From contig JAURWC010000023.1 in the NCBI GenBank assembly GCA_030655135.1, forward strand, positions 1 through 64,000: a stretch of 64,000 bases of DNA, read 5' to 3'. Position numbers and translations under genes: made by a program. The stretch is from Hyphomicrobiaceae bacterium. Its GTDB lineage: Bacteria > Pseudomonadota > Alphaproteobacteria > Rhizobiales > Hyphomicrobiaceae. Shown in pieces: positions 1 through 64,000 of the stretch (positions are counted from its first letter, which is position 1; each line of letters begins with the position of its first letter). The notes under the pieces were generated by a model. The model was not told where the DNA came from. It did not search any database and worked only from the letters and a program-made list of their open reading frames with translations.

Positions 1-166
1 CATGACGCTGGAGCTGCAGACCGTGGCGCGCGCCTGCGGCCACAACGACATCCACAACCTGGAGCCGGAAGACCTCTGCGCCCTTACCATCGAGGCCGCC
101 GCCATGGCCCGCGTCCCGCTCGCCGGCACCAGCTGGATCCCCGGCGTCACCCAGGGCGGGTTTTAA
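1..166 (+). CDS. C-terminal end of a glutamate synthase-like FMN protein (partial)
   Basis: Only the last 55 codons are inside the window; the gene starts upstream. The readable tail contains HNLEPEDLCALTIEAAAMAR followed by VPLAGTSWIPG. I recognise this as the C-terminus of GltB-like FMN-binding glutamate synthase proteins, the group that includes the GlxD/MgsC subunits of methylamine and N-methylglutamate metabolism. Such a protein would bind FMN and a 3Fe-4S cluster, but those parts are not visible, so the exact substrate cannot be told. A strong hairpin terminator follows 45 nt after the stop codon, so this is the last gene of its transcript. An ordinary GltB large subunit is a less likely alternative. 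Confidence 0.7.
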   Translation, partial: MTLELQTVARACGHNDIHNLEPEDLCALTIEAAAMARVPLAGTSWIPGVTQGGF

Positions 167-211
167 GCGACATCATTCCCCGCCGGACACTCCCCTGTTC
201 CGGCAATCTGC

Positions 212-241
212 GGCGGCGAGTTTCTCGCCGCCGTTCTTTTT
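212..241 (+). terminator. Rho-independent terminator
   Basis: A perfect 9-bp stem GGCGGCGAG / CTCGCCGCC encloses a TTT loop and is followed by GTTCTTTTT. It ends the transcript of the glutamate synthase-like gene. Confidence 0.85.
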
Positions 242-376
242 CGCCGGTCTAACGGGACGGGCCACAGCCAAAAGCCGAGCAACCTCCGACGCGTAGATCC
301 GCCGCACACCCTGTGCAAACATCCGCCCGGCACGGACTTGTCAGCCTCGCCAAACCCCCCTATACCCTGCCCCAGC

Positions 377-451
377 GCTCCCTTCGTCTATCGGTTAGGA
401 CGTCAGATTTTCATTCTGAAAAGAGGGGTTCGACTCCCCTAGGGAGCGCCA
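377..451 (+). tRNA. tRNA-Glu (anticodon TTC)
   Basis: A complete cloverleaf can be folded. The 7-bp acceptor GCTCCCT pairs with AGGGAGC, the anticodon arm is TCAGA-TTTTCAT-TCTGA with anticodon TTC, and the T-arm is GGGG-TTCGACT-CCCC. The discriminator is G and the CCA end is encoded in the DNA. A short T-rich stretch follows. No protein gene lies in the 194 bases between this tRNA and the next gene. Confidence 0.97.
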
Positions 452-645
452 GTCTTTCCAAAGTTCAGGACGTGGCGATCAGTTTTGCCATCCCTCCGGC
501 GCCAGTTTTCTGGCCAGCCTTGATGCGCCGCGCGTCTCTACCGGGTTACACTAGTTCCCAGCCGAAACTGCCGTGCCAGACGCCGCGCAAGTTCTTCACC
601 GCAACACCAACCGCTCGCGCAACCGTCGTCACCCGCTGTCATCGC

Positions 646-1329
646 TTAAGTCCGTTTACCGTTTGAACTGCTGGCGACTTGGTCCGTCAGGACGACAGTC
701 TTCGTTCCCGACGGCACGCGGTTATACAGATCGACGACATCGTGATCCAAAAGCCGGATGCAGCCGCTGGACGTGGCCTTGCCCAACGTCGTTGGCCGCC
801 CGCCGCCGTGGATGCGGTAAAGCGTGTCGCGGCCGTCCTGGTAGAGATAAAGCGCGCGCGCCCCCAGCGGATTTTCAGGTCCGCCCGGCATGCCTTTGGC
901 GAACGGCGCGGTACGTGGATCGCGCGCCACCATCTCGGCCGGCGGCGTCCACGTCGGCCACTCCGCCTTGCGGGCAATATTGGCAACACCGCTCCAGCCG
1001 AAGCCGTCGCGCCCGACCTCAATGCCGTAGCGCATGGCCTTGCCGCCCGGCCCGACCAGGTAGAGATATCGCTTGGGCACGTCGACGACGATAGTGCCCG
1101 GCGGCTCGCTGGTCGCATACGTCACCAGCCGCCGTCGATACTTGGGCTTGATGTCACGAACGTCCGCAGCTTGAATTGGAAACTTTTCACCGCTAAGCGC
1201 GGCGTATTGCGCCCGATCGGTCTCGTTGACCTCGTAGCCCAGGCCCAGCCAATCATCGTCGTCCTGCGGCGCACAGCCAGCCAACGTCATTGCCAGGCCG
1301 CCAAGCAGCATCATTCGTCTCGATAGCAC
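646..1329 (-). CDS. L,D-transpeptidase (YkuD domain) lipoprotein
   Basis: This is a YkuD-fold L,D-transpeptidase of about 227 aa that makes 3-3 peptidoglycan cross-links or attaches proteins to the wall. An N-terminal hydrophobic signal ends in the lipobox LAGC (Cys19), so the protein is probably lipid-anchored in the periplasm. The catalytic signature is intact: His174 in YRIHGGG and Cys190 in SSGCIRLL. I place the start at a GTG at 1329, preceded by GGAGGG with a spacing of 7-8 nt; a GTG six codons upstream is also open but has no ribosome site. A CTTAAG-type direct repeat lies about 85 bp upstream and suggests control by the adjacent two-component system. The neighbouring response regulator gene is on the same strand, 125 bp upstream. 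Confidence 0.88.
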   Translation of the reverse strand: MLSRRMMLLGGLAMTLAGCAPQDDDDWLGLGYEVNETDRAQYAALSGEKFPIQAADVRDIKPKYRRRLVTYATSEPPGTIVVDVPKRYLYLVGPGGKAMRYGIEVGRDGFGWSGVANIARKAEWPTWTPPAEMVARDPRTAPFAKGMPGGPENPLGARALYLYQDGRDTLYRIHGGGRPTTLGKATSSGCIRLLDHDVVDLYNRVPSGTKTVVLTDQVASSSNGKRT

Positions 1330-1413
1330 TGAAGATCCCTCCGTCACGCCGCCCTCTCGCGGCCACCGCCGGGAAACGCGACCCGCCAGCGAGTCGGAAA
1401 TCTACGCCCTCAG

Positions 1414-1430
1414 ATTAAGTGAAGCTTAAG
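1414..1430 (-). promoter_or_regulatory. PmrA/QseB-type direct repeat before the L,D-transpeptidase gene
   Basis: Read on the minus strand this is CTTAAG-CTTCA-CTTAAT: two half-sites 11 bp apart, as in the known PmrA box (YTTAAK-N5-YTTAAK). It sits in the gap between the response regulator stop and the L,D-transpeptidase start. The same repeat occurs in the promoter of the two-component system at 2180-2196. Binding by that regulator is an inference. Confidence 0.6.
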
Positions 1431-1454
1431 GGGATAGGCGACGGTGTGGCACGT

Positions 1455-2111
1455 TTACGCCTTGGCGCGATAACCGAGACCGCGCACCGTTTCGATGCGT
1501 TCGCGGCCGATCTTGGCGCGCAGGTGATGGATGTGAACTTCCACTGCGTTGCTCTCCACCTCTTCCTGCCAGCCATACAGCAGCGCTTCCAGGTCCGTCT
1601 TCGACAGAATGACGCCCGGCCGTTCGACCAGTGCCATCAGCAGCGCGAACTCACGCCGGGAAAGATTGATCACCTCCCCGTTCGCGGTGGCGAGTTGACG
1701 TTGCGGATCGACTTCTATGCCCTGCCACACAATCGTCGGCGTTGCCCGGCCAACGGCACGCCGCCGCAATGCCCGCAGCCGCGCCGCCACCTCGTCGAGA
1801 TCGAACGGCTTGCCGAGGTAGTCGTCGGCTCCGTCGTCCAGGCCGCGAATGCGATCCGCCACCGCATCGCGGGCGGTCAGCAGCAGCACGGGCACAGCAT
1901 CATTGCGCTTCCTCAGTTCGCGCAGCACGTCGAACCCCGACCCGTCGGGTAGCATGATATCGAGAACCACAGCGTCGAACGGTGTGGTCGCCAGCGCCGC
2001 CAAAGCATCGGCGCACGTGTCCACGGCCTCCGAGGCGATACCGTGAAGCCCCAATCCGACAGTCAAACCGTTCTGCAAAACGGCATCGTCTTCGACGATT
2101 AGAACCCGCAT
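1455..2111 (-). CDS. OmpR-family response regulator
   Basis: A 218-aa DNA-binding response regulator. The receiver domain (residues 1-115) has the full active site: Asp8/Asp9 in EDDA, phospho-acceptor Asp51 in VLDIMLPDG, Thr79 and Lys101 in GKPFD. A winged helix (about 125-218) includes LSRREFALL and ends VRGLGYRA. It resembles the QseB/PmrA/TctD group. The ATG at 2111 follows AAGGAT at good spacing; the open frame continues 18 codons further without a ribosome site. It is divergent from its probable partner kinase, 144 bp away, with a CTTAAG direct repeat between them. This fits autoregulation. Confidence 0.93.
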   Translation of the reverse strand: MRVLIVEDDAVLQNGLTVGLGLHGIASEAVDTCADALAALATTPFDAVVLDIMLPDGSGFDVLRELRKRNDAVPVLLLTARDAVADRIRGLDDGADDYLGKPFDLDEVAARLRALRRRAVGRATPTIVWQGIEVDPQRQLATANGEVINLSRREFALLMALVERPGVILSKTDLEALLYGWQEEVESNAVEVHIHHLRAKIGRERIETVRGLGYRAKA

Positions 2112-2179
2112 CGCTAATCCTTCACTGGGCCCAGATGCCGTTTTGCCGGTTTTTTCCGGGAACACCAGTCCGTAATCGG

Positions 2180-2196
2180 CTTAAGCTTGACTTAAG
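2180..2196. promoter_or_regulatory. PmrA/QseB-type direct repeat in the divergent kinase/regulator promoter
   Basis: CTTAAG-CTTGA-CTTAAG, two hexamers separated by 5 bp. CTTAAG is its own complement, so the site can act in both directions. It lies 68 bp before the response regulator start and 59 bp before the kinase start, where an autoregulated OmpR-type system would carry its operator. Confidence 0.65.
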
Positions 2197-2255
2197 CTGC
2201 GTCATATCCTTTGCACATCGCAAACGCAGCCACGCCCAAAGACGGCACCCGCTAT

Positions 2256-3638
2256 ATGAAATCGATGACCGCCAGGCTCTATGGCCTTCTGCTCCTCGCC
2301 ACCAGTGTGGTCTGGTTGTCAGGCATGGCGTGGATCTACTCCGGCAGCCGGCAGGAACTGGAACGCGTCTTGGATGCGCGCCTCGAAGAGGCAACGCGCA
2401 TGGTGAGCTCGCTGATGGAAAGCGCGGACGTCAGCATTACTTCGGGCGTTTCTGGCGTTCGGGTCCCCAAGCAATCGACGCCCGTCAAGGCGCTGGAGAC
2501 GAACTTTCAACTGGCTTGCCAGATCTGGTCGATTGACGGCCGGTTGATGGGTAAATCGAACGAAGCACCCATGACGCAGCTTACGCATGTCAACAACGGA
2601 TACTCCAACCACGATATCAACGGGACACGCTGGCGCGTCTACGCCCGCGAGGACATCGAGCGAGGCACCCGCATCCTCGTCGGCGACAGCATCAGTCACC
2701 GCGAGCGGCTCGTCCGCGAATTGATGTGGGGGCTGGCCGTCCCCGGCCTCGTCGTCCTCATCATTCTCAGCGGCCTCATTTGGCTGGCCATCCGCGAAGG
2801 TCTGGCACCACTGCGGCGTCTATCGGCAGCTGTCGCCGGCCGCAACGCCGACGATCTCAGCGCACTCGACATCGGCCGCAGCCCGGCCGAAATCCGGCCC
2901 GTGGTGGACGGCTTGAACGACCTGTTCCAGAAGGTCGTGACAGCGCGCGAGCACGAGCGAAGCGTGACGGCATATGCCGCCCATGAACTCAGAACGCCGT
3001 TGGCGGGCCTGCGAACGCAAGTGCAGATCGCGCTTGCCGCTGCAGAGCCCGCAACGCGTGAGACCGCATTGAAGAACGCGTTGACTGCCGCAGATCGCAC
3101 GACGCGCATGGCCAAGCAGCTTCTGGCGTTGGCGCAAATCGACGCCGCCGGCCCGCAGGCCCCACAGGAATGGATCGATGCCGGGGCACGCTTGCGGACC
3201 ATCTGCGACGAGCTCAAGACGCAGGACAATCCGAAGCCGGCTATCATTGAGGACTGCCTCTTCGGCTACAGGATCATGGCCAACCCCGATGCGTTTCACG
3301 TGGCCGCGCGCAACCTGACTGAAAATGCGATCCAGCACACGGCCAACAGCGAGCCAGTGCGGTGGTCGCTCGCCCAGTCGGAAGCAGCAGCGCTTATTAC
3401 TCTGGATGACGACGGCCCTGGCATTCCTCCCGAGGAGTTGGACCGCGTCACGCAGCGCTTCTTCAGAGGCCGTCACAAGAGTGCCGTCGGCAGCGGGTTG
3501 GGTCTGTCCATCGCTGAGACCGCGTTGCAGAAGGACGGCATGTCGCTGCGGCTGCAAGGCCGCGAATCGGGCCGTGGCCTGCGCGCGCAGATCGTCGTCG
3601 CTGCACAACGCGTCGCACAGCGGCCTGCAATCGCCTGA
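2256..3638 (+). CDS. Sensor histidine kinase (QseC/PmrB type)
   Basis: A 460-aa inner-membrane kinase. Two transmembrane helices (about residues 7-27 and 158-179) frame a periplasmic sensor of about 130 aa. A HAMP linker follows (APLRRLS), then the dimerisation/phospho-acceptor segment YAAHELRTPLAG with His243. The catalytic domain shows the N-box NLTENAIQH, G1 DDDGPGIP and G2 GSGLGLSI. The start chosen is the ATG just before the first helix; an upstream in-frame ATG adds only 15 unlikely residues. The partner is the divergent OmpR-type regulator. The signal sensed is unknown. The apparent target, an L,D-transpeptidase, suggests an envelope cue. Confidence 0.9.
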   Translation: MKSMTARLYGLLLLATSVVWLSGMAWIYSGSRQELERVLDARLEEATRMVSSLMESADVSITSGVSGVRVPKQSTPVKALETNFQLACQIWSIDGRLMGKSNEAPMTQLTHVNNGYSNHDINGTRWRVYAREDIERGTRILVGDSISHRERLVRELMWGLAVPGLVVLIILSGLIWLAIREGLAPLRRLSAAVAGRNADDLSALDIGRSPAEIRPVVDGLNDLFQKVVTAREHERSVTAYAAHELRTPLAGLRTQVQIALAAAEPATRETALKNALTAADRTTRMAKQLLALAQIDAAGPQAPQEWIDAGARLRTICDELKTQDNPKPAIIEDCLFGYRIMANPDAFHVAARNLTENAIQHTANSEPVRWSLAQSEAAALITLDDDGPGIPPEELDRVTQRFFRGRHKSAVGSGLGLSIAETALQKDGMSLRLQGRESGRGLRAQIVVAAQRVAQRPAIA

Positions 3639-4060
3639 GATCGGTTCGAAACTTATGGCGGTTCGGCGCCCGGCATCATCGTGCTGTGCGACAGCGCGCA
3701 ATCGACGCCTTGCACGCGACCCTCACCGGCGTATCGCGACGAGCGCCGGCTCAATCATGGCGATACCATGTTACGGCGATGCTCTCGCACCGCGCAAAGG
3801 CTCGCGAGCAGGCAAACTAGTGCGATGGCGCTTCACGGTTTTTGCAGAATGTGCGACGCACAACGAAAATTCCTAGTGCGAAACGTCTGATCACAAGTTA
3901 GCCTGCAAATGCAGCTAAAGTTCAGTAGTCAGTCACCGTGCTGCCGTTGAGTGTGACTGTCGAATGGGACTGCGGGCCAACATGGCCTTGCTCCTAGCGG
4001 AACGCGCGACCGACCTCGCGCACGCGGGTACCCAGTATGGCCACTCCCCCTCTCTCCGGG
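3639..4060. other. Gene-poor stretch
   Basis: About 420 bases between the kinase gene and the degenerate receiver gene. I see no convincing coding frame, RNA gene, promoter pair or strong hairpin. The open frames here have skewed composition and no ribosome sites. Confidence 0.5.
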
Positions 4061-4423
4061 ATGAGTATTCTTGTCGTCGAAGGCAAGAACAACACGGCTT
4101 CGGATTTACGGTCATCATTAATCGCCCTCGGAGCCGGCGTCCACGTCGTGAGCAACGCGGAAGCGGGCGTAATGATCGCCCGGCGAAAACGGTTGCACGG
4201 CGCAGTACTCGATTGCGTTTCTCAAGGCGCATCACAGTCACTGTGTGTTGAACTCAGCCAAGGCAACGTGCCGTTCATGTTTTATGGCGGCATCGCTGGA
4301 AGCAGCGCGGACGAAGCCGCTTCCTGCATCTCAGAGCTCATATCCATCGAGAACAGCAGGTCGCCGCAAAAGCGTCGCCTGCCTTTCCACGGCAGCGGGG
4401 AAGACCAGTACCAGGCTCTTTAG
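4061..4423 (+). CDS. Degenerate response-regulator receiver domain protein
   Basis: A small protein of about 120 aa. It opens MSILVVEGKNNTASDLRSSL, which matches strand 1 and helix 1 of a receiver, and has an Asp in the phospho-acceptor position (GAVLDC). The acidic pair after strand 1 is E-G instead of D-D/E-D. The Thr/Ser position reads FMFYGG, and no Lys-Pro follows strand 5. Normal Mg-dependent phosphorylation is therefore doubtful. An ATG 8 codons upstream (4037) is an alternative start. It has no neighbouring kinase on its transcript. It may be a pseudo-receiver working by protein contact, or a decaying gene. Confidence 0.6.
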   Translation: MSILVVEGKNNTASDLRSSLIALGAGVHVVSNAEAGVMIARRKRLHGAVLDCVSQGASQSLCVELSQGNVPFMFYGGIAGSSADEAASCISELISIENSRSPQKRRLPFHGSGEDQYQAL

Positions 4424-4700
4424 GTACGGTCGCGCAAACGTCACGGCGAGCGCAAGCCCTCCTCTTGCGTCAGCCGTGACGTATTTCTTGATATGCAGCG
4501 GCCGCCTGCTGAGGCGCCGGAATGGTCCCTCGCGCCGCCAGCAAACCTTCAACATTGCGGCCGATGGTGCATCGCCATTTTTGATCCGGCTCATTTCCCC
4601 ACGCGCCATTTGCCATTCCGTACTCAGCATTGTCGCGGCTATCGCATGACCTGACGACAAAAGTCGACAATCTGGATTTGGCGTGATTTAAACCTCCGCA

Positions 4701-5327
4701 GTGGTCTCGTCAGAGACGTCCATCCTCAGGATCTGCGCGTTGTCCTCATTGCCTATCGACGTCCCGGTTGCCGTCCTAATTGCCGGCTCGTTACTGCTGC
4801 TGGCCGGCACTCTCGTTCTGCGCAAAAGCTGGCGGGAGCGCAACGGTGCCAAGCCGATGCTGCGCTTTGGCGGCTGGTCGCTCGTCGCCGCCGGCTTTGC
4901 CGTTTTCTGTCAAACCCTCGGCGGTGAGTTCGGCACCGCCTATGCGTTGATGACCCTGTCGATCGCCGCCCTGCTCGTCGTTGCTGCCGGAATGGAGGTC
5001 CGCGCTGCCAAGCCACGCAGCGCCCGCGACATCGCGCTCGAGCCTGAGGACCGTCCCACCAATTGGCCCCGCGCCATCGCGAAAAGCCTGTTGGCTATCG
5101 TGCTCTCGGGCATCGCTGCGATAGGATTGGGCGTCGCCTTTGCGGTGGCCATGCCGCTCGAGCCGACCGATCGGATCGTCATCGGCGGTCTTCTCGTTCC
5201 CGTCCTCTGGGGCGCAGGCATGGCGTGGACGTTGTGCGACGCCAAGCTGGTTCGCGCCACCATCCTCCTGATCATCGTCTCTGTGGTCGGCTACGGCATC
5301 GCATTTCTTCCGAAGGTTCTCACGTGA
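4701..5327 (+). CDS. Small multi-pass membrane protein ahead of a PepSY gene
   Basis: About 208 aa with five to six hydrophobic segments, including VAVLIAGSLLLLAG, LLAIVLSGIAAIGLGVAF and ILLIIVSVVGYGIAFL. I do not recognise a named family. Proteins of this type commonly precede PepSY-associated membrane proteins in iron-uptake gene sets. The stop codon overlaps the next start (GTGA), so the two are translationally coupled and probably form one membrane complex. The N-terminal 15 residues are uncertain; the ORF may begin slightly downstream or at a non-ATG codon. Confidence 0.65.
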   Translation: MVSSETSILRICALSSLPIDVPVAVLIAGSLLLLAGTLVLRKSWRERNGAKPMLRFGGWSLVAAGFAVFCQTLGGEFGTAYALMTLSIAALLVVAAGMEVRAAKPRSARDIALEPEDRPTNWPRAIAKSLLAIVLSGIAAIGLGVAFAVAMPLEPTDRIVIGGLLVPVLWGAGMAWTLCDAKLVRATILLIIVSVVGYGIAFLPKVLT

Positions 5328-6850
5328 CAGACCGCAGTATTGATACCAAGCCGCGCCGCCGCTCGTTCCTGAAGCCAGACTTCGTCCGTGCCATGCTGGC
5401 CGGCCATTCCGCGCTTGGCCTGGCTTTCGCCGCCCTGATCTACATTGTGTGTCTCAGCGGCACGCTGTCGGTTTTCGTCCATGAGTTGCAGCGGTGGGAA
5501 CAACCGAACGCGCCGCTGGTCGAGGGTTTTGCAACGCCCGAGATGCTGCAGCAGGCAACCGTCAACGCACACAAGCAGGCCGTCGCCGACAACGCCGCGC
5601 ACGATCTCTTCGTCATGGGGCCCGGCGGCGTGTCCCCGCGGCTTCAGATCAACTATCACGATCATGAAACAGGCGTTCAAGGCAGCTGGATAGGCGATGC
5701 TGAAGGAAACCTGGACAGGCGCGTCGTGGCACCCTGGTCGGAATTCGTCGCCGACCTGCACATGGTTCTGCATTTGCCACGGACCTGGGGGTTGTTCCTC
5801 GTTGGCCTCACCGGGGTTGCGCTGCTGTCGTCGCTGATCTCGGGCCTCCTGTCTCATCCGAGACTGTTCAAGGACGCGTTCCATTTCCGCTGGGGCGGCT
5901 CGCACCGCCTGCAGGAGGCGGACCTGCACAACCGCCTCGGCGTCTGGGGCTTGCCGTTCCATGTCGTCGTTTCGCTATCCGGCGCGCTGCTCGGCTTATC
6001 GACGCTGATCGTCGGCGTTCTTGCCCTTGCGGCCTACGACGGCGACCAGCAGAAGGCATTTTCCGTTATTCTTGGTCCGCAACCTTCTGCCGACGAGACC
6101 GCCGCACCCGTTCCCGACGTCGCCGCCATGGTTCGACAGATCACCGACCGGCAACCCGACGCCGTCTTCTCCAGCATGAACATCGGCCACATCGCCAAGG
6201 CCGGCCAGATCGTCACCATCAACATGCGATCACCCGGACATCTGCCGTTCGGCAACCCCTATGCCTTCGACGGCAGCGGCAAACAGCTGTATGACGGCGG
6301 CTTCGAGACCGGCAGCATCGGACAGCAGATCCTGGGCGTGCTGCAGCCGCTGCATTTCGGCTGGTTCGGCGGCATTCTCGTGAAACTGGGCTATGGCGTG
6401 CTCGGCTTGGCGCTCACCGTCGTCACCCACACCGGCGTCACCATCTGGCTGGCGCGCCGCCGCGACCAGGGACGCCCCTCGCCGGGCTGGGAACGCGTGT
6501 GGGCCGCCGTCGGTTGGAGCCAGCCGCTGGCGTTCGGCACCACGGCGTTGGCCGCGCTCACCGGCGGAGGCGGCTTCCTCGTTGCAATCTACCTGGCCAC
6601 GTTCGCTGCCGCGTTTGCAGTAGCCGGCGTCGCGCGCGATGGAGGCGCGACGGCACGCGCGCTGCGTTTGCTCGGCGCCGTCGCCATCGCGGCGGCCGTG
6701 GCGCGGCACACGCAGGTTTGGGGCGCGCAGATTTCCGATCCGATGGCGTGGTATGTCAGCGCCGCGATGCTGCTCTGCGCGCTCACGCTTGCAACGCCAG
6801 TGCTGCTCGGCGGCCGCAGCACCGCCAAGCCGATCGCGGAGCAGGCATAA
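5324..6850 (+). CDS. PepSY-associated transmembrane protein
   Basis: A 508-aa PepSY_TM protein. The first helix is LGLAFAALIYIVCLSGTLSV, a second helix pair falls near residues 140-165 and 205-235, a periplasmic PepSY-like part follows, and several C-terminal helices end the protein. The family is found with TonB receptors and is thought to act as an inner-membrane ferric-siderophore reductase or transport helper; that role is inferred here, as no receptor gene is in view. The start is a GTG overlapping the previous stop, followed by TDRSIDTKPRRRS. It is convergent with murA with only 3 nt between the stop codons. Confidence 0.82.
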   Translation: MTDRSIDTKPRRRSFLKPDFVRAMLAGHSALGLAFAALIYIVCLSGTLSVFVHELQRWEQPNAPLVEGFATPEMLQQATVNAHKQAVADNAAHDLFVMGPGGVSPRLQINYHDHETGVQGSWIGDAEGNLDRRVVAPWSEFVADLHMVLHLPRTWGLFLVGLTGVALLSSLISGLLSHPRLFKDAFHFRWGGSHRLQEADLHNRLGVWGLPFHVVVSLSGALLGLSTLIVGVLALAAYDGDQQKAFSVILGPQPSADETAAPVPDVAAMVRQITDRQPDAVFSSMNIGHIAKAGQIVTINMRSPGHLPFGNPYAFDGSGKQLYDGGFETGSIGQQILGVLQPLHFGWFGGILVKLGYGVLGLALTVVTHTGVTIWLARRRDQGRPSPGWERVWAAVGWSQPLAFGTTALAALTGGGGFLVAIYLATFAAAFAVAGVARDGGATARALRLLGAVAIAAAVARHTQVWGAQISDPMAWYVSAAMLLCALTLATPVLLGGRSTAKPIAEQA

Positions 6851-6853
6851 GCC

Positions 6854-8149
6854 TTAACCGCTTGTGATGCGCTCGATGGCCGCCCCGCAACGCGACAGCT
6901 TGGCCTCGAGCTGTTCGAATCCGCGGTCGAGGTGGTAGACGCGATTGATCGTGGTGTCGCCCTCAGCCATCAAGCCGGCAATCACCAGGCTGACGGACGC
7001 GCGCAGGTCCGTCGCCATCACCGGCGCGCCGCGCAGCGACTTCACGCCCTTGATCGTTGCAGTATCGCCGTGAAGCTGAATGTCCGCGCCCAACCGCGCC
7101 AGCTCCTGCACATGCATGAAACGGTTCTCGAAAATCGTCTCGCGGATGACGCTTGTGCCGGAGGCGCGCGTCATCAGCGCCATCAACTGCGCCTGCAGGT
7201 CCGTCGGGAAGCCCGGAAACGGCTGCGTCTCGATCGTCACCGGCGCGATGCCCGTACCGTTGCGCGCCACGCGGATGCCGCCCTCGACATCAGTAACGAT
7301 AGTGCCCGTCTCCGCCAGTGCGTCGAGCGCATTGGCCAGCAGGTCGCGCCGCGCACCCGCCAGCACCACATCGCCTCCGGTCGCCGCGACGGCAAACGCA
7401 AACGTCCCCGTCTCGATGCGATCAGGCAGCACTGTGTGGACCGTGCCTTCAAGCCGGTCGCGCCCTTCGATCCGCAGCGTCGACGTGCCGATGCCTTCGA
7501 TCTTGGCGCCCATCTTGACAAGGCAGTCCGCCACGTCGCCCACTTCCGGCTCGCGCGCCGCGTTCTCGATCACGGTTTCCCCGCGCGCCAGCGCCGCCGC
7601 CAGCAGCACCTGATGCGTCGCGCCAACCGATACCTTGTTGAACTGTATCCGCCCGCCGCGCAGTCCGCCCTTCGGCGCCTTGGCGATCACATAGCCGGCA
7701 TCGATCTCAATTTCCGCACCCAGCGCCTTCAAGCCGACGAGATGCATGTCGACTGGCCGCGTGCCGATAGCGCAGCCGCCTGGCAGCGAAACTTTGGCCT
7801 GCCCCATGCGCGCGAGCAGCGGCCCCAGCACCCAGAACGAAGCGCGCATGCGCGAGACCATTTCGTACGGCGCCGTCGTATCCACGATATCTCGCGCAGT
7901 CAGGTGAAAGGTCTCGCCCAGATGCGGATTGAGCCCCGGCCGCTTGCCATCCACCGCCAGATCCACGCCATGGTTGCGCAGGATGCGCGTCAACAGGTTG
8001 ACGTCGGCCAGGTTCGGAACGTTCTTGAGCGTGAGACGGTCCGGCGTCAGCAGCGAGGCGATCAAAAGAGGCAGCGCAGCGTTCTTGGCACCGGAGATTT
8101 GAATCTCGCCGTTGAGCTTCTGTCCGCCCGTGATCTTGATGCGATCCAT
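6854..8149 (-). CDS. murA: UDP-N-acetylglucosamine 1-carboxyvinyltransferase
   Basis: MurA performs the first committed step of peptidoglycan synthesis, transferring enolpyruvate from PEP to UDP-GlcNAc in the cytoplasm. The protein has 431 aa, the normal length. The N-terminus [20 protein letters not shown] and the Lys22-Asn23 pair (GAKNAALP) are typical. The PEP-binding Cys126 is present in [14 protein letters not shown], so fosfomycin sensitivity at this site would be expected. The C-terminal half has [10 protein letters not shown] and IFENRFMH, both characteristic. It stands alone, followed upstream by a small conserved basic protein on the same strand. Confidence 0.97.
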
Positions 8150-8351
8150 GCCGTCCGCTGTCCTGCCTTGATCTTGGTTGTTCGCCGCGCCAACCTTGGC
8201 AGCGGCGGCCGCGCGGCGCCATTGGTTGGCCCTGCACGGCTTCGTGCGAATGCTTAGAGTGCTTCCGGAAAAGTGTGTAGCGGTTTTCCGCTCCTACGCG
8301 CGACAAACCTCAGGCAGAGCGTGCGGGCATTACGAACAATGCAAACACGCT

Positions 8352-8555
8352 TTAGTCGCTTCGCGGGCCCCGCGGCAAGCCCAAGGGAGCTGAACTCTCC
8401 TCGCAATTTGCCGATTCCGGCGCCGTTTCGTCATCCCGCCGCGCCCGCGCTTGCGCCTTGCGCTTCTGCAGGTTGGCCCGCAGCTCTTGCTCCAGCCGCA
8501 TCTGCCGCCGCTCGGCCTGCGTCAGTGGCTTTGCCTTGTCCTTACGTCCGTCCAT
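8352..8555 (-). CDS. Small basic conserved protein
   Basis: About 67 aa, beginning MDGRKDKAKPLTQAERRQMR and continuing with a charged helical stretch (ELRANLQKRKAQARARR). Similar short proteins with an AER..ELRANL..RKAQ.R core are common in Rhizobiales as unnamed genes near housekeeping loci. No catalytic motif, membrane segment or signal peptide is seen. The C-terminal part is low complexity. The start was chosen at the conserved-looking Met; an earlier ATG (8588) would add 11 residues. Function unknown; nucleic-acid contact is only a guess from charge. Confidence 0.6.
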   Translation of the reverse strand: MDGRKDKAKPLTQAERRQMRLEQELRANLQKRKAQARARRDDETAPESANCEESSAPLGLPRGPRSD

Positions 8556-8753
8556 TGCCTCATCTGCGCCTCTGCGGCAAGTTGTCAAGCTTCCGCCAGC
8601 TCATGCAATAGGCGGAAAAACTCTGGACTGCCAGCCTCACAAAACGAGCCGAACGCGCTTGCCGGGGCGGAAGCCTTATGGCAGTGTCGCGCCGCTTCGC
8701 GAGGATGATCGTCACGTGAGACGCGCCCTCGCCGTTCGCATTTCAACCGGTCC

Positions 8754-8828
8754 GCTGCTGTAGCTCAGGGGTAGAGCACTTCGTTGGTAACGAAGAGGTC
8801 GTGGGTTCAATTCCCACCGGCAGCACCA
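8754..8828 (+). tRNA. tRNA-Thr (anticodon GGT)
   Basis: The cloverleaf folds fully: acceptor GCTGCTG with CGGCAGC (one T-G pair), D-arm GCTC..GAGC, anticodon arm CTTCG-TTGGTAA-CGAAG with anticodon GGT, T-arm GTGGG-TTCAATT-CCCAC. The discriminator is A with an encoded CCA. Confidence 0.97.
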
Positions 8829-8853
8829 GGTCGAAATACAATAATTTACTGTT

Positions 8854-8871
8854 ACATCAAAGATTTGATGT
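8854..8871. repeat. Inverted repeat upstream of folE
   Basis: ACATCAAA-GA-TTTGATGT is a perfect 8-bp inverted repeat, 26 nt after the tRNA-Thr end and about 150 nt before folE. A second short one (CCGAT-GTA-ATCGG) lies near 8914. Either could be a repressor site for folE; neither matches a site I know. Confidence 0.4.
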
Positions 8872-9019
8872 TCCGCCGCGAGCCTATTCGCTTGACGTCG
8901 GCAGTAACATTTCCGATGTAATCGGCCTAACTTCACCTTCAAGGCCGCGCCAATTGGCTGTTCTGCTCAAGAACGGGCGGCCGAACCTTCCCGCACCATT
9001 CCTCGGAGTGCCGTTGCCA

Positions 9020-9628
9020 ATGACAAAGAAGCCCGCAAAAGGCGACGTGCTGCACGCCACCGGAAAACCTACGCGCGAGGAAGTTGAAAACGCCGTGCGT
9101 ACCATCATTCGCTGGGCTGGCGACGACGTTTCGCGTGATGGCCTGCACGAGACGCCGGCACGCGTCACGCGCGCTTATGAAGAGTATTTCAAGGGGTATG
9201 GCGAAGACCCCGAGGAGATCCTGCAGAAAACCTTCGAAGAGATCGAAGGCTACGATGAAATGATCGTGCTGCGCGGCATACGCTTCGAAAGCCATTGCGA
9301 ACACCACATGGCGCCCATCATCGGCCGCGCGTGGGTTGGCTACATCCCCAATGGCCGCGTCGTCGGCATTTCCAAGCTCGCCCGCGTCGTCGACGCCTTC
9401 GCCAAGCGCTTGCAGATCCAGGAAAAAATGACGGCGCAGATTGCCAACATTATCGACCAGGTGCTGCAGCCGCAGGGCGTCGGCGTCATCATCAAGGCAG
9501 AGCACCACTGCATGACCACGCGCGGCGTCCACAAGCCGGGCACGGACCTCGTCACCAGCCGCATGCTCGGCGTGTTCCGCGACAATCCGATTACGCGCCA
9601 GGAGCTGTTGTCCATGGTCGAAGATTGA
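9020..9628 (+). CDS. folE: GTP cyclohydrolase I
   Basis: A 202-aa type IA GTP cyclohydrolase converting GTP to 7,8-dihydroneopterin triphosphate for folate and pterin cofactors, relevant for C1 metabolism. The zinc ligands are all present: Cys93 and His96 in [11 protein letters not shown], and Cys164 in [20 protein letters not shown] and [13 protein letters not shown] are family hallmarks. The start is the ATG at 9020 ([10 protein letters not shown]). The reading frame is open further upstream through the tRNA but has no merit there. The SDR gene begins 2 nt after the stop, so the two are probably co-transcribed. Confidence 0.97.
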
Positions 9629-9630
9629 CC

Positions 9631-10545
9631 ATGGCCACGCCCGCTACGTCCAACGCGAAAACTGTTCTCATCACAGGCGCCAGCACCGGCATCGGCAAAA
9701 CCACGGCAGAATATTTCGCCGCCCGCGGCTGGAACGTCGCCGCCACGATGCGTTCCCCTGAAAACACGTCATTCACTTGCGAAGGCGCCGAACGCATCAA
9801 GGTTCTCCGCCTCGACGTCACCGACGAGGCCACGATCGCGACAGCAGTCGCCGACACGGTTGCTGCGTTCGGCAAGATCGACGCGCTGGTCAACAACGCC
9901 GGCTACGGCCTCATCGGCCTGTTTGAGGCCATGACACCCGATCAGGTGCGGCGCCAGTTCGAGACCAACGTCATTGGCCTCATGAACGTGACACGCGCCG
10001 TAATACCGCAAATGCGCGCCCGCAAATCCGGCACCATCATCAACGTCGCCTCGGTCGCCGGGCGCATGTCCATGCCACTCTACTCGCTCTACTGCTCGAC
10101 GAAATGGGCCGTCGAAGGTTTCACCGAAGCGCTCAGCTACGAACTGAAGGCGCACGGCATTCTCGTACGCATCATCGAGCCGGGCCCTATCCGCACCGAC
10201 TTCATGACACGCTCGCTTGATGTCGCAGACAACAACGTCTCCGCCGAATACGGCGAGTTCGAAGCCCGAGTTTGGGAAGCCTACAAGATCGAGTTCGCCG
10301 ATGCGCCGGGCCCGGAACTCGTCGCCGCCAGCATCTTCAAGGCCGCCAACACCGCATCGACCTGGCGCATCCGGTACAAGCCAAACGGCTGGCTGCTGAT
10401 GTTCGGGCGCCGCGTGGTGACCAGTGGAACCCACGTGGGCATCGTCGGCCGCGTGCTCGGCGCCAGCGAGCCTATTCTTCCGTGGAATCGCCGTCGCTTT
10501 GCTCAGGAGAGCACGCGCCAGCTGCACCATAATCAACCTTTGTGA
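9631..10545 (+). CDS. Short-chain dehydrogenase/reductase
   Basis: A 304-aa classical SDR with an NAD(P)-binding TGASTGIG motif near residue 13, NNAG near residue 89 and the catalytic YxxxK as LYCSTK. Substrate unknown; its place directly behind folE could suggest a pterin substrate, but the family is very broad. The C-terminal 40 residues (VLGASEP..RRRFAQ) look non-conserved. The last 74 bases overlap the 3' end of truA on the other strand, so both genes end inside each other. Confidence 0.88.
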
Positions 10546-11263
10546 GGTAGAGGCCCTGCGGCGGCGCCACCGGCCCGCACGCGGTCCGGTCTACCGCCTG
10601 CAGCGCGCGCTGCATGTCGCGCGGCTGCCATTTGCCTTCGCCGACCAGCTTCAAGCTGCCGACCATCGATCGAACCTGATTGTGCAGGAACGATCGCGCT
10701 GAGGCGTAGATGTGGATCTCTTCCCCCACGCGCGACACGTCGAGCCGATCCAGCGTCCGCATCGGCGACTTGGCCTGGCACGCCGCCGCCCGGAACGTCG
10801 TGAAGTCGTGGTGCCCCTCCAGATAGCCGGCAGCATCATGCATCGCATCGGCATCGAGACTGGCAAACAGCGGCCACACACGATTGCGATCCAGCACCGG
10901 CGGCGCCCGCCGCGTCAAGATCCGGTACAGGTAATGCCGCGCGGTCGCCGAGAAGCGGGCGTCGAATGTCGTGTCGACCTCGGCACAGTCCAGCACCGCC
11001 GCGGGGGCCGGCCGCAAATGATAGTTCAGCGCCTCGCGAATGCGGAACGCCTCCCAGTCCTTGCTGAGTTCGAAGTGCGCCACCTGCCCCATGGCATGCA
11101 CACCCGAGTCTGTACGCCCTGCTGCGCGCACGATCACGCGCTCGCCCGACATCTTCAACAAAGCCCTGGTTACAGCGTCTTGAACGGCTTTGCCGTCCGG
11201 CTGGGATTGCCAGCCGGTGAAAGTCGTTCCGTCGTATTCAAGAGTGATGCGATAGCGCGGCAT
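10472..11263 (-). CDS. truA: tRNA pseudouridine(38-40) synthase
   Basis: TruA isomerises uridines 38-40 in the tRNA anticodon arm. The protein has 263 aa and begins [20 protein letters not shown], the classical N-terminus. The catalytic Asp52 lies in [11 protein letters not shown], and [13 protein letters not shown] is a further signature. An in-frame Met 15 codons upstream exists but precedes the conserved start. It follows def and fmt on the same strand as in related genomes, though here a small secreted protein gene and a long inverted repeat separate it from fmt. Its 3' end overlaps the SDR gene by 74 bp. Confidence 0.96.
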
Positions 11264-11278
11264 GATTGGAGTGGAGAG

Positions 11279-11314
11279 CTGTAGGAGAGGGGCGCCGAGG
11301 CCCCTCACCTACAG
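11279..11314. repeat. Long inverted repeat just upstream of truA
   Basis: CTGTAGG-A-GAGGGGC pairs with GCCCCTC-A-CCTACAG: 14 pairs with one A-A mismatch around a 6-nt loop. It begins 16 nt before the truA start codon. There is no T-run on the minus strand, so it is an atypical terminator. It may limit read-through into truA or control its leader. Confidence 0.55.
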
Positions 11315-11352
11315 CTTTTCGCTCCCCTTGCGAACCGCAAACACATCCGCGC

Positions 11353-11628
11353 TCAATAGCGGTGACGATTGATGACGACGTTTGAGTTGCTGGTCGTCCG
11401 ATTATCGACATTGGTTTGCCCGACATCAATTACCAGCGGCGTCTTGCTGGGATTGACGATGACCGTGCGCGGGCCGGCCGGCAACGGACGAAAAACGCGC
11501 ACGCCGGCTTCAATGGAAACGGTCGCGCCGTACGTTGGGCGCGGTTCGATTTGGATGGTCCGGCCGTCGGCGAACGCCGGTCCGGCAAGGATGGTGGCAA
11601 GCGGTAAGATCAACGCAAAACGGCGCAT
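11353..11628 (-). CDS. Small secreted protein of unknown function
   Basis: 91 aa with a clear signal peptide (MRRFALILPLATILAGPAFA, cleavage after AFA). The mature part of about 70 residues is beta-rich (IQIEPRPTYGATVSIEAGVR, PRTVIVNPSKTPLVIDVG). It has no cysteines and no known motif. It may be periplasmic or surface-exposed. It is placed between fmt and truA, breaking the usual string. Confidence 0.6.
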   Translation of the reverse strand: MRRFALILPLATILAGPAFADGRTIQIEPRPTYGATVSIEAGVRVFRPLPAGPRTVIVNPSKTPLVIDVGQTNVDNRTTSNSNVVINRHRY

Positions 11629-11649
11629 GGCGGGCTCCCGAAACGCGGG

Positions 11650-11712
11650 TTAACAACTCGTTACCGCCAGAATACCCAGAAACGTGCCCATCACGAGCGC
11701 AATCGCCGCCAT
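11650..11712 (-). CDS. Possible 20-aa hydrophobic peptide downstream of fmt
   Basis: Eleven nt after the fmt stop an ATG opens a 20-residue frame, MAAIALVMGTFLGILAVTSC. It is a single membrane helix or a lipoprotein-like signal ending in Cys. I see no strong ribosome site, so it may be chance. It could be translated by re-initiation after fmt. Confidence 0.25.
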   Translation of the reverse strand: MAAIALVMGTFLGILAVTSC

Positions 11713-11722
11713 GCTTAATGAG

Positions 11723-12664
11723 TCACGCCAGACGCGCGCCGGGAGCCAGAACAAACCCGCGCTTGAAGTCCTCCGCCGACATCGGCTTCTTTCCCGCACG
11801 CTGCAGTTCCACTAGCCGCACCGCGCCTTCCCCGCATGCAATCGTCAGCTCGCCGTCAATCACCTGTCCGGGGACACCGGTTCCCGCGACCAACGCCGAC
11901 CGCAACACCTTGACCCGCTCCGGCGGACGTCCCTCCCCGGGAGAGATCTCAAACCAGGCGCCTGGAAACGGCGAGAGCCCCCGCACCTGATTGTGAACCA
12001 TCTGAGCCGGGCGGGTGAAATCGATCCGCGCTTCAGCCTTATCGATCTTGGTCGCATACGTCACGCCGTCTGCCGGCTGCGGCGTTGCGGTGAGGCCGCC
12101 CCGCTCCAGTGCGGCCATCGCACGCGTGATCAAGCTGGCCCCCAGTTGCGATAGCCGGTCGTGCAGCGCGCCCGCCGTCTCGCCAGGCGCGATCGCAACA
12201 TGCTCACCGAGACATACTGGCCCCGTGTCGAGACCTTGCTCCATCTTCATGATCATCACGGCGGTTTCTGTGTCCCCCGCCAGAATCGCCCGCTGGATCG
12301 GCGCGGCCCCGCGCCAACGCGGCAGCGCAGATGCATGAATGTTGAAGCAGCCATGCCGTGTCGCATCGAGCACCGCCTTCGGCAGCAGCAGTCCATAGGC
12401 CACCACCACGGCGGCATCAGCCTTCAGCGCTGCGAACTCCACCTGCTCCGCCTCGCCTTTCAAGCTTGCCGGGGTGCGCACCGGAATGCCCGCTGCGGCA
12501 GCATAACGGTGCACCGGCCCTGGTAGCGATTCCAGCCCGCGCCGTCCCGAGGGACGAGGCGGCTGGCTATAGACGGCGGCAATCTCGTGCCCGGCGCCAA
12601 TCAGTTCAGCGAGAGCCGGCACCGAGAAGTCTGGCGTGCCCATGAAGACAAGGCGCAAGCTCAT
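11723..12664 (-). CDS. fmt: Methionyl-tRNA formyltransferase
   Basis: Fmt formylates initiator Met-tRNA with 10-formyl-THF. The protein has 313 aa, the normal length. The N-terminus [20 protein letters not shown] is diagnostic. The catalytic triad is visible as Asn108, His110 ([14 protein letters not shown]) and Asp146 (QGLDTGPV). The C-terminal OB-like domain includes [13 protein letters not shown]. It lies 28 nt downstream of def on the same strand and is almost certainly co-transcribed with it. Confidence 0.97.
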
Positions 12665-12692
12665 GACAGGCGGTCCACTTCGCTGCGGGGGC

Positions 12693-13208
12693 TCACGACA
12701 TCGCGTCGCGCGATTGCTTCTTGAAGCGCCGGATGACGATGTCGCGCTTCAATCGCGACAGGAAATCGATGATGAGCTTGCCGCGCAGGTGATCGATCTC
12801 GTGCTGGATCGCAGTAGCCAGTAGACCGCCCGTCCGCAGCTCTTGCAGCTTGCCGTCGAGATCGAGATAAGTCACGCGCACCCAATCCGGGCGGTCGATA
12901 TCCAGTTTGAAGTCCGGGATCGACAGGCAGCCTTCCTCATGCGTGCGCATCTCATTGCTGGATTCGATAATCTGCGGATTGATCATCGTGATCGGCCGAG
13001 GCGTCTCGTCGTCGTCGGCGACATCCAGCACCAGCATCTGGCGCGGCACACCGACCTGCACGGCCGCCAGCCCGATACCAGGCGCGACATACATCGTCTC
13101 GAACATGTCGCTCGCTAGCCGCTTAACGTCCGCGTCGATCGTTTCGATCGGCTTGGACGCCTGGCGCAACAGCGGATCCGGCAACGTGATGATGGGAAGC
13201 TTGGACAT
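12693..13208 (-). CDS. def: Peptide deformylase
   Basis: A 171-aa deformylase removing the formyl group from nascent chains. The three family motifs are present: [10 protein letters not shown] (residues 44-53), EEGCLSI with Cys94, and HEIDH (136-140), which supply the metal ligands and catalytic Glu. The start is [12 protein letters not shown]; an open frame 14 codons upstream is ignored because the family begins here. It is paired with fmt and divergent from the Zn-protease-like gene. Confidence 0.97.
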
Positions 13209-13360
13209 TGTCAGTGTGAAATAGAAAAGTCGCGTCACGCGGTCAATCACCGAGATGAGCGGACCACAGAGCCACGTTAACCCGTTTGCGACGAAGGTCG
13301 AGGCCGGAAGTGATTTGCCGGGGCGTTTGCATTAGAATCCTACCCTGAAGCAGGGGCAGA

Positions 13361-13825
13361 ATGCTGGACAAACCGCTTATACTGGGGCGCAAGGAGTGGG
13401 TAGCGCTCCCCGAGCTCGGCCTGCCGGCCATCAAGGCCAAGGTCGACACCGGCGCCCGCACGTCCGCCTTGCATGCTGCGGATATTCAAGCCGTCGGCAC
13501 GCCGCAGCGGCCCATGGTCAGATTTACCGTTCACCCGCTGCCTCTGCGGCCAGACATCGCAATTATTTGTACAGCCCGCGTCCTAGCGGAGCGCGAAGTG
13601 ACCAGTTCCAACGGGGAAAAAGAACGGCGTTACATCGTCGAAACACGCCTTCGCGTGGGAGATCGCGAATGGCCGATCGAAATCGGCCTTACCAACCGCG
13701 AGGCTATGACCCATCGCATGCTGCTTGGCCGCCAAGCTATCCCGGCCGATTTCATGGTCGATCCGTCCGGCGCGTATCATCAGCCAAAACTGGGCGCCCG
13801 GTCTTATAAGTCATCGACGCGCTGA
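13361..13825 (+). CDS. ATP-dependent zinc protease-like (retropepsin-fold) protein
   Basis: 154 aa of the family formerly called putative ATP-dependent Zn protease (PF05618), often beside rimK. Its aspartic-protease-like motif KVDTGARTSALHA carries Asp29; ERRYIVETRLRVGDREWPI and the C-terminal MLLGRQAIPADFMVDP are typical. No Zn motif is evident, so the historic name is doubtful and a retropepsin-like fold is more likely. No rimK is seen nearby. The preceding 110 bases hold the divergent promoter region with def. Confidence 0.82.
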   Translation: MLDKPLILGRKEWVALPELGLPAIKAKVDTGARTSALHAADIQAVGTPQRPMVRFTVHPLPLRPDIAIICTARVLAEREVTSSNGEKERRYIVETRLRVGDREWPIEIGLTNREAMTHRMLLGRQAIPADFMVDPSGAYHQPKLGARSYKSSTR

Positions 13826-13902
13826 CGCGAGCTGGCGAACGGGATGACGCCGGCACACCGCCACGTGGGCAACGCCGTCTGCTGGGCTGGGCTCGCGACA
13901 GG

Positions 13903-15900
13903 TCAATGCAAAGTGCCCGATAGCGGGGGCCAAGGCGCTATCGGCACGTCGTCGTCCGCTCGCAAGTCGGCTTGGGGTGCATAGCCCTCGACCAGCCGGG
14001 CCAGCAATCTGTCGATGCCCGCCACATCCCGCAGCGTCATCAAAGCCTGCAGAACGGCGAATTCGCGCGCAAGCTCCTCAGGCTTCAGGAACGGCTCATC
14101 CGATTTCCAAATGCGCGGGTGCTCCGTGCCAGTCGTGGCATGCTCGCCTCCGATCAGCAGCTCTTCAAATAGCTTTTCGCCCGGGCGAAGGCCGGTGAAT
14201 TGAATCTCGATGTCCCCATCTGGCCTGGTCGCGTCGCGCACTGTGAGACCGGAAAGATTGATCATCAGCCGTGCGAGGTCGGCTATTTTGACAGGATCGC
14301 CCATGTGCAGAACAAAGACCTCGCCACCCTGCGCCATCGCGCCGGCCTGCAACACCAGCTCCGCTGCCTCAGGAATGGACATGAAATACCGCTCGATGTC
14401 TGGATGCGTCACGGTAACCGGACCGCCGGCCCTGATCTGGTTGCGAAACACCGGCACCACCGAGCCGGAGCTGTCGAGCACATTTCCAAAACGCACCATC
14501 GTGAAGACGGTCCCACTGCTCTCGGAGGCAGCCGCCTGAAGCACAAGCTCCGCAAGCCGCTTGCTCGCGCCCATGACGTTGGTCGGCCGCACAGCCTTAT
14601 CGGTCGAGATCAGCACGACGCGTTCGACGCCTGCCGCACTGGCGGTCTCGGCCAATACAGCCGCGCCAAATGCGTTGTTCTCTATGCCCGCGATCGGATT
14701 AGCTTCGACGATTGGAACGTGTTTATAAGCCGCGGCGTGATAAACAGTCTGCACGCGATAGCGGGCAAGCGTTTCGCCCATCAACTGCTTGTCGAGCACG
14801 CTGCCGAGCACCACGCGAACGACAGGCCGCGCACCATCGCTCTTGTGGATAGCTTGCTCGACTTCTCTCTCGATGGTGTAAAGCGCTGGCTCCGCGATAT
14901 CCAGCAGCACCAGCTGCCGCGGCTCATGCTTGAGGATCTGCCGCACCAGCTCCGAGCCAATGGAGCCACCTGCCCCCGTAACCAACACTGATTTGTTGCG
15001 CGTGTTGCGGGCCAACAGGTCGGCCTCCGGCGGCACCGCGTCGCGTCCCAGCAAGTCGACCACATCGACCGGACGCACGTCCGCGATACGCACGCGGCCG
15101 GACGCGACGTCTTCGAATGCCGGCAGGATTTTCACCTGCACTGGATATCGCTCGAGCTCACTCAGAACGGCGCGCCGCTCGCGCCGCATACCTTCGGGCA
15201 TCGCCAGGATGACCTCTTGGACGCCTTCGCTCTCAATAAGCATCTCCAAGCGCTCTGGGCGATAAACCTTGATGCCTTTGAGATACTGCCCCCACAGCGT
15301 CGGTGCGGGATCTATGAAACCGATTGCCCGGCGGTCGGAAGACCGGTCGAGCGCGTCCATCAGCTGCACACCCATCCTGCCGGCGCCATAGATGAGAACC
15401 GGAGACCGGTGTGCCCCGCGCATGGAGCTGAAAATCTGCAGCCCGGCATTCTCCAGCACCAGTCCAGCCGCCACGCGACAGAGTGTGATCAGGCTTGCAG
15501 CACCAACGGCATAGACCATGAGCGTGGATCGCGGGATGCCGAACTGGCCAACCATGAATACGACGAACGACCAGATCAACACCGACAAGAGGACGATGAA
15601 GAACACCTTGCTCGCGTTGCGATATCCAAGATGCCGGGTGACGACACGGTACACTCCGAACTGCGCGAGGGTGAGAACCGTGGTCAAAGGCCCGGCAAAC
15701 AACAGGCCCGCGACGTCCCAAGTATGGGGAACGTAGACGTGGCCAAAACGCAATGAAAGCGCGGCCCATAAGACTGCGCTCGCGATAAAAAAATCGACCG
15801 CAACCAGAATGCCCCGCTTTGCATAGCGCGACAGTCCCAGCAAACGATCCTGCCAAGCTAAATCCTGAGGCCCGTCAATGAGCGCCATCGGCCCCCGCAT
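13903..15900 (-). CDS. Membrane-bound nucleotide-sugar dehydratase (CapD/WbpM/PglF family)
   Basis: 665 aa. Four N-terminal transmembrane helices (about residues 25-125) precede a CoA-binding-like Rossmann domain (about 140-290, LIYGAGRMGVQLMDAL). The SDR catalytic half starts near residue 310 with VTGAGGSIGSELVRQ, has AAAYKHVPIVEANP, and then a catalytic segment in which Met replaces the usual Tyr of YxxxK (NVMGASKRLAE), as in WbpM-type 4,6-dehydratases. It likely makes a UDP-4-keto-6-deoxy sugar for surface polysaccharide. It stands alone, without glycosyltransferases. Starts at 15900 or 15888 are both possible. Confidence 0.9.
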   Translation of the reverse strand: MRGPMALIDGPQDLAWQDRLLGLSRYAKRGILVAVDFFIASAVLWAALSLRFGHVYVPHTWDVAGLLFAGPLTTVLTLAQFGVYRVVTRHLGYRNASKVFFIVLLSVLIWSFVVFMVGQFGIPRSTLMVYAVGAASLITLCRVAAGLVLENAGLQIFSSMRGAHRSPVLIYGAGRMGVQLMDALDRSSDRRAIGFIDPAPTLWGQYLKGIKVYRPERLEMLIESEGVQEVILAMPEGMRRERRAVLSELERYPVQVKILPAFEDVASGRVRIADVRPVDVVDLLGRDAVPPEADLLARNTRNKSVLVTGAGGSIGSELVRQILKHEPRQLVLLDIAEPALYTIEREVEQAIHKSDGARPVVRVVLGSVLDKQLMGETLARYRVQTVYHAAAYKHVPIVEANPIAGIENNAFGAAVLAETASAAGVERVVLISTDKAVRPTNVMGASKRLAELVLQAAASESSGTVFTMVRFGNVLDSSGSVVPVFRNQIRAGGPVTVTHPDIERYFMSIPEAAELVLQAGAMAQGGEVFVLHMGDPVKIADLARLMINLSGLTVRDATRPDGDIEIQFTGLRPGEKLFEELLIGGEHATTGTEHPRIWKSDEPFLKPEELAREFAVLQALMTLRDVAGIDRLLARLVEGYAPQADLRADDDVPIAPWPPLSGTLH

Positions 15901-15994
15901 CCCCGTTCAAATCGTTGAACCGGAGACATATTTAACGTATGCGGCGCGTTTCAGAAATGGGAGACTTGGCCTAAGTTAGACCGAAAAGTTCGTT

Positions 15995-16603
15995 CTAGAC
16001 CTGCCGCCGCGATTTTATTGCGGCCGCGAGGGTTCCCTCGTCGAGGTAATCCAGCTCTCCGCCAATGGGCACGCCCTGCGCAAGACGCGAAACGATCACG
16101 TTTGCCCGCGCTAGTTCTCCGGTGATGTAGTGCGCGGTCGATTGCCCCTCGACGGTGGCGTTCAGCGCCAGCAGCACCTCTTTCACATCATCCGAATGGG
16201 CACGCCCGACGAGGCTGCCGATATTCAGCTTATCCGGGCCGATGCCATCCAGCGGCGACAGATGACCGCCCAGCACGTGATATCGCGCATTGACGACCTG
16301 CGCGCGCTCCAGCGCCCACAAATCGCCGACCTCTTCCACCACTACGATAAGCGAGGGATCGCGCCGTTCATCCCGGCAGATCGTGCACGGGGAAACCGTA
16401 TCTACGTTCCCGCATTGCGGGCATTCGACGATCTTCTCCACAGCGGTCTTGATGGCATCCGCCAGCGGCAACAGCAGATCCTGCCGCCGCTTGATCAACG
16501 CCAGGGCCGCTTTGCGTGCCGAACGCGGTCCCAAGCCAGGTAACCGCGCCAGCAGTTGCACCAGCCGCTCTATCTCCGGACCTGCAATCTTCTTCGACAT
16601 CAA
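15995..16603 (-). CDS. recR: Recombination mediator RecR
   Basis: RecR, 202 aa, loads RecA with RecO/RecF in gap repair. The helix-hairpin-helix segment is [22 protein letters not shown]4 zinc site uses Cys61, Cys64, Cys73 and Cys76 ([16 protein letters not shown]). The Toprim domain begins [15 protein letters not shown], and the C-terminus has [16 protein letters not shown]. It follows ybaB by 28 nt on the same strand, the usual pairing. Confidence 0.97.
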
Positions 16604-16631
16604 ACCGCCCGCCCTGCGCGCCGGTCGCGGA

Positions 16632-16952
16632 TCAGAACAGCTTCATGCCGGGCGGCAGCGGCAGTCCACCGGTTACCTCCTGCATCTTCTGCTGCATGGT
16701 GGTCTCGACCTTGGCTTTGGCATCCGCCATGGCCGCCACGATCAGATCTTCCAGGATCTCACCCTCGTCGGCCTTCAGCAGGCTGGGATCGATGCGAATG
16801 CGCTTGAGATCTGCCTTGCCGCTCAGCGTAATGGCCACGAGCCCGCCGCCGGCCTGCCCGTCGACCTCCAGGCTGTCGAGCTCCTGCTGCACCTGCTGCA
16901 TGCGCGCCTGCATCTGGCCCACCTGCTTCATCATGCCCATCAGATCTTTCAT
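16632..16952 (-). CDS. ybaB: YbaB/EbfC family nucleoid-associated protein
   Basis: 106 aa of the YbaB/EbfC family, a small tweezer-shaped dimer that binds [23 protein letters not shown] is the typical Met/Gln-rich helical start, and [11 protein letters not shown] is the typical end. The start at 16952 has AAGGAG at ideal distance; a Met 19 codons upstream lacks one. It is co-transcribed with recR. In most relatives ybaB-recR follow dnaX on one strand; here dnaX is 1.5 kb away and points the other way. Confidence 0.94.
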
Positions 16953-17068
16953 CACGTCTCCTTGCTGAGCCCGCGGCGCACAGCCGCCGATTGTTTGGCT
17001 AGATAACACACTTGCTGGCCTGATCGATCCCGGCCGCGCCAGCCCGATGCAGGCTTTCGCCGGACTGC

Positions 17069-17998
17069 CTATTTGGCTTCAGCCCATTGGCGAATCAAGG
17101 CGTGCGCTATGGCATGACCGCCCGGCACGAACAGCCCATGCGCATGCTTCTGGCTCAGCATGTCGCGCACCTCGGACCGGCCGAACCAGCGCGCATGGCT
17201 GATCTCGTTCTGATCGATGGTGATCGTGTCATCCAACGCTTCCGCGACGCAGCCGATCATCAGCGAGTTGGGAAAGGGCCACGGCTGGCTGCCGAAAAAC
17301 TCCACCTTGCCGATCTGGATTCCGATCTCTTCGCGCGTTTCGCGCCGGACGGCCGTACGCACGTCCTCACCAGGCTCCACGAACCCGGCGAGCGTCGAAT
17401 ACATCTTCTCGGGAAAGCGCGGCTCGTGCGCCAGCGCGCAGTTCTCGCCGTGCGTCACCAGCATGATCACCACGGGATCGACGCGCGGGAACTGCTCCGC
17501 CGTACATGCCGTGCAAATGATCTTCCAGCCGCCGTCCTTGATCTTGGTCTCAGCCCCGCAGCGGCCACAGTACTTTGCCGACGCGTGCCATTCGCTCAGC
17601 ATCTTGGCTTCAGCCAGCTGCCCGAAGCTCTCCTGACCGATCACGCCCTGCATGACGAGCGAGCGCAGATCGACGAGCGGCGCCAGCCCCTCTGCATGCG
17701 CGTCGGCCTCACTGTCGCCGAGCGCGACGGCAAATCGTCCGGCCCGCGACTTCGCCTCCACGCCCAGAAACAGCGCATTCGCAGTTGAGATGTTCAACGC
17801 CGCCAGCTCCGCGGCACTGAACCAGCGCACGGCAGCCCTTCGCCGGTCTTCACTCGAAACGATCGCCGCCCTGGCGCCGCCGATCACCAGGAACTTCACA
17901 TCTTCCGCACCGTGAAGCTCCAGCAGATAGGCACGGTCGCCCCTGCGCTCCGTGCGCCGGTCGATGGCGTGTTGTACGAGATCTGAAACTGGTGGCAT
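17069..17998 (-). CDS. nudC: NADH pyrophosphatase / NAD-cap hydrolase NudC
   Basis: 309 aa. A C4 zinc ribbon (Cys144, Cys147, Cys162, Cys165) precedes a Nudix domain with the full box GFVEPGEDVRTAVRRETREE (from residue 205). The NudC-specific tail motif SQPWPFPNSLM follows the box. The enzyme splits NAD(H) and removes 5'-NAD caps from RNA. It is transcribed away from the SRP RNA gene. The next gene on this strand, ybaB, begins 117 bp beyond its stop. Confidence 0.95.
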   Translation of the reverse strand: MPPVSDLVQHAIDRRTERRGDRAYLLELHGAEDVKFLVIGGARAAIVSSEDRRRAAVRWFSAAELAALNISTANALFLGVEAKSRAGRFAVALGDSEADAHAEGLAPLVDLRSLVMQGVIGQESFGQLAEAKMLSEWHASAKYCGRCGAETKIKDGGWKIICTACTAEQFPRVDPVVIMLVTHGENCALAHEPRFPEKMYSTLAGFVEPGEDVRTAVRRETREEIGIQIGKVEFFGSQPWPFPNSLMIGCVAEALDDTITIDQNEISHARWFGRSEVRDMLSQKHAHGLFVPGGHAIAHALIRQWAEAK

Positions 17999-18164
17999 CT
18001 ACGACGTGGCTTGAATGATGGCGGTCAGCCGCAGATGTGCATGGTCCGCGAGCGGCGTCAAACGGACGCGACCACGTCCGTACCCCTCAAATGGGCGGTT
18101 TTGCTGGCCGGATGCCACGTTCCCACCCTTGCACCGGGCGGCCACATCCCCCATAACCCCGTCC

Positions 18165-18262
18165 GGGAGGTTGGCGGCGGACGCATCCCTCGCCAACCGG
18201 GTCAGGTCCGGAAGGAAGCAGCCCTAACGAATCGGAAGCGGGTCGTTCGCCAGCCTCTCACT
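18165..18262 (+). ncRNA. ffs: Signal recognition particle RNA (4.5S type)
   Basis: The conserved SRP domain IV loop is present: GGTCAGGTCCGGAAGGAAGC at 18200-18219, followed by AGCC. The flanks pair as a long hairpin, GAGGTTGGCG (18167-18176) with CGCCAGCCTC (18248-18257, one G-T pair). The short bacterial form of about 100 nt directly before dnaX is the standard alphaproteobacterial position. The exact ends are estimated from the stem. Confidence 0.93.
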
Positions 18263-18431
18263 GTTCCGCTCACGCGCGAGGCGCGCTCCGCGGGGGCGGC
18301 GCTAAGCGCCGGGCCGCATTGCGGCCCTTCGAGCCGTTAGAGGGCGACACGCCCGCACATCCCAGATTCGACCTCGCCAGCCGCGCCGCCTATGATGGCG
18401 CCGACCAAGACACGAGGATGCTGCCGCCCGC

Positions 18432-20291
18432 ATGGCCAAGAAGCCCAGATCCGACGACGAAGCGACCACGCCTGCATCAGGCGTTGACGGCCCCGCCAAG
18501 CCGTACGTGGTGCTCGCCCGCAAGTACCGGCCGCAGACGTTTGACGACCTGATCGGCCAGGAGGCGATGGTCACCACGCTACGCAACGCATTCCAGTCGG
18601 GGCGCATCGCTCAGGGCTATATGCTGACCGGCGTGCGCGGCGTCGGCAAGACGACGACGGCCCGCATTCTGGCGCGCGCGCTGAACTACGAAACCGACAC
18701 GATCCATAAGCCAACGATCGACATGCCGGTCTTCGGGCGCCATTGCGCCGATATCATCGACAGCCGCCATCCCGACGTCATCGAGATGGACGCCGCATCC
18801 AACACCGGCATCGAGAACATCCGCGAAATTATCGAGAACGCGCGCTACAAGCCGCTCGTGGCGCGCACCAAGGTGTTCGTGATCGACGAGGTCCACATGC
18901 TGTCCAAGGGCGCGTTCAACGCGCTGCTGAAGACGCTGGAAGAGCCGCCCGAGCATGTGAAGTTCATCTTCGCCACCACCGAAATCCGCAAGGTGCCGGT
19001 GACGGTGCTGTCGCGATGCCAGCGCTTCGACTTGCGCCGTGTCGACGTTCCGTTGCTGACGAAGCACTTCGCCATGATCGTCGCCAACGAGGGCGCAATA
19101 GCCGAAGACGAAGCGCTGCGCGCCATCGCCCGCTCGGCGGAGGGCTCCGTGCGCGACGGCCTGTCGATCCTCGACCAGGCCATCGCCATGGGCCAGGGCA
19201 ACGTCACGTCTGACGGCGTGCGCGCGATGCTGGGCCTGGCCGACCGCGGCCGCATCTTCGATCTGCTGGAGCAGGTGGTTCGCGGCGACACCGCCTCCGC
19301 GCTCGCATCGCTAGCCGGATTGATCCGCGACGGCGCCGAGCCGGCACAGGTGCTGGGTGATCTCGCCGAAGCCGTGCATCTAACGGCCCGGCTCAAGGCC
19401 GTCGGCGCCGAGGCCGGCGGCGAACTAGTCTCTGCGGAAGAGGCCCGCCGCGCATCAAAGCTCGGCGAGAGCCTGTCGGTCGCGTTGCTGGTGCGCGCGT
19501 GGCAGATGCTGCTCAAAGGCCTGGAGGAAGCTGGCAAGGCGCCCAACCCGATGGCTGCCGCCGAGATGGTTCTGATCCGCCTCGCTTACACGGCCGATCT
19601 TCCGGCTCCCGATGAAATCATCGCCGCGCTCGGCGGCGCCTCACGGCCCGCACGCAAGCCCGGCACGCCTTCAGGCGACAGCCCGCCGCGCCGCGAAGAT
19701 CGCGCTCCCCTCAACGTCGCGCCGGCTGCCGCCCCGCAAGCGTCTGCAAATGACATCGCTACACTTGGCCCCGCCGAAGAGTTCGCCTCCGTGTTCGACG
19801 AAGACGCCTATGGCGCCAACGCCGACATGTCCGGAATGGACCTCGACGGCGAGGGTGAAGCTGCGCTCGAGGTTGGCGCACCGGCGCCTGCGGGCCGTCC
19901 CCTCAATACGTTTGCCGATGTGATCGCGCTCGTTGGCGAGAAGCGCGACGCCAGGCTCAAGATCCACCTGGAAGACAACGTCAGCCTGGTGAAGTTCGAC
20001 CCATCTGGCGCCATCGACATCTTCCTGCTGCCGCAGGCCCCGAAGGAACTGGCCAACGATCTGCGCGAAAAGCTAAATCGCTGGACCGGCCGGGCTTGGA
20101 TCGTCGTGCTGTCGAAGGCGGCGGGCGAAACGCCCGTTGGCGAGGTGAACCGCGCTCGCAAGGCGGCAGAGCTGGCCGAACTCAGGGCCCACCCCGCCGT
20201 CGCCGCCGTGCTCGAAGCCTTCCCCGGCGCCGAAATCAGCGAAATCCGACCGCTGCTCGACGCCGCCAAGAAAGATGCCGCCAGCGGCTGA
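18432..20291 (+). CDS. dnaX: DNA polymerase III subunits gamma/tau
   Basis: 619 aa clamp-loader ATPase. After a 25-residue variable start comes YRPQTFDDLIGQEAMVTTL. The Walker A motif GVRGVGKTTTAR begins at about residue 67, Walker B is VFVIDEVHML, the sensor region is IFATTEIRKVPVTVLSRC, and the SRC motif is clear. The Cys-rich zinc module of E. coli DnaX is reduced to a single Cys (FGRHCADI), as I recall for alphaproteobacteria. The C-terminal region past residue 390 is low-complexity linker and the tau alpha-subunit contact domain. I did not identify a frameshift site for gamma. Confidence 0.95.
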   Translation: MAKKPRSDDEATTPASGVDGPAKPYVVLARKYRPQTFDDLIGQEAMVTTLRNAFQSGRIAQGYMLTGVRGVGKTTTARILARALNYETDTIHKPTIDMPVFGRHCADIIDSRHPDVIEMDAASNTGIENIREIIENARYKPLVARTKVFVIDEVHMLSKGAFNALLKTLEEPPEHVKFIFATTEIRKVPVTVLSRCQRFDLRRVDVPLLTKHFAMIVANEGAIAEDEALRAIARSAEGSVRDGLSILDQAIAMGQGNVTSDGVRAMLGLADRGRIFDLLEQVVRGDTASALASLAGLIRDGAEPAQVLGDLAEAVHLTARLKAVGAEAGGELVSAEEARRASKLGESLSVALLVRAWQMLLKGLEEAGKAPNPMAAAEMVLIRLAYTADLPAPDEIIAALGGASRPARKPGTPSGDSPPRREDRAPLNVAPAAAPQASANDIATLGPAEEFASVFDEDAYGANADMSGMDLDGEGEAALEVGAPAPAGRPLNTFADVIALVGEKRDARLKIHLEDNVSLVKFDPSGAIDIFLLPQAPKELANDLREKLNRWTGRAWIVVLSKAAGETPVGEVNRARKAAELAELRAHPAVAAVLEAFPGAEISEIRPLLDAAKKDAASG

Positions 20292-20376
20292 TCATAATCT
20301 ATCCGGCGAGGGCTCGGCCCGCGTTGTGACGTAGAACGTCCACCTATGATCCCATCACCGCTGGCATCGGCGCACC

Positions 20377-20976
20377 TTACGCAAATGCGGTATCGACCAG
20401 CGCATGCACGCGTTGAAAACTTGCCGTCGCCCCGGCAACCAAATGGTCTTCCTCGACCTGGCTCAGCGAGATCGCGTCAAGGGCCGCCGTGAACGTGCGC
20501 CAATGCAGTCCTCGGCCATCGGGGTGGCCGGCAAGATGCCGTGCACCGAAGTTTTCCGATAACCCGAGCTTCATCGCCTCTTTGAGCAGGAATGCCGCTC
20601 CGAGATTGGAACCCTCCGCGACATAGAGCCAGCCCAACGCTGTCGCACGATCGACATCCGCCCGCAGAGGAAGCACAGGCGCAGCTGCCAGCGGCGCGAT
20701 GCCCAAATCCGCCATATCCTGCTCGATCAGTCCAAGACGGCGGCGGCCCGCGAGGTCCGGAAGCAGGCGATCCAAGTGCGGATTGACGTAAAGTGCATCA
20801 ATGTCGCTGTGGAACGCATGTTGGACGGAGACGAAGCGGCCATACTGCTCGCGGCTCTCGAACGGTCGGCCTGCCATGATGCGGCGATCGAGACGGTCGT
20901 GTGCCTCGTGCGTGCTGGCCTTCAGCCGCTTCGCACGGCTGGCTTCAGTGCGATCGAGGATGTTTGCATCCGTCAT
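20377..20976 (-). CDS. Biliverdin-producing heme oxygenase
   Basis: 199 aa, the normal size of bacterial HemO/BphO proteins. It opens ILDRTEASRAKRLKASTHEA, where the His in THEAHDRLD is the proximal heme ligand. GWLYVAEGSNLGAAFLL matches the distal helix with its glycine kink. It cleaves heme to biliverdin, CO and iron. No bacteriophytochrome gene lies next to it, so iron recovery from heme is a simple guess. The start at 20976 was chosen because the upstream open 44 codons are not conserved-looking. Confidence 0.85.
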   Translation of the reverse strand: MTDANILDRTEASRAKRLKASTHEAHDRLDRRIMAGRPFESREQYGRFVSVQHAFHSDIDALYVNPHLDRLLPDLAGRRRLGLIEQDMADLGIAPLAAAPVLPLRADVDRATALGWLYVAEGSNLGAAFLLKEAMKLGLSENFGARHLAGHPDGRGLHWRTFTAALDAISLSQVEEDHLVAGATASFQRVHALVDTAFA

Positions 20977-21387
20977 TCGGAGCGCCTTTTGCATGAACCA
21001 ATCAATTGCCTGAGCGAATGACAACACGCCTGACGTGTCAACGCCGCTTACTGGCCCCCTTCGGCCGCCCACGCGGAGAGTGTCATCGAGCTCGCGCAAA
21101 CGACGCATAATTGCGCAAAGTAGGCACTAGAAATCAACAAATCTAGTCCGATCCACGCCCTGCGGATGTCCTGACTGCCGCTGGGCCGGTGGCCGCCGCC
21201 TCGCCTGCAAAGACGTTCGTCCGGCGTACAAACCCAGCAAAATCAATGCCGCACCAAGTTGCAGGTCGCATCGCCGCACCGTCCTGCCGGTCGAAAAGGC
21301 TTGCCCTCTGGTCACGCAACCGACAAGACAACGCTGGAGACCGGGGGCACCCCCGCGACCCCGCCCCGCAAACAATCTGAAGAGACC
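20977..21387. other. Divergent intergenic region between heme oxygenase and rimO
   Basis: About 410 bases with no credible gene. A weak 5-bp hairpin (CTAGA..TCTAG) lies near 21127. Both promoters must be here; I could not assign clear -35/-10 boxes. Confidence 0.4.
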
Positions 21388-22800
21388 ATGACCTCCGTTT
21401 CACAGGCCAAGCGATCTGCCAAGCCGCGTGCCGTGCGCAAAGCGCCGGCCCCCGCGAAGGCGCGCCGCGACAAGGCCAAAGCCGTGGCACCAAAGGTCGG
21501 CTTCGTTTCGCTGGGTTGTCCCAAGGCGCTCGTTGATTCCGAGCGCATCATCACCAAGCTCCGCGCCGAGGGCTATCAGGTGGCCGCCGACTATCAGGGT
21601 GCCGACGTCGTCGTCGTCAACACCTGCGGCTTCCTCGACAGCGCCAAGAAAGAAAGCCTCGACGCCATCGGCGAAGCCATCGCTTCCAACGGCCGCGTCA
21701 TCGTCACTGGCTGTATGGGCGTGGAGGAAGGCCGCATCCGCGCTGCTCATCCCGGCGTTCTCGCCGTCACCGGTCCGCATCAGTACGAGCAGGTCGTCTC
21801 CGCCGTGCACGACGCCGTGCCGCCGCTGCATGACCCCTACGTCGACCTCGTGCCGCCGGAAGGCCTTCGCCTCACGCCGCGCCACTACGCGTACCTGAAA
21901 ATTTCCGAGGGTTGCAACAACCGCTGCTCGTTCTGCATCATCCCGAGCCTGCGCGGCGACCTGGCCAGCCGCCCCGCCGCCAGCGTGATGGGCGAAGCCG
22001 AACGCCTCGTCAAAGCCGGCGTAAAGGAGCTGCTGGTCATCAGCCAGGACACCAGCGCCTACGGCCTCGACATCAAATATGCCGAGAGCAACTGGCGCGG
22101 GCAGCCGTTGAAGGCCCGCTTCCTTGACCTGTCGCGCGCCCTCGGCGACCTCGGTGCGTGGGTCCGCATGCATTACGTCTACCCATACCCGCACGTGGAC
22201 GACGTCATCCCGCTGATGGCCGACGGCAAGATCCTGCCCTACCTGGACATTCCCTTCCAGCACGCCTCACCGGCCGTGTTGAAGGCCATGCGCCGCCCGG
22301 CGCATCAGGAAAAGACTGCCGCCCGCATAGCCCGCTGGCGCGACGTCTGCCCGGACCTGGCGATCCGCTCCACCTTCATCGTCGGCTTTCCCGGCGAGAC
22401 CGAGGAAGACTTCACCTTCCTGCTGGACTGGCTGAAGGAAGCCAAGCTCAACCGCGTCGGCTGCTTCAAGTACGAGCCTGTCGAAGGCGCCAGGGCCAAC
22501 GACCTCGCAGGACTGATCCCCGAAGAGGTGAAGGACGAACGCTGGCACCGTTTCATGGCCGTGCAGCAGGACATCAGCCGCGATTTGCTCGCGCAGAAGG
22601 TCGGCAAAACGATCGACGTCGTCATCGACGAAGTGGACGCCGAAGGCGCCATCGGGCGCTCCAAATGGGACGCACCGGAAATCGACGGATCAGTATTTTT
22701 GAACGGCGAAACGTCGGTCAAAGCCGGCGACATCATTCCGGTGCGCGTATTGCACGCCGATGAATACGATCTGTGGGGCGAACGCGCCTCCACCAGCTGA
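21388..22800 (+). CDS. rimO: Ribosomal protein S12 methylthiotransferase
   Basis: 470-aa radical SAM enzyme that methylthiolates Asp88 of ribosomal protein S12. The N-terminal UPF0004 domain holds cluster ligands Cys44, Cys80 and Cys109 ([30 protein letters not shown]). The radical SAM triad is Cys176, Cys180 and Cys183 ([15 protein letters not shown]), and a TRAM domain ends the protein. VDSER after the first Cys and the SLRG signature separate RimO from MiaB. A basic, Ala/Lys-rich extension of about 35 residues precedes the conserved start. It has its own promoter region. Confidence 0.96.
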
Positions 22801-22929
22801 CGTTGAAGCGGAACAGTAATTCCGCTGCGCCCTATCGTTAGCTCAATACCGACATAATGGCACCACCTTTGCCGCCGAAAGCAGTTGCTGGCGTGAACTT
22901 ATTCGCGCACTGACCTTTGGAAGCATCTC

Positions 22930-24687
22930 ATGCAGTTTCTGCGCATCGCGACCTCATCCGGGCTAGTTGCCCTCTCCTTTGCCGCTGCTCATGCGCCGGC
23001 CGCCAACGCGGCAGACCGGCAGACACCGCTGATCGAACTTGCCCAGGCGCCGCCAGCCACGGCGAAAGAGGACGAGGACGACAAGCGCAAGGGCCGTCGG
23101 GATGGCGGAGACCGCGGTGAGCGCCGTGGCGGTGAAGGCCGCGGAGAGGGCAGAGGAGAAGGCAGGGGCCAAGGTCGTGGCGAAGGCCGCGAGCGCGGTG
23201 AAGGCAGCGGAGGCGAAAATCGTGGAGAACGGGGCGGCGGACGCCCGGATCAGCCGCCGGCCAAGCAAGTCGAGCCAAAGCAGGTCGCGCCACCACCACC
23301 CCCGCAGCGCCAGGTCACCCCTCCGCCAGCACCGCCGGCCCAGCAACGCCAAGCAGCACCGCCTCCACCAGCCGCGCCGCAACAGCAGCGGCAGGTCACG
23401 CCGCGGGATCAGCTGCCAGCGCGCACGGAACAGCCTAGCAGGGTGCAGGAACTCAAGGAGCGTATGCGGGAACGCGTCCAAGTACCGAACCGTGGCGACG
23501 ATCGGCGCGATGACCGTGGCGACCGCCGCAACGATCGGGACAACCCAGGCGACCGCGACAATCGCTTCGGCCGTGATCGCGATCGCGATCGCGACGACAG
23601 GCGTGCGCCTGTTCAAGTCGAAGAACGCCGCAATGCACCGCCGGCCCAGGCCGAACCCCGCCGGCTCGATACCTTCAAGGATCGCTTCCGCTCGCGCGTC
23701 GGCGAAGATAAGGCGTTCCAGGATCTGCGCCGCGGCCGTGATGAACGCGTCCGCGAGCGCCGCGAACGCACGCGTGACGCCACGCCGTTCCGCGGCATCG
23801 AGGAACTGAAATCCAAGCGCCGCGAACGCCGTGAAGGCGGAGCCGTGGTCATTGATGAGCCCGATAAGCGCTCAATTATTCGCGAGGGCGGCCGCTCCAT
23901 CATCCGCACGGACGAGAACGAGCGCCTGCGCCGCAACTTCCGCGACGTGCGCCGCGAAAAGCGCAACGGACGTGACGTCACCATCGCTGTCGGCACCGGT
24001 GGCGTACAGATCTTCACGGATTTCGACGACGATGGGCGCCCCCGCCGCCGCTGGCGCCGCGGCGCTGATGGCCGCGACGTCGTGCTGTTCGACAACTCTC
24101 GCTCTCGCGGCTGGAGTCGTGGCCGCCGCGGCGGATTGTTTGACGCCGTGATCGACCTGCCGCCGCCCCGCCTGCGCATTCCGCGCGACGAATACATCGT
24201 CGACTACGATCGCGCCTCGGAGGATGACCTCTACGACGCACTCTCGGCGCCACCGGTCGAGGAAATCGACGAGGGCTATTCGATCGACGAGATCCGCTCC
24301 AGCTATTCGCTCCGCGATCGCATGCGCCGCATCGACCTCGACACGATCAACTTCGCGTTCGGGTCGTGGGAAGTCGAGGAGCAGGACTACGACCGCCTGG
24401 AACGCGTCGCCCGCGCCATGCGCCGCGTCCTGCGCCGCAACGCCGACGAAATGTTCCTGATCGAAGGTCACACGGACGCCGTCGGCTCGGACGATGACAA
24501 CCTGACACTGTCCGATCGCCGGGCAGAGTCTGTCGCCCGCATTCTGTCGGAAGAATTCCAGATCCCGGCGGAAAACCTGACGACCCAGGGCTACGGCGAG
24601 CAGTTCTTGAAAATCGATACGTCGGAAGCGGAGCGTGCCAACCGGCGTGTCGCCATCCGCCGCATCACACCACTGTTGGCGCGGTAA
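22930..24687 (+). CDS. OmpA-family protein with long Gly/Arg/Pro-rich disordered region
   Basis: 585 aa. A signal peptide (about residues 1-28, ending ANA) leads into an Asp/Lys then Gly-Arg-Glu repeat tract (RGEGRGEGRGQGRGEG, residues about 66-85), a Pro/Gln-rich tract (about 100-160) and an Arg/Asp-rich tract (about 175-245). The C-terminal OmpA peptidoglycan-binding domain starts near residue 472 (INFAFGSWEVEEQD) with the motif IEGHTDAVGSDDDNLTLSDR and ends ANRRVAIRRI. It should tether the envelope to peptidoglycan from the periplasm. The repeat DNA is prone to slippage. No operon partner is present. Confidence 0.85.
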   Translation: MQFLRIATSSGLVALSFAAAHAPAANAADRQTPLIELAQAPPATAKEDEDDKRKGRRDGGDRGERRGGEGRGEGRGEGRGQGRGEGRERGEGSGGENRGERGGGRPDQPPAKQVEPKQVAPPPPPQRQVTPPPAPPAQQRQAAPPPPAAPQQQRQVTPRDQLPARTEQPSRVQELKERMRERVQVPNRGDDRRDDRGDRRNDRDNPGDRDNRFGRDRDRDRDDRRAPVQVEERRNAPPAQAEPRRLDTFKDRFRSRVGEDKAFQDLRRGRDERVRERRERTRDATPFRGIEELKSKRRERREGGAVVIDEPDKRSIIREGGRSIIRTDENERLRRNFRDVRREKRNGRDVTIAVGTGGVQIFTDFDDDGRPRRRWRRGADGRDVVLFDNSRSRGWSRGRRGGLFDAVIDLPPPRLRIPRDEYIVDYDRASEDDLYDALSAPPVEEIDEGYSIDEIRSSYSLRDRMRRIDLDTINFAFGSWEVEEQDYDRLERVARAMRRVLRRNADEMFLIEGHTDAVGSDDDNLTLSDRRAESVARILSEEFQIPAENLTTQGYGEQFLKIDTSEAERANRRVAIRRITPLLAR

Positions 24688-24691
24688 CGGG

Positions 24692-24732
24692 CTCAGACGC
24701 GCGGCGGCGGCATGTGCCGCTGCTTGTCTGAG
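24692..24732 (+). terminator. Hairpin after the OmpA-like gene (weak terminator)
   Basis: CTCAGAC pairs with GTCTGAG, with further G/C pairing inside. It begins 5 nt after the stop codon but no T-run follows, so termination is uncertain. Confidence 0.35.
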
Positions 24733-24897
24733 AATCGCAAGCCGATCTCCCGCGCATTCTGAGAGGCTGGGCAAGAATCTCCCAATTGCCTCAATGTTGG
24801 GCAGGACAGTTTTGGTTTTCGCTCACTTTTGATATATAGGCGGTCGCAGCTGCACCGGAATGTCGGACAGCGCACAGATGAGAAGGGGGACGTACGT

Positions 24898-25128
24898 ATG
24901 CTTGCACCTTATCTAGGTGAATACAGCTTTCTTGAGCCGGTCATTATCGCCTCGCTCGTCGTTTTTGTCGTCGACCTGATCGGCAACATCGTCTCGTTCA
25001 GCAACCGCTTCGTCAACGCGCTCGTGACCGCCATCATCTTCGGTCTCATCTTCGGCGCGCTGTCCTACTACGGCTACGGCGGCGTCGCGATGGACCTGCC
25101 CACATCGGTGCCCGCTTCCTCGCCCTGA
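24898..25128 (+). CDS. Small two-helix membrane protein
   Basis: 76 aa beginning MLAPYLGEYSFLEPVIIASL, with two hydrophobic helices (about residues 13-33 and 41-62, joined by GNIVSFSNRF). A strong ribosome site (AAGGGGG) precedes the ATG at 24898, and a TATATA element lies about 65 nt upstream. A good terminator follows, so it is a single-gene transcript. No family recognised. Confidence 0.7.
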   Translation: MLAPYLGEYSFLEPVIIASLVVFVVDLIGNIVSFSNRFVNALVTAIIFGLIFGALSYYGYGGVAMDLPTSVPASSP

Positions 25129-25151
25129 TCGGCGGTAGCAAACTGGAATTC

Positions 25152-25191
25152 AAGGGATCGCCGTCCAACCGGATGCGCGGTCCCTTTCTTT
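25152..25191 (+). terminator. Rho-independent terminator
   Basis: A 10-bp stem AAGGGATCGC / GCGGTCCCTT-type pairing (one T-G pair) with a 15-nt loop is followed by TCTTTTC. It ends the small membrane protein transcript. Confidence 0.65.
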
Positions 25192-25202
25192 TCGGTCACA
25201 AG

Positions 25203-25454
25203 TTAATCCCGGCTGCCGCCGTCGTAGCTGTTCAGCTCTGCACGCCGGCGGAAATAATCCAATACCCAGATCCGCACCGCCGTCGATAGGCCGCCGTCAT
25301 CACCGCGCGCGTCGTCGATCTGCGCCACCAGCCCCGCCAGCGTCAGTTTCTGCTCGGCCGCCGCGTCGCGCAGCGCATCCCAGAACGGCGCCTCCAGCGA
25401 GATCGACGTCCGGTGTCCCTTGATCGAGAATGAGCGCTTCTGCGGCCGGCTCAT
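25203..25454 (-). CDS. Ribbon-helix-helix domain protein
   Basis: 83 aa. The segment RTSISLEAPFWDALRDAAAE is a ribbon-helix-helix DNA-binding motif of the RHH_4 kind, followed by a Leu-rich helix and AVRIWVLDYFRRR. Proteins of this kind accompany DUF4169 genes next to fumC in many Rhizobiales. The start overlaps the DUF4169 stop by 4 nt. It may regulate its own cluster. Confidence 0.8.
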   Translation of the reverse strand: MSRPQKRSFSIKGHRTSISLEAPFWDALRDAAAEQKLTLAGLVAQIDDARGDDGGLSTAVRIWVLDYFRRRAELNSYDGGSRD

Positions 25455-25672
25455 GACGCGTCGTCGTCCGCCGGCTTGCCAGCATCTGTAGCAGCGCCCT
25501 CGCGCTCGTGTGCCCGAAGCCGCGCGGCCCGCAATGCCTCGTTGGCCTCTTGGTCTTTACGCTCGCGCTTCGTCCGCCCGAACTTCGCGCGGTTTTCCTC
25601 GGCCCGCTTCTCGCTGGCCGCACGCGCCTTCGTCTTTCGCGCCTGCCGCAAATTGACGATGTCGGCTGTCAT
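25451..25672 (-). CDS. DUF4169 family small protein
   Basis: 73 aa, starting MTADIVNLRQARKTKARAAS, the recognisable DUF4169 opening. It is a charged, helical protein with many Arg, Lys, Glu and Ala residues. The ATG begins one nt after the ccdB stop codon and its own stop overlaps the next gene, so it is embedded in one transcript ccdA-ccdB-DUF4169-RHH. The much longer frame upstream overlaps ccdB out of frame and is not credible. Function unknown. Confidence 0.82.
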   Translation of the reverse strand: MTADIVNLRQARKTKARAASEKRAEENRAKFGRTKRERKDQEANEALRAARLRAHEREGAATDAGKPADDDAS

Positions 25673-25673
25673 C

Positions 25674-25985
25674 TCAGAACCCGGAAAAGAGAAGATCGAT
25701 AGACCGCAGTATCTCGAACCTATCGGGCTCAAGGTTCCCGACCGTTTTACCCAGCTGTTTCTTAGGCAACGACACCATGCGATCGACTGCCACCACAAAA
25801 CGTTGCCGGCCCACGGCGACGAGGGGCCGAAGGCGCTGCACTGGTGGAAGGTCGGCCGGCTTGAACAACGGCGCGACGATCACCGTATCCAAAAATTCCG
25901 TCTCTTCATGCTGCAACACGACGACGAGCCGATCTTTGACGCCGCCCGCCACACGCATCAAGGACCGGACGTCAAATCTTTTCAT
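25674..25985 (-). CDS. ccdB: CcdB-like toxin
   Basis: 103 aa, matching the CcdB family in length and layout: MKRFDVRSL, LVVVLQHEETEFLDTVIVAPL, YPVV-like LRPLVAVGRQRFVVAVDRM and the end IDLLFSGF. CcdB poisons DNA gyrase. In F-plasmid CcdB the last three residues Trp-Gly-Ile are needed for toxicity; here they read Ser-Gly-Phe, so activity may be altered or the protein may resemble a chromosomal detoxified variant. The ATG overlaps the ccdA stop by 4 nt. The downstream gene starts one base after its stop. Confidence 0.8.
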   Translation of the reverse strand: MKRFDVRSLMRVAGGVKDRLVVVLQHEETEFLDTVIVAPLFKPADLPPVQRLRPLVAVGRQRFVVAVDRMVSLPKKQLGKTVGNLEPDRFEILRSIDLLFSGF

Positions 25986-26221
25986 TCTTTGAGCCAGTCA
26001 GGCGTGTACCACATGCCGTCTCGCTCAAGCTGAGCGTTGCCGGCCTCGATCGCCTCGCGATTATCCTCAAGCCACTTCTTGCGCCGTTTCTCACGTAATT
26101 GCTCGTTAAGAGCGGCTTCGAGGACGGCCGACAAATTCGTTCCCGCCTCCTTCGCCTCAGCGACCAGAGCAGCATCGATCGACAGGTTAACGGCCTTCTT
26201 CCTGTTCGCTTGCGCAGCCAT
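25982..26221 (-). CDS. ccdA: CcdA-like antitoxin
   Basis: 79 aa. The N-terminus is a ribbon-helix-helix (KKAVNLSIDAALVAEAKEAG), the C-terminus a charged arm (EAIEAGNAQLERDG) ending YTPDWLKE that should wrap the toxin. I chose the ATG at 26221 because GGAG lies 8 nt ahead. ATGs at 26233 and 26242 fall within the operator palindrome and are less likely. It is first in the ccdAB-DUF4169-RHH transcript. Confidence 0.83.
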   Translation of the reverse strand: MAAQANRKKAVNLSIDAALVAEAKEAGTNLSAVLEAALNEQLREKRRKKWLEDNREAIEAGNAQLERDGMWYTPDWLKE

Positions 26222-26231
26222 TGCACACTCC

Positions 26232-26258
26232 ATGATGCGCACGTTTGATGCGCATCAT
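26232..26258. promoter_or_regulatory. Probable ccdAB operator (perfect inverted repeat)
   Basis: ATGATGCGCA - CGTTTGA - TGCGCATCAT: two perfect 10-bp arms with a 7-bp spacer, 11 nt upstream of the ccdA start. Such palindromes are where CcdA-type ribbon-helix-helix dimers bind for autoregulation. Confidence 0.7.
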
Positions 26259-26283
26259 ATCCCAACAATCCTGGCTTGCAACC

Positions 26284-27684
26284 CTACTCCGGCCCGATCA
26301 TCTTGCGCGGGTCGACCACCTCGTCGAACTCCTTGTCGGTTACGTAGCCGCCGCCGACGGCTTCCTCGCGCAGCGTCGTGCCCTTCTTGTGCGCCGTCTT
26401 GGCGATCTTGGCGGCCGCGTCGTAGCCGATCTTCGGCGCCAGGGCCGTCACCAGCATCAGCGAGCGATCCAGCCCCGCCTTGATATTGTCCTCGCGCGGC
26501 TCGATGCCGGCGATGCAGTTGTCCGTGAACGAGCGCGCCGCATCACCCAGGATGCGCACAGACTGCAGGAAATTGTAGGCCATCACCGGATTGAACACGT
26601 TGAGCTCGAAGTGCCCCTGGCTGCCCGCGAACGTCAACGCCGCATGATTGCCGAACACGTGCGCGCACACCATCGTCAGCGCCTCGCACTGCGTAGGGTT
26701 GACCTTGCCCGGCATGATCGACGAGCCCGGCTCGTTCTCCGGCAGCGACAGCTCCCCCAGGCCCGACCGCGGGCCCGACCCCAGAAAGCGGATGTCGTTG
26801 GCAATCTTGAACAGCGACGCCGCCACCGTGTTGATCGCGCCATGGCTCATCACCATCGCGTCGTGCGCGGCCAGCGCCTCGAACTTGTTCGGTGCCGTCG
26901 TGAACGCGAGCCCGGTGATCGAAGCGACGCGTTCCGCCACCTTCTCTGCAAACCCCTTCGGCGCATTCAGCCCCGTACCAACCGCCGTGCCGCCCTGCGC
27001 CAGCTGCATCAAATCCGGCAGCGTCTGCTCGATGCGGCGAATGCCGTTCTCCACCTGCTTGGCATAGCCGGAGAATTCCTGCCCCAGCGTCAGCGGCGTC
27101 GCGTCCTGCGTATGCGTGCGGCCGATCTTGATGATGTGCTCCCACGCCTTGGCCTTGGCATCGAGTGCGCCGTGCAGATGCTTGAGCGCCGGCACCAGCT
27201 TGTGCTGGATCTCTTCGGCGCACGCGATGTGCATCGCCGTCGGATACGTATCATTTGACGACTGCGCCATGTTCACGTGATCGTTGGGATGGATCGGCTT
27301 CTTCGACCCCATCTCACCACCGAGCATCTCGATCGCCCGGTTCGAGATCACCTCGTTGGCATTCATGTTCGACTGCGTGCCAGACCCGGTCTGCCAGACG
27401 ACGAGCGGAAAGTGCGCATCGAGCTTGCCGTCGATCACCTCCTGCGCAGCATTTACGATGGCATCGCCAAGGCTCTTGTCCAGCTTGCCGAGCGCCATGT
27501 TGGCCTCAGCTGCCGCCCTCTTGACGATACCCAGCGCACGGATGACGGGCTTTGGCTGCGTCTCGATGCCGATTTTGAAGTTGCCGAGCGAGCGCTGCGC
27601 CTGCGCACCCCAATATTTGTCCGCCTCGACCTCGATCGGGCCAAACGTGTCGGTCTCGGTGCGCGTCGGCGTTTTGGCGGTCAT
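26284..27684 (-). CDS. fumC: Fumarate hydratase, class II
   Basis: 466-aa iron-independent fumarase of the TCA cycle. The substrate-loop signature [17 protein letters not shown] is intact, and other family blocks are visible: [37 protein letters not shown] and [20 protein letters not shown]. Length and start ([20 protein letters not shown]) are normal. In relatives, fumC is followed by DUF4169 and an RHH gene; here ccdAB is interposed. Confidence 0.97.
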
Positions 27685-27872
27685 CGTCGTCCTCGTAACA
27701 GGTGTTGCGGTCGATCCGGCGTCGGGCGTAGCACGTGATGTTCACCCATTCCAGCCCGCGCCCCTTCAGGTTCTGGCGCCCATTCGGCAAGAGTTCCCGG
27801 CACATCGCGATCATTCGCCTATTGACGCGGAGGGATACGGGTTCTAGCGGAAAGCGCCAATCAGGAACCCGG

Positions 27873-29306
27873 ATGAACGCTACAGTCCGCGCTGCCGTCT
27901 CCCGCAACACCGTGCCGCTCATCGTGGCCACGGCGCTGTTCATGCAATCACTGGACGCCACCGTCCTGTCGACGGCGTTGCCGGAAATCGCCCGCGACTT
28001 CGACGCCAATCCCATCCATCTGAAGCTGGCTGTCACCACGTACCTGCTGGCATTGGCGATCTTCATTCCGGCCTCCAGCTGGGTTGCCGACCGCTACGGC
28101 GCCAAGACCGTCTTCCGCTGGGCCATGGCAGTCTTCGCCCTTGGGTCCATCTGCTGTGCCTTGTCGAACGGACTGATGGAACTCGTCGCCGCGCGCGCCC
28201 TGCAGGGCATGGGCGGAGCCATGATGGTTCCCGTGGGCCGCATCGTCGTGTTGCGCGCCATCCCCAAGAACGAACTCGTCGGCGCTCTCGCCTGGCTGAC
28301 GATGCCCGCCCTGATCGGGCCGGTCATGGGTCCTCCGCTCGGCGGCTTTCTCACGACGTATTTCGATTGGCGATATATCTTCTGGATCAACATTCCGATC
28401 GCCGTGCTCGGCATCTGGTTGATCACCCGCTTCATCCCTGAAGGCGAACCACAGGAAGCCGGCGCGTTCGACACGACAGGATTTCTGCTGCTCGGCCCTG
28501 GACTGGCCGCGTTTCTCACCGGGGCGACAATCGCCGGCCTCGGCCTGCTGGATCCCATCACCAACGTCCTCGTCATGGGCATCGGTGCGCTGCTGGTTAC
28601 GCTTTACGTGCGCCACGCTCTGCGTAGTGCCGCACCGATCATCGACTTGCGGCTGCTGTCGATCCCCACCTTCCGTGCCAGCGTCACGGGCGGACTGATG
28701 TTCCGCATCGGCATCGGCGCGTTTCCGTTCCTGCTGCCGCTGATGTTCCAGCTCGGCTTCGGCATGACGCCGTTCCAATCCGGCTGCCTCACGCTCGCCA
28801 GCGGCGCCGGCGCGCTGCTGATGAAACTGCTGGCACCCGCCATCCTGCGCCAGTTCGGCTACCGGCCGGTGTTGGTGTTCAACGCATTGCTGGCGTCCGT
28901 TTTCATTGCCATGCCCAGCCTGTTTTCCTCGGCCACCCCATGGCTCGTCATCATGGGCTCGCTACTCATCGGCGGCTTCCTGCGTTCGCTGCAATTCACT
29001 TCGATCAACTCGATCGCCTATGCCGACATCGGTCCCGACAAGCTGAGCCGCGCCGCCGGTTTTGTGGCAGTGCTGCAGGAACTCTCCGGTACGATCGGTG
29101 TCGCCGTCGCCGCGCTCGGCCTGGAACTGCTGCAACACTGGGACGGCCGCGCGGCCATCGACGCGTCGCATTTCCCGCCGGTGTTCGCCGGCATCGCGCT
29201 GCTTTCGGCACTTTCTGTCCTGATCTTCATGCGGTTGCCCAAAGATGCAGGGCGCGAAATGCTCACCAAGGACCTGGTAAAAACGCCCGCCGAACCGGTG
29301 GTGTGA
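27873..29306 (+). CDS. MFS drug exporter, DHA2/EmrB type
   Basis: 477 aa with about 14 membrane helices. FMQSLDATVLSTALPEIARD is the typical DHA2 helix-1 motif, and WVADRYGAKTVFRWAMAVFA is motif A. Helix 5 has LIGPVMGPPLGGFL (antiporter motif C) and YIFWINIPIAVLG follows. It should expel drugs or other compounds by proton antiport. It lacks an EmrA partner. The ATG at 27873 follows AGGA; earlier in-frame codons are not plausible. Divergent from fumC. Confidence 0.92.
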   Translation: MNATVRAAVSRNTVPLIVATALFMQSLDATVLSTALPEIARDFDANPIHLKLAVTTYLLALAIFIPASSWVADRYGAKTVFRWAMAVFALGSICCALSNGLMELVAARALQGMGGAMMVPVGRIVVLRAIPKNELVGALAWLTMPALIGPVMGPPLGGFLTTYFDWRYIFWINIPIAVLGIWLITRFIPEGEPQEAGAFDTTGFLLLGPGLAAFLTGATIAGLGLLDPITNVLVMGIGALLVTLYVRHALRSAAPIIDLRLLSIPTFRASVTGGLMFRIGIGAFPFLLPLMFQLGFGMTPFQSGCLTLASGAGALLMKLLAPAILRQFGYRPVLVFNALLASVFIAMPSLFSSATPWLVIMGSLLIGGFLRSLQFTSINSIAYADIGPDKLSRAAGFVAVLQELSGTIGVAVAALGLELLQHWDGRAAIDASHFPPVFAGIALLSALSVLIFMRLPKDAGREMLTKDLVKTPAEPVV

Positions 29307-29419
29307 CGCGCGCCCCGACCGGTTCGATTAACCAGCCCAGCACGATCCCGATCTGACGCAGAGTTTTGGCCCCGAATTTGGATCGTGCTCGCACTCGTCC
29401 AGCGTTCGGGTGCCCGCGT

Positions 29420-29815
29420 ATGATTAAGCTTCTCAAGCGTACCGTTTTGGGTTTGGCCGTTGCCGCAGCAGCGTTCACTAATTCTCCGCATGCAAACGCG
29501 GCGCGCGACTTGGTCGCGCAAGCCGGCAGCGGCATCGAGATTGTCGTGATCGAAGTCAACGGCTGCAAATACTGCCCCCTGTTCCGGCAATCCGTCGTGC
29601 CGGCCTACGCGGCCACGCCGCGCGCCCGCGACGTGCCGATCCGTTTCATCGACATCAACGCTGAAGGTGCCGACCGCCTCAAGTTGAAGTCCCCTATCGC
29701 GACAGTCCCGACGTCCGTGGTCATGCGCAACCACGTCGAGGTCGGCCGCATCGAAGGCTTCGTCGGCGCTGAAGACTTCGCCCGGCTCATTTCGTCCCTC
29801 CTGGCCTCGCAATAG
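29420..29815 (+). CDS. Exported thioredoxin-like protein
   Basis: 131 aa. A signal peptide (MIKLLKRTVLGLAVAAAAFT, cleavage near ANA) precedes a short thioredoxin fold with the active-site CKYC in VIEVNGCKYCPLFR, the cis-Pro segment VPTSVVM, and RIEGFVGAEDF. It resembles SoxW-type or DsbE-like periplasmic thioredoxins. It may serve in disulfide reduction of exported proteins. The TRAP binding protein gene follows after 80 nt on the same strand. Confidence 0.78.
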   Translation: MIKLLKRTVLGLAVAAAAFTNSPHANAARDLVAQAGSGIEIVVIEVNGCKYCPLFRQSVVPAYAATPRARDVPIRFIDINAEGADRLKLKSPIATVPTSVVMRNHVEVGRIEGFVGAEDFARLISSLLASQ

Positions 29816-29895
29816 CTCGACCTTTCCAGCGTTGTCTTCGCTGGCAAGTTAGGCTTTGATGCTGTCTCAGCCATGTCGCGCTGAGGGGACAAGCC

Positions 29896-30987
29896 ATGGA
29901 TCGCCGCGATTTCATCAAGAGCACCGGTGTTGCAGCCGCAGCGATCGCCGCAGGCACCACCAGCGCCGTCGCTCAAGCACCAGCCTCGCCTGCAGCCCCG
30001 GCAATCCATGCTGCGCCCGCCGCCAGAGAACTGCGCGTCGCGTCTGCCTGGCCGCAAACCGGCCGCGGTTTCGATGACAGCGCCCACCGGCTCGCACAGG
30101 CGATCGCCACGCTCAGCGGCGGCCGCTATCGCCTCACGTTTTCGCCGAGCCCAGACGGCCTTAGCGCCCTGACGTCCGGCAAGGCCGATCTTTATCATGG
30201 CTCCGGCCACGACTTTCTCGCTCTCGATCGCGCTTTTGCATTCTTCGCCGGCTTGCCCGGAAACGCAGCCGTACGGCCAACGTACCTCCACGCCTGGCTG
30301 ATGGCCGGCGGGGGCCAATCGCTATGGGATGATCTCTCGGCGCCGCACGGCTTCAAGCCGTTCTTCGCCGGCCACTCCGGCGCGCGCGCCAAGCTTTGGT
30401 CACGTGCGCCCGTTGCCAACCTCGCAGACCTGCAGGGCCGGCGCATCGCGGCAACGGGCCTTGGCGTCGACGTCGTGCGGGACTTGGGTGCAGAAGCGGT
30501 GACGTTGCCCCCGGCGGACCTGGCTGGCGCGCTAGCAGATGGCCGCGTCGACGCGGTGGAATGGGGCGGCACGATCGCGGCCTTTGGCTGCGACCTGCAT
30601 CGCCACGCACGTCATTGCCTGCGCCCGGGCCTGTCGCGTAGTGGCTTCACCGCGGTATTGGCCGTTCGCTCGGCGCTCTGGTCCAGCATATCTGCAGTAG
30701 ACCAAGCGATCTTTGCGGCGGCCGCATCTCAGGAACTGAACACTGTGGTCGCCGAAAGCCTTGTCATCTCGGCGCGCCTGCGCACGTCGATGACCGAACG
30801 CGATGGCGTGGCCTTCGCCGGAATGCCGCCCGACGTGACGGCTGCAGCTGGCAAAGCAGCCGAACGAGCCATTGCAGCGATCGCGTCCGCATCGCCTGCA
30901 GCCGCACGTATTCACGCCAGCTATACGGCCTTCCGCTCGGGCCTTCCCGCAGTGCGGCGCAGGCGCACCAATACACCCATTGCCTAG
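29896..30987 (+). CDS. TRAP-type substrate-binding protein (orphan)
   Basis: 363 aa with a twin-arginine signal (MDRRDFIKSTGVAAAAIAAG). The body follows the DctP/mannitol-type TRAP receptor pattern: LRVASAWPQTGRGFDDSAHRL, GKADLYHGSGHDFLAL, LQGRRIAATGLGVDVVRDLG and DGRVDAVEWGG. Such proteins capture acids or keto acids for a DctQM permease. No permease genes lie here, so it is an orphan receptor or shares a permease elsewhere. The stop is followed at once by a 7-bp hairpin with a GCAA loop (30984-31001). Confidence 0.75.
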   Translation: MDRRDFIKSTGVAAAAIAAGTTSAVAQAPASPAAPAIHAAPAARELRVASAWPQTGRGFDDSAHRLAQAIATLSGGRYRLTFSPSPDGLSALTSGKADLYHGSGHDFLALDRAFAFFAGLPGNAAVRPTYLHAWLMAGGGQSLWDDLSAPHGFKPFFAGHSGARAKLWSRAPVANLADLQGRRIAATGLGVDVVRDLGAEAVTLPPADLAGALADGRVDAVEWGGTIAAFGCDLHRHARHCLRPGLSRSGFTAVLAVRSALWSSISAVDQAIFAAAASQELNTVVAESLVISARLRTSMTERDGVAFAGMPPDVTAAAGKAAERAIAAIASASPAAARIHASYTAFRSGLPAVRRRRTNTPIA

Positions 30988-31001
30988 CGCGCAAGCGCTA
31001 G
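30984..31001 (+). terminator. Small hairpin at the end of the TRAP receptor gene
   Basis: CTAGCGC-GCAA-GCGCTAG, a perfect 7-bp stem with a GNRA tetraloop that includes the stop codon. Only a poor T-run follows, so it may be a 3'-end stabiliser instead of a terminator. Confidence 0.4.
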
Positions 31002-31042
31002 TTGCTATATCGAAGAAGCTGTTATTCAGCTCTAAATCCGCT

Positions 31043-31068
31043 GGAATCGCGGCTAAACTCCCCTCGTT
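31043..31068 (+). promoter_or_regulatory. Probable EcfG general-stress promoter before the DUF2853 gene
   Basis: GGAAT at 31043-31047, a 17-bp spacer, then CGTT at 31065-31068. The alphaproteobacterial EcfG consensus is GGAAC-N16/17-CGTT; the -35 has one change. It lies 42 bp before the start codon. Confidence 0.5.
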
Positions 31069-31109
31069 TGCAAACCGCAACCTGCGCACTGAATGGGAGC
31101 TAGAGGCCA

Positions 31110-31430
31110 ATGAGCATCGACTATTCTGCAGATGTGAAACGCTATGCGGCAGCTGCTGACGAGAACGCCGTCGCGGGCATCGTCAAGCATTTGGGTATTG
31201 CACTCAAAAGTGCTGATGCGTCGCTTGTGTCGTGCTCCAGCAAGGATGAACTGGAGCGCATTCGCGAAAGCTGGCTCAAGAAAAAATTGCAGCTGACCCA
31301 GGACGATGCCGAACTGGATAAAGGCATCAAGGCCGTTTGTGAAAAGATGAAGGCCGATCACAGCAAGCAACGCGTGACGTTCTATTACCTGCTGGCAGAC
31401 CACTACGGCAAAGTCTCTGCTCTCGCGTGA
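31110..31430 (+). CDS. DUF2853 family protein
   Basis: 106 aa, all-helical, matching the DUF2853 pattern: SLVSCSSKDELERIRESWLK, KKLQLTQDDAELDKGIKAVC and the C-terminal RVTFYYLLADHYGK. Cytoplasmic, function unknown. An EcfG-like promoter lies directly upstream, which would make it a general stress gene. Convergent with the receiver gene downstream (18 nt between stops). Confidence 0.8.
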   Translation: MSIDYSADVKRYAAAADENAVAGIVKHLGIALKSADASLVSCSSKDELERIRESWLKKKLQLTQDDAELDKGIKAVCEKMKADHSKQRVTFYYLLADHYGKVSALA

Positions 31431-31448
31431 GCAGCGCCGGGCAGCCAA

Positions 31449-31904
31449 TTATCTGGCGTGGTGTCCCGAGGCGTTGTTCCGGCCCGCCATCAAGAGAGCC
31501 GGCGGCGTCAGCAACTGGGACAGCACCTCTTCGACGTCCTCGACAATGTAGGGTTTTCTAAGCAGCGGCACGTGCCGCAGACGCGGCGCGATGTCCTGCG
31601 GGCCAAACCCCGTTGCAAGAACGATAGGCACGCCCTTAGTGATCAACGCGTCAGCCACGGCGTCGACCGGCTTGTCGTGCAGCCAGTAATCAAGAAAGGC
31701 GACATCCGCCCGCGCCTGCTGAGCCAGGCACATGGCAGCACTCGCCTCGGACGCGCTTCCCACGACCTCGCACCCCATATCTGTCAGGATATCTTGAAGC
31801 GCCAGGCTAACGAGCCCGTCGTCCTCGGCCACAAGCACTCGCAGCCCACTGAACCGCTCATTGGCCGGGCGCGAGCTTGTCGCGGCAAAATTGCTTGGCC
31901 TCAT
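31449..31904 (-). CDS. Single-domain response regulator
   Basis: 151 aa. A receiver domain starts near residue 17 (LRVLVAEDDGLVSLALQDIL) with the acidic pair, phospho-acceptor Asp in VAFLDYWLHDKPV, Thr in VLATGFG and Lys in LLRKPYIVEDV. No output domain, only a short tail (RNNASGHHAR). This is the form common in Rhizobiales as stand-alone regulators. The Met at 31904 was preferred; 31922 is also possible. The divergent RHH-like gene has an EcfG promoter, so this locus may be part of stress signalling. Confidence 0.82.
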   Translation of the reverse strand: MRPSNFAATSSRPANERFSGLRVLVAEDDGLVSLALQDILTDMGCEVVGSASEASAAMCLAQQARADVAFLDYWLHDKPVDAVADALITKGVPIVLATGFGPQDIAPRLRHVPLLRKPYIVEDVEEVLSQLLTPPALLMAGRNNASGHHAR

Positions 31905-32028
31905 GAAACCTGTCCTTTGCATTCGGACGGCGTGATCCGACCATCCTCAAATTAGGACTTTCCTGTTTGCTTTCCTACGGTTGCTTACACAATTGACCTC
32001 CACTGAGCTATGCACGAACTAGGCACAA

Positions 32029-32054
32029 GGAACTTATATTGCGCATTGTGCGTT
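32029..32054 (+). promoter_or_regulatory. EcfG-type general-stress promoter (exact consensus)
   Basis: GGAAC (32029-32033), 17-bp spacer, CGTT (32051-32054): a perfect match to the EcfG consensus of alphaproteobacteria. It lies 45 bp before the small RHH-like gene at 32100. Confidence 0.72.
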
Positions 32055-32099
32055 ACTGAAGTAGATTGACAATTGTTAGTCTGTTTTCGGGAGGAGCCG

Positions 32100-32336
32100 A
32101 TGCAGCGGAATCGCGATGAGCGCCTTCAAATAATGTTGTCGCCACAAGAGCTTACAGCCCTTGACGACTTTCGTTACCAGTACCGCCTCCCCAGCCGGGC
32201 GGCCGCCGTGCGTGAGCTTCTGAAGCGCGGACTTGCCTCTGATCAGACCGGGCCCGTCGATCATGGATCGCGGTCAAAGGATTTCGGCGTGCTGGAAACC
32301 GGCACAGGTAGCTCCTTCGCCAACAAGAGCGAATAG
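32100..32336 (+). CDS. Small ribbon-helix-helix-like regulator
   Basis: 78 aa: MQRNRDERLQIMLSPQELTA then LDDFRYQYRLPSRAAAVREL and LKRGLASD. The pattern of a beta strand then two helices with SRAAAVRELLKRGL is common in Rhizobiales RHH-like proteins. The ribosome site GGGAGGAG is excellent, and the ATG at 32100 fits it. An exact EcfG promoter is upstream. The C-terminal 25 residues look unstructured. It could be a stress-induced DNA-binding protein. Confidence 0.75.
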   Translation: MQRNRDERLQIMLSPQELTALDDFRYQYRLPSRAAAVRELLKRGLASDQTGPVDHGSRSKDFGVLETGTGSSFANKSE

Positions 32337-32467
32337 GGCGCCCAGTTCTCACGGCTGCCTGCTGTCAGACACCTAACCGGCAGTTCATTTGCAGGCCGAA
32401 ACGAAGCATGCGACCCTGTTGCTCGAGTCGCGCGATTCATCGTGCGTCACGGCCGAGGTTGATGCGG

Positions 32468-35400
32468 ATGGCCAAGCGCCAGGCGAGCCTTAGCGACAAA
32501 TTCGATCTTGCCGAGACGCGACAGCTTCTCACCGGCACGCAAGCCGTCGTGCGCCTGATGCTGATGCAGAAGGCCCGCGACGAGGCAGCAGGGTTGGCGA
32601 CAGCTGGCTACGTTACCGGTTACCGCGGCTCGCCCATTGCCTCGCTTGAGGCCGCCTTCCAGCGCGAAGCTGCACTCCTGACATCCCGCAGCATTCGTTT
32701 CCAGCCCGGCCTCAATGAGGATTTAGCCGCTACGGCCGTCTGGGGGACGCAACAGGCCGAACTGCGCGGCGAAGGCAAGTTCGACGGCGTCTTCGCCATT
32801 TGGTATGGCAAAGGCCCGGGCGTCGATCGCTCCGGCGACGCGTTTCGCCACGCCAATCACGCCGGCACATCCCGGCACGGCGGCGTCCTGGCCCTGATGG
32901 GCGACGACCACACCTGCGAAAGCTCCACCAGCGCGCATCAATCTGAGTTCGCCTTCGTCGACGCGATGATGCCGATCCTCAATCCCGCCGGCGTGCAGGA
33001 AATCCTCGACTACGGCGTCATCGGCCTGGCGCTGTCGCGATACGCGGGCGTCTGGGTTGGTCTCAAATGCGTGAAGGACAACATCGAAAGCACCGCGACG
33101 GTCGACGGCCGCTTGGACCGGGTTGCCATCAAGCTCCCCGCCAGTTCGGACTTCCAGATGCCGGCCAGCGGCCTCAACATTCGCCGCGGTGACACGGCCT
33201 TGGCCAAAGAGGCGCGCCTGCACGATTACAAACGCCCGGCCATCCTTGCTTTCTCGCGCGCCAACGCCCTCGACCGCATCGAGCTGAGCGGCGGCGCAAA
33301 TCCCAAGATCGGGATTATCTCTACCGGCAAGAGCTACCTCGACACGCGCCAAGCCCTCGACGAACTCGGCATCGACGAGGTTCGCGCCGCCACCCTCGGC
33401 CTGCGCCTGATGAAGATCGCCATGCCCTGGCCACTCGAACCGCGTGGCATCGAACGTTTTGCCAAAGGCCTCGATCTCATCCTCGTCATTGAGGAAAAGC
33501 GCGCGCTCATCGAGACGCAGGTCAAGGAGCAACTCTTCGACACGGCAGACCGCCCCGCTGTGCTGGGCAAGAAGGACGAAGCTGGGCGATGGCTCTTTCC
33601 TGCCAAAGGCGCACTCGATCCGCTCGACATCGTTGTGACGATCGGCGACCGCCTCCTTGCCGCCACGCCTGACGCGGCCCTTGCGCAGCGTGTCGCCGAA
33701 TTGAAGTCGCTCATCACCGCGCGCCCTACCGGCGCCGACGCCTTCCCGCGCACGCCGCACTTCTGCGCCGGCTGCCCGCACAATACGTCGACCGTTGTGC
33801 CGGAGGGCTCCCACGCCTACGCCGGCATCGGCTGCCACTACATGGCGCTGTGGATGGATCGCGAGACAGAGGGCTTTACCCAGATGGGCGGCGAGGGCGC
33901 CAACTGGATCGGCGAAGCGCCGTTCTCGACACGCGGCCACGTGTTCCAGAACCTCGGCGACGGCACGTACATTCACTCCGGCTCGCTCGCCATCCGCGCC
34001 GCAGTCGCCGCCGGCACGACCATGACGTTCAAGATCCTTTACAACGACGCCGTCGCGATGACGGGTGGCCAGAAGCTCGACGGCGGCCTCACCGTGCAGC
34101 AGATGGCAGCCCAGGTGCTGGCTGAAGGCGTCTCCCGCCTCGACATCGTTACAGACGAACCCGGCAAATACGGCGCGAGCGCTTTTCCGCCTGGCGTGCG
34201 CGTCCATCATCGCCGCGATCTGGCTTTCGTTCAGCGCACGTTGGCGGAAACATCCGGTGTGTCGGCCCTGATCTTCGACCAGACGTGCGCGGCCGAGAAA
34301 CGCCGCCGCCGCAAGCGCGGCACGATGCCTAACCCCGACATGCGCGTCGTCATCAACGCCGCCGTTTGCGAGGGATGCGGCGACTGCGGCGTCAAATCGA
34401 ACTGCATCGCCATCCAACCGCTGGAAACAGATCTCGGCCGCAAGCGCACGATCGATCAGTCGGCCTGCAACAAGGACCTGTCGTGCCAGGACGGCTTCTG
34501 CCCGAGCTTCGTCACGCTGCACGGCGCCAAGGTGCGCCGCCCGGAAAAGGTCCAACTCTCTGCCGACAACAGCCCCGACGACATAATCACCCGCCTTCCC
34601 ACGCCCAAACTTCCCGATCTGCGCCGGCCATACGCCATTCTCGTAACTGGCGTCGGCGGCACCGGCGTCGTCACGATCTCAGCTGTCTTGGCGCAGGCAG
34701 CCCACATTGCCGGCCGCGGCTTCGGATCCATCGACGTAACGGGCCTGGCACAGAAGGGCGGCGCCGTTGCCTGTCACATGCGCATTGCGGAGCGTCCGGA
34801 AGACATCCACGCCATCCGCGTCGGCACGGCGCACGCCGACTTGATCCTTGGCGGCGATCTGGTGGTAACGGCAGGCAACAAAATTCTCGACGCGCTCCGT
34901 CCGGGACACACCGCCGTGGTGTACTCCACATACGAGTTGATGACTGGCCCGTTCGCACGCGATCCATCGCTCGAAGTGCCCGGTGCCGCTCTGCGCGCCG
35001 CTATCGAAACGCGAGCCGCCGGCGCACCGCTGGCCGCCATCGACGCGCACGAAATGGCCATGACCCTCTTCGGCGACAGCATCTACGCCAACATGCTGCT
35101 GTTGGGTTACGCCTACCAGGCAGGCCACGTTCCGATGCCGGCAGATGCCATCGAGCAAGCGATCGACCTCAATGGCGTCGACATCGCGCGCAATCTCGCC
35201 GCGTTCCGCTTTGGACGCCTCGCCGCCGGCGATCCTGCTGCGCTGCAGCGCCTGCTCCCCGCAAAAGAAGCGGCTGCCGCTGGTGCCCCACTGCAGACGT
35301 GGGACGCGATCGCCGCCCGCCGATCCGTGTTTCTGGCAGGCTACCAGGATCAGGCTCTGGCCTCGCACTACCTCGCACGCGTGTCGGCCGTCGCCGCGCT

Positions 35401-35953
35401 AGAAGGCGCCCGCACACCCGGACACAGCACCCTGGCCGAAACGGTGGCTGCCGCATACTTCAAACTGCTCGCCTACAAAGACGAGTACGAGGTCGCGCGT
35501 CTGTTCACCGACGGCGTTTTCGCAGACCAGTTGGATCGCGATTTCACCGGCACGCGCCGCGTCGAGTTCCACATGGCGCCGCCTCTGTTCGCCCGGCGTG
35601 ACAAGGTCACCGGGCACCCGCGCAAAATGAAATTCGGTCCCTGGCTGCTGCCGCTTCTGCGTTTCCTAGCCAAGGGCCGCCGCCTGCGCGGCACGCCGTT
35701 CGATCCATTCGGTTACACGCATGAGCGCCGCCGCGAGCGTCGCCTCATTGAAGACTACGAGATGTTACTCGACAGCTTGCCCGGCACCCTGTCACCGCAG
35801 ACGCATTCAACCTGCGTCGCGCTCGCCGCCCTTCCATTACAGATCGCCGGCTATGGTCATGTGAAAACCGCGAGCATAGAACGCGCCCGGGCCAAGCATC
35901 AAAGACTCGCCGCCCAACTGGCCGACAGCCCCGTACGTGAAGCAGCGGAGTGA
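32468..35953 (+). CDS. Indolepyruvate ferredoxin oxidoreductase, fused alpha/beta
   Basis: A 1161-aa single-chain enzyme that decarboxylates aryl-pyruvates to aryl-acetyl-CoA with ferredoxin reduction. Domains in order: an IorA-like transketolase-type part (residues about 20-620) with TPP-binding GDGTYIHSGSLAIRAAVAAG; a ferredoxin segment (about 630-690) with Cys-rich VCEGCGDCGVKSNC and DLSCQDGFC; an IorB-like gamma domain (about 720-910) with VTGVGGTGVVTISAVLAQAA; and a C-terminal DUF6537 domain (about 930-1160). The start at 32468 follows GAGG by 9 nt. It has no partner genes. The very long frame on the opposite strand is an artefact of GC-rich codons. Confidence 0.93.
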   Translation: MAKRQASLSDKFDLAETRQLLTGTQAVVRLMLMQKARDEAAGLATAGYVTGYRGSPIASLEAAFQREAALLTSRSIRFQPGLNEDLAATAVWGTQQAELRGEGKFDGVFAIWYGKGPGVDRSGDAFRHANHAGTSRHGGVLALMGDDHTCESSTSAHQSEFAFVDAMMPILNPAGVQEILDYGVIGLALSRYAGVWVGLKCVKDNIESTATVDGRLDRVAIKLPASSDFQMPASGLNIRRGDTALAKEARLHDYKRPAILAFSRANALDRIELSGGANPKIGIISTGKSYLDTRQALDELGIDEVRAATLGLRLMKIAMPWPLEPRGIERFAKGLDLILVIEEKRALIETQVKEQLFDTADRPAVLGKKDEAGRWLFPAKGALDPLDIVVTIGDRLLAATPDAALAQRVAELKSLITARPTGADAFPRTPHFCAGCPHNTSTVVPEGSHAYAGIGCHYMALWMDRETEGFTQMGGEGANWIGEAPFSTRGHVFQNLGDGTYIHSGSLAIRAAVAAGTTMTFKILYNDAVAMTGGQKLDGGLTVQQMAAQVLAEGVSRLDIVTDEPGKYGASAFPPGVRVHHRRDLAFVQRTLAETSGVSALIFDQTCAAEKRRRRKRGTMPNPDMRVVINAAVCEGCGDCGVKSNCIAIQPLETDLGRKRTIDQSACNKDLSCQDGFCPSFVTLHGAKVRRPEKVQLSADNSPDDIITRLPTPKLPDLRRPYAILVTGVGGTGVVTISAVLAQAAHIAGRGFGSIDVTGLAQKGGAVACHMRIAERPEDIHAIRVGTAHADLILGGDLVVTAGNKILDALRPGHTAVVYSTYELMTGPFARDPSLEVPGAALRAAIETRAAGAPLAAIDAHEMAMTLFGDSIYANMLLLGYAYQAGHVPMPADAIEQAIDLNGVDIARNLAAFRFGRLAAGDPAALQRLLPAKEAAAAGAPLQTWDAIAARRSVFLAGYQDQALASHYLARVSAVAALEGARTPGHSTLAETVAAAYFKLLAYKDEYEVARLFTDGVFADQLDRDFTGTRRVEFHMAPPLFARRDKVTGHPRKMKFGPWLLPLLRFLAKGRRLRGTPFDPFGYTHERRRERRLIEDYEMLLDSLPGTLSPQTHSTCVALAALPLQIAGYGHVKTASIERARAKHQRLAAQLADSPVREAAE

Positions 35954-36106
35954 TGAATTATCTTAAGATCACCGCACTTTCAAAGGCTTCGCCCCATTCC
36001 GCTCACGCAATGATTGTTGAGAACGGTATGAAACCGGACTATTGTGCTGTCTCATCAGGCGTTAGGCTCGCCGGAATGAAATGGATCTGCAGGGGACGAG
36101 CACGCC

Positions 36107-36445
36107 ATGAACGCGACCTCTCTCGATGAACTGCGAGCCCAGGCGGCGAAGTCTCCGCAGGCACCAGGGGATACGCCCGTCACGCCGCCAACACTCCCCA
36201 GCGACGAGAAGATGGAGCAGATCCGCCAGCTGCTGTTCGGCGACAAGCTGGAGGCCAACGCCGGCCGCCTTGCCTCTCTGGAAGCCCGCCAGAAGGAATT
36301 TGAACAAACGGTACTGCAGCGGCTGGACGTCATATCGCAGCGTCTCGACGCGCTCTCGCGTGACGTGCTCGCCGACCGCCGCGCCGCCTTCGACGAGTTG
36401 TCGCGCGCCATGCACGATCTCGGCAATCGCGTCCGCGGCATCTAG
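36107..36445 (+). CDS. Coiled-coil protein, first gene of the GTPase/OmpA operon
   Basis: 112 aa, soluble. A Pro-rich first third (SPQAPGDTPVTPPTLPSDEK) precedes a continuous coiled coil (residues about 42-108: ASLEARQKEFEQTVLQRLDV, ISQRLDALSRDVLADRR). A short motif EQIRQLLFGD at residues about 36-46 resembles DRLKELLFDTE at the start of the next gene's product, suggesting a shared docking helix. The stop is 21 nt before the next start. Function unknown; I expect an adaptor that pairs with the cytoplasmic part of the OmpA-like protein. Confidence 0.7.
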   Translation: MNATSLDELRAQAAKSPQAPGDTPVTPPTLPSDEKMEQIRQLLFGDKLEANAGRLASLEARQKEFEQTVLQRLDVISQRLDALSRDVLADRRAAFDELSRAMHDLGNRVRGI

Positions 36446-36466
36446 CGGTACGGGAGTTATGCCGGC

Positions 36467-38527
36467 ATGTCGCAATCTGTCGACCGCCTGAAAGAACTGC
36501 TGTTCGACACGGAGGCTCGTGCCCTCTCGGATGTGCAGCGACGTCTTTCGAAATCGGAATCCGATCTGCTGTCGCATCGCCGCGAGTTAGCCGAGCGGCT
36601 CGACGAGGTCTTTGCGCGCGCCGGAACCGAAGAGCGCTTTCGCCTTTCCGTTGCCTCAGTGCTCGACCGCGCCTTGCGCCACGCCGAAACCGAACGCCAC
36701 GCCGAGCTGTCAGCAGCCGTCGCCCCTCTGATCGTACGCACGATCCGGACAGAAATCACCAACAGCCGCGACGAACTTGTCGACGCCCTGTATCCCATTA
36801 CAGGCCGCATGGTGAAGGCCTACGTCGCCAGCGCGATTGCTGATCTCGCCGCACAGATCAACCGCAAGGTCGAAGGCAACCCCGTCATGCTGCGCTTGCG
36901 CAGCCTGATGTCCGGAAGGTCCGTGTCAGAACTCGCATTGGCCGACTCCAATACGTTGAAGGTTGAAGAGATCTATCTCATTCGCCGCGGTACGGGCGAA
37001 CTCGTCGGCCGCTGGCCGCTGGCCGAGGAACACAACCGCAGCCAGGCCATGAGCGGCGTGCTGGCCGCGATCAACGAGTTTGCCAGCGACGCCTTCGGCA
37101 ACGACGGCTCATCACTGCGCCGGATCGACATGGGCGATGCCTGCGTTTATCTGCGCGCCTCTCCACTGTACTTGCTGGCTGCTCGCTGCACCGGCGCAGC
37201 ACCCGCCAGCGCCGAACGCTTGCTTGATGACGCGTTGCTGTCCACGATCGAGCGCTGTCAGACGTTGACGGCGAACGCGCCAGTCGTGGGCATGCAGCAC
37301 CCGCCGCCCTATCAAAGCCAGCTAGGCCGGCTTTCCGATCAGCTCTCGCTCGGCTTCAGCGGCATATCGGCCAGCGAACGCCGCTCGTCAGCCTCTCCCG
37401 CACTCGTGCTGCTGGGGCTCATTGCTCTGGCACTGGCCGGCATGGGCGCGTGGATCGTGCTCGACCGCTACTTCGTTCACCGCGCACAGGACATCGCGCA
37501 AGCCGCCATCGCCGCTACCCCGGGCACCAAAGGATACCTCGTCAATATCGACGTCAGCAGTTTTGGCCGGCGTGTTGCACTTACCGGCCTGATGCAGGAT
37601 GACTCTGTCAAAGCAGCGCTGTTGCAGCGCCTTCACCACGATCTACCCAGCACTGAAATCAACGACCGGCTTACACCACTGCCCGGCGTGCATGGCAAAA
37701 TCGGCCCTGCGATCGAACGCGCGTCTGTAACAGCCTCGTTGCAGCGAGCCGCGCTGCGGCTTGAGCAAGCCACGGCCGACCTGCCGCAGATGGCCGCCGG
37801 CGCGAAAGATCCTGCCCATCGCGACTTGCTCAATCGCGCTGCATCGCTCGCCACGAAATCCGCACGCAATCTCCGCGACGAGGCAAGCGCGCTCTACATA
37901 AAGCCCCGCGACCAGTCGAAACTCAGCGATCAGCTCCGCCAGCTGGCTGCAGCTATCGGCGCTATTGCCGGCGGCGACGCCCCGCCCGCCGCGATCGAAC
38001 CTGCCAGTCAATCTGAAACGGCACCGGAAAGCGCTAGGCGGCTAGAACTTGCAGCGGATCAACTGGCGACCATCGTCGCCGCCGCCTTCCAGGCAGATGC
38101 TGTCCGCCGCAACCTTCCACCACCCGCACCCCAGGTCGTTCGCGCGGCCGATATTACGGCTTTCGAGCGCCTTTCCGTCTTCGTGCGCACACATGCCGTG
38201 TTCTTTGGAGACGACCTGAACTACCGCCGTGACGAGCAAGCCGCCAAGACCTTGGACGACCTTGCCGCCCTAATGCGCGAAACCGATGCCTTGGTGCGTA
38301 TCGTCGGCTATACCGATGCCAAGGGTAGCGCCGACCGCAACACGGCACTCAGCGAGAACCGCGCGCGCAAGATTTTCGACGCGCTGACGACACGCGGTGT
38401 GGCAGCCTCAAGGCTCGTCGCCGTTGGCCGTCACGACGCCAACCAAATTGCATCCCTTATCGGCGAAACGAGCCCGAACCGCCGCGTCGAGTTCGAACTC
38501 GGCTTCGACGGCGAAAGCAGCCAATGA
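36467..38527 (+). CDS. Inner-membrane OmpA/MotB-like protein with long cytoplasmic N-terminus
   Basis: 686 aa. The first 300 residues are cytoplasmic: a helical start (VDRLKELLFDTEARALSDVQ), the block ELVDALYPITGRMVKAYVAS, and a region (about 165-270, VEEIYLIRRGTGELVGRWPL then MSGVLAAINEFASDAFG) that reads like a roadblock/longin-type alpha-beta sensor. One membrane helix follows (about 312-333), then a periplasmic linker and a C-terminal OmpA peptidoglycan-binding domain (about 571-684; VRIVGYTDAKGSADRNTALS). No signal peptide is present, so it spans the inner membrane with its OmpA domain on the wall. The stop overlaps the GTPase start (ATGA). Confidence 0.85.
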   Translation: MSQSVDRLKELLFDTEARALSDVQRRLSKSESDLLSHRRELAERLDEVFARAGTEERFRLSVASVLDRALRHAETERHAELSAAVAPLIVRTIRTEITNSRDELVDALYPITGRMVKAYVASAIADLAAQINRKVEGNPVMLRLRSLMSGRSVSELALADSNTLKVEEIYLIRRGTGELVGRWPLAEEHNRSQAMSGVLAAINEFASDAFGNDGSSLRRIDMGDACVYLRASPLYLLAARCTGAAPASAERLLDDALLSTIERCQTLTANAPVVGMQHPPPYQSQLGRLSDQLSLGFSGISASERRSSASPALVLLGLIALALAGMGAWIVLDRYFVHRAQDIAQAAIAATPGTKGYLVNIDVSSFGRRVALTGLMQDDSVKAALLQRLHHDLPSTEINDRLTPLPGVHGKIGPAIERASVTASLQRAALRLEQATADLPQMAAGAKDPAHRDLLNRAASLATKSARNLRDEASALYIKPRDQSKLSDQLRQLAAAIGAIAGGDAPPAAIEPASQSETAPESARRLELAADQLATIVAAAFQADAVRRNLPPPAPQVVRAADITAFERLSVFVRTHAVFFGDDLNYRRDEQAAKTLDDLAALMRETDALVRIVGYTDAKGSADRNTALSENRARKIFDALTTRGVAASRLVAVGRHDANQIASLIGETSPNRRVEFELGFDGESSQ

Positions 38528-39024
38528 GCGCGCCCGCATACAAAGTCATGCTGCTGGGGCAAATCGGTGTCGGCAAAAGCTCGATCGTCCAGCGTCTGGT
38601 ATTCGATCGCTTCGAAACATCCTACAAGCCGACTATCGGCGTCGACGTTTATCGCTACGAGGCCGAGGCCGATGATCGCCCTGTTCCCATGATCGTGTGG
38701 GACAGTGACGGGAACCTGGGTGATGCAATGTTCCGCCACGTCTACCTGAAGGAAGCATCCGCAGCTCTGATCGTCGGCGACATCACGCGCCAGGATACGA
38801 TCGACTCGATGCCGGCCATCGCCGCTGCTTTCCGCACGCGCCTACCGGGCCGCAGCGTTTCATTCCTCGTCAACAAGACCGACCTTTGGGATGGACAGGC
38901 ATTGTTCGATGCCGAGTTGGCCCGCGATGGAGAACTCATATTTCGCACCAGCGCGCTGACCGGCGACAATGTTAAGCGCGCTTTTGCGGAAACGGCCAAG
39001 GCCATCGTGCGGCGCACGGCATGA
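38524..39024 (+). CDS. Ras/Rab-like small GTPase
   Basis: 166 aa single-domain G protein of the Ras superfamily. P-loop GQIGVGKSS (residues 12-20), switch I KPTIGVD with Thr37, switch II VWDSDGN (residues 58-64), NKTD and the SAL motif near residue 145 are all in place. The catalytic Gln of WDTAGQ is replaced by Asn64, so intrinsic hydrolysis may be slow and a GAP-like partner needed. No lipidation motif at the C-terminus. Stop and start codons overlap by 4 nt with both neighbours, an OmpA-like membrane protein and a histidine kinase. MglA is the nearest bacterial analogue by role; the sequence looks more Rab-like. Confidence 0.87.
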   Translation: MSAPAYKVMLLGQIGVGKSSIVQRLVFDRFETSYKPTIGVDVYRYEAEADDRPVPMIVWDSDGNLGDAMFRHVYLKEASAALIVGDITRQDTIDSMPAIAAAFRTRLPGRSVSFLVNKTDLWDGQALFDAELARDGELIFRTSALTGDNVKRAFAETAKAIVRRTA

Positions 39025-40187
39025 CGGCGGCGTTGTCGCGAATGCGGGATGCGCCGCTCGTCAGCGCCAGCAGATTGCTCGCCGAACGCGGCTTCTACGG
39101 CATTATCTGGGTAAACAGTGATCTCGCCGTTTCAGCGCGATATGGCGACCTCGTCGGCTTCGTCGACGTCGGCGCACCATTGACCGATAGCCTTCTCCCG
39201 TTCGCCGGTATGGAGCAGGACCTCCTGACGCTGGTGAACAAACCGCATTCGGTGCTCGACGTGCCCTCCGTCACGATCTTCACGAAGCACGATCGGACAC
39301 CGCGCCTGAACCTGGCAGCTGTGTGGTCGCAATCCGAACAGAGCATCCTGGTGCTCGTTTCGCGTGCCGTATTGAGTTCCGACTTGGAAGTAGAGCTCAA
39401 CCGGCAGATCCGCGCGCGCCTCATCGCCGAGGCTGATGTCGTGGCCAAGTCCGTAGAACTGCAGCGGGCCAATGGCGACCTGCAGCAGTTCGCGTCGATC
39501 ATCTCTCACGACCTTAAGGCGCCCATGCGCGAGTTGCGCTTTCTTGCCGACGATGCCGATACCCTTTTGGCTGCCGGCGATATCGATCAAGCGCGGCAAA
39601 CGTTATTGGCAATGCGGCAGCAGTCGCGCCGGATGTCCGATATGATGTCGTCCCTGCTCGGCTACGTCACGGCGGCGCAGAGGTCAGAAGCCCTCGAAGA
39701 CATCGACACGGCCGCACTGGTGACAACGATCGTCGAGAGCCTCCCCCGGCCCGCCGGAATGACGATCAACATCGACGGCCGCTGGCCGAAAATGACGACG
39801 CTTGCGGCGCTACTCGATCTCGTCCTGCGCAACCTGATCGACAACGCCATATCTCATCACGACAAGGACACCGGCATCATTTCCGTTGCGGTCGTCGAGG
39901 AAGAAGAAGCGCTGGAGATCAGCGTAACCGATGATGGGCCAGGCATCCCGCCGGAACACCAGACGGCGATCTTTTTGCCGTTCAGAACGCTCGCGGCCGC
40001 TGGCGCCAACGCCAGCAGCAGCGGCATGGGGCTCGCGATCGTGGAGCGTGCTCTTTCGAGCATAGGGGGCAGCATCAACGTCGCATCCGATGCCCCGAAG
40101 ACACGTGGAACCAGTTTTCGAGTACGTTGGCCAAAGACGATCTCTGCAATGCTGAAAAACCGGTCGACATCACCCTTGGCAGGGTGA
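39021..40187 (+). CDS. Soluble histidine kinase coupled to the GTPase
   Basis: 388 aa with no membrane helix. The N-terminal 120 residues are PAS-like (GFYGIIWVNSDLAVSARYGD). A coiled linker leads to the H-box SIISHDLKAPMRELRFLADD and a full ATPase domain: N-box NLIDNAISHHDK, G1 DDGPGIPPEH, G2 SSGMGLAIVERAL. The start overlaps the GTPase stop (ATGA), so stoichiometric synthesis is likely. The PAS-like region and the GTPase could form one switch. Output probably passes to the receiver gene 36 nt downstream. Confidence 0.88.
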   Translation: MTAALSRMRDAPLVSASRLLAERGFYGIIWVNSDLAVSARYGDLVGFVDVGAPLTDSLLPFAGMEQDLLTLVNKPHSVLDVPSVTIFTKHDRTPRLNLAAVWSQSEQSILVLVSRAVLSSDLEVELNRQIRARLIAEADVVAKSVELQRANGDLQQFASIISHDLKAPMRELRFLADDADTLLAAGDIDQARQTLLAMRQQSRRMSDMMSSLLGYVTAAQRSEALEDIDTAALVTTIVESLPRPAGMTINIDGRWPKMTTLAALLDLVLRNLIDNAISHHDKDTGIISVAVVEEEEALEISVTDDGPGIPPEHQTAIFLPFRTLAAAGANASSSGMGLAIVERALSSIGGSINVASDAPKTRGTSFRVRWPKTISAMLKNRSTSPLAG

Positions 40188-40223
40188 CAAGCTGCGGTCG
40201 CCGAAGTAACTGGAAAATTAATT

Positions 40224-40679
40224 ATGGCCGCATCTGAAACGGGTAGCGCTTTTCTTGAACGGAAGAGCACCGTGAGCAAGCAGCGCACCGCGTTGCCGGA
40301 TTTGCGCGACGTGCTCGTGATCGATGACAACGATGTGGATGCCAAAAGGCTGACCGCAACCCTGCGCGTCATCTTGGGTTATGAAATCCAAGTGCGCCGC
40401 GCCGCAACGATTGCAACAGCGCTTGATTGCGTCATTGAACGCAAGCCGGATCTTATCTTCCTCGATGACGTTCTAAAGCCGAGCGACAGCGCGACGGAAA
40501 CCATCCCTTTTCTGCGTCACGCCAACTACACCGGCCCGATCATCGTCGTGAGCGGCGAATTCACGCGCAACCGCCACGTGGAGTTACGCGCCGGCGGCGC
40601 TACCGAAATCATCCATAAGGACGACGTCGACAGCGTGCGGCTAACAGAGGCGATGGTTCAGGTCTTCAGCGGCGGATAG
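40224..40679 (+). CDS. Single-domain response regulator of the GTPase operon
   Basis: 151 aa. After a 25-residue variable start comes the receiver: VLVIDDNDVDAKRLTATLRV, phospho-acceptor in LIFLDDVLKPSDSA, Ser/Thr in IIVVSGEF and Lys in EIIHKDDVDS. No output domain. It may act on a target by contact or send phosphate further. It is 36 nt behind the kinase gene. A GTG at codon 17 is a possible alternative start. Confidence 0.85.
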   Translation: MAASETGSAFLERKSTVSKQRTALPDLRDVLVIDDNDVDAKRLTATLRVILGYEIQVRRAATIATALDCVIERKPDLIFLDDVLKPSDSATETIPFLRHANYTGPIIVVSGEFTRNRHVELRAGGATEIIHKDDVDSVRLTEAMVQVFSGG

Positions 40680-40732
40680 GAAACGCCCTGACGAGCTCCC
40701 AAGCCGGAAACGTCACAGAAAGTGTCCGGCCC

Positions 40733-41428
40733 ATGGCAAGCTCCTCAGTATCGTCGCGATGGTATCACCCCGTCTCGGTCGCACGCGCCTTCATTGCCCG
40801 ACCGAAGCTGCTAGTCGCCATCGGCATCGGCCTGATCCTTTACCTCGTCTTGCCGCAGACCCTGGCCGGCTCGGCCCGGACTACGTTGGCCTGGGATGCC
40901 GGTGCCTTCGTTTACCTGGCCGGCGCCGTCTGGATCATGACAGGAGAAGGCCCCGCGGATATTCGCAAGCGCGCAGCCGATCACGACGAAAGCGCGCTCA
41001 TCATTCCGATGATCGTCGCGGCGGCGATCGCTGCGTGCTTTTTGGCGGTTGCCGGAGTCCTTTCGGAAGCCAAAGCGGCGGCAGCCGACACCAAGCCCCT
41101 TTATCTTCTGCTGGCCGGAAGCACGATCGCACTCTCTTGGTTCGTAATGCAAACAGTGTTCACCATCCATTACGCCCATGAGTTTTACGCCCCGCGCGGG
41201 GGAAGCGATAAGCCTGAAAGTTGCCTCGGCTTTGCTGGCGAGGAGAAACCCGACTATTGGGACTTCCTCTATTTCTCATCGACGATAGGTGCGACGTCAC
41301 AGACGTCGGACACCGAGGTCAGCACATCGAAGATGCGGCGGCTGGTGACAGCACATTCGATAATATCGTTCTTTTTCAACACGATAGTTCTGGCCCTCAT
41401 GATAAATATTGCCGCCAGCATGATCTGA
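40733..41428 (+). CDS. DUF1345 membrane protein
   Basis: 231 aa with five or more helices (LLVAIGIGLILYLVLP, AGAFVYLAGAVWIM, IIPMIVAAAIAACFLAVAG, LLAGSTIALSWFVMQTVF). The DUF1345 hallmark is present: FTIHYAHEFY, then DYWDFLYFSSTIGATSQTSD and the last helix FFFNTIVLALMINIAASMI. The pore-like SxxTIGxTSQTSD segment recalls two-pore K-channel regions; transport is speculation. It follows the response regulator by 53 nt on the same strand and may belong to that operon. Confidence 0.85.
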   Translation: MASSSVSSRWYHPVSVARAFIARPKLLVAIGIGLILYLVLPQTLAGSARTTLAWDAGAFVYLAGAVWIMTGEGPADIRKRAADHDESALIIPMIVAAAIAACFLAVAGVLSEAKAAAADTKPLYLLLAGSTIALSWFVMQTVFTIHYAHEFYAPRGGSDKPESCLGFAGEEKPDYWDFLYFSSTIGATSQTSDTEVSTSKMRRLVTAHSIISFFFNTIVLALMINIAASMI

Positions 41429-41556
41429 AATTCACCTCGTTTTCCACAGGGCACCCCGGTCGGGTTGGCAGGGGGTCACCTTCCTGCCTATATTCGCGCC
41501 CAACGAATTGCTGCTATGCAGCAAATTTCACAAATATCATTTCAGGAGGGATGCTC

Positions 41557-41802
41557 ATGATGGCCATGCGAGCTGTCATCGTTGGAACCGTGCTTTCTGC
41601 GAGCCCGCTGGCGTTCGCCGAAGAGTTTCAGCTACCGAAGGAAGTCACGCCCGCCATGCGCGCCGCGTGCGAGAGCGACGTGCGCCGTCTGTGCATCGGC
41701 CAGAACCCGACCGTCGCGAAGGTCAAGGCCTGCGTCTACTCCAAATTTTTCCGTCTGGGCCGCAAATGCCAAGTCGAGCTTGCCGCAGCCGGTCTCCGCT
41801 AA
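41557..41802 (+). CDS. Small secreted Cys-rich protein
   Basis: 81 aa. A signal peptide (MMAMRAVIVGTVLSASPLAF, cleavage at FAEE) precedes a mature domain of about 57 aa with four Cys in the pattern CESDVRRLC..VKACVYSKF..RKCQVEL, as in cysteine-rich GLG1-like repeat proteins of alphaproteobacteria. The ATG at 41557 is 7 nt after AGGAGG; an ATG at 41551 is too close. A hairpin terminator follows the gene. Confidence 0.75.
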   Translation: MMAMRAVIVGTVLSASPLAFAEEFQLPKEVTPAMRAACESDVRRLCIGQNPTVAKVKACVYSKFFRLGRKCQVELAAAGLR

Positions 41803-41825
41803 CGCGCTAGTACGCCTGATCAAGA

Positions 41826-41855
41826 AACGCCGCGCGTCCGATGGACGGCGGCGTT
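41826..41855 (+). terminator. Hairpin terminator
   Basis: AACGCCGC-G-CGTCC pairs with GGACG-GCGGCGTT around a GAT loop (13 pairs, one bulge), followed by CTGATTCTT. The T-run is imperfect. Confidence 0.5.
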
Positions 41856-41900
41856 CTGATTCTTAAATCGTCACGCTAGCGCTACCAGGCAAAGGCCGCT

Positions 41901-43103
41901 TCAGGCGGCCTTGGCCGCTTCCGGCCGGCCGATGGACGCCACGTATTCCATTGCCGCAGCGACGCCGCCTTTGCGATGCGGAATGCCGGCCAATTCAAGG
42001 CCCATCTCCACGCCCGTCAAAGCACCAAGCAACGTCAGTTCGTTCGTGTAACCGAGATGGCCGATGCGGAACGCCTTGCCCGCAAGCTTGTTCAAGCCCG
42101 AACCCAGCGCCATGTTGAACCGCTCCAACACCAGGGTACGCAACGCATCCGAGTTGTGGCCCTCAGGCACGGCGATCGTCGTCACGGCCGGCGAATAGTA
42201 TTTCGGATCCCGGCACCAGATCTCCAGCCCCCAAGCCTGCACGGCGCGGCGCGTGGTTTCCGCCAGCCGCTCGTGCCGGGCAAAGACGTTCTCCAGGCCT
42301 TCTTCGTTCAGCATGTCGATGGCTTCGTCGAGGCCGTACAGCAAGCCGGTAGCTGGCGTGTAGGGGAAGAACCCGTTGGCATTGTTCGCCAGCATATCGT
42401 CCCACGCAAAGTAGGACCGCGCCAGCTTCGCCGTCTTCGAGGCTTCGATCGCCTTCGGGCTGATCGCGAGCAAAGACAAGCCAGGCGGCAGCATCAAGCC
42501 CTTCTGCGAACCGGCGATCGTGCAGTCGATGCGCCATTCGTCGTGGCGAAGGTCCATAACGCCGAGCGACGAAATTGTGTCGACCATCAGCAGCGCCGGA
42601 TGCTTTACGGCGTCCATCGCCTGGCGGATCTCGTCGATCCACGACCGGCAACCCGTCGACGTTTCGTTCTGCACGACGCAGACCGCCTTGATGGCGTGCG
42701 CCGTATCCTGGCGCAGACGCGCTTCGATGACGTTCGCCTCGGCGCCAACGCGCCAGTCGGTTGCGAGGAATTCCGTCTTGAGACCCAGGCGATCGGCCAT
42801 CTGCTTCCACAGCAAACCGAACTGGCCGGTCTCGACCATCAACACCTGGTCGCCTGGCGAAAGCGTATTGGTCAGCGCAGACTCCCAGGCGCCCGTTCCC
42901 GACGAGGGAAACAGCAGCACCGGGTTCTCGGTCTTGAAGATCGTCTTGACGTTGGCCAGCACACGCTTGGCGAGCTTTTGGAACGCCGGACCGCGATGGT
43001 CCAGGATCTGTTCCGACATCGCGTTCATGATGCGGTCGGGCACGGGCGTCGGGCCCGGGATCTGCAGGAAATGGCGGCCAGCACGTGTCGTCGAGTTCGG
43101 CAT
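41901..43103 (-). CDS. sgaA: Serine-glyoxylate aminotransferase
   Basis: 400-aa class V PLP aminotransferase. The family opening GRHFLQIPGPTPVPDRIMNA and the PLP lysine in AGSQKGLMLPPG are clear; SSGTGAWESALTNTLSPGD binds the cofactor phosphate. It converts glyoxylate and serine to glycine and hydroxypyruvate, a serine-cycle step of methylotrophs. The start (MPNSTTRAGRH) has GGGGATT before it. Other serine-cycle genes are not next to it. Alanine-glyoxylate activity is a lesser alternative. Divergent from the amidase gene. Confidence 0.93.
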   Translation of the reverse strand: MPNSTTRAGRHFLQIPGPTPVPDRIMNAMSEQILDHRGPAFQKLAKRVLANVKTIFKTENPVLLFPSSGTGAWESALTNTLSPGDQVLMVETGQFGLLWKQMADRLGLKTEFLATDWRVGAEANVIEARLRQDTAHAIKAVCVVQNETSTGCRSWIDEIRQAMDAVKHPALLMVDTISSLGVMDLRHDEWRIDCTIAGSQKGLMLPPGLSLLAISPKAIEASKTAKLARSYFAWDDMLANNANGFFPYTPATGLLYGLDEAIDMLNEEGLENVFARHERLAETTRRAVQAWGLEIWCRDPKYYSPAVTTIAVPEGHNSDALRTLVLERFNMALGSGLNKLAGKAFRIGHLGYTNELTLLGALTGVEMGLELAGIPHRKGGVAAAMEYVASIGRPEAAKAA

Positions 43104-43348
43104 AACAATCCCCGTTGAAGCACTGGCGGTACGGCCACGCTTGCCCGGAACGAAAGACTCGTTCCGGATAGGCAAACGTTGGCCCAAGGTTTGAAATGCC
43201 CGCCAAAGAGGCAGGCAGCTATGATTTGAAAGGTCGCCCCCGTCAAGCCCGAACAAAGGTTGAAAAGCGCGTCAAACTGTTGAATTTGCGCCTTTGCTGC
43301 AGCGGCGCGGCGACAGACCGCGCTGCGGCGCGAGTAGGGGGGGACGCC

Positions 43349-44647
43349 ATGAACGACAGCAATCGGCCGGCTACGATGAGCGCCACCGCAGCCGCAGCAG
43401 CCATCCGCCAAGGCAGGCTGACCTCGCTCGAGCTTGTAAGCGGCTGCCTGCAGCGGATTTCCGAGCGAGAAGATGCCGTCGCCGCCTGGGCCCACCTGGA
43501 CCAGGACTACGCGCTTCAGCAAGCCAGCGCCGCTGACGCGGCAGTCGCCAGCGGCAAGCCGCTCGGCGCGCTGCACGGCGTGCCTGTCGGCGTAAAGGAT
43601 ATCATCGATACATCCGACTTTCCCACCGAGAACGGCACACCCGCGTTCGCCGGCCGCCGCCCTCAAACTGATGCGGCCGTCGTGACCGCGCTTCGGGCAG
43701 CCGGCGCCGTTATCTTGGGCAAGACCGTCACCACCGAACTGGCATTCTTCGGCCCCGGCAAAACGCGCAATCCGCATGATCCCGAACGCACACCTGGTGG
43801 GTCCTCGTCCGGCTCCGCAGCAGCCGTTGCCGATGGGCAGGTTCCGCTGGCCCTTGGCACACAAACCGCAGGCTCGATCCTGCGGCCGGCGTCATACTGC
43901 GGCTGCATCGGCTTCAAGCCGACGTTCGGCCTCGTCCCGCGCGAAGGTGTACTGGCCCAATCCGCTCCACTCGATACCATCGGCGGATACGCGCGATCGA
44001 TCGACGACCTCGCCCTGCTCATCGACATCTTGTCAGGCGACACGCGCCAACCAGTGACGAAAGCCGTTGCAGCGGCCGGGACGCAAAGCAGATCCTTGCG
44101 TCTCGCGTTCGTTCGGACGGCGTCCTGGCCGATGGGCGAGCCGGCGATGCTCGCGGCCGTCAGCGAATACGCGGTAAGCATCGGTGCCACCGAAATCGCA
44201 CTGCCCGACAGCTTCACGCGCGGCATCACGGACCAGCAGGCCGTGCAGTTCCGCGACATCGCCCGCAACTATGGACCGATCCTGGATACCAATCGGGGCG
44301 TGATGAGTACCAAGCTCGCCGAAGTCGTGGCCCTCGGCCGGGCCGTTACGGACGCCCAGTACGACGCAAGCCTGGCAAGGCGCCAGCCGCTGTATGAGGA
44401 ATTTGGTGTCCTGTTCCGCGACTTCGACGCCGTGTTGACGCCGGCCGCGCCTGGAATTGCTCCTGTAGGATTGGGCGCTACCGGCAGCCCGGCTTTCAAC
44501 GCGCTGTGGACCTATCTTGGCGTTCCCGCAATCAGCCTTCCGTTGCTCACTGTCGACAACATGCCGCTAGGCATTCAGGCCGTAGCGCTGCGCGACCGCG
44601 ATAGCGAACTGCTTTCCGCCGCCGCCGGTTTGCTGCAGTCCGCCTGA
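43349..44647 (+). CDS. Amidase (amidase-signature family)
   Basis: 432 aa. The Ser-cisSer-Lys triad is visible: Lys83 in GVPVGVKDIID, the cis-Ser in the loop PGGSSSGSAAAV (residues 149-160), and nucleophile Ser176 in TQTAGSILRPA. It is shorter than GatA and has no gatCB neighbours, so it is a free amidase of unknown substrate. The start at 43349 follows an AGGGGGGG tract; codons further upstream lack support. A bidirectional terminator separates it from gcrA. Confidence 0.9.
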   Translation: MNDSNRPATMSATAAAAAIRQGRLTSLELVSGCLQRISEREDAVAAWAHLDQDYALQQASAADAAVASGKPLGALHGVPVGVKDIIDTSDFPTENGTPAFAGRRPQTDAAVVTALRAAGAVILGKTVTTELAFFGPGKTRNPHDPERTPGGSSSGSAAAVADGQVPLALGTQTAGSILRPASYCGCIGFKPTFGLVPREGVLAQSAPLDTIGGYARSIDDLALLIDILSGDTRQPVTKAVAAAGTQSRSLRLAFVRTASWPMGEPAMLAAVSEYAVSIGATEIALPDSFTRGITDQQAVQFRDIARNYGPILDTNRGVMSTKLAEVVALGRAVTDAQYDASLARRQPLYEEFGVLFRDFDAVLTPAAPGIAPVGLGATGSPAFNALWTYLGVPAISLPLLTVDNMPLGIQAVALRDRDSELLSAAAGLLQSA

Positions 44648-44669
44648 CGCGCCCATCCCGCCAATAAGA

Positions 44670-44705
44670 AAGCCGGAGACCACCCCCGTGGTCTCCGGCT
44701 TTTCC
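44670..44705. terminator. Strong bidirectional terminator
   Basis: AAGCCGGAGACCAC-CCCC-GTGGTCTCCGGCTT, a perfect 14-bp stem. A T-run follows on the plus strand and an A-rich run precedes it, so it serves both the amidase gene (plus) and gcrA (minus). Confidence 0.9.
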
Positions 44706-44788
44706 CCCTTCGGCCATGGCGCTTGCGCGCCGGCCGCTTCCCCCGAAGTCTATCAGCGCTTCCCCATCAGAAGCTCAATCAGCAGCGA

Positions 44789-45376
44789 CTAGGCGCCGGC
44801 GGTTTCCTTTGTGGAGTCCGCTGCTGCGATCGCCGGCAACCGCTCGACGATCTCGCGATCGCGGCGGCGTGCCTGCGGCGGCTGGAATGCGCGGCGTGCG
44901 TGAAATTCGCAATACGGCAGGCCCGGAACCTTGTTCTTGCCGCAGAAGTGGAACTCTGCGAGCTGCGGGTCGCCGATCGGCCAGCGGCAAGAGCATTCGT
45001 TCAACGTTTGGATCGTCTTGCGTTCGGCCATCGGAATGTCGAGCTCTTCGGCCGAAGGAATAAACGGCTCGATTTCCGGGCTGTAGAGCGCGCGCACCGC
45101 CGGGTTGCCGGACTGCGCAAAGCGCTGCTTGTTGGCGTTATTGTTGACGGGGCGCTTCTGCAGCGCATTGGTGCCGCCGGGAACGACGGCGCGATTGCGC
45201 GGCCGGATCATTTTCATACGCGATGTCGTGGCGCGGCCCGACAAGCCGAGGCGATGCACTTTGCCGATGACGGCATTGCGCGTGACGCCACCGAGACGCC
45301 CGGCGATCTGGCTTGCGCTCAAGCCTTCCGCCCAGAGCTTCTTCAACAGCTCGACACGTTCCTCATTCCAGGCCAT
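44789..45376 (-). CDS. gcrA: Cell-cycle regulator GcrA
   Basis: 195 aa. The helix-turn-helix head AWNEERVELLKKLWAEGLSA then GRLGGVTRNAVIGKVHRLGL is the GcrA hallmark. The tail has a Cys/His metal-like segment: CSCRWPIGD, FHFCGKNK, YCEFHARRAF. GcrA binds sigma70 RNA polymerase at promoters carrying CcrM-methylated GANTC sites and times division genes. Its mid region is variable (VNNNANKQ). The ATG is preceded by GAGGAG at 8 nt. The upstream gap contains at least three GANTC sequences. Confidence 0.96.
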   Translation of the reverse strand: MAWNEERVELLKKLWAEGLSASQIAGRLGGVTRNAVIGKVHRLGLSGRATTSRMKMIRPRNRAVVPGGTNALQKRPVNNNANKQRFAQSGNPAVRALYSPEIEPFIPSAEELDIPMAERKTIQTLNECSCRWPIGDPQLAEFHFCGKNKVPGLPYCEFHARRAFQPPQARRRDREIVERLPAIAAADSTKETAGA

Positions 45377-45880
45377 CGACTTCGCTCCTCAAAAGCATAT
45401 CACTACGGAACGGCGCATGGGCTGCGCACGCTCGACGAACTAGCGAGGACCTGTGAAGACGGGCGTGGACATACGCCGCCGCGAACAGGAATCGACCCGC
45501 TTTACGAACGCTGAACTTGGGGAACGCTGAACAGAAATGCCGAAACACACGGCACTAAGCTTGACAGCCATAGGGTGAATCGCCCTATGCGGCTAAAGCA
45601 CCGGCCAAAATTAACGCGTCGCCTTAACCCGCGACATCTCGTGGCCGATGAGAAGAACCCTACAACATCCAGAATTCGGTCTACAAGCCTGCACGAAGCT
45701 TGCCGGGGGTGTTGACAGGAAGCCGTGGCCCTGTCGCCACATATTCGATTCGTGTGGGCAGGCTGACATGACGTCTTGTCTGTGACTGAATTGGCCCAGC
45801 TGTCCAAACCCACCCGTTGGCAAAAACGCCGAATTCATTGACAGATCGTCGGCACAGCGCGTAAGTGACAGACAACGGAG

Positions 45881-45906
45881 GCCGCCTGGCAGGGCGGCTT
45901 TTTTGC
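45881..45906 (+). terminator. Intrinsic terminator in the argD leader
   Basis: GCCGCC-TGGCAG-GGCGGC followed by TTTTTTGCTTTT, reading toward argD and ending 34 nt before its start. It either ends an upstream small transcript or attenuates argD. Confidence 0.75.
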
Positions 45907-45915
45907 TTTTGGAGG

Positions 45916-45932
45916 TCCCGGCGCGACCGGGA
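45916..45932 (+). promoter_or_regulatory. Hairpin between ribosome site and argD start
   Basis: TCCCGG-CGCGA-CCGGGA, a perfect 6-bp stem directly after GGAGG (45911-45915) and 7 nt before ATG 45940. Folding would bring the distant ribosome site to normal distance from the start. Confidence 0.45.
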
Positions 45933-45939
45933 ATGTTGC

Positions 45940-47178
45940 ATGTCCGCCGCAAATGCCACACCACCGGCGACCCCGACGAAGGTTGGACCGACGCATACTG
46001 CCTCGGTCATGGGAACATACGGCCGCCAAAACCTCGTGTTTGAGCGCGGCGAAGGCTCCTGGCTGATTGCAACCGATGGTACGCGCTACCTGGATTTCGG
46101 CTCCGGCGTCGCCGTGAACGCGCTCGGACATGCCCATCCTAAACTGGTCGCGGCGCTGACAGAGCAGGCCGGCAAGTTGTGGCACACATCCAATCTGTAT
46201 CGCGTGGCAGGCCAGGAACGGCTCGCCGAACGCCTCGGTGCGGCAACGTTCGCTGAGCGTGTATTCTTTTGTAATTCAGGCGCCGAAGCCTGCGAAGGCG
46301 CCATCAAAATCGCGCGCCGTGCGCACTTCGTCGCCGGCCACACCGAGCGCGTTCGCATTATCACGTTCGCTGGCGCTTTCCACGGACGCACGCTGACCGC
46401 GCTGGCAGCGGCTGGTAACGAGAAATACCTCGAAGGCTTCGGCCCGCCCGCCGAGGGTTTCGATCAGGTGTCGTTCCACGACGCTGACGCGGCCGAAGCC
46501 TGTATCGGACCGGAAACGGCCGCGATCATGGTGGAGCCAATCCAGGGTGAAGGTGGCGTCCATGTCGCCTCGCCGGAGTTCCTGCGCGCTCTGCGCGCCC
46601 TGTGCGATCGCTACGGCATCTATCTCATCCTTGATGAGGTCCAATGCGGCATGGGCCGCACGGGCAAACTCTTCGCGCACGAGTGGGCCGGCATTACGCC
46701 AGACATCATGGCCATCGCTAAAGGCATCGGCGGCGGCTTCCCCGTTGGCGCTATTCTGACGACGGCCGCCGTCGCCGAAGGCATGACGCCCGGGACGCAT
46801 GGCTCCACCTTCGGCGGCAACCCGCTGGCAATGGCAGTTGCCGGCACCGTGCTCGACATCGTGCTGGAACCGGACTTTCTCGACGGCGTGCAGCAGAAGG
46901 CACTGCGCCTCAAGCAAGGCCTTGCCGAACTGCACGACAACTATCCGACCATTGTCGATGAGGTGCGCGGTCAGGGCCTGCTTGCAGGCCTGAAGGTCAA
47001 AGTGCCCGTTGCCGAAGTGGTGAAAGAAGCGATCGGCGAAAAGCTTCTGCTCGTCGGCGCAGCCGACAACACGGTTCGCATTCTGCCTCCGCTGAACGTA
47101 TCGGAGGACGAAATCGCAGACGGCGTCGCACGCCTGTCCCGCGCCCTCGACAAGCTGTCCAAAGCGGCCAATGCATAG
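45940..47178 (+). CDS. argD: Acetylornithine aminotransferase
   Basis: 412-aa class III PLP aminotransferase of arginine synthesis (it may also act on succinyl-diaminopimelate). The PLP lysine is Lys261 in [16 protein letters not shown]. The blocks [32 protein letters not shown] and [14 protein letters not shown] are all typical. The usual core starts at [17 protein letters not shown] chose MSAANATPP at 45940. The frame is open 25 codons further and that stretch has six Arg codons. argF follows after 35 nt, so they form an operon. Confidence 0.93.
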
Positions 47179-47213
47179 TGTTCCCAATCAACCTGTAGAG
47201 TTGGCCTGAAGCC

Positions 47214-48152
47214 ATGTCCGTGAAGAAACCCGCCCCCCGCCACTTCCTCGATCTTGATCTGATCGACGCCGCCACCCTGCGCCGCATCATTGATGCAGCG
47301 CACGAGATGAAGCGCAACGGCAAGCGCGTGCCGGAAAATCTGCGACCCAGATCAATCGCCGATGACGTGCTGGTAATGATCTTCGAGAAGCCGTCGACAC
47401 GCACGCGCATCTCGTTCGACGTTGCCATGCGCCAACTCGGCGGCCAAAGCATCGTCCTCAACCACATGGACCTGCAGCTGGGCCGCGGCGAGTCCGCCAT
47501 CGACACCGCGCGCGTCATCTCGCGCTACATCGACATCATCATGGTGCGCGCGAACTCGCACGATACGCTGCGCGAACTGGCGAAGTATGCCACCGTGCCG
47601 GTCGTCAACGGACTGACCGACCGTACCCATCCCTGCCAGGTGATGGCCGACATCCTGACCTTCGAAGAACACCTCGGCCCGATCAAGGGCCGCACCGTCG
47701 CGTGGATCGGCGACGGCAATAACGTCGCTGCGTCCTGGATGCACGCGGCCGTCCGCTTCGGCTTCACGCTCAATGTCGCGTGCCCGAAGGAACTGGCGCC
47801 CCACGCCGACGTGACGGAGTGGGTCAAGCGCGAAAAGGGCCAAGTGCAGATCATGCACGATCCGGTCGCTGCGGCCACCGGCGCTGATTGCGTCGTCACC
47901 GACACCTGGGTTTCCATGGGTGACAAGGATGCTGACCGGCGCAAGGCGTTGCTGAAACCTTTCAGTGTCGACGCCGCCTTGATGGCGCAAGCGGCCAAGA
48001 ACGCCATCTTCATGCATTGCCTGCCCGCCTATCGCGGGCATGAGGTGACTGAACAGGTGCTAGAGGGCCCTCAGTCCGTCGTATTCGATGAGGCCGAAAA
48101 TCGCCTGCACGCGCAGAAGGCGATATTGGCTTGGTGCCTCGGCGCGTTCTGA
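47214..48152 (+). CDS. argF: Ornithine carbamoyltransferase
   Basis: 312 aa, making citrulline from ornithine and carbamoyl phosphate. The carbamoyl phosphate site [11 protein letters not shown], the [11 protein letters not shown] block, the ornithine-binding DTWVSMGD and the [11 protein letters not shown] loop are all present. It follows argD by 35 nt; in related genomes hslO often follows, but here an SMR pump gene is convergent at 12 nt. Confidence 0.97.
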
Positions 48153-48164
48153 GAGGCACTCGCG

Positions 48165-48506
48165 TCAGTGCATGATCGAGTTCGAGAACGTATTGACGAC
48201 GATCACTCCGGCCACGATCAGCGACAGCCCAACGAGGGCAGGCGTATCCAGCGATTGCTTGAAGATGAAATAGCCGACCAGCGCAATCAGCACGATGCCG
48301 ACGCCGGACCAGATCGCATAGGCGATGCCGACCGGAATGGCCTTCAAAGTCACCGATAACAGGAACAGCGAACCGCCATAGCAGCACGCCATCAGCAGCG
48401 TCGGCAATGGTTTGGTAAACTGCTGCGAGGCTTGCAGAGCGGCGGTGCCGGTCACCTCCAGGCAGATCGCAAGCAACAGAATGGACAGTGCGGCAGTTTG
48501 GGTCAC
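48165..48506 (-). CDS. Small multidrug resistance (SMR) transporter
   Basis: 113 aa with four helices. The membrane Glu essential for coupling is present in AICLEVTGTAALQ; later blocks IPVGIAYAIWSGVGIVLIAL and LVGLSLIVAGVIVVN are EmrE-like. It should export quaternary ammonium or guanidinium compounds. I set the start at a GTG (48506) because GAGGA lies 7 nt upstream; an ATG 14 codons earlier would add a hydrophilic tail with no ribosome site. Confidence 0.9.
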   Translation of the reverse strand: MTQTAALSILLLAICLEVTGTAALQASQQFTKPLPTLLMACCYGGSLFLLSVTLKAIPVGIAYAIWSGVGIVLIALVGYFIFKQSLDTPALVGLSLIVAGVIVVNTFSNSIMH

Positions 48507-48602
48507 GGCAATCCTCGATGTTTCGTGTTTCGAGGGGCACCCGAACACTTCGAGGGGTCTACCGCAAGCGGAGTATTGCAGGTGGGCTTAACGCCGTGCT
48601 GC

Positions 48603-48638
48603 CAAAACAAATCCGGCGGACCTTGGCCCGCCGGTTTG
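48603..48638 (-). terminator. Terminator of the small secreted protein gene
   Basis: On the minus strand CCGGCGG-GCCAAGGT-CCGCCGG is followed by ATTTGTTTTGG. The perfect 7-bp stem is extended by flanking A-T pairs. Confidence 0.6.
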
Positions 48639-48646
48639 GCATTAAC

Positions 48647-48955
48647 TCAGAGTTTGCAGATCGTGGCCTGGCCGTGGCACTTCCAACCGAACGTGCCACC
48701 CTTCGAGCAGCGATACTTGCGCGGTCCGAACGTGTAGCCCGGTGTCTTGCCGCTGGACATCCAGGCGGCCCACGCGCCCCAATCGGTCGCCTGCAGCAGC
48801 ACTTCGTCAACCTGGAACTTCGCGTCGGCTTCGGAGCCGGCCTCACCCACGCCGGCCTTTTTGAAACACGTCTTTGCCTCAGCAGCACCAACGCTCGTCA
48901 ACGCCAAGCCTGCAACGGCGGCGACGGCGATCATCGATTTCTTGAACCCGATCAT
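48647..48955 (-). CDS. Small secreted protein with four cysteines
   Basis: 102 aa. Signal peptide MIGFKKSMIAVAAVAGLALT with cleavage near AEA-K. The mature part (about 75 aa) has Trp-rich ATDWGAWAAWMSSGKTPGYT and Cys in KTCFKKAG, KYRCSKG, WKCHGQATICKL. I recall such proteins as unnamed exported proteins in Hyphomicrobiales. A clear terminator follows. Role unknown. Confidence 0.68.
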   Translation of the reverse strand: MIGFKKSMIAVAAVAGLALTSVGAAEAKTCFKKAGVGEAGSEADAKFQVDEVLLQATDWGAWAAWMSSGKTPGYTFGPRKYRCSKGGTFGWKCHGQATICKL

Positions 48956-49109
48956 CGGTTTCTCTCCCCAACTGTGAAAACGGCGGCATGCCAAGGCGAA
49001 TGTGCCCGACTCTGCCGCCGTTGCAAGATTGGAATCGTTTTCTTCCCTCGATAATACCGAAGAATTTCTCCGTTCGTGGCGGCGCGGTGACGCCGCTGAC
49101 AACGGTGCT

Positions 49110-49325
49110 TCAGCCCGATTGCTGCAGATTCACCGCTTTGGGACCTTTGCCGCGCTTATCCGGCTCCGTTTCAAAAGAGATTCGCGACCCTTCGTTCAAG
49201 TGATTGATTCCCGATTGTTCCACAGCTGTCACGTGCACAAACACGTCCTTGCCGCCGTCGTCAGGCGTGATGAAGCCATACCCTTTTTGCGTATTGTAGA
49301 ACTTAACAGTACCTGTCTGCCGCAT
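49110..49325 (-). CDS. Cold-shock domain protein
   Basis: 71 aa, CspA-like OB fold that binds single-stranded RNA/DNA. RNP1-like KGYGFITPDD and RNP2-like DVFVHVTAVE are intact; it begins TGTVKFYNTQKGYGF. Ribosome site GGGAG lies upstream. The leader between 49326 and 49552 is about 225 nt and may be the regulated cold-shock leader. Convergent genes do not overlap it. Confidence 0.93.
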   Translation of the reverse strand: MRQTGTVKFYNTQKGYGFITPDDGGKDVFVHVTAVEQSGINHLNEGSRISFETEPDKRGKGPKAVNLQQSG

Positions 49326-49552
49326 TGCGACGTCTCCCTTCCCACTTCAAGAAGCCAGTGCTCTGCAGCATGTGATCGCGCAACGACCGACATCTTCAAA
49401 AGCGTACGGAGTTTGGTCTGATCATCGAAGTTTGAAGCAAAATAAGGCTTCATGTTCATATCGTCACAAAATCCGCGATCTGAATATCAGCTGGCGTCTC
49501 AGTATCGGCACGGCTTCCGCGTGGTGCAAGCGATATTCCGTACAAGGCTCAA

Positions 49553-50419
49553 CTAAGCCGACGGCGAGTTTCCGGTTTCAGACAACCAATCCAGCCGCCA
49601 TCGTGGCGTTTGCGTGTGACCGAAAACATCTGCCAAAAACGGCAGTAACACCTTCAATTTGTTGACGGTTGTGAATGGAGGATTCAGGAGGATCAACCCC
49701 GTTCCGCAGAGCGATTGCGCGTCATGGAACGGCTTGATCATCAATTCCGCGCGCAAAATTTTATCAACACCTGAGGCCGCGAGCTGACGCTCGAAAGCCT
49801 CAATGGGCGGGGCTGACTTGATCGGGTACCACAAAATGACCGACCCAGTCGCAAACCGCCGCACGATCTCCCGCAGCCCGGTCAGCAGCCGGTCCAATTC
49901 TCCTGCCTGCTCGAATGGAGGATCGATCAGCACCAAGCCCCTACGCTCCTTTGGCGGCAGAAATGCCTTCAGCGCGATCCACCCGTCGAGATTGGTAACC
50001 TTCACTTGCTTGTCACGCGCAAACAGCTGTGCGAGCGCCGCGGCGTCCGTAGGATGCAACTCGTTGGCAATGATGCGATCGTCGCGCCGGATCAGACGGC
50101 GCACGAGCAGCGGGCTTCCCGGGTAGGTGCGCAACTCACCGCCCGGATTTCCTGCGCAAACGGCCTCCACATACGGCCGCAGGATGTCATTGATTTCATC
50201 AGACTTGGGCGCTGACAAAAGGCGGGCAATGCCATCTCGCCACTCCCCTGTCTTGGTCGCCTCGTCGCCATGCAAATCGTAGACGCCCGTGCCCGCATGC
50301 GTATCAATCACGCGGAATGGTGCTGGCTTCAGCTTCAAATGTTCGATGACAAGGGCCAGCGTTGCGTGCTTCAGCACGTCCGCGAAATTGCCCGCGTGAT
50401 AAGCGTGACGGTAGTTCAT
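49553..50419 (-). CDS. rlmJ: 23S rRNA (adenine(2030)-N6)-methyltransferase
   Basis: 288 aa. It begins MNYRHAYHAGNFADVLKHAT, the RlmJ hallmark. The SAM site is RVIDTHAGTGVYDL, and the catalytic motif IDPPFEQ is in GLVLIDPPFEQAGELDRL. RlmJ methylates A2030 of 23S rRNA. The start codon and its G-rich ribosome site lie at the foot of a perfect 12-bp hairpin. rpoH is 45 nt upstream on the same strand. Confidence 0.95.
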   Translation of the reverse strand: MNYRHAYHAGNFADVLKHATLALVIEHLKLKPAPFRVIDTHAGTGVYDLHGDEATKTGEWRDGIARLLSAPKSDEINDILRPYVEAVCAGNPGGELRTYPGSPLLVRRLIRRDDRIIANELHPTDAAALAQLFARDKQVKVTNLDGWIALKAFLPPKERRGLVLIDPPFEQAGELDRLLTGLREIVRRFATGSVILWYPIKSAPPIEAFERQLAASGVDKILRAELMIKPFHDAQSLCGTGLILLNPPFTTVNKLKVLLPFLADVFGHTQTPRWRLDWLSETGNSPSA

Positions 50420-50447
50420 TCCCCCACGTCGCACAGACGTGGGGGAA
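50419..50447 (-). promoter_or_regulatory. Hairpin covering the rlmJ ribosome-binding site
   Basis: On the minus strand TTCCCCCACGTC-TGTGC-GACGTGGGGGAA, a perfect 12-bp stem. Its 3' arm holds GGGGGA, the only ribosome site of rlmJ, and its last base is the A of the ATG. It follows the rpoH stop by 17 nt and has no T-run. Confidence 0.65.
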
Positions 50448-50464
50448 CAATCAATCCGTTATGC

Positions 50465-51355
50465 TCAGTCCGCCATACTCATGCCTGCGGTCTTCGCAGA
50501 GCCTTGAACAGCCTTCTGAACTTTTTCAAAGGCCCTCACCTCAATCTGCCGGATTCGCTCGCGCGACACGCCGAATTCGCTGGATAAATCTTCCAGCGTC
50601 ACCGGATCATCCGCAAGACGCCGCGCCTCGAAGATACGGCGTTCGCGATCGTTCAATGATCCAAGCGCCTTCGTCAGGAACGACTTGCGCTGATCGAACT
50701 CTTCGGTCTCAGCCAAACGCTCTTCCTGGGACGGTGTATCGTCGACAAGCCAGTCCTGCCACTCACCGCTTTCCTGATCGGCACGCACGGGAGCATTCAG
50801 CGAGCTATCGCCGCCCAGACGCCGGTTCATCGAAACGACATCGCCTTCCGTCACGCCGAGACGCTTGGCAATCGTCTTGACGTGTTCAGGTTTCAGGTCG
50901 CCGTCTTCCAGTTGCTGCAACTGGCTTTTGGCGCGCCGCAGATTGAAGAACAGCTTCTTCTGCGCAGCCGTGGTGCCCATCTTCACGAGCGACCAGGAGC
51001 GCAGGATGTATTCTTGAATCGACGCGCGGATCCACCACATCGCATAGGTGGCGAGACGGAAACCACGCTCGGGTTCGAAGCGCTTTACGGCTTGCATGAG
51101 CCCGACGTTGCCTTCCGAGATGACCTCGCCGATCGGCAGGCCGTACCCACGGTAACCCATGGCAATGCGCGCAACCAAGCGCAGATGGGAGGTGATCAGC
51201 TTCTGGGCTGCATCGGAATCGCTATGCTCTGTCCAGCGCTTGGCAAGCATGTACTCCTCGCCAGGCTCGAGCATCGGAAATTTGCGGATCTCCTCCAAGT
51301 AACGCGACAGGCCGCCGGCATCGCCGGCGATCGTGGGGAGTGTTCTGCTGGCCAT
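50465..51355 (-). CDS. rpoH: Heat-shock sigma factor RpoH (sigma32)
   Basis: 296 aa. Region 2 has LITSHLRLVARIAMGYRGYG and GFRLATYAMWWIRASIQEYI. The RpoH box QKKLFFNLRR distinguishes it from RpoD. Region 4 has LEDLSSEFGVSRERIRQIEV. It directs transcription of chaperone and protease genes. The neighbouring hslO is itself a heat/oxidation chaperone, transcribed divergently across a 380-bp gap. Ribosome site AAGGAA is close to the ATG. Confidence 0.97.
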   Translation of the reverse strand: MASRTLPTIAGDAGGLSRYLEEIRKFPMLEPGEEYMLAKRWTEHSDSDAAQKLITSHLRLVARIAMGYRGYGLPIGEVISEGNVGLMQAVKRFEPERGFRLATYAMWWIRASIQEYILRSWSLVKMGTTAAQKKLFFNLRRAKSQLQQLEDGDLKPEHVKTIAKRLGVTEGDVVSMNRRLGGDSSLNAPVRADQESGEWQDWLVDDTPSQEERLAETEEFDQRKSFLTKALGSLNDRERRIFEARRLADDPVTLEDLSSEFGVSRERIRQIEVRAFEKVQKAVQGSAKTAGMSMAD

Positions 51356-51737
51356 TTCCTTATGTCGCGAGGGTGCCGGTTGCCCGTGATCTCGCGTCCC
51401 TCTTTTAGATCGAACTCTAACGCTGCTTCGTCTTACGTCTCATAAGCCCCGTTGGTTTCCGCCTGGGCTATGAGGAATGAACGTGGGACAAAGCTAGTTC
51501 CGTCGTTTTCAAACCGCACAGTACATATTTAGCAGGCGCCAGCAAATTACTGCTTTGTAATTTCCATGACGGGTTGTGCGTTAGAGTGGCTGCCGCCACG
51601 TTGTAGGCGGGCAAAATGGGCTTACATCGCGGTTTCCGGCCACGTGTCATGCATCCGCTGCATACCCGGTTAGCATCTACCTCTTACCTCGGGCGGTCGG
51701 CGGAGACGGCTCGGCGTGCCCGCGCTAAAAGGACGAT
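51356..51737. other. Divergent rpoH/hslO intergenic region
   Basis: About 380 bases without a credible gene. It must hold both promoters, but I could not assign a sigma32 or sigma70 pair with confidence. An AACG..GTTCC pair near 51479 has a 13-bp gap, too short for an EcfG site. Confidence 0.4.
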
Positions 51738-52715
51738 ATGAGCGACCAAACTCCTCTCCCGATCCTGGAAGATCTACAGGACGACATCGTGCTGCCGTTC
51801 CGCACCGAGAAATCGCGCGCTGTTGGCAGATTGGTGCGCCTTGGCGCCTGCGTCGACACGATCCTGTCCCGGCACGACTATCCCGAGCCCGTGAGCGAAG
51901 CCTTGGCGCAGGGGCTCGCGCTGACGTCGATGCTGAGTGCGGCGCTGAAGCCCGGCGGCAAGCTGAGCCTGCAAACCAAGACGGACGGACCGCTCCGGGT
52001 TCTCATCTCCGATATTGAGCTACCTGGCCGTTTGCGCGGCTACGCCAGTTTTGACCGTGACCGGATTTCTGAACTTGCGGCAGCAGGCGGCAAGGTGCAG
52101 CAAGCGGCGCTCCTTGGCTCCGGCCATCTCGCGCTGACGTTTGATCCTGGAGATGGACGAGACCAGCATCAGGGCGTCGTGCCGTTGGAAGGCCAATCGC
52201 TGACGGCAGCAGCCCACACCTATTTCCGCCAATCCGAACAGCTGCCGAGCTTCATTCGCCTGGCCGTGGCTCGCCATCGGCTGCCCGGCGCCGATGGCTG
52301 GCATTGGCGCGCCGGCGGCTTGATGATCCAGCACCTCGACGCCGATCCGGCCGAAGAAAACGAAACCGACGCCGCCGGCAGTGCCGAAGATTGGCAGCGC
52401 GTCCGCCTGCTCGCCGCAACTGTCGAGGACCACGAGTTGCTGGATCCGACGCTCGCTCCGGAACGGCTGCTCTTGCGCCTCTTCCACGAGGAAGGCGTTC
52501 GTACATTCACGCGCCAGCCTGTCCACGCCCACTGCCGCTGTTCGCGAGAGCGCGTGCAGATGTTTCTCACTCGATTTGGACGCGACGAACTCGCCGACAT
52601 GCGCGAGCCGGATGGCACGTTGGGCGTCACTTGCGAATTCTGCAGCGCCAAATACACTTTCGAGCTCGACGAGGTTGGCCAGGCGCCCGGCGACGAAAAG
52701 GATAGCGGCCCGTGA
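51738..52715 (+). CDS. hslO: Redox-regulated chaperone Hsp33
   Basis: 325 aa. The N-terminal substrate domain begins DDIVLPFRTEKSRAVGRLVR; the redox switch near the C-terminus has HCRCSRERV (C-X-C) and CEFCSAKY (C-X2-C), the four zinc-binding cysteines. Hsp33 is activated by oxidation with heat and holds unfolding proteins. The stop overlaps the holC GTG start by 4 nt. Its divergence from rpoH fits joint stress control. Confidence 0.96.
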   Translation: MSDQTPLPILEDLQDDIVLPFRTEKSRAVGRLVRLGACVDTILSRHDYPEPVSEALAQGLALTSMLSAALKPGGKLSLQTKTDGPLRVLISDIELPGRLRGYASFDRDRISELAAAGGKVQQAALLGSGHLALTFDPGDGRDQHQGVVPLEGQSLTAAAHTYFRQSEQLPSFIRLAVARHRLPGADGWHWRAGGLMIQHLDADPAEENETDAAGSAEDWQRVRLLAATVEDHELLDPTLAPERLLLRLFHEEGVRTFTRQPVHAHCRCSRERVQMFLTRFGRDELADMREPDGTLGVTCEFCSAKYTFELDEVGQAPGDEKDSGP

Positions 52716-53173
52716 GCGACGCCCCCGCCGAGGTGCTCTTCTACCACCTCGAACGCCAGCCGATGGAAGCCGTACTGCCGGGTCTGCTTCAGCGCACTTT
52801 GGATCGCGGCTGGCGTGCCGTCGTCCAGGCAGGGTCGGAAGAACGGCTCGAAGCGCTTGACACGTCGCTGTGGACCTTCAGCGAAGCAAGCTTCCTGCCC
52901 CACGGCACGAAGAAGGACGGACACGCCGCCGAGCAACCGATCTATCTGACGACGGGAGACGAGGCACCGAATGGCGCCGGCGTAAAATTCCTGGTCGACG
53001 GCGCCGAGGCGCAATCCTTCACCGGCTACACCCGGCTCGTCTACCTGTTCGACGGCCATGACGCGGAGGCAACGCAAGCGGCCCGCCAACAATGGCAAGC
53101 CGCCAAAGCCGCCGGCTGTCCAGTGACCTACTGGCGCCAATCCGACGCCGGGAAATGGGAAAAGAAGGCCTGA
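52712..53173 (+). CDS. holC: DNA polymerase III chi subunit
   Basis: 153 aa. The chi pattern is visible: EVLFYHLERQPMEAVLPGLL, RGWRAVVQAGSEERLEALD, LWTFSEASFLPHGTKKDGHA, QPIYLTTGDEAPN and RLVYLFDGHDAE. It links the clamp loader with SSB. GTG start overlapping the hslO stop (GTGA). vapB begins 73 nt further on. Confidence 0.92.
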   Translation: MSDAPAEVLFYHLERQPMEAVLPGLLQRTLDRGWRAVVQAGSEERLEALDTSLWTFSEASFLPHGTKKDGHAAEQPIYLTTGDEAPNGAGVKFLVDGAEAQSFTGYTRLVYLFDGHDAEATQAARQQWQAAKAAGCPVTYWRQSDAGKWEKKA

Positions 53174-53208
53174 GCGCCGACCTCGGAAAGTCGATTGGCA
53201 TAGGTTAC

Positions 53209-53235
53209 TTTGATATATCTTTGGTATATATCAAA
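53209..53235. promoter_or_regulatory. Probable vapBC operator (perfect inverted repeat)
   Basis: TTTGATATAT-CTTTGGT-ATATATCAAA, perfect 10-bp arms with a 7-bp spacer, 11 nt upstream of vapB. Very AT-rich, so it also likely contains the promoter -10. Typical site for VapB-VapC binding. Confidence 0.75.
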
Positions 53236-53246
53236 TGAGGTAAACC

Positions 53247-53489
53247 ATGGATATCGCAAAGGTTTTCTGGTCTGGACGTTCCCAGGCGGTACGTCTGCCG
53301 AAAGAGTACAGGTTTGACAGCACTGAAGAGCGCATCCGCCGTCAGGGAAATGCCGTCATCCTTGAACCCATCGCCAAGGATTGGGCCTGGCTCGACAAGG
53401 TCACCGGGCCTCTGGATGATGATTTCGTGAAGGCCGTTGAAGAGCAGCCCGAACAACAAATTCGGCCAGAGTTGGACTTCTTCAAATGA
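53247..53489 (+). CDS. vapB: VapB-type antitoxin
   Basis: 80 aa. AbrB/SpoVT-like swapped-hairpin head: AKVFWSGRSQAVRLPKEYRF then IRRQGNAVILEPI; the tail (EEQPEQQIRPELDFF) should cover the toxin site. Ribosome site in ATGAGGTAAACC before ATG. It overlaps vapC by 4 nt (ATGA). Confidence 0.9.
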   Translation: MDIAKVFWSGRSQAVRLPKEYRFDSTEERIRRQGNAVILEPIAKDWAWLDKVTGPLDDDFVKAVEEQPEQQIRPELDFFK

Positions 53490-53878
53490 GGTATTTGCTG
53501 GATAGCAATGCGGTCATTGCTATCATGAAGGAGCATCCCAAGCTGCTAATGAGAATGCAGCAACACGCTCCTGAAGATTTCGCGATCTCGACGATCAATG
53601 CGCACGAATTGCACTACGGCGCTTACAAATCTCAGCAGACCGAAAGCAATCTCGGTCGCGTCGAAGCCTTGAGATTTGAAGTCTTAGATTTCGATCGCCA
53701 TGCCGCGGAGCATGCTGCAGTAATCCGGGTGTCGCTTGAGAAACGAGGCGCGCCAATCGGTCCTTACGATTGCCAAATCGCGGGCCACGCAAGATCCCGC
53801 GACTTGACGCTCATCAGCCGCAACACGCGCGAGTTCGAGCGCGTGCCAGAACTGAAGCTCGAAGACTGGGAAGCCTAA
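53486..53878 (+). CDS. vapC: VapC-type PIN ribonuclease toxin
   Basis: 130 aa. PIN catalytic acids: Asp6 (YLLDSNAV), Glu41 (INAHELHYGAY) and Asp95 (IGPYDCQIAGHA); the fourth position falls in ISRNTREFERV. It most likely cuts initiator tRNA or another tRNA. Its stop codon overlaps that of bamB on the other strand by 4 nt, so the module fills the whole space between holC and bamB. Confidence 0.93.
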   Translation: MRYLLDSNAVIAIMKEHPKLLMRMQQHAPEDFAISTINAHELHYGAYKSQQTESNLGRVEALRFEVLDFDRHAAEHAAVIRVSLEKRGAPIGPYDCQIAGHARSRDLTLISRNTREFERVPELKLEDWEA

Positions 53879-55272
53879 TTCAGCGCAATCAGCTTTGCGT
53901 CGTCCGTCAGGACGTACATGCGGCCCTGTGCCACGACAGGCGCCACAAAAATCGGATCGCCAAGATCCTGCTGGCCCATGACTTTGCCGGTGGCGGCATC
54001 GACGCCGACCAACTGACCAGTATTGGACGTTAGCCAGAGATTGCCGCCTGCCAGCACTGGTCCGGCAAATGTCGATCCACCCGGCAGCTTGATCGTCCAT
54101 TGGATCTTGCCGTCTTTCCGGCTGACGGCCATCAGCTGTCCTGTCGTGTCCACGACGAAGACGCTGTCGCCCGCCACGCACGGTGTCTGCGTTCCAGGAA
54201 AATTGAGAGACCAGACGCGCTCGCCGCTTGTGCTGTTCGTCGCGACCATGCGGCCCGCATGACCGACCGCAAAGACCATGCCGTTGTCGATGGCCGGGCT
54301 TGCTGCGTCGCTGAGTGCCGTCAATTGCGAAGTCGTGCGCATGCGCGTCAGGCTCTCGGTCCACACCGCGCTGCCATCGGAAACTTTCAATGCAACGACG
54401 TCGCCCGACGGGTAAGGCACGACGACGATGTCGTTGGCGACGGCGGGACTGACGTTCATCACGCGGCTGGCCTGCTGCGGCAGGCCGCGCGTCGACCAAA
54501 GCTCCGTGCCGTCGACGCCTGATAAGCAAAGGAACCGCCCTTCGCTGGTAATCACATACACGCGATCGCCAGCCGCCGTCGGCGCAGCGCGCACTGGCAC
54601 GCCGACGTTCTTTTCCCAGATGACTTTGCCCGAGGCCGGATCGAGTGCGAAGACACCACCGTAACCGCTAGCGCCGTAAATGCGCCCGCCGTCAATGGCG
54701 ATGCCGCCGCCGTATCCTCCACCGCCGTCGCTGGCGCCGAGCGAGAGGATCTGCGAACTGAAGCTCGGCGAAGCCTTCTCGCCGGTCGGCGTCGGCTTCA
54801 ACTGCGTCCGCCAGATTGCCGAACCGCCCGACGTCGAAAACGCGCTGACCGTGCCGTCGGCATCCAGCGTGAACACCTTGCCGTCATACACGATGGGGCT
54901 GGCGGTAACGCGGCCGAGCTTGCTGGACCCCGTTCCCGCGCTGGCACTCCATGCCGTCTGGCGGCCACCGCCGTAGGCGAGGTGGCCGGGTGCGTTGTTG
55001 GCATCGCCGCCCGGTTGTGTCCACGTGTCGTTGCTGCGCGGGGCTGGCAGCACCACCGGCGCCGCAGCCGTCGAAAGCTCGCCCGGCAACTTATCCTCGT
55101 TCGGCAGTACGGCAACGCGTCGCCCCGGCAGCGGCGCCTGCTTTTCCTTGAACGGATTGAGGTCGCCGACTTTCGGCAGGCTCGGCAAGCTGTCGGAGCA
55201 CGCCGAGACGCTCGCGCCGGCGGCGATCACTGCCGCCATCAGTGCCGATCGTCTCGCTCGTGTGAGCATCAT
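53875..55272 (-). CDS. bamB: Outer membrane assembly lipoprotein BamB
   Basis: 465 aa. The lipobox SVSAC places Cys25 as the lipidated residue. The body is a PQQ-like eight-blade propeller with repeated segments such as VIWEKNVGVPVRAAPTAAGD, FVVDTTGQLMAVSRKDGKIQ and GRMYVLTDDAKLIALN at the end. It serves the BAM complex that inserts outer-membrane proteins. Upstream on the strand by 18 nt is a TPR membrane protein that often accompanies it. Overlap with vapC is only 4 nt. Confidence 0.93.
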   Translation of the reverse strand: MMLTRARRSALMAAVIAAGASVSACSDSLPSLPKVGDLNPFKEKQAPLPGRRVAVLPNEDKLPGELSTAAAPVVLPAPRSNDTWTQPGGDANNAPGHLAYGGGRQTAWSASAGTGSSKLGRVTASPIVYDGKVFTLDADGTVSAFSTSGGSAIWRTQLKPTPTGEKASPSFSSQILSLGASDGGGGYGGGIAIDGGRIYGASGYGGVFALDPASGKVIWEKNVGVPVRAAPTAAGDRVYVITSEGRFLCLSGVDGTELWSTRGLPQQASRVMNVSPAVANDIVVVPYPSGDVVALKVSDGSAVWTESLTRMRTTSQLTALSDAASPAIDNGMVFAVGHAGRMVATNSTSGERVWSLNFPGTQTPCVAGDSVFVVDTTGQLMAVSRKDGKIQWTIKLPGGSTFAGPVLAGGNLWLTSNTGQLVGVDAATGKVMGQQDLGDPIFVAPVVAQGRMYVLTDDAKLIALN

Positions 55273-55290
55273 GCCAGCGTCCTCGTTACG

Positions 55291-56124
55291 TCACTTCGTG
55301 CTTGGCGGCGGGGTCGTCTCTTTTTGATCGCCTTCAGGCTTTGCAGCTTCAGCTGCCGGTTTCGCATCAGGCCCAGGCGTTGTAGCCGGCGCCGGTGCTG
55401 CAGCTGGTGCCGGTGTTGCCGCCGGTTCACCACCACCCATAGCGCCAGCCGGAACCTTCGCCAAAGTCTGGGCCATGATCGACCCCATCAGAACACGTAC
55501 GCGCGCGGCGACGCCTTGCGGCGCAAGCGGATCGCTCAGAATGCGATCAAATTCCTTGGTGGCGGCAACGATGTCGCCCGCCTTGTAACCAGCCATGCCG
55601 AGCAATTCACGCGCACTGAAGCGCCACGGATTGCCGTCAGCTGCCAAAGCGTTGAGCCGATTCTGCATCTCGGGCAAGTCGGCCTTCCCCAACCGCAAGC
55701 CCGCAGCCTGCAAGGTCGCGAAGCTTTTCAACAGGGGATCGGACGTCGAGTCCTTGGCGATCTTCTCGAACTGCGCCAGCGCCTCGTCCTGTTTGCCGGC
55801 CTTCAAGTCGGCGCCGGCCGACTGCAAAGCCGCAAGGGCCGCATAGCCACGATGACCACCGTCAGCCAGTGTTTCGTAGGCTTTCAGCGCTTCGTCGGTC
55901 TTGCCTTCAGCCGACAGGCGCGTGGCACTCTCGTAGAGTGCGCCGCCCTCGGCGGCCAATGTCTGCTGGCGGCTTTGCCACAACTGATGGCCGCCGATGC
56001 CCGCCACGAGAAGTGCAACCAGGCCCACGACAAAAACGCCGTACTTATCCCAGAGCTTCGCCAATCGCTCACGGCGAAGCTCTTCTTCGACCTCCCGGTA
56101 CAAACTGTCGTTCTTGTCGACCAT
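55291..56124 (-). CDS. Membrane-anchored TPR protein (YfgM-like)
   Basis: 277 aa. A cytoplasmic tail (MVDKNDSLYREVEEELRRER) and one membrane helix (GVFVVGLVALLVAGIGGHQL, about residues 29-48) lead to a periplasmic TPR region (about 60-215: TDEALKAYETLADGGHRGYA, DEALAQFEKIAKDS). The last 60 residues are Ala/Pro-rich. It matches the tetratricopeptide-like YfgM family that precedes bamB and helps exported proteins at SecYEG. Co-transcribed with bamB (18 nt gap). Confidence 0.88.
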   Translation of the reverse strand: MVDKNDSLYREVEEELRRERLAKLWDKYGVFVVGLVALLVAGIGGHQLWQSRQQTLAAEGGALYESATRLSAEGKTDEALKAYETLADGGHRGYAALAALQSAGADLKAGKQDEALAQFEKIAKDSTSDPLLKSFATLQAAGLRLGKADLPEMQNRLNALAADGNPWRFSARELLGMAGYKAGDIVAATKEFDRILSDPLAPQGVAARVRVLMGSIMAQTLAKVPAGAMGGGEPAATPAPAAAPAPATTPGPDAKPAAEAAKPEGDQKETTPPPSTK

Positions 56125-56269
56125 AAGGCCTCTGTTCTCGCTGCTGCCTGTTGAAAAGCGCCGTCACGGGCGCGGTTTGGGCAGCATAGATACCCGACGT
56201 GGCCAGCCGCGCAACTGCCGCCATCCACCGCCGGATCGATTAACCGCTGCAGTCCCCCAGTTCGCTGGG

Positions 56270-57154
56270 CTAAGTGCTCGGAATTTTCGGCTTTTTCGTG
56301 ACCCGTCCAGCCGCCGGTTCCCCCGCTTTGGCGGCTTCTTCGCGCATCGCGAAGCTGTGATCGGGTGTCGGGAAGGTGCCTGCACGCACCTCGTCGGCAT
56401 AACCGGCGATAGCGCGCTCGATGGCCGCGCCGATGCTGCCGAACTCCTTAACGAACTTGGGCACGCGCGGTGACAGCCCCAGCATATCTTCCATGACCAG
56501 GATCTGGCCGTCGCAGGCAGCAGACGCGCCGATACCGATCGTGGGGATCGGCACGGCCGCCGTGATGCGCTCCGCCAGCGGCGCCGCGATGGCTTCCAGC
56601 ACCACGGCAAAAGCGCCGGCCTCGGCCACCAGCCGCGCATCCTCCTCCAGTGCATCCCATTCCGGCCGCGTGCGGCCTTGGGCCTTGAAGCCGCCCAGCA
56701 CGTTGATCGACTGCGGCGTCAACCCGATGTGCGCCATCACCGGCACACCGCGATCGACCAGATAGCGGATCGTCTCGGCCATCCGCCGCCCGCCTTCCAG
56801 CTTAACTGCACCGCAATCCGTTTGCTTCATCACCGTCGCGCAATTACGGAAAGCGACGGACGGGCTTTCCTCGTACGTGCCGAACGGCATGTCGACGACC
56901 ACCAGCGACTGCTTGGCCCCGCGCACCACCGCCCGGCCGTGCATCACCATCAGCTCCAGCGGCACCGGAACGGTTGTCTCGTGCCCGTGCATCACCATGC
57001 CCAGGCTGTCTCCCACCAGGAGAAAGTCGCAATACTTGTCGGCGATGGCCGCCGTATGTGCGTGATAGGCCGTCAGCGAAACGATGGGCCGCACGCCCTT
57101 CAATGCCGTGATGTCCGGCGCCATCCGCCGCTTCGTCTGCGTATGCTGAGACAT
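56270..57154 (-). CDS. panB: 3-methyl-2-oxobutanoate hydroxymethyltransferase
   Basis: 294 aa. It performs the first step of pantothenate synthesis using methylene-THF. The blocks [48 protein letters not shown] and [16 protein letters not shown] are typical; metal-binding Asp and Glu fall within GDSLGM and VKLEGG. The N-terminus ([15 protein letters not shown]) and length are normal. panC is not adjacent. Confidence 0.96.
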
Positions 57155-57410
57155 ATCTGAGAACTCATCCTTCGCGCGCTATCGGCTAGGGCCGCACATT
57201 ATTCGGCACGGGGCGCACACGCCAGATGCCCGACAGAAAGGCAGCCAATTGCGATTAAGTTGAGATTGCGCCACAGGACCCTTCAAGAGCGAACTATGGC
57301 ACGGAAGCCACGTTGCGCAGGGAGTTTTCGGGCTGTAAACCTTTCGGTAGGCGCGTCAGGCTCTAGTCGAAAGACTATTTGCCTTTGCTGTATTTGTAAG
57401 AGGTGACGCC

Positions 57411-59225
57411 GTGCTTTTGCAGGGATTTGGGACCATCGGCGGCCGCGGAAAGCGCAACGCCCACCAAAAATCTATGACATGCAGCGGCATCGCATTGTTT
57501 GCTATTGCGGCCGCGTCGCTGACGGCCGTCTCTTGGCCAAGCGTTGCCATGGCTAAGAAGAGCTATAACTCAGGTTGGAGCCTATTTGGATTCTCCGACT
57601 ACGACGAATCCCCAAGATATTATAAGCCTAAGCCCCGCGCCCCCAAACGGCCCGCAGCGCCGGCCGGCAACGAGACGTCGGTTCAAAAGATAGCGCCCTA
57701 CAAGAAGCCCGACGGCCGGCCGGTCTTCCTGATGGTTTCGCTGCGCAAGCAGCACATCTCCGTCTACGACACGACGGGCCGCATCGCCGAAGCGCCGATC
57801 TCGTCCGGCCGCATCGGCTTTTCCACGCCCACTGGCGTCTTCTCGATCCTGGAAAAGAACCGCGTCCACTTCTCGAACCTCTATGAATCCGCGCCGATGC
57901 CGAACATGCAGCGGCTGACGTGGTCCGGCGTCGCCTTACACGCGGGCGACCTGCCCGGCTATCCGGCTTCGCACGGCTGTATCCGCCTGCCGCGCAATTT
58001 CTCCAAGCAGCTGTTTGATATGACGCGAATGGGAACGCGCGTCGTCGTCACGCGTGACCCTGTCGAGCCGGTTGCATTCTCGCACGCCAAGCTGTTCGGC
58101 TCATATCCGCCAGATGATGCGCCGCCAGCCCCAGCGCCCAGCGCAGACAGCGGTGGTGAGGCTACGGTGCAGACGGTGTCGGCCGAAGGCACCAATGCCA
58201 GTGCCATGACCAGCGCATTGGGGATCTCGACGGCAGACGCCGCGCCGCTCGCCGAACCGCAGGAATCCCCGGTCCGCGCCAAGCGCCGCGCCGAAAAGGC
58301 CGAAGCTGAGGCTGCACTCGAAGCCGCCAAGGCTGAAAAGCAGGCGGACGAAGATCTGGCCAAGGCCGCCGTCGCCGAGGCCGATGCGGCAAAGCTGGGT
58401 CTGCGCAACGTGATCCTTGAGGTCGGAAACCTGAAGCGGAGCGTCGCGAAGGCCGAGGCTGACCGCGTGGAGGGCGATCGCCAGTTTGCCGCCTTCTACA
58501 AGAAATACGCCGGCACCGCGCCCCTGACTGACGAACAGCGCGCAGCCTCGATCGAAGAAGAAAAGGCGCTCGAAGCCAACGCGCTGGCTCTATCAGATGC
58601 TGTCGATGCGGCACGCGCAGCCGTCGATGCCAAGGATCAGATCATCCTCGACCACGAGGCCAAGGTCGCCGAGGCGGACCAGAAGCGCCGCGATGCTATC
58701 CACCGCCTGTCAGATGCCAACGTGAAGCTCAAGACTGCAGGCGTGAAGGTCAGCACGATCCGCACCGCTGAAGCGCTGCGCAAATACCCGGTATCGGTCT
58801 ACATCAGCCGCAAGACGGGCAAGCTCTACGTCCGCCAGAATCAGAAGCCGGTCTTTGATGCACCGGTTACCTTCACCAATCCCGACCAGCCGCTGGGCAC
58901 GCACGTCTACACCGCGCTCGAGTATGCCAATGATGCCAGAACCGAACTGAGCTGGAACGCTATCTCTATTCCCGCCTCATCAGCCAAGCCTGACACGCGT
59001 ACGCGCTTGGAGAAGCTGAAGGCGAAGTCACAGCTAGTTCCTGAGCCTGTCGCTGCGGTTCGCCAGACACCGGAAGCTGCGCTCGAACGCGTTGCGATGG
59101 ACGACAGCGTTCGCCAGCAGATCGTCGATGCGATGAAGCCCGGCTCGTCGGTGATCATCACCGACCACGGCATCAGCAATGAAACCGGCCAGTACACCGA
59201 CTTCATCGTGCTGACGAACCAATAG
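57411..59225 (+). CDS. Large L,D-transpeptidase with coiled coil and second YkuD-like domain
   Basis: 604 aa exported protein. A signal/anchor helix (about residues 23-48) is followed by a YkuD domain (about 100-215) with catalytic His177, His188 and Cys190 (HAGDLPGYPASHGCIRLP). A long Ala/Glu/Lys coiled coil spans about 285-450. The C-terminal part (about 458-604, SVYISRKTGKLYVRQNQKPV, PDQPLGTHVYTALEY) reads like a second YkuD fold but ends SSVIITDHGISNETGQ with no SHGC motif, so it is probably non-catalytic. The start is a GTG with AGAGG at 7 nt; an ATG at 57474 lacks a site. Terminator follows. Confidence 0.87.
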   Translation: MLLQGFGTIGGRGKRNAHQKSMTCSGIALFAIAAASLTAVSWPSVAMAKKSYNSGWSLFGFSDYDESPRYYKPKPRAPKRPAAPAGNETSVQKIAPYKKPDGRPVFLMVSLRKQHISVYDTTGRIAEAPISSGRIGFSTPTGVFSILEKNRVHFSNLYESAPMPNMQRLTWSGVALHAGDLPGYPASHGCIRLPRNFSKQLFDMTRMGTRVVVTRDPVEPVAFSHAKLFGSYPPDDAPPAPAPSADSGGEATVQTVSAEGTNASAMTSALGISTADAAPLAEPQESPVRAKRRAEKAEAEAALEAAKAEKQADEDLAKAAVAEADAAKLGLRNVILEVGNLKRSVAKAEADRVEGDRQFAAFYKKYAGTAPLTDEQRAASIEEEKALEANALALSDAVDAARAAVDAKDQIILDHEAKVAEADQKRRDAIHRLSDANVKLKTAGVKVSTIRTAEALRKYPVSVYISRKTGKLYVRQNQKPVFDAPVTFTNPDQPLGTHVYTALEYANDARTELSWNAISIPASSAKPDTRTRLEKLKAKSQLVPEPVAAVRQTPEAALERVAMDDSVRQQIVDAMKPGSSVIITDHGISNETGQYTDFIVLTNQ

Positions 59226-59249
59226 GGCGAGTCAGTTCTTGGATAAGCG

Positions 59250-59277
59250 AAAGGCCGGCCGTTGAGCCGGCCTTTTT
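59250..59277. terminator. Strong terminator, probably bidirectional
   Basis: AAAGGCCGGC-CGTTGA-GCCGGCCTTT then TT: a perfect 10-bp stem between the convergent L,D-transpeptidase and NnrU-like genes, with A and T runs on the two sides. Confidence 0.88.
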
Positions 59278-59278
59278 G

Positions 59279-59872
59279 TTATGCCGAGATCTGCGGGATG
59301 GGCGCCACACCGATCAGATACTGATGTGCCCAGAGCAGGATGACCGCGAATAGCACGATGCCGCCCACGACGACGATAACGTCGTTGATCGGCGACGGCG
59401 CCATCACATTCACGGGCGCCGTCGTAACGCGCCTTTTAAGCGTGATGCGATCGTAGACGGCATACGCCAGGAAGCTACCGAACAGAATCAACGAGGCGAG
59501 ATCGCCGTTTGCAATGAGATGCGCCAGCGCCCACGTTTTGATTGCAATCAGCATCGGATGTTTCACCGCCGTGCGGATGCGTGACGGCACCAGATACGCC
59601 ATCAGAAAAATCATCGCCGGCAGCATCAGCGCCACCGCGATGTGACGCGTGAACGCCGGCGGATCCCACAGCACCACGTTTTTGTCGGGCATCAACTGCA
59701 GCTTGTGATAGCCCACTACGATCAGCACCAAGCCCGCGAGCGACAACACGCCAAAGGCAACCTTGTAGGCGGTCGCCCCGAAACGTTCCGTTAGCCCCGC
59801 CTTCAGATCGGGCGACGTTGGCACCAGGTGCACGCCCAAAAATATGACGATCCCCAAAATCAAAGGCAGCAT
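59279..59872 (-). CDS. NnrU-family membrane protein
   Basis: 197 aa with about six helices. MLPLILGIVIFLGVHLVPTS, ERFGATAYKVAFGVLSLAGL, the His-rich WDPPAFTRHIAVALMLPAMI and VKHPMLIAIKTWALAHLIAN match NnrU (related to NnrS/isoprenoid-methyltransferase-like folds). NnrU has been linked to nitrite and nitric oxide metabolism in denitrifiers, but no nir or nor genes lie here. Start set at MLPLIL; the earlier frame is hydrophilic and unlikely. Confidence 0.87.
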   Translation of the reverse strand: MLPLILGIVIFLGVHLVPTSPDLKAGLTERFGATAYKVAFGVLSLAGLVLIVVGYHKLQLMPDKNVVLWDPPAFTRHIAVALMLPAMIFLMAYLVPSRIRTAVKHPMLIAIKTWALAHLIANGDLASLILFGSFLAYAVYDRITLKRRVTTAPVNVMAPSPINDVIVVVGGIVLFAVILLWAHQYLIGVAPIPQISA

Positions 59873-60021
59873 GTCGTTCTCTCTCCCGAGTGTCTTTCTC
59901 CGAACCCGTGCCTTACCACAATTGGCCAAAAAGGGCCGCATCGGAGAGACCGGGTTCAGGCGCTGTTAACGCCCTGTGCGCTAGAAAACGGGCTCCCCTG
60001 TTCTGCGTTGGTAGCCCGCGT

Positions 60022-60525
60022 ATGCAAAGCCCCAAAAGTCCCCGCCGCGTCATTAAGGCAGCCGTCCCGCGCTCGCGCTCCACGAAGCGCCGAACCGTCA
60101 AGGCGCGTGCCTCTCGGCCAGTGGCGCAGCCATCGGCCGACGCCCTGTTGATCGCGCAGTTCGCCGAAGCTCTGGGTCAATCACCGGCCAAGCCGGCGCG
60201 CACGAAGCGCCGCTCGCTCGCCGAAGCGCTGCAGCAGACCGCCCGCAGCAACGACGATGTGCTCGCCATCATGCCCGGCGCCCGCATCGCGCAGCCGAAG
60301 GTAACCGCTGCGGCGAGCGCGCTCTCCGCACCCGCCAACCCTGCGCCCTGCCTAGCCGCCGCTCGCCGGCGCCACCTTAACGGCAGGATCATTGGCGCCG
60401 CGTCCTGGTGCGTTGCCGTCCTCGTGACTGCGGGCATCGTCTCAGCTGCGGCATATGGCTTCGTCTCGCAGGCGCCCTTAAGGTCGATCGAGGCGATTAC
60501 CACCGCCAGCGCCGCCCAATTCTGA
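60022..60525 (+). CDS. Basic protein with C-terminal membrane helix
   Basis: 167 aa. A Lys/Arg-rich first half (PRRVIKAAVPRSRSTKRRTV) has no known motif; a single helix near residues 130-153 (IIGAASWCVAVLVTAGIVSA) anchors it with a short tail. ATG at 60022 (MQSPKSPRR). 43 nt before rluD, so possibly co-transcribed. Function unknown. Confidence 0.55.
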   Translation: MQSPKSPRRVIKAAVPRSRSTKRRTVKARASRPVAQPSADALLIAQFAEALGQSPAKPARTKRRSLAEALQQTARSNDDVLAIMPGARIAQPKVTAAASALSAPANPAPCLAAARRRHLNGRIIGAASWCVAVLVTAGIVSAAAYGFVSQAPLRSIEAITTASAAQF

Positions 60526-60568
60526 TAGGACTGCCGCGCGCATCCAGCGCCAGTGGACCTGTGCGACT

Positions 60569-61648
60569 ATGATTGATCCCGAAAGCGATATCGTCACGCT
60601 GAGCGCCTCCGAGGCGGATGCGGCCGTGCGCCTCGATCTCTTTGTCACCGCCCAGGTCGAAAGCCTGTCGCGCTCCCGCGTGCAGAGCTTGATCCGCGCG
60701 GGTCATGTTCAAATCGCCGGCAAGCCGGTCGTCAATCCCGGACATAAATTGAAGCCGGGCGACACCGTTTCCGTTGCCGTGCCGCCGCCTGAGCCGGCAC
60801 AGCCGCTGGCCGAGCACATGGCCCTCGACGTCGCCTTCGAAGACGGGCACGTGATCGTCATCGACAAGCCCGCTGGGCTCGTCGTGCATCCAGCCGCCGG
60901 CCACGCACAAGGCACCCTCGTCAACGCATTAATTGCGCACTGCGGCGATAGCCTCTCCGGCATCGGCGGGGTTCGCCGGCCCGGCATCGTGCATCGTCTC
61001 GACAAGGATACTTCAGGCCTGCTCGTCGTCGCCAAGACCGATACGGCTCATAAGGCGCTATCCGAACAGTTCGCCGCTCACGGCGCCGATGGCCGCCTGC
61101 AACGAACGTATCGCGCGCTGGTGTGGGGCGCGCTGCCACGGCCCCGCGGGCACATCGATGCGCCACTGGGACGATCGGCTGCCAACCGCACCAAGATGGC
61201 CGTCGTTCCGCCGGCCGCAGGACGGCACGCCGTAACGCACTACGAAGTGGTCCAGGTTTTCTCCGACGACGAAGGCAAAGCCATTGCCTCGCTCGTCACG
61301 TTGCAGCTGGAAACCGGGCGCACACATCAGATCCGCGTCCATCTGGCCCATATCGGCCATCCCGTGCTGGGCGATCCCGTCTATGGCGTCGGCTTCAAGA
61401 CGAGCGCCGCGCGACTGAGCGACGAGGCCAGGAGCGCGCTTGACGCGCTTGGCCGTCAAGCGCTGCACGCCGCTGAGTTGGGCTTCACCCATCCCAAATC
61501 CGGCAAGCAAATGCATTTCATTTCGGACCTGCCTGCCGACATGGCAGGGTTGGTCACTTCGCTGCAAGGTGTGCCCGCCGCACCTGCCAAGGCCAAGGCC
61601 AACTCGCCCGCCAAGCGCCGAACTAAAGCCAACGGCAAGGCGTCGTAA
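60569..61648 (+). CDS. rluD: 23S rRNA pseudouridine synthase RluD-type
   Basis: 359 aa. An S4 RNA-binding domain (about residues 18-80, RLDLFVTAQVESLSRSRVQS) precedes the RluA-type catalytic domain with Asp145 in GIVHRLDKDTSGLLVVAKT. LETGRTHQIRVHLAHIGHPV and LGDPVYG are further hallmarks. The C-terminus adds an Ala/Lys-rich tail. RluD modifies positions 1911, 1915 and 1917 in helix 69. In several alphaproteobacteria rluD adjoins rpoH; here they are 9 kb apart. Confidence 0.95.
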   Translation: MIDPESDIVTLSASEADAAVRLDLFVTAQVESLSRSRVQSLIRAGHVQIAGKPVVNPGHKLKPGDTVSVAVPPPEPAQPLAEHMALDVAFEDGHVIVIDKPAGLVVHPAAGHAQGTLVNALIAHCGDSLSGIGGVRRPGIVHRLDKDTSGLLVVAKTDTAHKALSEQFAAHGADGRLQRTYRALVWGALPRPRGHIDAPLGRSAANRTKMAVVPPAAGRHAVTHYEVVQVFSDDEGKAIASLVTLQLETGRTHQIRVHLAHIGHPVLGDPVYGVGFKTSAARLSDEARSALDALGRQALHAAELGFTHPKSGKQMHFISDLPADMAGLVTSLQGVPAAPAKAKANSPAKRRTKANGKAS

Positions 61649-61707
61649 TGGGGACTGGGCCGCGAGCGGTCCAGCCCCCGTCATTCAGCCAGCTTTAATT
61701 AGCTAGC

Positions 61708-61998
61708 TCACTTACCGAGTGCGTTCTTGATCATGCCGACGAGCGCCATGACGATAGCGCCGCCGACACCGCCGCCGGCGAACTGCGAGGCCAAAGCGCC
61801 GATATCAAGCCCCTCGGCACCGCCCACGCCCGGCAAGCCGAGCAGGCTACCCAAGATTTGACCTCCAAGGCCGCCACCGACGAGACCTGCCAGCGAATTC
61901 CCCAAGGTTCCCAAGCTAATGTTCTTCAGCAGCGAACCTGCCACGTTGCCCCCAACGGCACCCGCGACGAGTTGCAACAACAGTGTTGTGATATCCAT
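61708..61998 (-). CDS. Gly-rich hydrophobic small protein
   Basis: 96 aa: MDITTLLLQLVAGAVGGNVA, GSLLKNISLGTLGNSLAGLV, GGGLGGQILGSLLGLPGVGG, GGAIVMALVGMIKNALGK. Such proteins are frequent in Rhizobiales, sometimes mislabelled as DNA methyltransferase. It has no such motif. It may form membrane-associated helices of the glycine-zipper type. Divergent from the next gene by 270 bp. Confidence 0.75.
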   Translation of the reverse strand: MDITTLLLQLVAGAVGGNVAGSLLKNISLGTLGNSLAGLVGGGLGGQILGSLLGLPGVGGAEGLDIGALASQFAGGGVGGAIVMALVGMIKNALGK

Positions 61999-62267
61999 AA
62001 TTAGTCTCCAAGCCCCACCCGACCAGCGACGGGAAGAATCTCCGCGCCGCGTGCTGTAAAATCACAGCATTCGGAGTTATATAATTTCCCCGAGCACAAC
62101 CCAACGCGCGTTTTTCGGAAAGTCCCTTTCCTAACAGCTGTCCGTTGTCCACGGGTCACAGGCCGGATGAAAGTCGTTCGGAACTATATTTTCTCCAACG
62201 ATCTTAAGCCTATATTCGGTACTGTGCCGTCAGCTGCCGCTTTGGCAATCGTTTGAGAGGGCTTCAA

Positions 62268-62576
62268 ATGGCTTCGTTTCGTTGCATGGTCGCGTTGATC
62301 GCGGCTGTCGTTGGCAGCAGCGTCGTTATCGCTGACGTCGCACCGGCCTTTGCTGCCGAAGGAAAATCCTCCAAGGGCAACCGCCGTGGCGGCTACTCGT
62401 ACGACCAGGCCGAGGTCATCAACACTTATGGCGACTCGCGCGGCCGGTACGGCTCGTCTGATTCCCTGCGCGATCCGCAGTTGGGCCGCCAGACCGAAGG
62501 TGGACCGTTCGATCACGGATTCTTTTTCGATTCCGGCGTAGGCCGCAATGGCGGCGACGCCCCCTACATGCGCTAA
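62268..62576 (+). CDS. Small exported protein
   Basis: 102 aa. Signal peptide MASFRCMVALIAAVVGSSVV with cleavage near AFA-AE. The mature part is hydrophilic with SSKGNRRGGYSYDQAEVINT, YGDSRGRYGSSDSLRDPQ and GGPFDHGFFFDSGVG. No cysteines in the mature chain. No known family. The start at 62268 was preferred over one five codons upstream. Confidence 0.6.
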   Translation: MASFRCMVALIAAVVGSSVVIADVAPAFAAEGKSSKGNRRGGYSYDQAEVINTYGDSRGRYGSSDSLRDPQLGRQTEGGPFDHGFFFDSGVGRNGGDAPYMR

Positions 62577-62743
62577 GTGCGCTGTGGCCCGGTGGCAACG
62601 CCGGCCCACAACTGCGCCCGTTTCAAACCGGCTGCGCAAATCTGCCATGAATAACGTCATGATTGCGGTACGCTGCGCCTAGGCAAGCCTAGTTGGCCTA
62701 GCTATAGCTGCAGTCTGCTATGATGTTACTGGGAGATTCCTTG

Positions 62744-63409
62744 ATGCCCTTTAAGTCGCCGCTGATCGCCGCATCGGTCGTTGCACTGTCGCTCTCAATG
62801 AGCGCCGGCACTGCTTCCGCAGAGTGCAAGACGATGGGCTTCACCGTAAACGACTACGGCAAGGACGGTCCGACCAAGGACTCCAAGGAGCTGCTCGACA
62901 AGGATATTGCCAAGTGGGCGGCCGATAACGGCGTTGAGAAATATACCGTCGGCAAGAAGACCGTGAAATGCGAGCTCTTCCTCGACGTCATTTTGTTTGA
63001 CGAGCACACATGCACCGCCACCGCCTCGGTATGCTGGGGTTCCGGCATTGGCAGCAATACACCCAAAACGGCAAAAGAAGGTGCCGCGCCCAAGAAGAGC
63101 GCAACCAAGGCCGCCGCGAGCGAGTCAAAGCCTCCAGTCGAAACCGGCGCGATCACGCAGGAATCGCCTGGCGAGGCCAAGTCTGAAACAGCGGCACCCG
63201 CTGCTTCGGTAAAGCCGGCCGAAGCCGCCACAGCGCCAGACGCAACGCGCTCATCTGCATCGGACGAAAGCGCCGCCGAGCGTGCAGCTGCAGCCGCCGA
63301 GCGCGCTGCCGCCGCAGCCGAGCGTGCTGCTGCCGCAGCTGAGAAGGCTGCTGCCGGCAACAAGTCGGCATCGGCTGATGAGCCGGCGGAAGGCATACCG
63401 AAGCCGTAA
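62744..63409 (+). CDS. Exported protein with Ala/Glu repeat tail
   Basis: 221 aa. Signal peptide MPFKSPLIAASVVALSLSMS (cleavage SASA-E) and a folded head of about 80 aa with Cys in ECKTMGFTVNDYGKDGPTKD, KTVKCELFLDVILF and HTCTATASVCWGSG; TVNDYGKDGPTKDSKELLDK recalls YdgH-like exported domains only loosely. The rest is Ala/Pro/Lys/Thr-rich and ends in four copies of a 7-residue AERAAAA unit. GGGAGA lies 7 nt before the ATG. Function unknown. Confidence 0.65.
   Translation: MPFKSPLIAASVVALSLSMSAGTASAECKTMGFTVNDYGKDGPTKDSKELLDKDIAKWAADNGVEKYTVGKKTVKCELFLDVILFDEHTCTATASVCWGSGIGSNTPKTAKEGAAPKKSATKAAASESKPPVETGAITQESPGEAKSETAAPAASVKPAEAATAPDATRSSASDESAAERAAAAAERAAAAAERAAAAAEKAAAGNKSASADEPAEGIPKP
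63275..63358 (+). repeat. Four imperfect 21-bp tandem repeats
   Basis: Units begin at 63275, 63296, 63317 and 63338, each close to GCCGAGCGTGCTGCTGCCGC plus one A. They encode AERAAAA repeats that would form an Ala-rich coiled helix. Length could vary between strains. Confidence 0.8.
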
Positions 63410-63488
63410 CGCCGACCGGGCATACTGGAAGGACGTCCGGACTGAGCTCGAGGCAGATTTGAAAAGGCACGACACGCCATTCCGGCGT

Positions 63489-64000
63489 TCAGGGCGAACC
63501 ATTGCTTTGCAAACGCTCCAGGCGCAGGCGGTGACGCTCGTCAGTCATCAGCAGCACTGAACCGCACGCCGCCGACAACACCGCAAGGCCCGTCGCACCG
63601 GCGATCAGAAACAAGATCATGATCTGGTATTTGGCGGCGTCTCCGGGCTCTGCGCCAGCGAGGATCTGCCCGGTCATCATTCCCGGTATGGCGACGATGC
63701 CGGCTGTCGCCATCATGCTCATGATCGGCAGCATTCCAGCCCGCACTGATCGCCGCATGATATCGCTCATCGCCACGAACCGGGATTGCCCGAGCGCCAG
63801 CCGCGTCTCGATCACCTGACGTTCGCGATTGGCTCCGTCCGCGATCGTATCCAGCACCAGTCCGGCACCCGCCAGCGCGTTGCCCACGATCATGCCCAGA
63901 ATCGGCAGGAAGAACCGTGGCGCGTACCATGGCTCTGCACCGATGATAGCCGTGACGGCAAACAACGCAGTGACAAGACCGGCAGCAAACGGCGGCCCGC
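63489..64000 (-). CDS. fetB: Iron/metal ABC exporter permease FetB-like (partial)
   Basis: Only the C-terminal 170 aa are in the window; the frame runs on past the right edge. The FetB/YbbM pattern is clear: IIGAEPWYAPRFFLPILGMI, VGNALAGAGLVLDT, the loop ERQVIETRLALGQSRFVAM, RSVRAGMLPIMSMMATAGIV and AIPGMMTGQILAGAEP with the helices after it. FetAB exports iron during oxidative stress. The ATPase gene fetA, if present, lies outside the window. Confidence 0.9.
   Translation of the reverse strand, partial: GPPFAAGLVTALFAVTAIIGAEPWYAPRFFLPILGMIVGNALAGAGLVLDTIADGANRERQVIETRLALGQSRFVAMSDIMRRSVRAGMLPIMSMMATAGIVAIPGMMTGQILAGAEPGDAAKYQIMILFLIAGATGLAVLSAACGSVLLMTDERHRLRLERLQSNGSP

Follow-up and report, generated by a model that had tools for sequence, protein, structure and literature searches.

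Among prokaryotic small GTPases, those of the Rup kind form the group closest to Rab, Rho, Ras and Ran, according to the accessible part of one published account (PMC4915359). Group 1 Rup was defined by gene neighbourhood, namely a coiled-coil gene, a DUF-TM-OmpA gene, the GTPase gene and a gene for a kinase or a GGDEF/EAL protein (Wuichet and Sogaard-Andersen, 2014; PMC4316618). In its available sections, that paper hypothesizes a signalling complex at the membrane for Group 1, knows of no characterized Rup member, and does not predict Rup GTPases to work with MglB homologues, which is part of their distinction from MglA (PMC4316618). The actinobacterial conservons (CvnA-D) are described in the same text as having a free roadblock protein, a GTPase of the MglA family and no response regulator (PMC4316618).

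The locus studied here lies in a window of 64,000 nucleotides, meaning the whole stretch of DNA analysed, from a Hyphomicrobiaceae bacterium. Five open reading frames on the + strand at 36107-40679 encode a coiled-coil protein, an OmpA protein, a GTPase, a kinase and a response regulator (ORF list, Pfam), with 4-nt overlaps between the OmpA and GTPase genes (38524/38527) and between the GTPase and kinase genes (39021/39024). This gene make-up, strand, pair of overlaps and domain content had been reported in the preliminary description and were confirmed by ORFs, Pfam and hydropathy. The same description knew of no account of the combination; the 2014 paper, however, had outlined it, as its accessible text makes clear. 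The gene set was thus already known, and what is new relative to that text is the predicted longin fold, the PAS socket, the co-occurrence and the Gln/Arg pattern. The features are as follows.

36107..36445, +: short coiled-coil protein, 112 aa (ORF), with a helix motif, QIRQLLFG, that looks like the beginning of the following protein
36467..38527, +: membrane protein, 686 aa, with a helical stalk, a longin-like domain, one TM helix and a periplasmic part with an OmpA domain
36953..37384, +: predicted longin/roadblock-fold domain, membrane protein residues 163-306 (AlphaFold, Foldseek, VIA)
37406..37462, +: the protein's one transmembrane helix, near residues 314-332 (hydropathy 2.48, residue 314)
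38231..38452, +: OmpA peptidoglycan-binding domain, residues 589-662 (PF00691, 9e-13, 48.9 bits, cut-off 27.2)
38524..39024, +: small GTPase, 166 aa, Rab/Ras-like and of Rup type (PF00071, 1e-23)
38701..38715, +: G3 motif D-S-D-G-N, lacking the Ras catalytic glutamine (GTPase alignment)
39021..40187, +: soluble histidine kinase, 388 aa, whose N-terminus has a PAS domain and a signalling helix (HATPase_c, HisKA)
39054..39374, +: PAS "socket", kinase residues 12-118 (AlphaFold mean pLDDT 89.2)
39405..39413, +: Q129-I-R131, start of the linker helix (kinase alignment)
40224..40679, +: single-domain response regulator, 151 aa (PF00072, 7.6e-10, 39.4 bits, cut-off 30.2)

In the size and motifs of its GTPase, the missing G3 glutamine and its neighbouring genes, the locus agrees with Group 1 Rup as the accessible text presents it: a small Ras-like GTPase stands beside a coiled-coil gene, a DUF-TM-OmpA gene and a kinase output. 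It departs from that description in four respects: a separate response regulator accompanies the kinase, the GTPase belongs to a deep clade of its own bearing DxDG, a structural model gives the DUF a longin/roadblock fold, and the output glutamine described as invariant probably varies among this clade's kinases. As in the conservons, a histidine kinase, a Ras-like GTPase and a roadblock-type partner are encoded together. A conservon is characterized by a membrane-bound histidine kinase with HAMP, a roadblock protein of its own, CvnC and no response regulator; here, however, the kinase has no HAMP match (Pfam, E up to 1) and no hydrophobic stretch, a response regulator is present, and no roadblock gene was matched. 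To our knowledge, conservons also lack an OmpA anchor. With MglA/MglB the locus shares a bacterial Ras-like GTPase accompanied by a candidate regulator of roadblock/longin fold, but its candidate is a membrane, wall-binding protein and its GTPase resembles Rab. In the bacterium's own genome (99.9% complete), no Robl_LC7 (PF03259) match was obtained at E up to 0.1, with a control search matching in 4 of 14 genomes, and the coupled MglB gene expected of the MglA family was not found. The predicted longin-type fold encoded beside a Rab-like GTPase also recalls the eukaryotic and Asgard platforms Mon1-Ccz1, TRAPP, Ragulator and GATOR1; unlike these, the locus protein is single-pass, peptidoglycan-linked and bacterial.

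The preliminary description had proposed looking for the five-gene order elsewhere, and it recurs: tblastn with the window proteins found order and strand kept in 28 of 43 loci (the locus studied here is one of them), and an HMM search counting only matching ORFs found them kept in 36 of 80 named loci, the two sets having genomes in common. The arrangement is thus no accident of one genome. Some of the remaining 15 tblastn loci end at a contig edge and some lack one gene; three loci of one genus (g20) have no adjoining response regulator. The 4-nt overlap of the OmpA and GTPase genes recurs in 25 of 42 loci, start codons having been chosen by rule, which makes gap lengths in the locus tables approximate. 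The next gene after the regulator (DUF1345, 40733-41428) was found in none of the 42 other loci, some of which are too short to hold it, and is therefore probably outside the unit. A natural fusion joining the GTPase to the longin protein or to the kinase would be direct evidence of coupling, and none was noticed in the tabulated loci; a 702-aa ORF at locus L194 is a kinase with an upstream extension overlapping a separate GTPase ORF. An operon scan gave one promoter-like site against 1.2 expected and three terminator-like sites against 4.3 expected, numbers on which no claim is based. Judged from sequence, the five genes appear to form a conserved bacterial signalling unit, in which a Rab-like switch has a wall-binding membrane protein on one side and a kinase pair on the other.

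The closest solved relatives of the GTPase are Rab5 and Rab6. The protein retains the Ras-like G1-G5 motifs (GK[ST], T, DxxG, NKxD, SA), and its 166 aa fall below the 240-aa Rup limit. Gln was found at the G3 position in none of 145 GTPases (some genomes counted twice), and the C-terminal region of the window's protein offers no cysteine to which a lipid anchor could attach. Lacking both the catalytic glutamine and such a cysteine, it should hydrolyse slowly and rely on partner proteins both for catalysis and for its placement at the membrane. In a tree of 48 GTPases, without MglA or eukaryotic rows, it falls in an alphaproteobacterial clade (the deep, DxDG-bearing one) apart from a clade of cyclase, GGDEF, hybrid and Nostoc systems (100/100 split, branch 1.49). 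Five Ras matches occur in its own genome, of which the other four lie in open frames of 478-631 aa at E 2.7e-5 or weaker.

The cytoplasmic DUF of the OmpA protein is confidently predicted, at the level of fold only, to be a longin/roadblock domain. In the AlphaFold model, its elements run beta-beta-alpha-beta-beta-beta-alpha-alpha, and pLDDT from residue 161 is 84-97 per ten-residue block, except for 70 at 271-280. The top Foldseek match was Ragulator (8.8e-5) and the top VIA match a Lokiarchaeota longin (Z 15.5, rmsd 2.8, 133 residues); MglB also matched the fold (6hjm_B, Z 10.5). Longin/roadblock folds are platforms for regulating Rab, Rag and MglA GTPases. Fold comparison alone gave matches, searches by sequence proving unusable for a roadblock identity: the cytoplasmic part of the window protein matched no Pfam family, Fuz_longin_1 weakly matched one of 53 relatives (E 0.003), and a sequence profile against the PDB found no relative, its top entry being an ATP synthase subunit at E 0.3. 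The roadblock-like cytoplasmic part suggested earlier is thus upheld by the confident fold prediction, with longin the better fit. Hydropathy windows of at least 1.6 start only at residues 306-316 of this protein and nowhere in the kinase, which argues for one membrane helix in the former and a soluble kinase. The cytoplasmic part was found in 73 of the 80 named loci, and in each of the other seven the GTPase lies at most 1.4 kb from the contig start. HMM matches to the coiled-coil protein occur in 71 of the 80; its gene matched no Pfam family above cut-off, and hhalign related it to the N-terminus of the OmpA protein (46%, E 2e-4, 26 columns).

All domains of a two-component pair were detected at the locus. 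In the kinase, HATPase_c scored above cut-off (7e-23, 81.6 bits) and HisKA below it (8e-5, 23.0 bits, cut-off 26.9), with an S-H-D-L-K-A-P box present; the regulator carries the receiver acid pair, phospho-acceptor Asp and Lys, as read from its sequence. The top Foldseek matches of the socket were LOV and PpsR PAS domains (E from 3.5e-4). In profile comparisons, it matched cyclase N-termini (71%, E 3.7e-5) and hybrid kinase N-termini (89%, E 2.1e-6), and the latter two matched one another (98%, E 7e-15); HisKA_3 kinases and a LuxR HTH protein matched it by HMM at E of about 1e-14 to 1e-21. The N-terminus of the kinase thus appears to be a PAS-plus-helix socket homologous across class III cyclases, hybrid kinases, HisKA_3 kinases and a LuxR-type protein. 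The idea of one socket common to all outputs was not borne out for GGDEF-EAL outputs, whose N-termini, in three sequences only, gave no significant match (cyclases: 4.5%, E 0.009; kinases: 0.2%, E 0.3).

Where the linker helix begins, Gln occupies position 129 in 31 of 56 kinase rows, the window's among them, and Arg occupies position 131 in all 53 rows with a letter there. One alignment column, presumed equivalent to the invariant output Gln of the 2014 paper, holds Gln in 14 of 14 cyclases, 3 of 3 hybrids and 13 of 56 kinases, with 31 of 56 kinases having it in the next column; GGDEF-EAL outputs have Gln in the same column as cyclases in 3 of 3, where their alignment is unsure. In the aligned kinases of this clade, the Arg beside that Gln is invariant, while the Gln itself, judged from these rows, probably is not. 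Kinase rows were picked by the ATP-binding motif, L119, L070, L054 and L071 being added by hand; one genome is present twice (L054, L104), and L118, with ambiguous letters, was left out of alignment A4.

Across 100 relatives, with shared descent uncorrected, the longin-OmpA protein was found in 42 of 43 GTPase-bearing genomes versus 0 of 57 others, and the PAS part of the socket in 41 of 43 versus 0 of 57. Presence and absence are intermixed inside three genera (g8, g10, g25). These counts exclude matches confined to the profile's kinase-helix end (positions 142-178, or 133-178 for G081), the only kind found in GTPase-less genomes G045, G056, G070, G072, G081 and G087 and in second matches of G009, G012 and G076. 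One genome (G065) has the GTPase and longin-OmpA protein and yielded no socket in the profile search. In the bacterium's own genome, one Ras-family match lies in a small ORF, and of three socket-profile matches only that of the locus kinase covers the PAS part, giving one full socket. The earlier proposal that wall protein, GTPase and kinase act together thus has support at the level of co-occurrence over these 100 relatives.

Some GTPases, in Bradyrhizobium, Mesorhizobium and Methylocystis, had seemed to be orphans without an output. This was mostly rejected, the profile having found a socket protein upstream, on the opposite strand or elsewhere; because the profile's input included downstream kinases from these loci, only upstream and opposite-strand matches (20 of 80 loci) are independent. 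Six of seven searched genomes with a socketless GTPase locus carry a socket elsewhere, and in the seventh (G496) none was found at the locus or elsewhere in the genome. The enzyme behind the socket differs among loci while the coiled-coil, longin-OmpA and GTPase genes stay, which argues that the output lies downstream of the GTPase.

We give about an even chance to a Group 1 Rup-type operon in which wall state is passed through the longin domain, the nucleotide state of the GTPase, the PAS socket and the kinase to the regulator; in it we infer all physical contacts, the GAP or GEF sense, wall sensing, the signal's direction and the regulator's target. The OmpA domain would anchor the membrane protein to peptidoglycan, and wall spacing or tension would act through the single TM helix on the cytoplasmic longin domain. 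This domain, perhaps a dimer as in other longin/roadblock platforms, would recruit the soluble Rab-like GTPase and set its nucleotide state. In one such state, the GTPase may dock on the PAS-plus-helix socket, shifting the enzyme between kinase and phosphatase modes, and the single-domain regulator would relay the phosphate onward. The short coiled-coil protein may pair with the stalk of the membrane protein.

The GTPase and its wall-anchored platform might instead set the site of the output enzyme (pole, septum or prostheca), as MglA does, with activity following location. Anchoring is to the cell wall, the relatives of the window resemble Hyphomicrobium, whose cells are stalked and bud, and a common localizer would suit output enzymes of differing chemistry. 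The socket, however, is a PAS domain with a long helix leading on into the catalytic part, a layout typical of conformational control, and placement without switching seems unlikely, though credible. It is rather improbable that the signal runs in reverse, as has been suggested for the actinobacterial conservons, with the PAS kinase sensing a cytoplasmic cue and controlling the GTPase, and the wall protein as output. Ligand sensing is common among PAS domains, and the conservon GTPase is taken as an output in the accessible text on those systems (PMC4316618); against this stand the response regulator at the locus and the occurrence of the socket on proteins that are plausible outputs, namely cyclases and a DNA-binding protein of LuxR type.

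Least probable, and very much so, is that the GTPase and kinase pair are co-expressed neighbours, physically uncoupled. Their contact is inferred, and at loci from Mesorhizobium, Bradyrhizobium and Methylocystis the gene for the socket kinase is separated from that for the GTPase; but the separated genomes with a socket each keep one full match, which points to function rather than operon drift, as does the co-occurrence over 100 genomes.

In its broadest form, the signalling reading would have a bacterial Rab-type GTPase, with its own peptidoglycan-tied inner-membrane longin-fold regulator, drive interchangeable enzymes (several kinds of kinase, a nucleotide cyclase and a transcription factor) through one PAS socket, a proposal that we advance tentatively and with some doubt. 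If true, the Rab-longin pairing of eukaryotic membrane traffic would be paralleled in bacteria by a pathway that senses the wall and uses the closest prokaryotic relatives of Rab, Ras, Ran and Rho. The predicted longin domain in the adjoining wall protein names a likely Rup regulator, changing the picture of a GTPase without an MglB partner, and it speaks to the question of whether Rab-longin control began in eukaryotes and Asgard archaea, is older, or is convergent. The socket, in turn, points to the enzyme that a given Rup GTPase may control, even when their genes are separated, and the cyclase- and kinase-bearing versions become testable in ordinary rhizobia, Hyphomicrobium or Nostoc.

The five-gene unit of the window (36107-40679, + strand) is real and conserved, and it is a variant of a system outlined before. 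Wuichet and Sogaard-Andersen defined the Rup family of small Ras-like GTPases (2014, PMC4316618), and described the Group 1 neighbourhood: a cytoplasmic coiled-coil protein; a DUF protein that in many cases continues with a TM helix and an OmpA domain; and an output protein that bears an invariant glutamine in its N-terminus and is usually a histidine kinase or a GGDEF/EAL protein. The preliminary description knew of no earlier account of the gene combination; this neighbourhood is the same system. The authors remarked that the G3 glutamine is missing, proposed a complex resembling the conservon, and were aware of no characterised member in 2014. No later experimental or structural follow-up was found in the open-licence literature. 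The window's variant differs in that kinase and regulator are split, the GTPase belongs to a clade with DxDG, and Arg rather than Gln is kept.

The ORF listing confirmed five + strand ORFs with two 4-nt overlaps, and Pfam matched OmpA, Ras, HATPase_c/HisKA and Response_reg, the domain content originally proposed. Hydropathy likewise agreed with a single membrane helix in the OmpA protein and a soluble kinase (one hydrophobic stretch versus none). Rab5 and Rab6 are the closest solved relatives of the GTPase, and by its nearest named relatives the source organism is a Hyphomicrobium-like alphaproteobacterium. Elsewhere in the window, GC falls to 0.583 at 48001-52000 (0.61-0.65 in the rest), about 1.4 kb (48153-49552) holds no ORF of 200 aa, and an rpoH-like gene, judged by eye, lies at 50465-51355.

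Among 100 relatives, 43 carry the GTPase. Of these 43, 42 also have the OmpA protein's cytoplasmic part, which was found in 0 of the 57 genomes without the GTPase; in G016, the lone miss, the GTPase sits on a 3.6-kb contig that includes just the end of the OmpA gene. The N-terminal part of the kinase was found in 41/43 and 0/57, and was missed in G065 and in G054, whose GTPase gene is at the edge of a contig (Fisher values about 1.5e-27 and 4.5e-26, respectively, with descent ignored). Presence and absence occur side by side within genera g8, g10 and g25. Within 80 named loci (the best 80 of 123), the longin-OmpA gene occurs in 73 (in 71 immediately before the GTPase, counting matching ORFs), the coiled-coil gene in 71 and a socket protein in 72; all five genes stand in the same order in 36 of these 80. 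Among 398 genomes of the window's phylum, sampled more widely, 49 have the cytoplasmic domain, and a plasmid of Nostoc sp. UHCC 0926 carries the gene set as well. L069, in the 2.3-Mb genome G065, has the GTPase, longin-OmpA and coiled-coil genes, and a socket protein was not found; the output there may be too diverged or lost.

The DUF of the OmpA protein is, as modelled, a longin/roadblock fold. AlphaFold (residues 1-307, 53 rows) gave a mean pLDDT of 86.5, with ten-residue blocks from 161 on at 84-97 save one at 70, and predicted strands 165-173 and 179-183, helix 189-210, strands 218-221, 226-231 and 235-242, and helices 247-270 and 282-306. The best PDB matches in Foldseek include Ragulator, TRAPP, Mon1-Ccz1, Ykt6 and MglA-bound MglB (E from 8.8e-5). 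In VIA-align, the Lokiarchaeota longin domain 8yqg_A ranks first, with Z 15.5 and rmsd 2.8 across 133 aligned residues, a lead of three Z units on the next match; for free roadblock domains the alignment spans about 100 residues (3kye_C, Z 11.2; MglB 6hjm_B, Z 10.5). According to PMC3521125 and PMC10933270, a permuted or displaced outer helix sets the two folds apart. The cytoplasmic part had been called roadblock-like; the prediction keeps it within longin/roadblock, but longin is favoured by its longer alignment and by the pair of helices at the C-terminal end. At the sequence level, one weak Fuz_longin_1 match in 1/53 members was the only longin/roadblock signal, and the Pfam roadblock model had 0 matches in the window's own genome. 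The wall-reaching part of longin-OmpA proteins varies widely in size: those of L195, L197, L205 and L206 have 931-1023 aa versus the window's 686, the added length lying mostly between the longin and OmpA domains. A helix motif around 'LLF' is common to the coiled-coil protein and the longin-OmpA N-terminus (hhalign 46%, E 2e-4, 26 columns), and thus hints that the former pairs with the start of the latter.

The kinase is predicted to begin with a PAS domain and a helix, here termed the socket, as are homologous N-termini of other outputs. AlphaFold predicted for residues 1-165 (52 rows; pLDDT 89.2) a PAS order followed by a single helix, 119-164, and LOV and PpsR PAS domains are its best Foldseek matches. 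The socket profile had three matches in the window's own genome, and only the operon kinase covers the PAS part. At GTPase loci in other genomes, Pfam assigned these outputs:

Class III cyclases (14/14 tested as such): L184-L191, L193, L195, L197, L201, L205, L206
GGDEF-EAL proteins: L196, L198, L200
Hybrid kinases: L194, L199, L204 (Nostoc, with Hpt)
HisKA_3 kinases adjoining NarL-type regulators: L145 (Mesorhizobium loti UFLA 01-765), L202, L203
LuxR HTH protein: L071

Socket profiles matched between kinases and cyclases (71%, E 3.7e-5), hybrids and cyclases (98%, E 7e-15) and hybrids and kinases (89%, E 2e-6), and the socket HMM matches L145, L202, L203 and L071. The claim of a shared socket leaves out the GGDEF-EAL outputs, whose three N-termini gave no significant profile match. 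At the cyclase loci (L205:8487-9557 and L206:8487-9557 among them), the gene after the Rup-type GTPase encodes a class III adenylate/guanylate cyclase with an N-terminus like the kinase socket; this bacterial arrangement recalls adenylyl cyclase under Ras control. On pWSM1497, a plasmid of Mesorhizobium sp. WSM1497, the genes are annotated in the order OmpA family protein, Rab family GTPase and adenylate/guanylate cyclase. The available part of PMC4316618 names neither cyclases nor HisKA_3/NarL pairs nor LuxR outputs; its table S2 may include some. Searches of the open-licence literature found no paper on bacterial longin domains, alone or with OmpA and a GTPase. Within that literature, three points are new and easy to test: the assignment of the longin fold, the PAS socket and the further output classes.

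The GTPase keeps G1, G2, G4 and G5. At the position of Ras Gln61, the 123 alphaproteobacterial rows have N, D, S, G or E, and 14 of the 22 distant rows have E; Gln occurs in 0/145 GTPases (named and unnamed sets share some genomes). Where the socket helix starts, 14/14 cyclases, 3/3 hybrids and, with an unsure alignment, 3/3 GGDEF-EAL outputs have the supposed complementing Gln; kinases of the window's clade have Gln at 129 in 31/56 and at 128 in 13/56, and Arg131 is kept in all 53 rows having a letter there. Speculatively, if the socket completes the GTPase active site, it may use arginine in this clade. A 48-row GTPase tree has two deep clades (100/100 support). Cyclase, GGDEF-EAL and hybrid outputs, Nostoc among them, fall in one; histidine kinase, HisKA_3/NarL and LuxR outputs, the window's among them, fall in the other. 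The six output classes require six changes on it versus a minimum of five; output class therefore mostly descends together with the GTPase and switches occasionally. At L135:5132-5812, on a contig shared with L072, roughly 65 residues are inserted in frame into the GTPase after about position 48.

Across loci, wall anchor, longin platform and GTPase are constant, and the enzyme behind the socket is variable. In the simplest reading, in which we infer every contact, a signal would pass from the wall to the longin domain, the GTPase, the socket and the output, the direction towards the output being suggested by the variety of outputs. The kinase form is the basis of this reading, and leaving out GGDEF-EAL does not change its odds. 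The main rival holds that the output is localised rather than allosterically controlled. L071 has divergently oriented coiled-coil and longin-OmpA genes, and directly 3' of the GTPase it encodes a 223-aa socket and LuxR-type DNA-binding protein (6258-6929). Such a protein would give one-step control from GTPase to transcription.
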